Of a stretch of DNA of 32,187 bases, positions 1 through 32,187 are shown piece after piece. The notes beneath the pieces were generated by a model. The model saw nothing but the letters and a program-made list of their open reading frames with translations, did no database searches and was not told the DNA's origin. The translations under genes and the position numbers were made by a program. The DNA lies in NCBI GenBank assembly GCA_905479095.1, contig CAJQLD010000015.1, forward strand, positions 1 to 32,187, written 5' to 3'. The DNA is from an uncultured Flavobacteriaceae bacterium (GTDB taxonomy: Bacteria > Bacteroidota > Bacteroidia > Flavobacteriales > Flavobacteriaceae). Every line of letters begins with the position of its first letter. Positions within the stretch are counted from its first letter, which is position 1.

Positions 1-247
1 ATTGCTCGGCTTCGGGTAAAATCCTATTCCACAATATCAACTCTAGAGGGGTGCAACCTTCGAAATCGGTATATTCTTTTTTGGTGTAGGCTTCCATGCT
101 GTTTAAACAAAAGTTCCAATATCTTATATCTTCGTGGTCAAAACCTTTGGCGGCGGCGTGCTGCTGTTTGGTGTAGGGCGGAAATAAACCCTCTTTTATG
201 GCTTTGCGATTTGCGTCTGTAATTTGTTTGGCTGTTTGGGTTTTCAT
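1..247 (-). CDS. Unrecognised protein, C-terminal part outside window
   Basis: An open frame runs from an ATG at 247 to the window edge without a stop, about 82 residues, so this is the N-terminal part of a longer gene. The start reads MKTQTAKQITDANRKAI and continues with an aromatic, charged segment containing YWNFCLNSMEAYTKKEY and a C-TPLELILWNRIL helix. There is no signal peptide or membrane segment, so a cytoplasmic protein is likely. I do not recognise the family. The frame uses many GCC/GGC codons in its N-terminal half (for example Ala-Ala-Ala), slightly richer in G+C than the neighbouring AT-rich intergenic DNA. It is divergent from the small ORF at 423 and separated from it by a palindrome-rich spacer. 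Confidence 0.6.
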   Translation of the reverse strand, partial: MKTQTAKQITDANRKAIKEGLFPPYTKQQHAAAKGFDHEDIRYWNFCLNSMEAYTKKEYTDFEGCTPLELILWNRILPEAEQ

Positions 248-360
248 AATTTTAGATAAATATTACTGTTAATGGCTAAATATAATAACTTCATTTTTAA
301 TGACTTAGGTGTTATTTTATGCTTTGTAATATTTAATTGAATATTTTTAGTGTTCTAAAA

Positions 361-413
361 ATGCTTTTAAAGCATCATATGATCCTTTTAAGGTTTTTTT
401 AAAATATTTTAAA
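361..413. repeat. Cluster of four consecutive short palindromes
   Basis: Within 53 bases there are four near-contiguous inverted repeats. They are 7-base arms ATGCTTT/AAAGCAT at 361-375, the perfect decamer ATCATATGAT at 374-383, CCTT/AAGG arms at 384-393, and a perfect 16-base AT palindrome at 398-413. They sit 10 bases before the start codon of the small ORF at 423. AT-rich DNA makes palindromes by chance, but this density is unusual. It may be a binding site for dimeric regulators or a structured leader; this is inference. The rest of 248-422 is AT-rich with no visible gene, and 576-698 likewise holds nothing I can support. Confidence 0.4.
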
Positions 414-422
414 CATACCGTT

Positions 423-575
423 ATGAGCGAAAAACACACCAAAGCTTATTTGAAAAAGATGGTCTCTAAACAATTAGAGAATTTAAACGCAATGCATGTT
501 TTAAATAAGACCATTGCAATTCAAAATGATTTAATCCAGGATATTAAGAAAACACTCCGTGAAGAAATCGATTAA
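423..575 (+). CDS. Small hypothetical protein, 50 residues
   Basis: ATG at 423 to TAA at 573-575 encodes a 50-residue, Lys-rich, probably all-helical peptide. It starts MSEKHTKAYLKKMV and ends IKKTLREEID. Hydrophobic residues recur at roughly heptad spacing in the middle (L, I, L, I), which would suit a short coiled coil. No membrane segment, cysteine pair or zinc motif is present. The family is not recognised. No purine-rich ribosome-binding site is seen before the ATG, which is common in Bacteroidota and does not decide the matter. Evidence that it is real is limited to the intact frame, sensible amino-acid composition and an isolated position; it could be a chance ORF. Confidence 0.4.
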   Translation: MSEKHTKAYLKKMVSKQLENLNAMHVLNKTIAIQNDLIQDIKKTLREEID

Positions 576-698
576 TTTAAGGAGTCACAAATTATATATT
601 TAACACGAAGAAAGTCAAAACCGTAACTATTGGGAGTGGTGGTAAGATTAAGCTCTGATGAGCTAAGTCCACAAATGGCGATAAAAAGCCTGTTAAAC

Positions 699-1625
699 CT
701 ATAACGAACAACGCAGGTCGTTCATGTTCACATCGTCGGTGGTGTTTAATGCAAGCACCAAACGACTTCCATCATAGGTTTTCGAAATAATTCCGGCGAC
801 AGTGCCATTTCCAGTGGGTAACAATTCATTTTTAAAACTAGAAAAAGAACTCGTTTCGAGATCAAAAGTTGAATAGGTTGTTCCGGAGCAAGTTTGTATG
901 GTTCGACTCGTATCGTAGTTTTCAGAGGGATTAAAATAGCGTTCTCCATTGAGGTTCTCTTCAAATTCGGCATTTTCAATTTGTACAAATAACCCAATAT
1001 GATCTTTAGATAGCTGCGATATCTGAACCACTAAGGGTGTGATTTTGTAAGTTTTTTCGGATCTAAATACAGACGTATTTATTTGATTTTCGGACAGGGA
1101 TGTGACCGTGGTGCCGTATTGTTTCGTTTCCGTTCCGCCTCCTATGGTAATCACCTTATTTCCAAGACGTTCTTCGCCGATGTATAATCCGTTTGGGTAA
1201 TTGGTTGGCGTTGGTGGGTTCAATCGAATGTAAACCTCACGACCTTTATTAAACCGGTTGTACGAATCTGAAAGGTTTAAAATTAGTTTAATCCCCGATG
1301 TTGGAGCCTCTGGACTGTCTTGTAAGTAAAGTTCCTTATAAAAATTTCCGGATTGATCCGAAGACGTTACATAGGCTTTGACCATGATATCTGTATCCAC
1401 TTGAAAAGGACGTTTCCAAAAACTCTTGTACATGGATTTTACTTCAGAGATTGAGACGAGTTGAATTGCGCCAGTATCTATTTGTTTTAAAATTTCATTA
1501 AGGACTTCATTTTCTTCGGTTCCTAAACTTTCGGGAACCGAAAAATCAGAATCTTCCACACATGCCCCTAAAGAAAGACTAAATAAAAGGGCTGTGAGAT
1601 AGTTTTTAAGAGGCATGATTTTCAT
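699..1625 (-). CDS. DUF5689-domain lipoprotein (receptor partner)
   Basis: A 308-residue secreted lipoprotein. The signal sequence ends in the lipobox LSLGAC, with Cys22 as the predicted lipidated residue. Residues ~60-300 match the DUF5689 pattern as I know it: an OB-fold-like strand series with VKAYVTSSDQSGNFYK, LYLQDSPEAPTSGIKL, a GREVYIRL strand and a second half with a KTYK-PLVVQISQL segment. The gene starts 22 bases after the receptor stop codon, so the two are almost certainly cotranscribed. In Flavobacteriia DUF5689 genes commonly accompany a TonB-dependent receptor and an EEP-family nuclease, and the same trio is seen here. A role as the surface-exposed substrate-binding partner of the receptor is inference. 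A second ATG three codons in could be the true start. Confidence 0.8.
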   Translation of the reverse strand: MKIMPLKNYLTALLFSLSLGACVEDSDFSVPESLGTEENEVLNEILKQIDTGAIQLVSISEVKSMYKSFWKRPFQVDTDIMVKAYVTSSDQSGNFYKELYLQDSPEAPTSGIKLILNLSDSYNRFNKGREVYIRLNPPTPTNYPNGLYIGEERLGNKVITIGGGTETKQYGTTVTSLSENQINTSVFRSEKTYKITPLVVQISQLSKDHIGLFVQIENAEFEENLNGERYFNPSENYDTSRTIQTCSGTTYSTFDLETSSFSSFKNELLPTGNGTVAGIISKTYDGSRLVLALNTTDDVNMNDLRCSL

Positions 1626-1647
1626 AGTATTATAATTTAGTTTGTTT

Positions 1648-4404
1648 TTAAAATCTTAGGCTTAGATTCATAAAATAGGTGGCGCCACGCCCATACCAGT
1701 ACTTCGGACCAAAACGACGTATTGGTTGATTGACATCGGTTTTAAGGGATCGATAATTAGCGTTCCGCCCTTGCTCAAAACCACCTGTTTTGTATTCTAT
1801 ATCAAGTAAGTTGTTTAAGCTCACAAACAGTCCTAGATATTTTTTGCCAATTCTCCATGACTTACCACCAACGGCATTAATCACCATATAACTGTCAAAT
1901 TTTTCTTGCGTTAGCAAGGCTCTGGCTAGTGTTGGGTCATAATCTGGAAAAGGAAATCCATCGGTCTCCAGGTAAAAGTTTTTAGTACGTGTGAGAGAGG
2001 AGATATCTAGATATGCATTTGAGAAAAAATTAGCCGTGGTCCCAAACCACCAATATTTAGGGTCTCGATACTCAAATCCGATAGAGGCTGCACGTTGAGG
2101 ACCGCCAGCAATTTTATAGTTTTTCAAATTGGCCTCCTCATAGTTTAATCCATTAGGGAAACTACTAGAAGTGAGCACTAAATTAGGATTGTTATTGTAG
2201 GTGAATTGACCCATTGAAAGGGCGCCTTTTAAGGCAATGGTTGGAGTCACTTGTGCTTCAATTCCAAACTCGAGGCCTAACTGTTTTTTGTCGACCCCTT
2301 GCAAGAGCTCTTGCACAAAAGCGGATTCTCCAAAAACGCCACTGAGTCCATCTGCATAAAAAAAGGAAATTTCGTTGGCGTCTTTTATGAGTGAATAATA
2401 GCCGGTCAAACGCGCTTTTAAAGTTGAGGATCTGTATCTATAATTAACATCCAAAGAGGTCGTTTTTTCGTCTGTAATATCGATTTTAGAAACCGCTCCA
2501 ATGATGGCGTGATTTTCTCTCGAGTTAGAAAACGTATTTCGAAGTGTGGGCGCTTTGGATAAATAGCCTGCGTTTGCTGTAAACAGATGCTTTCCAGAAA
2601 ACTTATACGTCAAGCCTCCTTTTGTACCGATGCCTGTAAAGTTGACTTTGGGGCCTTTTCCATAGGAGTTGTCCACATATATTTCATGTTGATAGAAGCC
2701 TTCTCTTTGATAGTCTGTTTTGGTGATGCTTGCGGCGATAAAAAAATCAACCTTATTATAAGTAAACTGCGCTTGTGCAAACCCGCCAAGAATTTTTGCC
2801 TCTAAATTATAGTTATATTTAAAGATATCGCCTTGGCCTACGATTTGATTGGGGTTCTTTAAGTTCAATTGAATCTGATCAAAAGAATCAATGTTTAAAT
2901 AGCCTGTGGTGCTTCCTAACATGTCCAAAATTTCGGCAAAATTATGAGATTGTAATCGCTTGTAATGGACGGCCGCATTTAAAACCAGGTGATCTGATCG
3001 TTCAGATTTAAAAATCGTGTTAAGGGTGAGTTGAGTGTCATCATTTCGATCTTCATACCACACATAGGCCGCAGGATCCCCATTGGTGTTGTTTGTGATG
3101 TTGGCATCGTACATTTGGTTCCAATCTAATTGACCCTCCGACGTGAAATTTTGATAAGCCTCATACGCGCCTGCTAGATCTGGGCCTCCAGAATTTGCTA
3201 AAAAATAACTGGGTAGATCTTGATAGTAGGCTGGACTTGGATTGGCGCCTCCTGCATAATCCAAACGGCTGTTTCCTAGTTCACCAAATTGGTAGGCAAT
3301 ATTTGTATTGAGTTTTGAACGATCTGAAATATTCCAATAATGATTCAACATCACTACAGGTTCTGAAATCCGTTTTACTCTCGAATTTCGCTTTCTCCCG
3401 TCTTGATATCCCCAATATTCATTATACTTAATGTTTTTCAAATCGTACACTTCTTGTGAATTTGGGGATGACTTTCCACGTCTATTGGGGGTGTAAAACG
3501 CCGTAAAATTTAGACTGTGATTCTTGTTGATTCTCTTTTCGACCGCCCCAAAAAAGGAATTCGCATCATAAAAGGTTCCGTCTTGATACCCTTCATTTCC
3601 CCAACGTCTTCCCAGTGAAAACACATAGGACCATCCCCCTTTTACAAGTCCCGATGCATAGGTCGCCAAAAGTCTGTTGGTATAACTTCGGTTCGATGAT
3701 GAATAGGTGATCCGACGACCACTTTGGTACTCTGACGCTCTTAAATTAATATTTGTGGACCCTAAAACGCCCCCAAAATTATAGGAAGATGCGGCGAGTC
3801 CAGAGGTTAATTCTTGATTCCGAAGGACATCATTCAACCCTCCCCAATTGCTCCATTGTGGTCTCCCATTGGATAGTTTGTTCATATCGATGCCATTCAT
3901 CAATAGTATCCCGTTTTCGGAATTTAGACCCCGTACATTAAAAAACGATGTGCTAAATTCAAAAGCGGCTGTCCGCTGAAAAATATCTTTAGACGATCCT
4001 AATAACCCAGAAATATTATCAACACCACTGTTGTCGTCATTTAATTCATCATCTGTTAGGGTAATGGTAAACAAGTCGTCATTTGAAGGGTCTACAGACA
4101 TCACCATATCTTGAATATCAAGCGTTTGACCTTCATAAACCACAATAGGATAGCGTGCTAAAAGATAGCCTGGCTTGGTTAATTTTAAGATGTGCTCCCC
4201 AATTGGGATATTGGACGAAAACTCAAACACACCTTCAGTATCTGTGTCCGTGCTTAATAACGATTCTTCAAATTCAACATGAACTCCGTGGAGCGGTTGG
4301 TTTGAGGTTAAGTTGTTTACACTTCCTCTAACAATCGTCTGTTGAGCTAGGGCCGCAAATGATACTAAAAAGCCTGTTAAACATAGTATATTAAGGTGTT
4401 TCAT
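1648..4404 (-). CDS. TonB-dependent receptor with CarboxypepD_reg-like domain
   Basis: About 918 residues. I place the start at ATG 4404 (MKHLNILCLTGF) because it begins directly with the signal peptide, ending around AALAQ; an upstream TTG would add eight non-signal residues. Domain order: signal peptide 1-21, carboxypeptidase-regulatory-like beta domain ~22-105, plug ~120-240 with the segment LLMNGIDMNKLSNGRPQWSN, then a ~650-residue beta barrel ending in aromatic FMNLSLRF, the usual outer-membrane C-terminal strand. It imports a substrate across the outer membrane using TonB-ExbB-ExbD energy. The substrate is unknown. The cotranscribed DUF5689 lipoprotein and divergent secreted nuclease suggest nucleic-acid breakdown products (inference). 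It is clearly paralogous to the receptor at 7840-10389. Confidence 0.9.
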   Translation of the reverse strand: MKHLNILCLTGFLVSFAALAQQTIVRGSVNNLTSNQPLHGVHVEFEESLLSTDTDTEGVFEFSSNIPIGEHILKLTKPGYLLARYPIVVYEGQTLDIQDMVMSVDPSNDDLFTITLTDDELNDDNSGVDNISGLLGSSKDIFQRTAAFEFSTSFFNVRGLNSENGILLMNGIDMNKLSNGRPQWSNWGGLNDVLRNQELTSGLAASSYNFGGVLGSTNINLRASEYQSGRRITYSSSNRSYTNRLLATYASGLVKGGWSYVFSLGRRWGNEGYQDGTFYDANSFFGAVEKRINKNHSLNFTAFYTPNRRGKSSPNSQEVYDLKNIKYNEYWGYQDGRKRNSRVKRISEPVVMLNHYWNISDRSKLNTNIAYQFGELGNSRLDYAGGANPSPAYYQDLPSYFLANSGGPDLAGAYEAYQNFTSEGQLDWNQMYDANITNNTNGDPAAYVWYEDRNDDTQLTLNTIFKSERSDHLVLNAAVHYKRLQSHNFAEILDMLGSTTGYLNIDSFDQIQLNLKNPNQIVGQGDIFKYNYNLEAKILGGFAQAQFTYNKVDFFIAASITKTDYQREGFYQHEIYVDNSYGKGPKVNFTGIGTKGGLTYKFSGKHLFTANAGYLSKAPTLRNTFSNSRENHAIIGAVSKIDITDEKTTSLDVNYRYRSSTLKARLTGYYSLIKDANEISFFYADGLSGVFGESAFVQELLQGVDKKQLGLEFGIEAQVTPTIALKGALSMGQFTYNNNPNLVLTSSSFPNGLNYEEANLKNYKIAGGPQRAASIGFEYRDPKYWWFGTTANFFSNAYLDISSLTRTKNFYLETDGFPFPDYDPTLARALLTQEKFDSYMVINAVGGKSWRIGKKYLGLFVSLNNLLDIEYKTGGFEQGRNANYRSLKTDVNQPIRRFGPKYWYGRGATYFMNLSLRF

Positions 4405-4448
4405 TGTTGATTTGGGGTTAATTAACAATAATTGACGGCCTTAATTTA

Positions 4449-4481
4449 CAAAAAATATCTACTTTTAAAAAAAATTCCAAT
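4449..4481 (-). promoter_or_regulatory. Possible promoter for receptor-DUF5689 operon
   Basis: Read on the minus strand there is ATTG (4478-4481), a 20-base spacer and TATTTTTTG (4449-4457). This resembles the Bacteroidota -33 TTTG / -7 TAnnTTTG promoter except for one extra base in the -7 box. It lies about 45 bases upstream of the receptor start, in the 92-base divergent region shared with the nuclease gene. Weak evidence. Confidence 0.3.
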
Positions 4482-4496
4482 TATTCTAAATTAGAT

Positions 4497-5570
4497 ATGA
4501 AAAAAATTACGGTTTTAACCCTCAAACAAATTGCTCTCTTTGTGTTGGTATTCATTGTCAGTTTTGGCACGATTGACGCTCAGGATACCAAAAAATTTAA
4601 AGTACATACGATTGCATTTTATAATGTTGAAAATCTTTTCGATACCATTAACGATCCCAACAAGAATGACGAAGCCAGTCCAATCATGGAGCTTAAATTT
4701 GGGCGTGAGGAAGTCTATCTCAAAAAAGTCAAAAATATGGCGCGTGTGATTTCTGAAATTGGTGCCGATGTGTCCAAAAACACTCCTGCAATCATTGGTT
4801 TAGCAGAAGTTGAAAACCGATCTGTGGTTGAAGATCTTGCGAATGATTCTTTATTAGTTGACAAAGACTATGGCATTATCCATTTCGATTCACCTGACGA
4901 ACGTGGAATTGATGTGGCGCTGATGTATCAAAAGGCACTTTTTGACCCGATAGCTTCGAGTACGCATACATTAAATTTATTCAACGCTGAAGAAAATAGA
5001 CCCGATCATACCAGAGATCAACTTTTGGTTAGTGGGTATCTCGAAGGAGACCTCATTCACTTGATGGTAAATCACTGGCCTTCTCGACGTGGAGGCGAAG
5101 AAAAGAGTAGCCCCAAACGAGAGGCCGCAGCAAGACTCAGCAAACGCCTTACAGACTCACTACAATCGATTGATCCCTATGCAAAGATTTTTACAATGGG
5201 TGACTTAAATGACAATCCAACCAATAAAAGTTTGAAGAAAGTTCTCAAAACTAAAAGAAAGAAAAAGGCTGTTGGCTTAAAAGGCATTTACAATCCGATG
5301 GAAACCATTTATAAAAATGGAGGTGGAACGAATGCCTACCGCGGTGTTTGGTTTTTGTTTGATCAAATTTTAATGACGAAACCATTACTAGATAAAGACT
5401 TTTCCTCGTTTCGATTTTATAAAGCGGGCGTTTACAATAAACCTTATCTCTTAAACAAAGACGGACGTTTCAAGGGCTATCCTTTTAGAAGTTTTTCATA
5501 TGGAAAATTCATCGATGGGTACAGCGATCACTTTCCGGTCTATGTGCATGTGATTCGACAAGTGGACTAA
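4497..5570 (+). CDS. Secreted endonuclease/exonuclease/phosphatase-family protein
   Basis: A 357-residue protein with an N-terminal signal peptide (hydrophobic 11-28, cleavage near DAQ) followed by a complete EEP fold. The family's active-site residues are visible in order: Asn43 in FYNVENLFD, Glu104 in GLAEVEN, Arg136-Gly-Ile-Asp in ERGIDVALMY, His193 in VNHWPSRR, Asp236 and Asn238 in GDLNDNP, and Asp344-His345 in SDHFPV. Such enzymes are Mg-dependent phosphodiesterases or phosphatases acting on DNA, RNA or phospholipid head groups; the exact substrate cannot be read from sequence. Export places it in the periplasm or outside. It is divergent from the receptor/DUF5689 operon, sharing a 92-base control region, and ends at a strong hairpin at 5599-5629. 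Confidence 0.88.
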   Translation: MKKITVLTLKQIALFVLVFIVSFGTIDAQDTKKFKVHTIAFYNVENLFDTINDPNKNDEASPIMELKFGREEVYLKKVKNMARVISEIGADVSKNTPAIIGLAEVENRSVVEDLANDSLLVDKDYGIIHFDSPDERGIDVALMYQKALFDPIASSTHTLNLFNAEENRPDHTRDQLLVSGYLEGDLIHLMVNHWPSRRGGEEKSSPKREAAARLSKRLTDSLQSIDPYAKIFTMGDLNDNPTNKSLKKVLKTKRKKKAVGLKGIYNPMETIYKNGGGTNAYRGVWFLFDQILMTKPLLDKDFSSFRFYKAGVYNKPYLLNKDGRFKGYPFRSFSYGKFIDGYSDHFPVYVHVIRQVD

Positions 5571-5598
5571 TCATTGACTTTAAAATACTTTAATTCAT

Positions 5599-5629
5599 AA
5601 AAAAAGCAGCCAATTGGCTGCTTTTTTTT
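5599..5629. terminator. Bidirectional intrinsic terminator
   Basis: The palindrome GCAGCC-AATT-GGCTGC is flanked by an A-run on the left and a T-run on the right, so it gives a hairpin plus U-tract on both strands. It sits between the convergent nuclease gene (stop at 5570) and the membrane protein gene ending at 5635, and probably serves both. Confidence 0.85.
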
Positions 5630-5634
5630 ATGGG

Positions 5635-6066
5635 TTAGTTTGGCCATACATTCCATGGAATTCTGGAGAGGATTAATAACAAAGCAATGGTATAAAACAC
5701 TGCAATCGTTTTGTATTTAGGCCCCGAAATAAGTTTCTTCTTGTGTTTAGAGTACCCAATAGTAATCAAGGCAACTGCTAAAATATTTATCGTTGGATGC
5801 TCTACAAGATATAGGCGGATGCTAGCATTTTTCATCACTTCACCTACGCCTAAGTCACTCCAAAGACCAAATCGGGACGAGGTAAAATACAACAGCAATC
5901 CAATCAATAATTGAATGTGTGAAACGATCAACGTAAAGAGTGCGACACGAAAGGCTTTGGCATCGTAGTCTTTTTTACCAAAGTAGCCCACTAGCGATTT
6001 AAAAACGGCCAATACGAGTACAACGAGTACTAGGTAAGCCCAATAGGAATGAATTGTTTTGATCAT
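5635..6066 (-). CDS. Conserved 4-helix membrane protein, cytochrome-b-like
   Basis: 143 residues starting MIKTIHSYWAYLVL, with four hydrophobic segments at about 8-27, 40-62, 88-105 and 117-137, so an inner-membrane protein. Several histidines lie at or near helix ends (His6, one in VSHIQLL, one in VEHPT), which could ligate heme or metal. Homologues in Flavobacteriia are, from memory, often labelled 'cytochrome B' without experimental support, so the function is unknown. It is monocistronic: a terminator lies upstream (6106-6138, for the preceding operon) and another at its own 3' end. It has no evident functional link to the receptors on either side. Confidence 0.75.
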   Translation of the reverse strand: MIKTIHSYWAYLVLVVLVLAVFKSLVGYFGKKDYDAKAFRVALFTLIVSHIQLLIGLLLYFTSSRFGLWSDLGVGEVMKNASIRLYLVEHPTINILAVALITIGYSKHKKKLISGPKYKTIAVFYTIALLLILSRIPWNVWPN

Positions 6067-6105
6067 GATATATCGTTTTTAGTTTATTAAATTTTGGGTG
6101 AAGAT

Positions 6106-6138
6106 AAAAAAAAGCCTCTTAGTAAACTAAGAGGCTTT
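6106..6138 (-). terminator. Intrinsic terminator of receptor-lipoprotein operon
   Basis: A 13-base perfect stem (AAAGCCTCTTAGT / ACTAAGAGGCTTT) with a 2-base centre, followed on the minus strand by a run of T residues (A-run at 6106-6113 on the plus strand). It lies 23 bases past the stop of the repeat lipoprotein gene. Confidence 0.85.
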
Positions 6139-6160
6139 TAAATTTAGAATGACAGATTGA

Positions 6161-7828
6161 TTATTCTTTATATAACCAAACACCACCCGTTTTAATCACC
6201 GTTTTGCTTTCAATACCAGTTGATCCAGTATAAACTACAAAATTTAGAGCATATTTTTGGCCTTCTGCGGCACTCGGATCTCTTGCGTCTAATAATACAT
6301 TAGCTGCTTCCAATAACATTTCGTCAGACCAGAAGTTTGAACTTCCACTTCTTCTGTCAAAACTTCCAAAGTAACCGACATTGTCTGCAGGTCCAGGATA
6401 GATATCAATGAACGCACTCGAGATTAAGTCAACATCAGCATCTAATAACATATATTTAATGGTATTGTCTGGTAACCATGCGCCATCTTCAAAACCATAC
6501 TGAAATGAAGTTTCAATAACATCTGGCGTTAAAGTCCATTTGTCGCCATCAAAAATACTATGTCCATATTTTGTTGAAGCGGATCCCGCGTAATAAGCAT
6601 ATTGTACCATGGCAACATCGCCTTGTTCAGCATATGGATATAAACTTTCTAAGAAAATATCAATAATATAAACACTACTACTTCCAAAGTTTGGATAATT
6701 AAACCCGAATGCATCGTAGTCTTTTGCTGTAAATACATAAGGGAATTCCCAATCTCCAGCATTCTTAGCCACGACTGTTGTTATTTCTACAATTGTTGCA
6801 TTTGCGATATAAGCACCTTCGGTATATAATAACGTCATCGTTTGTGTGCCAACAGAACCATTATAGATTTTATAGGTTACAGCGTATATATCGCCTTCTG
6901 TTGCCGTTGGTAAAATAATATTTAACCCTTCTAAAATCATAGCATCACTCCAGTAGTTATCAGATGTATCTCTTACATCAAAACTTCCATAACTTGAGGC
7001 ATTATCCGCCGGGCCAGGGTAAGACGCTGCTAATGCATCTCCTATTGTATCATAATCAGATGACCCTAAAGTGTACTCTGTAGCAGATGTTCCAGAAACC
7101 TCAACATCTAATTTTGAGAATCCGCTTCCAGTGTATTGAACCGTAAATGATTCAGAATAATTAGTTCCGCCGTCATAAATAGCAAACGTCACAGCCACCA
7201 CTTGTCCTGCACTATATTCACCACTTAATAACTCGTTAATACCTTCTAAAATCATTCCATCAGACCAATACGCATCTCTATCTGATCTTCTATCAAAGTT
7301 TGAGTAATTTGCTGCACTTGAAGCCGCTTCAGGATAAGAAGAACTTAAGGCATTCCCGATTTTTTCAAAATCACCTTCCGATAATTCATACGATAATACA
7401 TCCGCATTATACGTTAACTCTACAAAAGTTCCGTTTTCTGCAGTTTCGTAAGTACTCGCTAAATAGCCATCAACTTGATTTATATTTGATAAGGTCTCTG
7501 TCGTAGAAAGTACCTCTAATGTTGTTTCATCAAATAAGTTGTAAGTCACATTTACTAAGGAGCCTTCTCCCCATACGGGGTATTTATCCGCTAAAAAGCC
7601 AGGGATTAATTGATCTGCTTGCGCTTGTGTTTCAAAAAATTCCTCTTCGCTTAATTCAGTTTCAAAAAGCTCGTAATCTTCCGTAGTAAAGACGTAAGTC
7701 TCTACCGCTTGAATATAATCAAATCCTGGATTGTCAACTGAATCAAGATTGTTATAGATGTCTTCATTAGGTTCACAACCCATAAAGGTTGTTCCTAAAA
7801 TTGCTAAACAATAAATTATTTTTTTCAT
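6161..7828 (-). CDS. Repeat-containing lipoprotein, receptor partner, family unknown
   Basis: A 555-residue acidic protein with lipobox TTFMGC (Cys18). I do not recognise the family. It consists of about five diverged internal repeats. Each carries a strand motif of G, five residues, then V-x-[YF]: EGSLVNVTYNLF (88-99), AGQVVAVTFAIY (207-218), EGDIYAVTYKIY (311-322), QGDVAMVQYAYY (402-413) and EGQKYALNFVVY (522-533). Three repeats (about 147-235, 251-340, 457-553) also share YPGPADN-x(5)-FDRR and [YF]WSDxMxLE. Each repeat opens with a D-[YFV]-[DE] helix. The gene follows the receptor gene by 11 bases and ends at a terminator, so the two form an operon. A surface lipoprotein that binds the receptor's substrate is the natural inference; it does not look like SusD (no TPR-type helices). 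Low cysteine and high Tyr/Asp/Ser content fit an extracellular protein. Confidence 0.8.
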   Translation of the reverse strand: MKKIIYCLAILGTTFMGCEPNEDIYNNLDSVDNPGFDYIQAVETYVFTTEDYELFETELSEEEFFETQAQADQLIPGFLADKYPVWGEGSLVNVTYNLFDETTLEVLSTTETLSNINQVDGYLASTYETAENGTFVELTYNADVLSYELSEGDFEKIGNALSSSYPEAASSAANYSNFDRRSDRDAYWSDGMILEGINELLSGEYSAGQVVAVTFAIYDGGTNYSESFTVQYTGSGFSKLDVEVSGTSATEYTLGSSDYDTIGDALAASYPGPADNASSYGSFDVRDTSDNYWSDAMILEGLNIILPTATEGDIYAVTYKIYNGSVGTQTMTLLYTEGAYIANATIVEITTVVAKNAGDWEFPYVFTAKDYDAFGFNYPNFGSSSVYIIDIFLESLYPYAEQGDVAMVQYAYYAGSASTKYGHSIFDGDKWTLTPDVIETSFQYGFEDGAWLPDNTIKYMLLDADVDLISSAFIDIYPGPADNVGYFGSFDRRSGSSNFWSDEMLLEAANVLLDARDPSAAEGQKYALNFVVYTGSTGIESKTVIKTGGVWLYKE

Positions 7829-7839
7829 TATCTTATTTT

Positions 7840-10389
7840 TTAGAAGTTAAGTTTTGCTCCGATACTAAATGTTCTTCCGTAACCATAGTAAACCAAAGCA
7901 GTGTTGGCTGTTGAACCTGATCCGTCATTGGCATCAGAAATATATTCTGTATCAAACACATTGTTCATACGAGCTGTTAAAGTTGTTTCAAAAGGTCCGA
8001 AATCAAAGGTGTGACTGATCACGGTATCAAACAAGCTATAGTCAGGCATTTTCCATGCATCAGGTGCTCCTTGTGTCCCTCTATCACTCGGGTCAAATTG
8101 CGCGTAAAGATCCGCGTAGTAATTGTAATCGATCACGAATCGTGTTTTAGGCGTTAATTTATAATTAATCCCTAAAGCCATTGTTGTTTGAGCGGCATCC
8201 GCTACATGTAAATCTTTTATAAATAAGTTTACAGTGTCTACCACATTTTGATCTTCATCAATGATATCAACGTCTGCTACATTACTATCCCATCTCCAGT
8301 CTCCTAAAGAGGCCATTCCTGTAATTCTTAATTTGTCAGTGGCTCTGTAAACAAAATCCAATTCAATTCCAGTGTGAATTGCATTTACCCCTAAAATATT
8401 AGCATAAGCAATGGTTTCGTCAGGTTGACGGAAACTTTGTGTTTCTGTTCTGTCTTCCCAAGCTGTAGAATATAAATTTACATTGGCAGATAATTTCGTT
8501 GAACGAAATCCGTATCCTAACTCAAAACTTGTAATTTTTTGGTTTTCAGCGTCTTTATTAAGATTTTGATTCCCGTTGTTTAAAAATACAGCGCCAAATT
8601 CTGGTGCTTTTTCGAAGTACCCTACGTTTGCAAAAACATTGTGTTTTTGACCTATTCTATAATTTGCACCCCCTTTAACACTGTACCCTAGAAAATTGTA
8701 AGTATCAGTCGTTTGTAATGGATCCGAATCTAAAAACTTGAAGTAATCAACCCTTTGGTAAGAAGTGTTTGAAACTGCTAAAGAGATGAACGTGTTAAAG
8801 TCTTCGTTCACATCATATTCTAATTGACTAAAAGCGCCTAACCAGCCTACGTTTCCATCGTTATTATAACTTCTTTTATCACCAACTTGCAATGCTGCAT
8901 TTGGGTTGTTTACATCGCTATCATCAAAGAAATACTGACCTCCTAACAAGTCCGTAACTGTTTGGTAATGCTTTCCTGTATAATCTCTCCAATCCAATCC
9001 AGTTAATAAGACTAAATCATCCGTTAAGTCTGTTTTTAACGTTGACAAGACCCCAAACCAGTTGTGATCATTATGAGACGCTCTTAAAATAGTTTCAGAA
9101 CCATTTGCACCACTGGCAATGTTTTCGTCTACAATTTTATCAAAATTTATAGCGCCGTATAATCCATCTCGGTAATCACTTTGACCGTTAGATTCAAATG
9201 TAAATTTGTTAGTTCCAGCAGTTCCACCGCCACCACCAGTTCCGTAGGAAGCATAAGCAACAGTTGATAAGCTTGTTTTGTCGCTAATTGTCCAATAGTG
9301 GTTTAAAGACATTTGAGGTTTGTTGTAGAAATTATCTTCTTGGTGTGTAACTTGTCCGTTCTTGTAACCCCAATCAGCATTGAACTTTCTTCCTCTTTCA
9401 GAATTTCTGAATGTTTGAATTAATTGTCTGTTTTGTCGTTGACCATGACGTTGTTTAGCGCCAAATACAGAAAATGAGATTTTGTGAGCGTCATTGATTT
9501 CTTTAGAAAGATTCAGGAAGTAAGAAACGCCGCTAAACTCTGTTCCATCGACATATCCATTTCCAGTTGTTCTTGCTGCAGAAACAGTCGCTGCAAGACC
9601 ACTATCCATAACTCCAGTTGAATATAACAACCCAAGTTTTTCATAGCCATCGTTGGCGATAGAAGTAAATATTTTCCCTCCAGTTTCAACATCTGTTGTT
9701 TTTGTAATCACGTTGATCGTTCCACCAATAGATGGGACCGCTACTTTAGAAGCTCCAAGGCCTCTTTGCACCTGCATTGAAGAAGTCACATCTCCAAGAC
9801 CAGCCCAGTTAGACCAATAGACACGACCGTTTTCCATGTCGTTTACTGGAATTCCGTTAATCATTACCGCAACGTTTTCAGAACTAAACCCTCTAAGGTT
9901 AATTCGACCGTCACCATATCCACCACCTGCTTTGGTCGCATAGACTCCTGGCGTTGATTTTAAAATTTCTGGAAATTCTTGAGTTCCTAATTTGAGCTCA
10001 ATTTCAGCAGATTTTAGTGTAGAAACCGCTACTGGCGTTTTTCTGTCCACTGCTACAGAAGCAATAATTTGAACTTCTTCTAAACCAAATTCACTAGCTT
10101 CTAGTGCCATTGAACCGAGGTCCAAGTTTCCTGAAAAAGAAACAGTCATTGATACATACCCAACATAAGAAACAACAACCTCTCCAGATGCGTTTTTAGT
10201 GTTGAATGTAAAATTCCCGTCAAAATCAGCAGAAACGCCATTGGACGTCCCCTTTTCAACAATCGTAGCACCTGGTAAAGGCACTTGTTGTCCAGCATCG
10301 ATAACTGTACCTGATACAGTGCTTTGTGCAGCAACTGATACCGTACATGCCATCAAGGCAATAGATAAAATCTGTGTAAGTTTTTTCAT
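7840..10389 (-). CDS. TonB-dependent receptor with CarboxypepD_reg-like domain
   Basis: 849 residues. Signal peptide 1-21 ends in SVAAQ, followed by the carboxypeptidase-regulatory-like domain ~23-110 (GTVIDAGQQVPLPGATIVEK and a VSYVGY strand), then a plug ~115-235 containing STPGVYATKAGGGYGDGRIN, MINGIPVNDMENGRVYWSNW and GGTINVITKTT, then the barrel. The C-terminal strand RTFSIGAKLNF ends in Phe as expected for BAM-dependent insertion. A Gly-rich run (about GTGGGGGTAG) lies in an extracellular loop region. It is the first gene of an operon with the repeat lipoprotein and has a good -33/-7 promoter at 10429-10459. The substrate is unknown. The plug and several barrel segments align by eye with the receptor at 1648-4404, so this is an adjacent paralogue. 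Confidence 0.92.
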   Translation of the reverse strand: MKKLTQILSIALMACTVSVAAQSTVSGTVIDAGQQVPLPGATIVEKGTSNGVSADFDGNFTFNTKNASGEVVVSYVGYVSMTVSFSGNLDLGSMALEASEFGLEEVQIIASVAVDRKTPVAVSTLKSAEIELKLGTQEFPEILKSTPGVYATKAGGGYGDGRINLRGFSSENVAVMINGIPVNDMENGRVYWSNWAGLGDVTSSMQVQRGLGASKVAVPSIGGTINVITKTTDVETGGKIFTSIANDGYEKLGLLYSTGVMDSGLAATVSAARTTGNGYVDGTEFSGVSYFLNLSKEINDAHKISFSVFGAKQRHGQRQNRQLIQTFRNSERGRKFNADWGYKNGQVTHQEDNFYNKPQMSLNHYWTISDKTSLSTVAYASYGTGGGGGTAGTNKFTFESNGQSDYRDGLYGAINFDKIVDENIASGANGSETILRASHNDHNWFGVLSTLKTDLTDDLVLLTGLDWRDYTGKHYQTVTDLLGGQYFFDDSDVNNPNAALQVGDKRSYNNDGNVGWLGAFSQLEYDVNEDFNTFISLAVSNTSYQRVDYFKFLDSDPLQTTDTYNFLGYSVKGGANYRIGQKHNVFANVGYFEKAPEFGAVFLNNGNQNLNKDAENQKITSFELGYGFRSTKLSANVNLYSTAWEDRTETQSFRQPDETIAYANILGVNAIHTGIELDFVYRATDKLRITGMASLGDWRWDSNVADVDIIDEDQNVVDTVNLFIKDLHVADAAQTTMALGINYKLTPKTRFVIDYNYYADLYAQFDPSDRGTQGAPDAWKMPDYSLFDTVISHTFDFGPFETTLTARMNNVFDTEYISDANDGSGSTANTALVYYGYGRTFSIGAKLNF

Positions 10390-10428
10390 AACTTTAATTA
10401 TGTTTGTTAACGTTTTAAATTAGTTTAA

Positions 10429-10459
10429 CAAAAATAACTATTGTTATGCTGCATACAAC
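10429..10459 (-). promoter_or_regulatory. Predicted Bacteroidota-type promoter for receptor operon
   Basis: On the minus strand GTTG (10456-10459) is followed after exactly 19 bases by TATTTTTG (10429-10436), matching the TTTG / TAnnTTTG consensus used by the Bacteroidota primary sigma factor. A transcript would begin near 10422, leaving a ~32-base leader before the receptor ATG at 10389. Confidence 0.55.
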
Positions 10460-10514
10460 TATATTTCAGTTAAAAACTTTAACTAAATTATTAACAAAAT
10501 ATTATAACTTTAAT

Positions 10515-12134
10515 TTAATTGTTACCTAGGTAATGGTTTAATAGATTGGAGGTAGAAGCATCATGCTTGGTAATTGAGCTGGTATTAATTTCATGTAAAA
10601 TTTTTGTTGCTAATTGTTTACCTAATTCAACTCCAAATTGATCAAAACTATAGATATTCCAAACCACGCCTTGAACAAAAATCTTATGTTCATACATCGC
10701 AATCAGCTTTCCTAAGCTTTCAGGAGTTAGTTGGTTAATAAGTAAGGTATTTGTGGGTTTATTCCCTGCAAACACTTTAAAAGGAATGATTTCTGGGGCA
10801 GTCCCTTCTGCGACCACCTCATCCTTTGTTTTACCATTTAATAAAGCTTCTGTTTGGGCAAAATAATTAGAAATCAACTTGTCTTGATGGTCTTTGTTGC
10901 CATGCAACGATTTTGTAAACCCTATAAAATCTGCAGGAATCAATTTAGTTCCTTGGTGAATCAACTGAAAAAAGGCATGTTGAGAATTGGTTCCGGGCTC
11001 GCCCCAAATTAAATTCCCTGTGTCGTAGCCAACTTCATTTCCTGATCGGTCAATACTTTTACCATTACTTTCCATAATGGCTTGTTGTAAATAGGTCGCA
11101 AATTGATTCAAGTATTGAGTGTAAGGGATTATAGCTTCACTTTCTGCCTCGAAAAAATTATTATACCAAATGCTCAAAAATGCGAGTACTGTTGGAATGT
11201 TTGTTTCAAATTCTTCCTCCCTAAAATGGGTGTCCATTTTATGAGCGCCTTCTAAAAGGGATTCGAAATTGTCATGCCCAACTGCCAAACTAATGCTTAA
11301 ACCAACGGCGCTCCAAAGTGAAAAACGTCCGCCTACCCAATCCCACATCGGAAAAATATTGGAGGCCTCAATTCCAAAGGCTTCTACTTTGGCCGTGTTT
11401 GTTGAAACTGCTACAAAATGCTTTGCCACATCATCCTGAGTGGCGTGTTTTAAAAACCAGTCTCTAATTGTTGTGGCGTTTGATAATGTTTCCTGCGTTG
11501 TAAATGTTTTAGAGACAATCACAAACAGTGTTGTTTCTGGATTAAGCGTCTTTAAGACTTCGTTGACATGATCTCCATCGACATTGCTTACAAAATGTGG
11601 TTTTAGATGATTGCCATAAAAAGCCAACGAATCGACCACCATGGCTGGCCCTAAATCTGAACCACCAATTCCGATATTCACAACATCGGTGAATGCTTTG
11701 TTAGAAAATCCTTTTTTGGTGCCGTTAATAATAGCATCCGAAAAGTTTTTCATTAAGGCCTTGACCTTATATATTTCGGGAATAACATTAACACCATCCA
11801 CAAGAATTTTGGAGTTTTCTGGCGCACGAAGCGCTGTATGCATCACCGCTCTACCTTCTGTTTGGTTGATGGTATCCCCTTCAAAATAACTTGAAACGGC
11901 GTCCTTAAGTTTAATCTCTTCCGCTAATTCTTTGAAAAGTTGCATGGTTTCAGAAGTCATTCTATTTTTTGAGAAATCGACGTAAAAGTCGTCCCATTTA
12001 ATTGTGAATTCATCCGCTCGCCCAGGGTTTTGTTCAAACCATGTTTTCATATGATCGTCTTTGATTGCTTCAAAGTGGTCTTTTAATTTGTCCCAAGCTT
12101 TAGTTTGAGTTGGGTTTATTGAATTTAATGCCAT
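10515..12134 (-). CDS. pgi: Glucose-6-phosphate isomerase
   Basis: 539 residues, the normal length for the long bacterial/eukaryotic-type PGI. It interconverts glucose 6-phosphate and fructose 6-phosphate in glycolysis and gluconeogenesis in the cytoplasm. Family signatures are all present: [15 protein letters not shown], the phosphate-binding [25 protein letters not shown] (PGI signature 1), MESNGKS with the catalytic-region Glu, [11 protein letters not shown] with the catalytic-region His, and VELGKQLA near the C-terminus. It is the last gene of the DUF3108-TDO-M23-pgi operon, starting 18 bases after the M23 stop. No terminator hairpin is visible before the next promoter region. Confidence 0.97.
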
Positions 12135-12152
12135 TGGCTCGTTTTAATATGG

Positions 12153-13433
12153 TTAGTTAATAGAGTCTAATTGTTGTTTTAGTGGCGCGATAAATACCTG
12201 ATAATCGGGCTTTAATCGCAAAGGTAATGCTTTTGCATCTGGTAATTTTTGACGGAATGGATCTACTTGTTTGCCGTTTTTCCAAAAACGATAACACACA
12301 TGTGGGCCTCCGGTATTTCCGGTCATCCCAACTTTCCCAATGACATCTCCTTGTTTGACGTAATCGCCTACACTCACCAGGCGTCTGCTCATGTGTAAAT
12401 ATTGGGTGCTATAAGTGGCGTTATGCCTGATTTTGACATATTTTCCATTGCCTCCTTTTCGTGTAGAGGCCGTCACAGTACCGTTTGCAGTGGCTAAAAT
12501 AGGCGTGCCTATTGGGGCTGCAAAATCCGTTCCTTTGTGGGGTCGAACTCTGTTTCCGTAGTAGGCTATTTTTCGTTTTAAATTGTATCTTGAAGAAATG
12601 CGGCTAAATTGTACCGGTGCTTTTAAAAAGGCTTTTCGAAGGCTTTTTGCGTTTTCATCAAAATAATCGGTTCTGTTTTTTGAATCCGAATTCATATAAT
12701 TAAACGCATAAAACGATTCGCCTTTATGTTCAAAAAAAGCAGCTTTAATGCTTTCAATCCCTGCGTATATAGAATCGTCTACATAACGTTCTTCATAAAT
12801 CACTTTGAAATTATCGCCTTTCTGAAGTCTAGAAAAATCGATGGTCCAAGCGTAGATGTCATCAGACATATCATAAATCAGTTGGGTAGGCAAACCTTGA
12901 TCCTCCATGGTTTCAGAGAGGGTGCTTTGAATGAACCCAAACGTCTCTTTTTCGACAACTTTAACGGACTTTCTTTCTGTATATGCAATAATTGAATCAC
13001 AAAACTCAACGACTACATATTCAATTTTATTGGGTTGATAGATGAAAATTAAAGGGTTTTGGGCCTCACCTTTGTCATATAAAACGGTGTAAGGCTTTCC
13101 AATTCTTAACTGACGAACGTCAAAAACTTCTTTTGTTTTTTCAGCGATATGATGTATTTGTGGATAAAACAAATGGTGTTGTTCTAAGATCACACCAAAG
13201 CTGTCACCACTCCTAATCGTATCATTAACGACCCGATAGTTAGTTAGGTTGTATCCAAATTTATAATCGTCTTTTTCGACAATCACCTCTGGCTCAGCCT
13301 CCACTAAATCATCACTTGAACATCCTTTTAGAATGCTATAAAAGCTGATAATCATAAATCCATAAAGGAAATATCTTGTTTTAAAATATTTTTTATAGTC
13401 CTTCCACTGCATGTCCCCAATTATCTTTTTCAT
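12153..13433 (-). CDS. M23-family peptidoglycan peptidase lipoprotein
   Basis: About 426 residues with a cytoplasmic-to-membrane N-terminus and lipobox SILKGC (Cys38), then ~240 residues of spacer with OapA/LysM-like strand features, and a C-terminal LytM/M23 domain. In that domain HKGTD supplies the His/Asp zinc ligands, YLHMS follows, and the last motif is GPHVCYRF. The usual H-x-H is therefore H-x-C: the third zinc ligand is Cys (codon 12294-12296). M23 enzymes cut peptidoglycan cross-bridges during growth or division. I chose ATG 13433, inside the 3' end of the dioxygenase gene, because GGAG lies five bases before it; ATG 13412 is an alternative. The open frame extends further upstream but this would only be overlap. 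It sits in an operon with TDO and pgi. Confidence 0.85.
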   Translation of the reverse strand: MKKIIGDMQWKDYKKYFKTRYFLYGFMIISFYSILKGCSSDDLVEAEPEVIVEKDDYKFGYNLTNYRVVNDTIRSGDSFGVILEQHHLFYPQIHHIAEKTKEVFDVRQLRIGKPYTVLYDKGEAQNPLIFIYQPNKIEYVVVEFCDSIIAYTERKSVKVVEKETFGFIQSTLSETMEDQGLPTQLIYDMSDDIYAWTIDFSRLQKGDNFKVIYEERYVDDSIYAGIESIKAAFFEHKGESFYAFNYMNSDSKNRTDYFDENAKSLRKAFLKAPVQFSRISSRYNLKRKIAYYGNRVRPHKGTDFAAPIGTPILATANGTVTASTRKGGNGKYVKIRHNATYSTQYLHMSRRLVSVGDYVKQGDVIGKVGMTGNTGGPHVCYRFWKNGKQVDPFRQKLPDAKALPLRLKPDYQVFIAPLKQQLDSIN

Positions 13434-14334
13434 CGTTGCTCCAAAGTTCAGGAAAAAATATTCTTTTTTGGTATTTTGGATGCATATATTTTTGCCAATC
13501 GCTTCCACCTGTAGCGACGCCATCTCCGTTTTTTCCTAAAATATAATGTTTGGCGGCATTGTAATGTGCCATAACCCAGGTGATATTGACTGTATAATCG
13601 TAATGGCGCATCGCTGCAATTAGTGATTCATCTTTTTGATGTTCTTCAGGAAGCTCTTTGAATTTTGACCATAAGTTTTTAGAAGTGTAGGCTTCCATGA
13701 ACGTCTTAAACTCGTTTTTGTAACGGTTTTCGAAGTTGATTAATAGAATTGATTTTTGACCCGTCTTAAAGTCTTTTCCAGCGGCTTGCCAGTATAAATG
13801 TTCGAACGCTTCTTCAAAAGACGTATTTGCATCTATTTTTTTACGAAATCTGACATCAATAAGATTGATACGCTCTGTAGACGCAAATTCAATAAGTCGA
13901 TATTGAGCACTTTGAAAACCACTTGCTGGGGTGAGTGTTTGTCTAAATTTATTGTATTGTGACACGTCCATACCGTCTCTCATAATATCAAATGAGGTTG
14001 TTAGCATATCAAAATAACGACTGATACGCATGAGTTTGTTTTTAAAAAACGACAAACTCAAGGGGGATGCTTCTGCGACTTGTCGAATCTCCCAAAGAAT
14101 CATCTTAAAAACAAGCTCATTGATTTGATGATAGCTAATAAACACCATCTCGTCGGGGAATTCTGTCCGTTGAATTTGTAAACTTAGAAGGGCATCGGTA
14201 TGTATATAATCCCAATACGTGATCGGCTTACTATATAATAAGCCTTCTAAATGAACGTCTGGGTCTTGGCGAATGGCCTGATATTTATCCTTCAGTTTAT
14301 TTGATAATTGGTCGGTTTTTGAATTTTTGTTCAT
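13393..14334 (-). CDS. Tryptophan 2,3-dioxygenase family protein
   Basis: 313 residues, cytoplasmic heme enzyme of the TDO family, which opens the indole ring of tryptophan to N-formylkynurenine using O2. Visible family features are TYWDYIHTDALLSLQ (39-53), His69 in SYHQINELVFK, PASGFQSAQYR with Arg146 (substrate carboxylate contact in characterised TDOs), and WVMAHYNAAKHYILG with His257 in the position of the heme-ligating His, followed by the GDGVATGGSDW loop (usual form GTGGS). It is somewhat divergent from classical KynA but of typical length. Its ATG overlaps the DUF3108 stop (TAATG), so translation is coupled, and its 3' end overlaps the M23 gene. No other kynurenine-pathway gene is in the window. 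Confidence 0.88.
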   Translation of the reverse strand: MNKNSKTDQLSNKLKDKYQAIRQDPDVHLEGLLYSKPITYWDYIHTDALLSLQIQRTEFPDEMVFISYHQINELVFKMILWEIRQVAEASPLSLSFFKNKLMRISRYFDMLTTSFDIMRDGMDVSQYNKFRQTLTPASGFQSAQYRLIEFASTERINLIDVRFRKKIDANTSFEEAFEHLYWQAAGKDFKTGQKSILLINFENRYKNEFKTFMEAYTSKNLWSKFKELPEEHQKDESLIAAMRHYDYTVNITWVMAHYNAAKHYILGKNGDGVATGGSDWQKYMHPKYQKRIFFPELWSNDEKDNWGHAVEGL

Positions 14335-15110
14335 TAAAATTGAATTTCAAAAGGATGTTTTAGCCCTTTTTGAGCGATTAAATCAGAGCGTAAAGAACCA
14401 ACACTTAGGTCGGCTTTTATTCTCAATGGAATTTTATTTGCGTCGGCACTCACCCATAGCGTGAGACTTTCTTCTTCACTAAACACACGTCCAGCCATCA
14501 CATAGGGTCTAAATTTTAGACATTTAATTTTCCCAAAGGCCGTTTGAATGGTTTCTCTCCCTAAATATTTTAATTTAAACTTAAACGTCTCGTCATCAAA
14601 AAACATATCTAGCGCTACAATATCGTTTATCTGTATTGTTTCCGTTTGATAATTATTTCTCAGATAGTAATAAGCAGAGACTAAATCTTGAACATTGTCT
14701 CCAATATCCACTGAGGTTTTTGTGTTGTCTTTAAAGTCCGTAATATATGCTTTTTGGTTGCTATGATCGAACTCAATAATTCTATTTTTCACATAACCGC
14801 CTTCATCAATATCACGAATAAACTTATAAGGCGCCCCTGTTTGCTTATCAAAATAACTTTCGTAATGGTCTTGAACTTTAAAAACCCACTTAATAGGGCC
14901 TGTTGTCCAGCCTTTCGCAACCACTCTATAAACTGGCTTATTAGCGTAGGTCGTTTCTGAAACTTCAAGAGTTGCGTTTCCTGCTTTCATCCAGCCACTA
15001 TAGCTAAGCTTAAACTTTAGCCATTCGCCTGCCTCAAACGAGGAATCTTGTTGGGCATTTAAAAAGCCCATACTTGCCAAAAGCAACACTAAAAATAAAA
15101 TTTTTTTCAT
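14334..15110 (-). CDS. DUF3108-domain exported protein
   Basis: About 258 residues from ATG 15110, where a clean signal peptide begins (MKKILFLVLLLASMGFLNAQ). Upstream in-frame ATGs would add 26 hydrophilic residues and are less likely. The mature protein matches DUF3108: FEAGEWLKFKLSYSGWMKAG at the start, KPVYRVVAKGWTTG, VFKVQDHYESYFD, IRDIDEGGY, and LTLWVSADANKIPLRI near the end. It is all beta and probably periplasmic or at the outer membrane. The family function is not established. It is first in the operon with TDO, M23 and pgi; its stop shares one base with the TDO start. A ~200-base AT-rich spacer (15111-15308) upstream presumably carries its promoter, but I see no convincing match. 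Confidence 0.85.
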   Translation of the reverse strand: MKKILFLVLLLASMGFLNAQQDSSFEAGEWLKFKLSYSGWMKAGNATLEVSETTYANKPVYRVVAKGWTTGPIKWVFKVQDHYESYFDKQTGAPYKFIRDIDEGGYVKNRIIEFDHSNQKAYITDFKDNTKTSVDIGDNVQDLVSAYYYLRNNYQTETIQINDIVALDMFFDDETFKFKLKYLGRETIQTAFGKIKCLKFRPYVMAGRVFSEEESLTLWVSADANKIPLRIKADLSVGSLRSDLIAQKGLKHPFEIQF

Positions 15111-15308
15111 GTGTTTATATTTATTCTTTTTATCGGACCCGTGCTGTTCGCTATTAATCATTTCCATGGGTGATAAAATTCCGAACATGCTCGTTTCATA
15201 TAATGTTATAAAATTCTACTATTTGATCGATATAGCATAATATTTGAGAACAAATTTGCAATTATTATTCCAAAAAAAATAACGCATTAGATGTCGTTAT
15301 CAACTACA

Positions 15309-17531
15309 TCAAAACCAGTACCCTACGTTTACAAAAAAACTGGCCTTTTTAGTTTCATCAGACCAGTTATATTTGACTTCTATCGGCCCAAAAATTGTTT
15401 CGTAACCATATCCGACAGAATAGCCTCCGTAAGAAGGTGGTTGGATCCAATCGTTATTTAAAAAAATACCCTCTCCAATGTTGGCGAAATTAGCAGATAT
15501 ATTAAAATGATGGTTCTTTATAATTTCATAATCAACTGTAGTATCCGCTTTGACGAAACTATCCCCTATAAGTGCTAAGTAATCGTAGCCATAAAAGGAG
15601 GAGAAATTATTGAAATAATTTTGACCATAGCCCCCCAACCCAAAATGAAGTGCCTTCGTGCTACTATCTCCTAAAATAAAGCCACCTTCTGTTCCAATAT
15701 TGAGTGATAACTGATTAGTAATTTTGAATGCTTTGGACATTTGTGATTTCACAATTGAAAAATCGTTAAAATTTCCGTTGGAATTTGAAGATGCAAAATA
15801 GTATTGAAATCCACCTTCAAACAGGAATCCCCTCGTCGGGAAATATTTATTATCAATGGTATCAATTTTCAATGATCCAAAACCACTAAAAAAGTTACTG
15901 TCTTCAAATTTATATTCTGCGTTATCAAAAATAGCCAAAAACGAATTGTCTGTAGTTGTGATCTTTAAGTTCTTAAACTCTAATCCTATTTTTAGCGCTA
16001 AGTCCTTTTTAATAAGCGTTTCAACAAAAAACTGATGTGCAAAGTCGCTGAAAGACATCTGGATTTTATCGACTGAGGGATAGTTAAGAGTGTTAATCAA
16101 CCCTGATGGATCTGTAGAATGAGTAAACCCTATGTAACGAGAGTTCATTCCTACGCTCCAATAAAAGCCTTTGTCTATATAGTAGTCAAAATTATAACGG
16201 CTATTATCTCCGAGGATAAAATCTAAAGACAATACATCGTTTTTAAGTAACAGTTGTTTTTTGGTAAGGTTTAATAGAACGGCACTTTTATATAATTGAT
16301 CATAATGGAGTCCAAGTTTGACAAACGTTGTGTTTTTGGATTCAATAACTTTCGCATATAAATCATAGCCTTGATCGGATGGTGAAAATTTATATAAAAA
16401 ACTATCAAAATTATTGGTCGCCACTAAATTATTAACGCCTTTACTAAAATCGTCATAAGTAATCATCTCATTCCTTCGAAACCTTAATTTCCCTAATATG
16501 TAGGAGGCGGTATGTTTTTCATTCCCTGTGATTTCGATTTTATTAATTTTAATTTCATCAAAATGAGGCGTTTCAATCGCCTCTTTTTGATAGTTTTGAG
16601 CAGCTGCAATGGCTTTTAATTCGTCTAAAAACTTTTCAGTAGCAGTTTCCCCGTTTTTAATAATCTCGTTTTTGTCTTCAAACGAAATAAGGGAATATTC
16701 ATTGACATTAGGATGGATATAGATATCTGTAAATTTGGCTTTGGCCTTCATTTCTTTAATGGCACTAAAATTATTAATTTGAATTAAAATATCTGAAACC
16801 GAATTTAAACGGTTTGTATCTAGCAGTGGCCCTTGGACATCAACCCCAATAATCACATCCAAATCTTTAGATTTTAGACCTTCAATTGGATAGTTGTTTA
16901 CGATTCCACCATCCATCAATAATTTATCATCTAATGTGATTGGCTGAAAAAGTGTGGGCAAGGCGCTGCTCGCAGCGATCGCTTGTGCTAAACTACCATG
17001 ATTTAATACGACTTCTTGACCCGTCTGCATGTCGGTTGCGATACAGTAAAAAGGGATGGGGAGTTTACTGAAATCATTAACTCCAGAAACGTTTAATGTT
17101 AGTTTCGTAAATAAATTAAACATGTTTTGTCCCCTAGAAATGGAAGAAGGCAGTTGAATTTTAAAATTATTTACCGGAAGTGAAAGTGCGTATTTTTCGG
17201 CATTCTTCCGTTCAAAAAAAGTTTTTGACTCTCGCGGTACTTCATCATTGATTATGGTCTGAAAGTCAAACTTCTTAACGATTGAATCTAATTGTTTACC
17301 TGTGTAACCCGACGCATACAGTGCCCCAATGACGGATCCCATACTTGTGCCCGAAATATAATCGACGCGAACACCCAAGCTATCTAAGGTCTTTAATACC
17401 CCTATCTGCGCTAATCCTTTAGCACCACCACCACTAAGAACCAACCCGACTCGCGGGTTCTTAACTTCTTTTTCTTGAGAAAACCCCCAAGAGAATAAGA
17501 AAATAAATGGTATGATTAGTAGGTTACGCAC
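15309..17531 (-). CDS. Patatin-like phospholipase with Omp85-type barrel
   Basis: About 740 residues, probably from GTG 17531, which gives a proper signal peptide (VRNLLIIPFIFLFSWGFSQ). The alternative is a TTG at 17582 adding 17 residues. Domains: signal peptide; patatin domain ~25-320 with oxyanion motif GGGAKG (34-39), nucleophile Ser63 in GTSMG, and catalytic Asp in DGGIVNNYP (207-209); a POTRA-like segment ~330-410 (INKIEITGNEKHTA); and a C-terminal ~330-residue beta barrel ending in FFVNVGYWF. This is the architecture of type Vd (PlpD-like) proteins, with a lipase carried by its own outer-membrane barrel. The catalytic dyad is intact, so lipase activity is expected. The start overlaps the uvrC stop by 8 bases, suggesting coupling. 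Confidence 0.88.
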   Translation of the reverse strand: MRNLLIIPFIFLFSWGFSQEKEVKNPRVGLVLSGGGAKGLAQIGVLKTLDSLGVRVDYISGTSMGSVIGALYASGYTGKQLDSIVKKFDFQTIINDEVPRESKTFFERKNAEKYALSLPVNNFKIQLPSSISRGQNMFNLFTKLTLNVSGVNDFSKLPIPFYCIATDMQTGQEVVLNHGSLAQAIAASSALPTLFQPITLDDKLLMDGGIVNNYPIEGLKSKDLDVIIGVDVQGPLLDTNRLNSVSDILIQINNFSAIKEMKAKAKFTDIYIHPNVNEYSLISFEDKNEIIKNGETATEKFLDELKAIAAAQNYQKEAIETPHFDEIKINKIEITGNEKHTASYILGKLRFRRNEMITYDDFSKGVNNLVATNNFDSFLYKFSPSDQGYDLYAKVIESKNTTFVKLGLHYDQLYKSAVLLNLTKKQLLLKNDVLSLDFILGDNSRYNFDYYIDKGFYWSVGMNSRYIGFTHSTDPSGLINTLNYPSVDKIQMSFSDFAHQFFVETLIKKDLALKIGLEFKNLKITTTDNSFLAIFDNAEYKFEDSNFFSGFGSLKIDTIDNKYFPTRGFLFEGGFQYYFASSNSNGNFNDFSIVKSQMSKAFKITNQLSLNIGTEGGFILGDSSTKALHFGLGGYGQNYFNNFSSFYGYDYLALIGDSFVKADTTVDYEIIKNHHFNISANFANIGEGIFLNNDWIQPPSYGGYSVGYGYETIFGPIEVKYNWSDETKKASFFVNVGYWF

Positions 17532-19326
17532 TTGATTTAGTTTGATAATAATTATAAATAATTTGGGCTTTTGACACCCCAATAACTTGTTCTAGTTCAT
17601 CCAATGCTGCAAATGAAACACGTTGTGCAGATTTGAATTTTTTTAATAACTCTACAATCGTTTTTTCTCCGATTCCGGCGATCGACTCTAACTCCGAATT
17701 TAAGGCTGTTTTACTGCGTTTATTACGATGATGTTCGATCCCAAAACGGTGTGCTTCATTTCGAAGTTGTTGTATGATTTTTAGAGTTTCACTTTTTTTG
17801 TCTAAATATAAGGGAATTGGGTCGTTTGGATAGAATAATTCTTCTAAACGTTTTGCAATTCCGATAATCGCAATTTTTCCACGAAGATCTAAATCATCTA
17901 AACTCTTTAAAGCAGCAGATAATTGCCCTTTACCACCATCTATTATGATCAAATGTGGCAAGGGTTGTTTCTCATCTAATAACCGCTTGTAGCGTCGATA
18001 TACCACTTCGGTCATTGACGCATAATCGTCTGGCCCCTCCACTGTCTTTATGTTAAAATGGCGATACTCTTTTTTACTAGGTTTACCATTCTTAAAAACC
18101 ACACAAGCTGCAACGGGGTGAGTCCCTTGAATATTTGAGTTGTCAAAACATTCGATATGAGTCGGGGCTTCTGAAAGTCGCAAGTCCGATTTCATCTGCG
18201 CCATAATTCGCTCCACATGACGGTCAGGATCGGTGATTTTAACCTGTTTTAATTGTTCTAGACGTTGATATTTAGCATTTCGTAATGATAAATCTATCAA
18301 TTGTTTTTTGTCTCCTACCTTGGGAATCGTGATTTTGAAACCAGTCCCTAAATTCACTTCAAAAGGCACGTAAATATCTTTGGATTTTAGTGCAAATCGT
18401 TGACGCATTTCTGTAATAGCAAGCTCTAACAACGCTTGGTCCGTTTCTTGAAGTTTCTTTTTCAACTCCATCGTGTGCGATCGAATAATTGCGCCGTAGG
18501 AAAGTTGTAAAAAATTGACGTATGCATAGCTCTCGTCGCTCACAATTGAAAATACATCAACATTACTAATCTTTGGATTCACAATGGTTGATTTGGCTTG
18601 ATAGTTTTCGAGAATTTGTAGTTTTTCTTTTAAAGATTGAGCCGCCTCAAACTCTAAATTCTCTGAAAACGATTTCATTTGAGCTTTAAAAACTGAAATT
18701 GAATTTTTAAAATTTCCTTTTAAAATTTCGCGAATCGTTGTTATATTTTTCAAATAAGAAGCCTCGCGTTCTTTGGCTTCACAAGCGCCTTTACAATTTC
18801 CTAAGTGGTATTCTAAGCAAACTTTATACTTCTGACTGATTATTTTCTCATTTGATAAATCGTATTTACAAGTTCTCAATGGAAAGAGGCCTTTAACAAG
18901 ATCTAAAAGTGTGTAAACCGTTTTTATACTGGTGTAAGGTCCAAAATATTCAGATCCATCTTTGATAACGCGACGGGTTTGAAACACTCTAGGAAATGGT
19001 TCGTTTTTAACACAGATCCATGGATAGGATTTATCATCTTTTAAGAGAACATTATAACGAGGTTGGTATTTTTTGATAAGGTTGTTTTCTAGCAACAACG
19101 CATCTGTTTCGGTCTCTACAACGATGTGTTTTATTTCAACTATTTTTTTTACAAGAACATTTGTTTTTCCATAATCATGGACTTTGTTAAAATAGGAACG
19201 AACTCTGTTTTTTAAGTTTTTAGCTTTTCCTACATAAATTACTACACCCGAAGCGTCGTAAAACTGATAGACACCAGGCGTATTTGGTAAAGTTTGTAGT
19301 TGAAGTTCTATATTAGAATGCGTCAT
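17524..19326 (-). CDS. uvrC: Excinuclease ABC subunit C
   Basis: 600 residues, full length. It makes the dual incisions of nucleotide excision repair with UvrA and UvrB. Domain order: GIY-YIG nuclease ~16-95 (GVYQFYDASGVVIYVGKAKN); a four-cysteine cluster Cys153, Cys170, Cys178, Cys182 (the last three in KVCLEYHLGNCKGAC), the type that ligates an Fe-S cluster in characterised UvrC; a UVR domain ~205-245 for UvrB contact; an RNase H-like 5' nuclease with IECFDNSNIQG, LIIIDGGKGQL and HRFGIEHHR; and a C-terminal helix-hairpin-helix pair (SIAGIGEKTIVELLKKF). ATG start at 19326, only a few bases downstream of a TACCTTTG -7-like box. The downstream patatin gene overlaps its last codons. Confidence 0.97.
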   Translation of the reverse strand: MTHSNIELQLQTLPNTPGVYQFYDASGVVIYVGKAKNLKNRVRSYFNKVHDYGKTNVLVKKIVEIKHIVVETETDALLLENNLIKKYQPRYNVLLKDDKSYPWICVKNEPFPRVFQTRRVIKDGSEYFGPYTSIKTVYTLLDLVKGLFPLRTCKYDLSNEKIISQKYKVCLEYHLGNCKGACEAKEREASYLKNITTIREILKGNFKNSISVFKAQMKSFSENLEFEAAQSLKEKLQILENYQAKSTIVNPKISNVDVFSIVSDESYAYVNFLQLSYGAIIRSHTMELKKKLQETDQALLELAITEMRQRFALKSKDIYVPFEVNLGTGFKITIPKVGDKKQLIDLSLRNAKYQRLEQLKQVKITDPDRHVERIMAQMKSDLRLSEAPTHIECFDNSNIQGTHPVAACVVFKNGKPSKKEYRHFNIKTVEGPDDYASMTEVVYRRYKRLLDEKQPLPHLIIIDGGKGQLSAALKSLDDLDLRGKIAIIGIAKRLEELFYPNDPIPLYLDKKSETLKIIQQLRNEAHRFGIEHHRNKRSKTALNSELESIAGIGEKTIVELLKKFKSAQRVSFAALDELEQVIGVSKAQIIYNYYQTKSSA

Positions 19327-19331
19327 TAATT

Positions 19332-19339
19332 CAAAGGTA
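19332..19339 (-). promoter_or_regulatory. Possible -7 box of uvrC
   Basis: On the minus strand TACCTTTG fits TAnnTTTG exactly. A weak TTTT lies 19 bases further upstream in place of TTTG. The box ends only 5 bases before the uvrC ATG at 19326, so if it is used, the transcript would have essentially no leader. Confidence 0.3.
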
Positions 19340-19411
19340 TATTAATTCTAACGATTGTAAAAATGGAATTTGCATTTTTAGTATCTTGCAATAGTAAACA
19401 CCATTTTTCTT

Positions 19412-20287
19412 ATGAATATTGTAATACTTTCACGCAATATAAATCTTTATTCAACTCGAAGGCTTGTCGAGGAAGCTGAACAGAGACATCATCAGGTTGA
19501 AGTCATTGATCCCTTGGATTGTGATTTGATTATTGAAAAAGAAAAACCGGCTATTTTTTATAAAGATAAATATCTCGATTATGTGGATGCAATCATTCCA
19601 CGCATTGGAGCTTCCGTTACTTATTATGGGTGTGCCGTGGTCAGACAGTTTGAAATGATGAATGTGTCTTCGACTGTATCCTCAAATGCCATTCTCCAAT
19701 CGAGAGATAAACTGCGAAGTTTTCAACACCTTTCCAAGGCAGGCGTCGACATGCCAAAAACCGTATTTACCAATTACTCGCGCGATATAGAAAACGTAAT
19801 TGATCGGGTTGGTGGTACCCCTGTAGTCATTAAGCTACTTGAGGGAACTCAAGGAATTGGCGTCGTTTTAGCAGAATCTAAAAATGCCGCTGAGTCTGTA
19901 TTAGAAGCATTTAATGGACTCGAAGCGAGAGCCTTAGTGCAAGAATATATTGCCGAAGCCAAAGGGGCAGACTTAAGAGCTTTTATCGTAGATAATAAAG
20001 TTGTTGGCGCAATGAAACGACAAGGAAAAAAAGGCGAATTCAGATCGAATCTTCACAGAGGTGGAAGCTATACATACCATAAATTGAGTGATAAGGAAAT
20101 TGAACTTGCTATTAAAGCGGCTAGGCAACTAAAACTACCCATTTGTGGCGTCGATATCTTACAGTCCAATCGAGGCCCTTTAGTGATGGAAATTAATTCT
20201 ACGCCTGGACTTGAGGGAATTGAAGACGTTTCAAACAAAAATATTGCAAAAGCGATTATAACCTATATTGAAAGAGGTACAACATAA
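19412..20287 (+). CDS. rimK: Ribosomal protein S6--L-glutamate ligase (RimK), ATP-grasp
   Basis: 291 residues, matching the ~300-residue RimK family. RimK adds glutamates to the C-terminus of ribosomal protein S6 in the cytoplasm. N-terminal pre-ATP-grasp domain 1-95 (MNIVILSRNINLYSTRRL), then an ATP-grasp domain with SRDKLRSFQHLSKAGVDMP, the Gly-rich loop LLEGTQGIGVVLAES, LVQEYI, DLRAFIVDNKVVGAMKR, and the Mg-binding MEINSTPGLEGIE. The close motif agreement supports RimK rather than a generic ATP-grasp ligase, although related enzymes with other targets exist. It starts the plus-strand pair with the folate enzyme 14 bases downstream and is divergent from uvrC. The retropepsin-like partner seen next to rimK in some bacteria is absent here. 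Confidence 0.9.
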   Translation: MNIVILSRNINLYSTRRLVEEAEQRHHQVEVIDPLDCDLIIEKEKPAIFYKDKYLDYVDAIIPRIGASVTYYGCAVVRQFEMMNVSSTVSSNAILQSRDKLRSFQHLSKAGVDMPKTVFTNYSRDIENVIDRVGGTPVVIKLLEGTQGIGVVLAESKNAAESVLEAFNGLEARALVQEYIAEAKGADLRAFIVDNKVVGAMKRQGKKGEFRSNLHRGGSYTYHKLSDKEIELAIKAARQLKLPICGVDILQSNRGPLVMEINSTPGLEGIEDVSNKNIAKAIITYIERGTT

Positions 20288-20301
20288 AGAATATTAGCAG
20301 C

Positions 20302-20865
20302 GTGAAAAAAACAGAATTAAGAGCGAAATACAAAACACTTCGATCAAATTTAAGCACAAAGAAAATAGAAGATTGTAGTCTTCAAATTGCAAATCATGTA
20401 CTTAAACTCCCGATATGGGATCGTTCATTTTTTCATATATTTCTGACTATTAAATCTTTAAACGAAGTAGAAACAGAACCTGTTTTATCTGTTCTTGCTG
20501 GAAAAGATAAACATATTGTACTCTCAAAAACTAACTTTGAAGCGAAAACGATGTCACATGTATTACTGCAAGACAATACGGGTATCGAATTGAACAGATG
20601 GAACATCCCAGAACCCAAGAATGGCATTGCGATAAGTGACCAACAAATTGAAGTGGTGTTTATTCCGCTCATGGCTTTTGATGAATTAGGAAATCGGGTT
20701 GGGTATGGAAAAGGGTTTTACGATGGGTTTTTAAAAAACTGTTCAAAAGATACTTTAAAAATTGGGCTTTCATTTTTTGAAGCAGACGCTGAAATAGAAA
20801 ATATTAAGCCCCACGATATCCCTTTAGATTATTGCATTACACCTCATAAAACGTATACGTTTTAA
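20302..20865 (+). CDS. 5-formyltetrahydrofolate cyclo-ligase
   Basis: 187 residues starting at GTG 20302 (VKKTELRAKYKTLRSNLS); no nearby ATG competes. The enzyme converts 5-formyl-THF and ATP to 5,10-methenyl-THF, returning stored folate to one-carbon metabolism. Evidence: the N-terminal ELR-KYK-LR helix that starts this family, and the conserved FIPLMAFDELGNRVGYGKGFYD segment (Arg-x-Gly-Tyr-Gly-x-Gly-Tyr/Phe-Tyr-Asp), with the closing IPLDYCITP. It is second in an apparent operon with rimK. Its TAA overlaps the opposing lspA stop within the shared TTAA at 20862-20865, leaving no room for a conventional terminator. Confidence 0.93.
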   Translation: MKKTELRAKYKTLRSNLSTKKIEDCSLQIANHVLKLPIWDRSFFHIFLTIKSLNEVETEPVLSVLAGKDKHIVLSKTNFEAKTMSHVLLQDNTGIELNRWNIPEPKNGIAISDQQIEVVFIPLMAFDELGNRVGYGKGFYDGFLKNCSKDTLKIGLSFFEADAEIENIKPHDIPLDYCITPHKTYTF

Positions 20866-21488
20866 TCGACTGAAGGCTTCGGAAATACTTTTTTGTTAAA
20901 CACCAGTAGCAGACCAATTCCGGTGCTTATTGCCATATCAGCAATATTAAAAACAGGATCAAAAAAAGAAAAATAGCGTCCACCAATAAGTGGCAACCAG
21001 TCTGGGAAATAGCCTTTAAATAGGGGGAAGTAAAGCATGTCTACAACATTTCCATGAAATACATTACTATAACCTTGTGAAGGAAATAAAGTCGCTGTTT
21101 GCCCCAGGCTACCATCAAATAAGATCCCATAAAAAACAGAATCAAAAATATTTCCGAGTGCTCCAGAAAACACTAATGCTAAAGCAATAATGAGGATTTT
21201 AGAAGCCGATTTTTGAAAGCTTTGGTGTAACCAATATCCGATGCCACATACAGCGAAAATTCTAAAAACAGTTAAAAACAATTTGGCAGTTGAATCAGAG
21301 ATGTAAGAAGAAACATCGCTGATTTTTGCACCCCAAGCCATCCCTTCGTTTTCAATAAAAAACAGTCTAAACCAATCAAAAACCTTAAATTCTTGACCGA
21401 GCTCAAAATGTGTTTTAATGTATATTTTTGAGGCTTGATCTATTAAAAGAATAAGTACTATTAATAAAAATGTCTGTTTTTTAGACAT
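20862..21488 (-). CDS. lspA: Lipoprotein signal peptidase (signal peptidase II)
   Basis: 208 residues from ATG 21488 (MSKKQTFLLIVLILL), one base after the dksA-like stop codon; a longer in-frame start would run into that gene. It is the inner-membrane aspartyl protease that cleaves prolipoproteins ahead of the lipidated Cys, and would process the lipoproteins encoded here at 699, 6161 and 12153. Family motifs: DQASKIYIK, ENEGMAWG, GNIFDS with catalytic Asp116, and FNIADMAIS with catalytic Asp184. Four membrane helices are evident. A ~45-residue extracytoplasmic insertion between the two catalytic motifs (about 122-168) makes it longer than the ~165-residue E. coli protein, as usual in Bacteroidota. 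Last gene of the ileS operon. Confidence 0.95.
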   Translation of the reverse strand: MSKKQTFLLIVLILLIDQASKIYIKTHFELGQEFKVFDWFRLFFIENEGMAWGAKISDVSSYISDSTAKLFLTVFRIFAVCGIGYWLHQSFQKSASKILIIALALVFSGALGNIFDSVFYGILFDGSLGQTATLFPSQGYSNVFHGNVVDMLYFPLFKGYFPDWLPLIGGRYFSFFDPVFNIADMAISTGIGLLLVFNKKVFPKPSVD

Positions 21489-21489
21489 C

Positions 21490-21873
21490 TTATTTTTGCA
21501 TATTCTTAGCCTCAATACTTAGAGTGGCGTGTGGCACTAACTCCAAGCGTTTTTTGTTAATGAGTTTTCCGGTGACTCTACAAATTCCATAGGTCTTATT
21601 CTCAATTCGAATCAAGGCATTTTTAAGATCTCTAATAAATTTTTCTTGCCGAATCGCCAACTGCGAATTAGACTCTTTACTCATCACTTGACTGCCTTCA
21701 TCGAAAGCTTTGAATGTTGGAGACGTGTCTTCGGTTCCGTTGTTTAAGTCATTCATGTAAGCGCTTTTGATTAACTCTAAATCGTGCTGCGCTTTCTCAA
21801 TTTTTTGATGAATGAGGGCTCTAAATTCTTCTAATTTTTCATCGGAGTATCTACTTGTATTTTCAATGGACAT
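21490..21873 (-). CDS. DksA/TraR-family protein with degenerate zinc finger
   Basis: 127 residues: a long coiled-coil helical pair ~10-95 followed by a C-terminal segment aligning with the DksA/TraR C4 zinc finger. Of the four zinc cysteines only Cys98 remains (YGICRVTGK); the others are Thr101, Ser119 and Ala122 (ATLSIEAKN). The fold is probably kept without zinc. DksA proteins bind the RNA polymerase secondary channel and modulate initiation; whether this subfamily does is not known to me. This cysteine-less form is, from memory, common in Bacteroidota. It is squeezed between ileS (2-base gap) and lspA (1-base gap), so it is cotranscribed with them. Confidence 0.88.
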   Translation of the reverse strand: MSIENTSRYSDEKLEEFRALIHQKIEKAQHDLELIKSAYMNDLNNGTEDTSPTFKAFDEGSQVMSKESNSQLAIRQEKFIRDLKNALIRIENKTYGICRVTGKLINKKRLELVPHATLSIEAKNMQK

Positions 21874-21875
21874 AA

Positions 21876-24800
21876 TTATTTGGATTTTTGGATGTACAAC
21901 TTGGTCTCAATCGTGTCAAAAGACACCTCTATTCCTTTGTCAAGTTGCGCTACGACTTGTAGCTCCTCCGTTAATGTTTCTAATTTTATATAGTCTAAAT
22001 TTTGCTTTATAGCGTTCTCAATATGTGCCTCTTTTTGCAAAAAAACCTCGATACGATCGGTAACATCAAATCCAGAATCTTTTCTTAAATTTTGAATTCT
22101 ATTGACCAATTCTCTAGCAATCCCTTCGTCTTTTAATGTCTCCGATATTGTAACATCCAAGGCAACCGTTGTGGCACCCTGATTGGCTACCAACCAACCT
22201 TCGATATCTTGAGAAGTAATCTCTACATCACTGCGTTCCAAATTAATGCTTTTTCCATTAATTTCAATAGCTAAAACTCCATTTTCTTCAATTTGTTTAA
22301 TGTCGCTTGGCTGCAAGTTATTAATTGCATTTGCAATTAACTTCATATCCTTCCCAAAACGAGGCCCAAGCGTTTTAAAATTTGGTTTGATTTGTTTTAC
22401 TAAAATATCAGAAGCATCCTCTAATAATTCAATTTCTTTCACATTGACTTCGTGTTTTACTAAGTCTGCAATGGCTAAAATTTCTTCTTTTTGAGCCGCC
22501 GAACTCACAGGAATCATGATTTTCTGTAACGGCTGACGAACTTTAATTTTTTCTTTCGCTCTTAACGATAATACGAGTGATGAAATGGTTTGTGCTTGTT
22601 CCATTTTACGCTCTAAATCTTTATTTATTAAAGAGGTGTTTACGGATGGGAAATCCGCTAAATGAACACTTTCAAAGGTTTCTTTATTGGTCACTGAATT
22701 CAAATCTAAATACAAGCGATCCATAAAGAAAGGTGCAATAGGCGCACTAAGCTTTGCAATAGTTAACATACATGTATATAAGGTTTGATACGCAGATATC
22801 TTATCCGTTTGATACTCGCCTTTCCAAAAACGTCTTCGACTCAAACGAACATACCAGTTACTGAGGTATTCTTGCGTAAATTCGGAGATCACACGGGCCG
22901 CTTTGGTGGGCTCATAGTCTGCATAATACGCATCCACTTTTTCTGTTAGTGAGTTTAATTCCGATAAAATCCAACGGTCAATTTCTGGGCGTTCCTTAGT
23001 AGGAATATCGGCCTCAGCATACCTAAATTTATCGATGTTAGCATAGAGGGTGAAAAATGAATAGGTGTTATATAGAGTGCCAAAAAACTTTCGTTTGACT
23101 TCTTCGATTCCCTCTGTGTCAAATTTCAAATTATCCCATGGATTCGCATTACTAATCATGTACCAACGGGTGGCATCTGCGCCATAAGTTGATAGTGTTT
23201 CAAAAGGGTCGGTTGCATTGCCCAATCGTTTGGACATTTTTTGTCCATTTTTATCTAATACTAAGCCATTTGAAACAACATTTTTATACGCCACAGAGTC
23301 AAAAACCATGGTTCCAATCGCATGAAGGGTATAAAACCAACCTCGAGTTTGATCCACGCCTTCCGCAATAAAATCAGCTGGAAATGCTTTGTTTTGATCA
23401 ATTAAGTCTTTGTTTTCAAATGGATAGTGCCATTGTGCGTAAGGCATGCTTCCAGAATCAAACCACACATCAATGAGATCACTTTCGCGATGCATTGGTT
23501 GTCCGGATGGAGATACCAAAATAATGGCATCTACAATGTTTTTATGTAAATCGATTTTAGCATAGTTTTCAAGCGAATAATCGCCGACTACAAAATCTTC
23601 AAAAATAGCGTTTTCTAAGACTCCTGCTTGTACTGCTTTTTGCATTTCTGATTTTAACTCTTCCACAGAGCCAATACAGATTTCTTCCTTCCCATCTTCT
23701 GTTCTCCAAATAGGAAGTGGAACTCCCCAATAACGAGAGCGCGATAAATTCCAGTCATTCGCATTCGCTAACCAGTTTCCAAAACGGCCTTCTCCAGTAC
23801 TTTTTGGTTTCCAATTAATTGTTTGATTTAACGCAAACATGCGATCTTTGACATCAGTTACTTTTACAAACCAAGAGTCTAATGGATAATATAAAATTGG
23901 TTTATCCGTTCGCCAGCAGTTTGGATAACTGTGTTTGTATTTTTCTACCTTAAAGGCTTTATTTTCTGTTTTTAGCTTAATCGCCAGTTCGACATCTACC
24001 GATCTTTCTGGGGCTTCCCCTTCTGGATAATATTCGTTTTTAACATAACGTCCTGCAAATTCTGCGACTTCGGGTCTAAAACGCCCTTGTAAATCTACCA
24101 ATGGCACTAAAGTATCGTCCTTGTCTTTTACCAATAATGGCGGAATTTCGGGACTGGCTTGTTTGGCAACAATCGCATCATCAGCACCAAATGTTGGTGC
24201 AGTATGTACAATCCCTGTTCCGTCTTCAATGGTTACAAAATCGCCCGAGATAATTCGGAATGCATTTTCTGGATGGTCATGTGGTAAAGCATAATCGAGC
24301 AATTGCTCATATGTAATTCCGACCAAATCTTTCCCGATAAAAGATTTTACAACATAGAATGGAATGGCTTTATCTGAAGACTGGTAGCCTTCTAAACCAT
24401 CTGTCGCATCAACTTCTTTGAATTTTCCGCTGAATTGCTTTCCAACCAATGCTTTTGCAACGACTACATTGGCCGCTTCAAAGGTGTATTGATTATACGT
24501 TTTTACAAGTACATATTCAATTTTTGGTCCAACTGTTAAGGCCGTATTACTTGGTAGAGTCCAAGGCGTTGTAGTCCAAGCTAAAAATAAGATGGGACCT
24601 TCGTTTTGTAAAAATTCAGGCAGTGACGCCGTAGTTGCTTTAAATTGAGCAACAATTGTTGTGTCTGTAACGTCTTGATAGGTTCCCGGTTGATTCAGCT
24701 CATGGGAGCTTAATCCGGTTCCTGCTTTAGGGGAGTAGGGTTGAATCGTATACCCTTTATAGAGAAGGTTTTTATTATAAATTTGTTTTAATAACCACCA

Positions 24801-25283
24801 GACACTTTCCATATATTTAGGGTCATAAGTCACATACGGATCCTCCATATTGACCCAATACCCCATTTTTTGAGTAAGATCATTCCAAATATCGGTGTAA
24901 CGCATGACCGCTTTTCTACAGGCTGCATTATAATCTTCAACAGAAATAGTTTTACCGATATCTTCTTTGGTAATTCCGAGTTCTTTTTCAACGCCCAATT
25001 CAATCGGGAGTCCGTGCGTATCCCAACCTGCTTTACGTTTTACTTGGAACCCTTTCATTGTTTTATAGCGTGGAAATATATCTTTAATGGCACGCGCTAA
25101 GACATGGTGTACTCCTGGCAAACCATTTGCGGAAGGAGGTCCTTCAAAAAAAACATAAGGGGTTTTTCCGTCTCTAGTGGTGATACTTTTGTTAAATATA
25201 TCATGGTCTTCCCAAAACTTTAGCATTTCATCTGCTATGTTTGGTAAGTTAAGTCCTTTATAATCAGGAAATGTCGCGCTCAT
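21876..25283 (-). CDS. ileS: Isoleucyl-tRNA synthetase
   Basis: 1135 residues, the long (eukaryote-like, type 2) form, about 200 residues longer than E. coli IleRS. It charges tRNA-Ile and edits valine. Class I signatures: the HIGH-like PGVHHVLAR around residue 56-63 in GPPSANGLPG, and KMSKR at 682-686 in DKNGQKMSKRLGN; the large CP1 editing domain contains GTGIVHTAPTFGADD; VDVWFDSGSMPYAQWHYP-type sequence lies before KMSKS. The C-terminal anticodon and extension domains follow. The type 2 form is usually associated with natural tolerance to mupirocin (family knowledge, not tested here). First gene of the ileS - dksA-like - lspA operon, with a TAATTTTG promoter box just upstream. Confidence 0.98.
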   Translation of the reverse strand: MSATFPDYKGLNLPNIADEMLKFWEDHDIFNKSITTRDGKTPYVFFEGPPSANGLPGVHHVLARAIKDIFPRYKTMKGFQVKRKAGWDTHGLPIELGVEKELGITKEDIGKTISVEDYNAACRKAVMRYTDIWNDLTQKMGYWVNMEDPYVTYDPKYMESVWWLLKQIYNKNLLYKGYTIQPYSPKAGTGLSSHELNQPGTYQDVTDTTIVAQFKATTASLPEFLQNEGPILFLAWTTTPWTLPSNTALTVGPKIEYVLVKTYNQYTFEAANVVVAKALVGKQFSGKFKEVDATDGLEGYQSSDKAIPFYVVKSFIGKDLVGITYEQLLDYALPHDHPENAFRIISGDFVTIEDGTGIVHTAPTFGADDAIVAKQASPEIPPLLVKDKDDTLVPLVDLQGRFRPEVAEFAGRYVKNEYYPEGEAPERSVDVELAIKLKTENKAFKVEKYKHSYPNCWRTDKPILYYPLDSWFVKVTDVKDRMFALNQTINWKPKSTGEGRFGNWLANANDWNLSRSRYWGVPLPIWRTEDGKEEICIGSVEELKSEMQKAVQAGVLENAIFEDFVVGDYSLENYAKIDLHKNIVDAIILVSPSGQPMHRESDLIDVWFDSGSMPYAQWHYPFENKDLIDQNKAFPADFIAEGVDQTRGWFYTLHAIGTMVFDSVAYKNVVSNGLVLDKNGQKMSKRLGNATDPFETLSTYGADATRWYMISNANPWDNLKFDTEGIEEVKRKFFGTLYNTYSFFTLYANIDKFRYAEADIPTKERPEIDRWILSELNSLTEKVDAYYADYEPTKAARVISEFTQEYLSNWYVRLSRRRFWKGEYQTDKISAYQTLYTCMLTIAKLSAPIAPFFMDRLYLDLNSVTNKETFESVHLADFPSVNTSLINKDLERKMEQAQTISSLVLSLRAKEKIKVRQPLQKIMIPVSSAAQKEEILAIADLVKHEVNVKEIELLEDASDILVKQIKPNFKTLGPRFGKDMKLIANAINNLQPSDIKQIEENGVLAIEINGKSINLERSDVEITSQDIEGWLVANQGATTVALDVTISETLKDEGIARELVNRIQNLRKDSGFDVTDRIEVFLQKEAHIENAIKQNLDYIKLETLTEELQVVAQLDKGIEVSFDTIETKLYIQKSK

Positions 25284-25304
25284 TGTTCATTGTTATTAAG
25301 GTCG

Positions 25305-25312
25305 CAAAATTA
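25305..25312 (-). promoter_or_regulatory. -7 box of the ileS operon
   Basis: On the minus strand TAATTTTG, followed by CG, matches TAnnTTTG exactly, 21 bases before the ileS ATG. No clear TTTG is found at the proper -33 distance (a TTTG occurs only 11 bases upstream), so only the -7 element is called. Confidence 0.45.
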
Positions 25313-25453
25313 AGAAATTTTAACAAAAAGGCGACGAATAAAGGCGGTCATTTTGCGTTTTGATGGTATTCTTAAAATTGTGCGATCAATTTTGGCTTTA
25401 CATATCACTTAAATACTATTTTTTTAGTAATATTACAAGAGCTAAACCTACCT

Positions 25454-26062
25454 ATGTTGACATCAATTTTAAAAAGTATCTCTTATTTATTTCACCCCCT
25501 ACTGATGCCATGGATGGGTGCTGTATATTATTTTTCGGTTACTCCCGAATATTATTCACCACTAAAAATCAGTTATTGGTTGATTTCAATTATTATTTTG
25601 AGTGTTTTGTTGCCGCTCGTATTGTATTTTATTTTAAATAAATTAAACCAAGCGCAAACCATTCATCTTAAAACCTCAAAAGAGCGGATCTGGCCTTTAT
25701 TATTGAATAGTATGATCATTGGATATCTGTGTGTGGGTGTGTTTCCAGAGCCTCTATGTAAAGAATTACATTATTATTTTTTGGGAATTGTTATAACGAT
25801 TTTGGTGGGTCTGGTATTGGCTATATTAAAATTTAAATCCAGCATTCATATGATGAGCGCTAGTGGAACCTTCTTTTTCATAGTGCTACTAAACTTACAC
25901 TATAGCTATTCATTTATCAGTGCTTTCGTTGTGTTTATTATTATGATGGGCGCAATGGCTAGTTCCCGATTGCATCTAAAAGCACATACGGTAAGAGAGC
26001 TTGTCGTCGGCCTCATTATTGGAGTGACACCTCAACTGTTTCTCTTGAAAAATTGGTTATAG
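25454..26062 (+). CDS. Divergent PAP2-like membrane protein
   Basis: 202 residues with about five or six membrane helices. It carries degenerate versions of the three PAP2 phosphatase motifs in the right order: Lys73-x6-Trp80-Pro81 in place of K-x6-R-P; Ala136-Ser-Gly-Thr139 in place of P-S-G-H; and Ser171-Arg172-x5-His178-x3-Glu182 in place of SR-x5-H-x3-D. The nucleophilic His of motif 3 is kept, while the motif 2 His and the motif 1 Arg are lost. Standard PAP2 enzymes remove phosphate from lipid phosphates; this one may be inactive or altered. The first half (FHPLLMPW) is typical of a Bacteroidota-specific branch. Divergent from ileS, and its stop overlaps the convergent barrel-protein gene by 6 bases. 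Confidence 0.7.
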   Translation: MLTSILKSISYLFHPLLMPWMGAVYYFSVTPEYYSPLKISYWLISIIILSVLLPLVLYFILNKLNQAQTIHLKTSKERIWPLLLNSMIIGYLCVGVFPEPLCKELHYYFLGIVITILVGLVLAILKFKSSIHMMSASGTFFFIVLLNLHYSYSFISAFVVFIIMMGAMASSRLHLKAHTVRELVVGLIIGVTPQLFLLKNWL

Positions 26063-26740
26063 AATATAGAATATAAGACCAATTTTTAAGGAATTGAAAT
26101 CAATTGATTGATTGTTTGTTGTCGAAACCGAATCAAAAACAGAGTTCAAACCATAATAAACATAACCATTCCAAGTGTTATAGCCTACACTAAGCGTAAG
26201 ACCATATTGCCATGCGTTTAGGCCTTCTAAGTTTTTAGAATACAGCCGTTCACTTGCGTCTTCAAAAACAGATTTAGAAGCAAATACATATCCCGCTTTG
26301 ATTCCGGAGTAGATCCTCCAGAATTTATATGTTTCTGAATTAGAGGTGCGCCAACGGAACTCTAAAGGGAGTTCGATAAGGTGTTGAGAAAAGTTGCTCT
26401 TGTTAAAATTACCACCTTGAACAATCTCGTATATAGGTTGAGATGATGTGTCAATTTTTAAATTTTGATTAAATCTATTGTAAGAATACCCGAGTCCTAA
26501 TCCGATAGCAAAATTTCGAGTTTTATTTACTGGAAAATCTCTGATCAGTCCCAAGTGAAATCCTGGTGAAAAACTATTTTGGGTCATCCCTTCTGTCAAA
26601 TTAATCAAGGCATTATACGTTACAGACACATACAATTGGTCTTCTCGATACAGAGAATCCAAAGGTTCAGACTTGTTAGATTGCCCTAAAACGGTTTGAA
26701 GACACATTAAAAAAGAAAATAAAAAAAAGCAATATTTCAT
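26057..26740 (-). CDS. Outer-membrane beta-barrel protein (PorT-like family)
   Basis: About 227 residues from ATG 26740; the signal peptide is MKYCFFLFSFLMCLQTVLGQ. An upstream TTG would add two residues. The mature chain is a series of amphipathic strands (LYVSVTYNALINL, SFSPGFHLGLIRDF, FAIGLGLGYSYNRF, LIELPLEFRWR, WQYGLTLSVGYNTW) ending SLKIGLIFYIL, as in the small 8-strand 'porin family'/OMP_b-brl_2 group. PorT, a type IX secretion/gliding component, belongs to this general group; the overall look and position allow that identity, but I cannot confirm it. The gene is separated from the ExbB/ExbD operon by a terminator and so has its own promoter. Confidence 0.75.
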   Translation of the reverse strand: MKYCFFLFSFLMCLQTVLGQSNKSEPLDSLYREDQLYVSVTYNALINLTEGMTQNSFSPGFHLGLIRDFPVNKTRNFAIGLGLGYSYNRFNQNLKIDTSSQPIYEIVQGGNFNKSNFSQHLIELPLEFRWRTSNSETYKFWRIYSGIKAGYVFASKSVFEDASERLYSKNLEGLNAWQYGLTLSVGYNTWNGYVYYGLNSVFDSVSTTNNQSIDFNSLKIGLIFYIL

Positions 26741-26777
26741 GGACAATTTATTTCTGTATTCCTTCGCTAAATTAAAT

Positions 26778-26810
26778 AAAAAAAGGCATTCTGAATAGAA
26801 TGCCTTTTTA
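26778..26810 (-). terminator. Intrinsic terminator of the exbB-exbD operon
   Basis: A 12-base stem AAAAGGCATTCT / AGAATGCCTTTT with loop GAAT, flanked on the minus strand by a T-run (A-run at 26778-26784 on the plus strand). It lies 20 bases past the last exbD stop. The opposite flank is also T-rich, so it could work on both strands. Confidence 0.85.
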
Positions 26811-26828
26811 AATATTTTTAAAGTGTGA

Positions 26829-27308
26829 TTATTTGATGTTGGTCATCGCATCACCAACTCCAGTTGTATAGTTAATTTTAAGTGCATTCACTTTTCTAAG
26901 TTCTTGCTTTACATCGCCTACGATTCCCATATTAGCATCCTTATCGACTTTAAGTGCCACTGTAAGAAAGGGTATTAATTCTTCTCTAAGGGCCGCTCTT
27001 TCAGAACTAATAAAGGCACCAACTTCTTTAAGGTCTGCGAATTGATCATTCAATTGAACTCTTGCTTCTGTTCCGAATTTCTCATAGCCTGAACTTGGCT
27101 TACCCATGTAGATATAACTTACAGGGTTTTTTTTATCGAGTTTCTCAACTTGATTTGCTACAGGAAGTGCATTTTGAATTTTGAGTGAATTTTCACGCAT
27201 CACAGTAGCCACCATAAAAAAGAATAGCAACATAAATACGATATCTGGAAGCGAAGCCGTTGAAATGGCAGGTATACCTCCCTCTGATTTCTTTTTAAAT
27301 TTTGACAT
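26829..27308 (-). CDS. exbD: Biopolymer transport protein ExbD (second copy)
   Basis: 159 residues: a short cytoplasmic start MSKFKKKSEGGIPAIST, one membrane helix ~21-38 carrying the essential proton-path Asp22 (SLPDIVFMLLFFFMV), and a periplasmic domain ending near KINYTTGVGDAM. It is part of the proton-driven ExbB/ExbD motor that energises TonB and hence receptors such as the two encoded here. It is the last gene in exbB - 4-helix protein - exbD - exbD, 19 bases after the first exbD, followed by a strong terminator. The two ExbD copies differ greatly in their periplasmic parts, so they are not redundant duplicates. Confidence 0.92.
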   Translation of the reverse strand: MSKFKKKSEGGIPAISTASLPDIVFMLLFFFMVATVMRENSLKIQNALPVANQVEKLDKKNPVSYIYMGKPSSGYEKFGTEARVQLNDQFADLKEVGAFISSERAALREELIPFLTVALKVDKDANMGIVGDVKQELRKVNALKINYTTGVGDAMTNIK

Positions 27309-27327
27309 TTTGTTTTTTTAGGTTAAT

Positions 27328-27936
27328 CTACTGAACTTCAGAAAGTTTCTGTGGAAACTCTAATTTAATCTGATCGATCACTGCTTTTAACTTTACTTTA
27401 TTTCCTACAAAACGAGCATCTTTATAATTCTGTTGCATTTCTACAAAGTTCATTTCTCTAAATCCTTGTTGAGGACCGAGTTGAAGCGCTCTTCTGTTAC
27501 GAAGTACATTATAAGCGGCTACTAATTCGTTTTGAACAGATATATAAGCTGCATACGATGTTTCACGTTCGTTTTTTAGTGATATAATTGCTTTGTCTGG
27601 ATTATCGGATGATGTTGGGTCTTTAGGTCCTTGACAATAGGTACAAGACTTATCGCCATTGTTATCCAAAAACTCCACAGCTGCAACTCTCAAATCTTTA
27701 ATTTCCATGAGGTCATCTTCAACAAGTAATTGATCTTTACCATTGAGAAGTACTGTGAAAATATTTTTTTGCTTAATAATGACATCAGGTTGATCTTCTT
27801 CTTCCATAGGAGGAAGTTTACGATTTATTCCAGAGTCTTTTTCTATGGTTGTTGTGACCAAGAAAAAAATCAATAATAAGAAAGCGATATCGGCCATTGA
27901 GCCGGCATTCACTTCTGGTGCGGATCTCTTAGCCAT
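27328..27936 (-). CDS. exbD: Biopolymer transport protein ExbD (first copy, with CxxC insert)
   Basis: 202 residues, longer than the ~140 of E. coli ExbD. The N-terminal segment NAGSMADIAFLLLIFFLVTT contains the membrane Asp16. The periplasmic part has an insertion of about 60 residues beginning with SCTYCQGPKD (Cys98, Cys101), followed by a helical stretch rich in Glu, Gln and Tyr (SYAAYISVQNELVAAYNVLR). The CxxC may form a disulfide or bind metal in the periplasm. Its ATG is one base after the stop of the preceding membrane protein. Role: component of the ExbB-ExbD proton motor. Confidence 0.92.
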   Translation of the reverse strand: MAKRSAPEVNAGSMADIAFLLLIFFLVTTTIEKDSGINRKLPPMEEEDQPDVIIKQKNIFTVLLNGKDQLLVEDDLMEIKDLRVAAVEFLDNNGDKSCTYCQGPKDPTSSDNPDKAIISLKNERETSYAAYISVQNELVAAYNVLRNRRALQLGPQQGFREMNFVEMQQNYKDARFVGNKVKLKAVIDQIKLEFPQKLSEVQ

Positions 27937-27937
27937 A

Positions 27938-28378
27938 TTATTTTACCATTTTTTTAACTCCAAAGCCTAACATAATTCCACCAGCAATAATTGCTAAGAA
28001 ATAAAACAGGTACAGTCCAGCGCCTATTAATCTTGAGCCGTTAGCCGAGAGTATATCACCATCTTTACGAATTGTTTCTACGCCATTAGCAAAGCCAAAG
28101 TAGCAAATTAGTAAGAGTACAACAAAAGCGCCAACGCCCATGAGGGTCTTTTTGAGTCCTGCAGTGTTTGAAACTAAGTTTATTACTGTAAAAGCCAATA
28201 CAGCTACTATCGCAATCGCGAAGATCGCATAAGCCACATACATAAAGGTGTCTATTGACCCGCTGCTTTCACCTGCTTTGATAGCTTCATCTCCTGTAGA
28301 AATTATACTTCCGAGGAAAAAGATTGAAATCACACCGATGACAATAGCTACAATCTTCAATAATTTTTGTATATCCAT
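27938..28378 (-). CDS. 4-helix membrane protein within the ExbB/ExbD operon
   Basis: 146 residues starting MDIQKLLKIVAIVIG, with membrane segments at about 7-27, 44-68, 77-97 and 117-142 and a short conserved-looking loop GVETIRKDGDILSANGSRL between helices 3 and 4. No signature residues for transport or catalysis are evident. The gene lies between exbB (28-base gap) and exbD (1-base gap), so it is transcribed with the motor. This position is common in Flavobacteriia as I recall. A role as an accessory or assembly subunit of the motor is inference. Confidence 0.8.
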   Translation of the reverse strand: MDIQKLLKIVAIVIGVISIFFLGSIISTGDEAIKAGESSGSIDTFMYVAYAIFAIAIVAVLAFTVINLVSNTAGLKKTLMGVGAFVVLLLICYFGFANGVETIRKDGDILSANGSRLIGAGLYLFYFLAIIAGGIMLGFGVKKMVK

Positions 28379-28406
28379 AATTATCTGATTTAGTATTGAG
28401 GTGTTA

Positions 28407-29183
28407 TTATTTTTTGTTTTTTACCAAGATATCCATTAAAGATATAGAGGCATCTTCCATGTCATTTACAATACTATCAATTTTTGAAATGATGTAATTG
28501 TAAAAGACTTGTAATATAATTGCAACAACCAGACCAAATACCGTTGTTAAAAGAGCTACTTTAATACCCCCAGCAACAAGTGATGGTTGCATATCTCCAG
28601 CAGCTTCAATTTTATCAAAGGCCTGAATCATTCCGATTACAGTTCCCATAAATCCTAACATTGGAGCTAAAGCGATAAATAATGAGATCCAAGAAACATT
28701 TTTCTCTAATTGACCCATTTGAACACCACCATAAGCAACCACTGCTTTTTCAGCAGAGTCCAAATCCTCATTAGCACGGTCTAAACCTTGGTAGAAGATC
28801 GATGCGATTGGCCCTTTTGTATTTCTACAAACTTCCTTAGCGGCATCTAAACCTCCAGAAGCTAAAGCACTTTCAACATCTTCAGTTAATTTTTTTGAGT
28901 TAGTCGTTGAAAGATTTAAGAAGATAATTCTTTCAATTGCAATTGCAAGACCTAATATAAGACATAATAAAACGATGCCCATAAAGCCTGGACCTCCTTC
29001 AATAAATCGTTTTTTAAGTTCTTGGTGAAATCCTAATGATTCTGCATCAGCTGATGCTGCATCATCTTGAACTGGATTAACAATTGTAGTAATAACAGAA
29101 CTTGTGTTCATGTTTGTACTCGCACTTACAGACCCGAATGCCATCACGAATGCGATAGCTAGAATTGGAAATAATCTTTTCAT
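28407..29183 (-). CDS. exbB: MotA/TolQ/ExbB-family proton channel protein
   Basis: 258 residues. Unlike E. coli ExbB it has an N-terminal signal-like segment (MKRLFPILAIAFVMAFGSVSA) and a short acidic periplasmic stretch before the first core helix at ~68-88 (GFMGIVLLCLILGLAIAIER). The conserved core then has NVSWISLFIALAPMLGFMGTVIGM and GGIKVALLTTVFGLVVAIILQV, the paired TolQ/ExbB helices that line the proton path. It forms the motor with the two ExbD proteins encoded downstream and energises TonB-dependent transport. It has its own promoter at 29230-29258 and heads a four-gene operon. Confidence 0.95.
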   Translation of the reverse strand: MKRLFPILAIAFVMAFGSVSASTNMNTSSVITTIVNPVQDDAASADAESLGFHQELKKRFIEGGPGFMGIVLLCLILGLAIAIERIIFLNLSTTNSKKLTEDVESALASGGLDAAKEVCRNTKGPIASIFYQGLDRANEDLDSAEKAVVAYGGVQMGQLEKNVSWISLFIALAPMLGFMGTVIGMIQAFDKIEAAGDMQPSLVAGGIKVALLTTVFGLVVAIILQVFYNYIISKIDSIVNDMEDASISLMDILVKNKK

Positions 29184-29229
29184 TGTTATATTCTTGATTT
29201 TATTAAAATAATATTATTAGTTAAGATGT

Positions 29230-29258
29230 TAAAGATATAAAAAAAATGGAATTACAAA
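29230..29258 (-). promoter_or_regulatory. Predicted promoter of the exbB operon
   Basis: On the minus strand TTTG (29255-29258) is followed after 17 bases by TATCTTTA (29230-29237), one mismatch from TAnnTTTG. Spacing and sequence fit the Bacteroidota consensus. It leaves a ~40-base leader before the exbB ATG at 29183. The remaining 29259-29348 is very AT-rich with no gene. Confidence 0.5.
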
Positions 29259-29348
29259 AATTAAAATGAGAAAACTCAGTAAATTATTAATAAAAAATTA
29301 AAAATATATAAGCCAATTGAAGTTAAGTCCTTGTTTTTGGGGCAATTG

Positions 29349-29433
29349 CAGAGAGGAAGGGATTCGAACCCTCGATACGTTGCCGTATACACGCTTTCCA
29401 AGCGTGCGCCTTCGACCACTCGGCCACCTCTCT
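29349..29433 (-). tRNA. tRNA-Ser (GGA anticodon)
   Basis: An 85-base class II tRNA. The 7-base acceptor AGAGAGG pairs with CCTCTCT, discriminator G, D-arm beginning TGGCCGAGTGG, anticodon stem-loop CACGC-TTGGAAA-GCGTG with anticodon GGA (reads UCC/UCU), a long variable arm, and T-arm with GGTTCGAATCC. The terminal CCA is not encoded (CAATTG follows the discriminator). Position 1 is A rather than the more usual G, but it pairs correctly with U72. It sits between the asparaginase and exbB genes. Confidence 0.97.
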
Positions 29434-29496
29434 AGAATTTTAGAAGTCCAAATAAAGAAAAAATAGTTTGATTGCTAAAATTTTTAAGGCCTAATT

Positions 29497-30519
29497 TTAG
29501 GATATTTCGCCACGCAAGTCTGTTTCAAAAACGGTTTTGAACATATTTTCTGGAATCTTGAGTCCTAACATATACATTAATTTTGTGATAGCGGACTCAG
29601 TTGTTATATCGTTCCCAGAAATAACACCTAACTTTTCAAGTAGTTTCCCGGTTTGATATTGATTCATTTGAACACTCCCACCAGCACATTGGGTTACATT
29701 AATTATATAGAGACCTTTAGATAACGCCTTTTCGATTGCTTGTAAAAACCAATCCTCTGTTGTGGCATTACCACTTCCATACGTTTCAATGACAACAGCT
29801 TTTAGGGTTGGAATCTCTAAAACAGATTCTAATACATGCGCTGTCATTCCAGGAAACAGCTTTATTAGCGCCACGTTGGTATCTAATTTTTTATGAACCA
29901 TTAAAGGAGCTTGAGAGTAATTTTTTAGTAATAATTCATGATTGACCTTTAGATGAACTCCCGAACTCAATAGAAAGGGTAAGTTTAATGATGCAAAGGC
30001 CTGAAAATGCTCCGCATTAATTTTAGTCGTTCGGTTCCCTCTATATAATTTATATTCAAAATACAAACCAACTTCTTTGATAACGGCCGTGTTATTGTTT
30101 TGTAATGCGGCGATTTGAATAGAGGTGATTAAATTTTCTTTAGCATCTGTTCTTAAATCTCCTATGGGTAGTTGTGAACCTGTGAAAATTACTGGTTTGG
30201 AAAGGTGTTCTAACATAAAGCTAAGCGCCGATGCAGAGTAACTCATGGTGTCACTCCCGTGGAGTACCACAAATCCATCGAATTTTGCATAGTTTTCTTC
30301 TATTATAGTTGCTATCGCCACCCAGTGTGATGGATTGATATTAGAAGAATCTATGGGTGTTTCAAAAGAGACGGTATCAATATTACAATCTAAGAGATTC
30401 AATTCTGGAATTTTATCTAGTAGTGACGTAAAATCAAATGCATGCAGTGTCGCCGTTATTGGGTCTTTGATCATCCCAATGGTTCCACCCGTATATATTA
30501 ATAAAATTTGTTGGGTCAT
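29497..30519 (-). CDS. ansA: Type I L-asparaginase
   Basis: 340 residues, typical of the cytoplasmic (type I) asparaginase. It hydrolyses L-asparagine to aspartate and ammonia. Both active-site threonine motifs are present: IYTGGTIGM at the N-terminus and VVLHGSDTMSYSAS, with PVIFTGSQLPIGDLRTDAKEN after it; the C-terminal domain has ETYGSGNATTEDW and QCAGGSV. No signal peptide, consistent with type I. The gene starts 4 bases after the TatD stop codon, so the two are cotranscribed; the functional connection is unclear, but this pair is frequent in Bacteroidota as I recall. Confidence 0.94.
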   Translation of the reverse strand: MTQQILLIYTGGTIGMIKDPITATLHAFDFTSLLDKIPELNLLDCNIDTVSFETPIDSSNINPSHWVAIATIIEENYAKFDGFVVLHGSDTMSYSASALSFMLEHLSKPVIFTGSQLPIGDLRTDAKENLITSIQIAALQNNNTAVIKEVGLYFEYKLYRGNRTTKINAEHFQAFASLNLPFLLSSGVHLKVNHELLLKNYSQAPLMVHKKLDTNVALIKLFPGMTAHVLESVLEIPTLKAVVIETYGSGNATTEDWFLQAIEKALSKGLYIINVTQCAGGSVQMNQYQTGKLLEKLGVISGNDITTESAITKLMYMLGLKIPENMFKTVFETDLRGEIS

Positions 30520-30523
30520 TTAA

Positions 30524-31291
30524 TCATCGTTTAAATACATCTTTTGAATTCTGGGTCGTAATCGCTGCAACTTCTTCTTTTGACATTCGATGAATCGTTG
30601 ACAACTTATCCAATACATTTACTATAAAACTACTTTCGTTTCGTTTCCCTCGGTTTGGCGCTGGCGATAAGTAAGGAGAATCTGTTTCTATAACAATATG
30701 CTTTAAGTCAATCCGTTTCAAAAATTTATCGATTCTTCCATTTTGGAAAGTCACAACCCCGCCTATTCCTAGTTTCATATTGTATGAAATTGCTTGCTGC
30801 GCTTGTTCAAAAGTCCCTGTGAAACAATGAAAAATACCATGTAAATCAGCTCCCTTTTCTTCTTCTAAAATTTCAAAAACCTGATCAAATGCCCCTCGAC
30901 AATGAATGACAATGGGTAGCTTATACTGCTTTGCCAATTGAATTTGTTGCCTAAATACTTCTTGTTGTGGTTTTACCAGGCGCTGATCCCAGTAAAGATC
31001 CATACCGATTTCGCCAATCGCTACGAATTTTCGAGATTTCAATTGCTGCTTAACATGGTTCAACTCTTCTAAGTAATCTTCTTTAACATGTGTTGGATGG
31101 AGTCCCATCATTAAAAACATGTTTTCAGGATAACTTTTTTCTAACGCATACATTGATTCTGTATAAGTAGAATCGATTGCAGGGATAAAAAATCGAGTCA
31201 CTCCAGCGGCTAATGCGCGCTCGATGACTTCTGTTCTGTCCTCGTCAAATACTTCAATATAGAGGTGGGTGTGGGTGTCTGTGATTATCAT
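30524..31291 (-). CDS. TatD-family metal-dependent deoxyribonuclease
   Basis: 255 residues, TIM-barrel metallohydrolase. All ligand motifs are intact: DTHTHL at the start, GEIGMDLYWD, VIHCRGAFD, GIFHCFTGT and ETDSPYLSPAP. TatD enzymes have 3'-5' exonuclease activity on DNA and RNA and are implicated in DNA quality control; some members act on D-aminoacyl-tRNA, so the true substrate is open. First gene of the tatD - ansA pair, divergent from the retropepsin-like gene with a 49-base shared intergenic region. Confidence 0.93.
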   Translation of the reverse strand: MIITDTHTHLYIEVFDEDRTEVIERALAAGVTRFFIPAIDSTYTESMYALEKSYPENMFLMMGLHPTHVKEDYLEELNHVKQQLKSRKFVAIGEIGMDLYWDQRLVKPQQEVFRQQIQLAKQYKLPIVIHCRGAFDQVFEILEEEKGADLHGIFHCFTGTFEQAQQAISYNMKLGIGGVVTFQNGRIDKFLKRIDLKHIVIETDSPYLSPAPNRGKRNESSFIVNVLDKLSTIHRMSKEEVAAITTQNSKDVFKR

Positions 31292-31340
31292 AATGTAAAA
31301 GTAAGTTTTTGAATAGTATATTTGTTAAAAATAATTTGAT

Positions 31341-31790
31341 TTGAAAACAACAACTTACTCATTATCTGAATATTTAACTAATAAATCCTATTACAAAATA
31401 AAAATGCACTCTATTGCTTCAAATCACTTTAAAATTATTGTAAAGATTAATGGAACCAAAGGAATATTCATATTAGATACTGGAGCTTCTACTTCTTTCG
31501 TAGATAAGAAACTTGAAGAAAAATTTAAATTAAATACGGAAACTTCAATTATAAAGGCGAGAGGCGCTGGGCCAGATAAAATCGATACGCTTGTCTCAAA
31601 AAACAATCGCATTCGTATTGGAGGCTGGATAACGAACCGTTTCCCAGTAGCCCTAATAGATCTAAGTTATGTGAATGATGCGTTTGATTCAATTGACGCT
31701 TCTCCAGTTGATGGAATTTTGGGAGCCGATATTCTTAAAAAAGGATCTGCGGTGATCGATTACGAAAAACGATATTTATATCTTAAATAG
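31341..31790 (+). CDS. Retropepsin-like aspartic protease (clan AA)
   Basis: 149 residues if translation starts at TTG 31341, or 128 from ATG 31404. I prefer the longer form because the segment SLSEYLTNKSYYKIKM resembles the start of relatives I recall. The catalytic motif is FILDTGASTSF (Asp46 in long numbering), and VDGILGADIL near the C-terminus is the hydrophobic-hydrophobic-Gly element of retropepsins. Only one D-T-G is present, so the active enzyme would be a homodimer, as in retroviral proteases. No signal peptide; cytoplasmic. Substrate unknown. No retroelement features accompany it, so this is a host gene. It converges on the TonB-domain gene across a terminator. Confidence 0.83.
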   Translation: MKTTTYSLSEYLTNKSYYKIKMHSIASNHFKIIVKINGTKGIFILDTGASTSFVDKKLEEKFKLNTETSIIKARGAGPDKIDTLVSKNNRIRIGGWITNRFPVALIDLSYVNDAFDSIDASPVDGILGADILKKGSAVIDYEKRYLYLK

Positions 31791-31797
31791 AGGTCAT

Positions 31798-31825
31798 AAA
31801 AAATCCCGCCGAGGCGGGATTTAAA
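31798..31825. terminator. Intrinsic terminator between convergent genes
   Basis: Perfect inverted repeat AAATCCCGCC / GGCGGGATTT around a GA centre (31801-31822), with A residues before and T-rich sequence after, 10 bases past the protease stop and 19 bases before the 3' end of the TonB-domain gene. Suited to stop transcription from both sides. Confidence 0.85.
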
Positions 31826-31843
31826 TTCTATAATAACTAAATG

Positions 31844-32187
31844 TTAGTCTTGTACTTGAAACGTAATCGGTAATGAGTAAGGGACAATCACCGCTTTTCC
31901 ACGCTGACGTCCTGGTTTCATTTTTGGTAGCATGTTGATCACACGCGCTGCTTCTTTTTCTAAACGAGGGTGTGGTGCTCTTGAACGAACTCCAGTAACA
32001 TCTCCATTTTTATTGATTTTAAAGATCACACTGATACGTTGTTTCCCTGATAATCCTAAATCACCTGCTAAATCTGTATTGAATTTTCGTTGTACAAATT
32101 TTGCGATTTTAGCGGACATACATTTACGCTTTTCAGTATTGGATCCTTTTTCACAGCCTGGATATTCAGGAACATTTTCGATGACAG
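31844..32187 (-). CDS. TonB C-terminal-domain (energy transducer) protein, N-terminus outside window
   Basis: The frame is open from the window edge at 32187, so only the C-terminal ~114 residues are seen. An internal ATG at 32119 is not the start, because the conserved upstream segment (ENVPEYPGCEKG, then KRKCMSAKI) is in frame. The sequence continues GLSGKQRISVIFKINKNGDV, RSRAPHPRLEKEAARVIN and PKMKPGRQRGKAVIVPYSLP, the TonB C-terminal fold of the Bacteroidota type with the paired cysteines of PGCEK and RKCMS. It would contact TonB-dependent receptors from the periplasm, or act as a TonB-like domain in a signalling or peptidase protein; the missing N-terminus decides which. Confidence 0.88.
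   Translation of the reverse strand, partial: VIENVPEYPGCEKGSNTEKRKCMSAKIAKFVQRKFNTDLAGDLGLSGKQRISVIFKINKNGDVTGVRSRAPHPRLEKEAARVINMLPKMKPGRQRGKAVIVPYSLPITFQVQD

Follow-up and report, generated by a model that had tools for sequence, protein, structure and literature searches.

We describe a repeat lipoprotein from a marine flavobacterium which represents an undescribed family inside a known kind of architecture and which is paired, one to one, with a TonB-dependent receptor (TDR1). On balance, with slightly better than an even chance, we take the lipoprotein to be the ligand-capture partner of the TDR1 TonB importer, most likely for DNA or other nucleic-acid fragments. The window, meaning the whole stretch of DNA analyzed, spans 32,187 nucleotides of an uncultured Flavobacteriaceae bacterium (contig CAJQLD010000015.1), and the coordinates of its features are given in Table 1.

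The initial annotation had proposed a 555-residue lipoprotein, encoded 11 bases downstream of a receptor gene in a terminated operon, and all three elements are borne out: the minus-strand reading frame at 6161–7828 encodes 555 amino acids with a lipobox cysteine at residue 18, it starts 11 bases past the stop of the frame at 7840–10389 and it is followed by a 13-bp hairpin and T-tract at 6139–6110. Lipoboxes were called by pattern search and by eye, with no dedicated predictor; 38 of the 39 family members, the window protein among them, show the pattern with the cysteine near residue 18, and in the 39th, L020, the pattern missed a VGC that was spotted by eye. Lipoproteins exported to the surface of Bacteroidota carry an acidic export signal behind the cysteine. 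Acidic residues stand directly behind Cys18 of the repeat lipoprotein, which may be surface exposed, and the protein as a whole has a pronounced acidic character, with a pI of 4.05 and a net charge of −65.

Table 1. Features of the locus in the window, in order of position
Feature	Position	Strand	Evidence and remarks
DUF5689 lipoprotein, 308 aa	699..1625	-	Likely orthologue of RA0C_RS04920 (PMC8459023)
TDR2 receptor-like outer-membrane protein	1648..4428	-	Likely orthologue of Riemerella RA0C_RS04915 (PMC8459023)
Endonuclease/exonuclease/phosphatase (EEP, Exo_endo_phos_3), probably secreted	4497..5570	+	Pfam 5.3e-111; signal peptide by eye only
143-aa membrane protein, conserved in locus	5635..6066	-	No Pfam/NCBIfam family above cut-off
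Terminator-like hairpin and T-tract 3' of lipoprotein gene	6110..6139	-	13-bp hairpin
Repeat lipoprotein ('q')	6161..7828	-	555 aa; lipobox Cys18; no known family matched
Unit 6, residues 456-555, long	6164..6463	-	Source of unit HMM; hhalign; AlphaFold2 of residues 436-555
Unit 5, residues 360-436, short	6521..6751	-	Unit 6 HMM 12.2 bits over half; hhalign vs window-type unit 6 92.6%, unit 1 94.2%, unit 2 54%
Unit 4, residues 249-343, long, YPGPADN...FDVR...YWSD	6800..7084	-	Unit 6 HMM 93.9 bits; hhalign vs window-type unit 6 99.9%
Unit 3, residues 143-240, long, YPEAA...FDRR...YWSD	7109..7402	-	Unit 6 HMM 64.5 bits; hhalign vs window-type unit 6 99.9%
Unit 2, residues 101-143, degenerate short	7400..7528	-	hhalign vs window-type unit 1 94.1%, short-form unit 2 96.2%; vs window-type units 3/4/6 2-7%
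Unit 1, residues 42-100, short type	7529..7705	-	hhalign vs short-form unit 2 94.8%, short-form unit 5 97.2%; vs window-type units 4/6 10-12%
Signal peptide and lipobox, residues 1-18, ending FMGC, then acidic EPNEDIY	7775..7828	-	Read from sequence; 39 family members alike
TDR1 TonB-dependent receptor, 849 aa, partner	7840..10389	-	CarbopepD_reg_2, Plug and barrel domains above cut-off; 11 bases upstream of lipoprotein gene; 1:1 linkage
Phosphoglucose isomerase, upstream neighbour in 51/56 loci	10515..12134	-	Function probably unrelated

No Pfam or NCBIfam family matched the window protein above cut-off, nor did any NCBIfam family match three relatives (L006, L007 and L143), in keeping with the original suggestion of an undescribed family; the refuting outcome named with that suggestion, a clear match to a characterized family with known ligand, did not arise. 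A Pfam FlgE_3rd match (E 0.19, 12.4 bits versus a cut-off of 27) is attributed to chance. No relatives were found in the PDB by phmmer (best E 0.44), and PDB searches with unit and two-unit profiles gave best E values of 0.13 and 0.044, which we judged to be chance; relatives were also absent from the viral contigs searched. None of the papers listed by literature searches dealt with the family, which has no name, and its absence from print is hence unproven; the accessible part of a paper on the flavobacterial BAM complex names no protein that can be tied to it (PMC12611786).

Profile–profile comparison with reversed controls links all the units and so supports an array of six homologous units, the second of them degenerate, where five had been counted and unit 2 overlooked. 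When an HMM was built from the last unit of the 39 family members, with the window copy among them, it picked up three more copies in the window protein (64.5, 93.9 and 12.2 bits) and a non-significant fourth (1.9 bits). With hhalign, the window-type long units 3, 4 and 6 matched one another at 99.9% probability, unit 5 matched units 1, 3, 4 and 6 at 93–96% and unit 2 at 54%, and unit 1 matched units 2, 3 and 5 at 83–94% but, taken by itself, was weak against units 4 and 6 (10–12%). Unit 2, taken by itself, was likewise weak against units 3, 4 and 6 (2–7%) but matched unit 2 of the short relatives at 96% and unit 1 at 94%. Within short relatives, five of six unit pairs reached 94–98%, and units 5 and 6 gave 30%. 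Forward scores were 178–215 among different long units and 14–89 among the remaining different-unit pairs, compared to a maximum of 10.9 for reversed-sequence controls.

Sequence motifs follow the same array. The motif initially written as G-x5-V-x-[YF] has zero literal matches, the positions quoted for it lying one residue before the glycine; the real motif, G-x4-[VL]-x-[YF], matches seven times, with six matches in unit position (89, 133, 208, 312, 403 and 523), including one (133) in the unit overlooked earlier, and a seventh (479) within YPGPADN. Shuffled sequences gave a mean of 0.83 and a maximum of six matches, with 0 of 5,000 reaching seven. As reported, [YF]WSDxMxLE occurs in three units (187, 292 and 499), and it never arose in 2,000 shuffles. 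YPGPADN and FDRR had also been assigned to three units; each is exact in two (270 and 477 for the former, 178 and 490 for the latter), and the third copies read YPEAASS and FDVR. The repeat array as such is therefore upheld by profile comparison, reversed controls and motif shuffles, and although the biased composition (net charge −65 across 555 residues) might suggest that it is a mere artefact of acidic sequence, this reading is refuted, with negligible probability left to it, by unit scores far above the reversed controls, by the shuffles and by the confident predicted fold of one unit.

AlphaFold2 modeled the full lipoprotein (window and six relatives) at a mean pLDDT of 69.2 and pTM of 0.32. 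Strand–helix–strand elements recur along the predicted chain, so that structure prediction, proposed earlier as a check for a repeated fold, does reveal repeated alpha/beta elements. At this pTM the arrangement of units is unreadable from the model, and a fold search with the full model gave no match at E ≤ 0.001 (best Z 4.8). Residues 436–555, modeled from an alignment of 17 rows (the window and L002–L007), reached pLDDT 88.7 and pTM 0.79, with three predicted strands followed by three helices and three strands. Foldseek found no match to this unit among solved structures at E ≤ 0.001, and the best VIA-align match (Z 3.9, rmsd 2.5, 67 residues) is no clear structural match.

The 61 distinct family sequences comprise 22 of 357–390 amino acids, one of 470 and 38 of 545–621. 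Short forms consist of four units, while long forms contain either two extra long units (the window type) or a different domain in the middle. The first and last units are thus kept, and between them lie two long units, a DUF5017-like domain or neither; the aromatic and polar motifs of the long units (YP..., FD.R and WS..M) are conserved between copies. Multivalent binding of a polymeric ligand, as first suggested, may occur; since the number of units varies (four or six) and some members have a DUF5017-like middle, a fixed array is unnecessary. Of 22 members scanned, 7 matched DUF5017 at E ≤ 0.1; a POT1 match in one of the 22 (best E 0.0041) was too weak for use. In seven genomes belonging to the order, a profile of the middle part also picks up the protein encoded immediately downstream of TDR2. 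Compared to the C-terminus of DUF5689 lipoproteins, the middle domain matched at 99.0% probability and E 3e-18 (best reversed control 0.1%), using a DUF5689 profile of 36 rows, two of which (L084 11531–12739 and L086 10776–12143) had been admitted on length and are probably not DUF5689 proteins. Judged by these profiles, the DUF5017-like middle domain and the C-terminal part of DUF5689 lipoproteins are homologous.

The pairing of the lipoprotein with TDR1 is well supported, and the consistent receptor linkage across genomes, named at the outset as a supporting outcome, is seen. A two-unit profile detected the repeat lipoprotein in 64 of the 299 Flavobacteriaceae genomes; among the 249 good genomes the number was 56. 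With TDR1 as the query, 64 genomes scored at least 836.6 bits and the best genome without the lipoprotein scored 675.1 bits, and the cut for the TDR1 clade was set after this gap was seen; the genome sets with the lipoprotein and with a TDR1-clade receptor are identical (64 = 64, of 299). In 63 of the 64 genomes the two genes are close neighbors on one contig and one strand, with 528–1264 bases from the end of the receptor to the C-terminal-profile match of the lipoprotein, and in the remaining genome they are on two contigs. TDR1 is directly upstream in 56/56 loci, a set that takes in the window and three near-identical relatives, and 33 of them have 11 or 12 bases between the genes. A quick-search tree was built from 56 TDR1 proteins with and 22 without the partner lipoprotein, plus four TDR2 outgroup rows; in it the partnered receptors form one side of a branch (SH-aLRT 99), and no family lipoprotein was detected in any of the 22 loci with TDR1-like receptors from genomes outside the lipoprotein set.

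Beyond the family the lipoprotein is rare: a search of 237 genomes of the class gave three matches to it, one of them outside Flavobacteriaceae, and 15 of 148 genomes matched in a search of the order, seven solely via the middle domain. Outlying copies (L143, L144 and L145) sit directly behind a TDR1-type receptor; a weak match in G315 was rejected, as its stretch (L147) holds no family member. Two loci (L106 and L049) have two TDR1-type receptors in tandem ahead of the lipoprotein.

By several measures the pair resembles SusC–SusD systems: the lipoprotein gene lies directly downstream of a TonB receptor with a CarboxypepD_reg-like domain, the two are paired 1:1 and a capture role is probable for the repeat lipoprotein. 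TDR1 scores above the Pfam cut-off for both Plug (53.3 bits) and barrel (55.7 bits), as expected of a TonB-dependent receptor, but reaches only 81.2 bits versus a cut-off of 368.25 for the SusC/RagA model NCBIfam TIGR04056. SusD proteins have a mostly alpha-helical, TPR-rich fold that caps the SusC barrel. In contrast, the confidently predicted repeat unit combines six strands with three helices, the lipoprotein strings together a variable number of such alpha/beta units, and no SusD family appears among its listed matches in Pfam or NCBIfam (up to E 1), which agrees with the earlier impression that the protein is unlike SusD.

The usual gene order is isomerase (51/56), TDR1, repeat lipoprotein, Endonuclease I lipoprotein, 143-aa membrane protein, EEP on the other strand, TDR2 and DUF5689 lipoprotein. 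In 29/56 loci the lipoprotein gene is followed on the same strand, no more than 450 bases away, by an Endonuclease I gene, and among loci with sufficient downstream sequence the 143-aa gene is present in 45/54, the EEP gene in 32/46, TDR2 in 31/46 and the DUF5689 gene in 26/41. Six stretches (L057, L061, L063, L100, L102 and L117) have a second EEP-type gene on the opposite strand behind the DUF5689 gene. In L002 and L003 a terminator-like hairpin stands between the lipoprotein gene and the Endonuclease I gene; a common transcript is therefore not required, and we dropped Endonuclease I as a co-transcribed third gene. The window itself lacks Endonuclease I: the gene is found in L002 (7749–9350), whose lipoprotein is 93% identical, and is missing from the window (6067–6160), L004 and L005; it seems to have been lost cleanly from the interval that separates the terminator from the 143-aa gene. 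Endonuclease I surface nucleases (PF04231) would share with the present system the extracellular cutting of DNA tied to DNA uptake, but differ in being encoded by a separate neighbor gene in about half of loci. To our knowledge, NucM of Moraxella lies outside PF04231. The available text of one study describes NucM as an entry nuclease of the betabetaalpha-metal type (PMC6384898).

TDR2 and the DUF5689 lipoprotein connect the locus to natural transformation. According to the accessible text of a study on Riemerella anatipestifer, markerless deletion of RA0C_RS04915 or RA0C_RS04920 abolishes natural transformation, zero pilus homologues were found and the receptor-like protein and lipoprotein were proposed for uptake (PMC8459023). 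We consider TDR2 and the DUF5689 lipoprotein likely orthologues of these two genes because a Riemerella-like genome (G497, 2.16 Mb) encodes RecA, ComEC, EEP, TDR2 and a DUF5689 lipoprotein with DUF5017 in the order and spacing of the published Riemerella tags. Against the M949_1556 family model (cut-off 475), the DUF5689 lipoprotein of this genome reaches 599 bits, and the proteins here are 34% (TDR2), 25% (DUF5689, from L004) and 40% (EEP) identical to their Riemerella-like counterparts. The window DUF5689 lipoprotein (308 aa) lacks the C-terminal domain that is present in the 471-aa version of L004, whose repeat lipoprotein is 98% identical to that of the window.

The TDR2–DUF5689 pair is, like the TDR1 pair, a receptor-like protein with a lipoprotein, often at the same locus, and DUF5689 lipoproteins share the DUF5017-like domain with some repeat-family members. 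The two systems are nonetheless distinct: TDR1 and TDR2 are distant paralogues (24% identity), neither the DUF5689 nor the M949_1556 model is listed for the window lipoprotein, nor in NCBIfam for L006, L007 and L143, and the Riemerella-like stretch of G497 has neither TDR1 nor a repeat lipoprotein. Because TDR2 is near-universal (258/299 Flavobacteriaceae, and 190/197 genomes of another family in the order), we rejected its co-occurrence as evidence for the pair and counted position alone. Proximity of comEC to TDR2 is not a general rule among 20 genomes looked at. Within genus code g289, comEC is close by in G497, G509 and G518, about 12 kb off in G452 and on another contig in G482, and the TDR2 place of G525 was not among the matches listed; on the stretches L083, L084 and L085, from three genomes of this genus code (one of 2,164,087 bases), comEC lies a few genes from the EEP–TDR2–DUF5689 group, as the R. 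anatipestifer tags imply.

Five pairs have moved away from the usual locus (L007, L112, L113, L143 and L146), and the lipoprotein and TDR1 remain adjacent in all five, as they do on two short contigs (L144 and L145). A nuclease neighbors 3/5 relocated pairs: Endonuclease I is next to the pair in L112 and L113, and in L146 (6702–12572) an S1/P1 nuclease gene diverges from TDR1, with a metallophosphoesterase beyond the lipoprotein. No recognized nuclease was found among the neighbors scanned of L007 and L143.

We propose that the repeat lipoprotein would sit at the cell surface beside TDR1, in the place of SusD but built from a different repeated alpha/beta unit, where it may contact the receptor and cap its barrel. 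The array would bind its ligand outside the cell and pass it to TDR1, which would import it with TonB energy, the direction of transport being presumed. The best pointer to the ligand comes from the wider locus, with its nucleases and transformation genes, which the initial annotation did not take in, and from this genomic context nucleic acid is the likeliest candidate: extracellular DNA, or fragments released by nearby-encoded nucleases (Endonuclease I, EEP and, in one genome, S1/P1). Uptake would serve nutrition or operate alongside the TDR2–DUF5689 transformation system. Several observations weigh against nucleic acid, namely TDR1-like receptors without the lipoprotein, a Riemerella-like stretch with neither member of the pair, the hairpin ahead of Endonuclease I in L002 and L003, a window without Endonuclease I and the lack of a recognized nuclease among the scanned neighbors at L007 and L143. 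The M949_1556 family, named after a Riemerella protein and corresponding to the DUF5689 lipoprotein family of NCBIfam, is also cited, in the accessible parts of its literature, for antigenicity, pathogenicity and lipopolysaccharide, which further counts against a DNA reading. Lastly, the acidity of the repeat lipoprotein argues against binding of the DNA backbone by charge, but is not decisive because a low pI is shared by two other lipoproteins, DUF5689 of L004 (4.31) and Endonuclease I of L002 (4.05).

A possible, if doubtful, alternative is that the pair imports a ligand that is no nucleic acid (a glycan, peptide, siderophore or metal complex, for instance) and that its neighborhood is mostly inherited gene order. 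Some housekeeping neighbors are as constant as the DNA-linked ones; phosphoglucose isomerase and the likewise conserved M23 peptidase and DUF3108 genes have no DNA link, and as the isomerase (51/56) is a steadier neighbor than TDR2 (31/46), synteny may partly reflect slow change in gene order. Lipoprotein-free TDR1-like receptors occupy the same place, 1.7–4.3 kb upstream of TDR2 in 23/36 genomes (among the matches listed, positions copied by eye). At the 22 lipoprotein-free loci, the 143-aa gene lies behind the receptor in 20 and TDR2 is in the stretch in 16, with the isomerase missing in several, so that conservation of the 143-aa protein behind TDR1 does not depend on the lipoprotein. The locus is probably older than the lipoprotein, which goes with one TDR1 clade by gain there or loss elsewhere. 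The relocated pair of L113 retains the 143-aa gene as well, indicating that gene blocks can move in the absence of shared function, and acidity would suit a cationic or metal-bridged ligand. In favor of nucleic acid, however, are the nucleases beside relocated pairs and the distribution of Endonuclease I, which is found anywhere in the stretch at 31/56 loci with the lipoprotein versus 0/22 without (Fisher p 1.2e-6, kinship ignored) and whose presence requires at least 11 changes on the receptor tree.

It is also conceivable, though unlikely, that the lipoprotein binds no ligand and is instead a structural or assembly partner of TDR1 (a lid, stabilizer or nuclease-docking scaffold), which would be compatible with either class of ligand. 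The strict 1:1 linkage fits such a role, and exchange of the middle with retention of the first and last units is expected if the ends alone touch the receptor, but conservation of the long-unit motifs between copies is what would be expected of a binding surface.

Under the preferred reading, in which the lipoprotein captures nucleic-acid fragments for TDR1, the pair may extend what is known of DNA uptake in this group. A bolder version, which we regard as speculative and rather improbable as it stands, is that TDR1 and the lipoprotein form a second, undescribed TonB-driven system by which Flavobacteriia import DNA or oligonucleotides, parallel to TDR2–DUF5689; in it the unit would be a new nucleic-acid- or nucleotide-binding fold and its copy number would tune the length of DNA captured after cutting by surface nucleases. 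Independently of the ligand, the family adds a repeat domain with no recognized solved relative and a unit number that differs between species. To the question of how DNA passes the outer membrane of Flavobacteriia our analysis contributes a second receptor–lipoprotein pair, which often shares the locus of the first and often has nucleases nearby, and this small two-gene unit could be deleted for testing DNA foraging or uptake.
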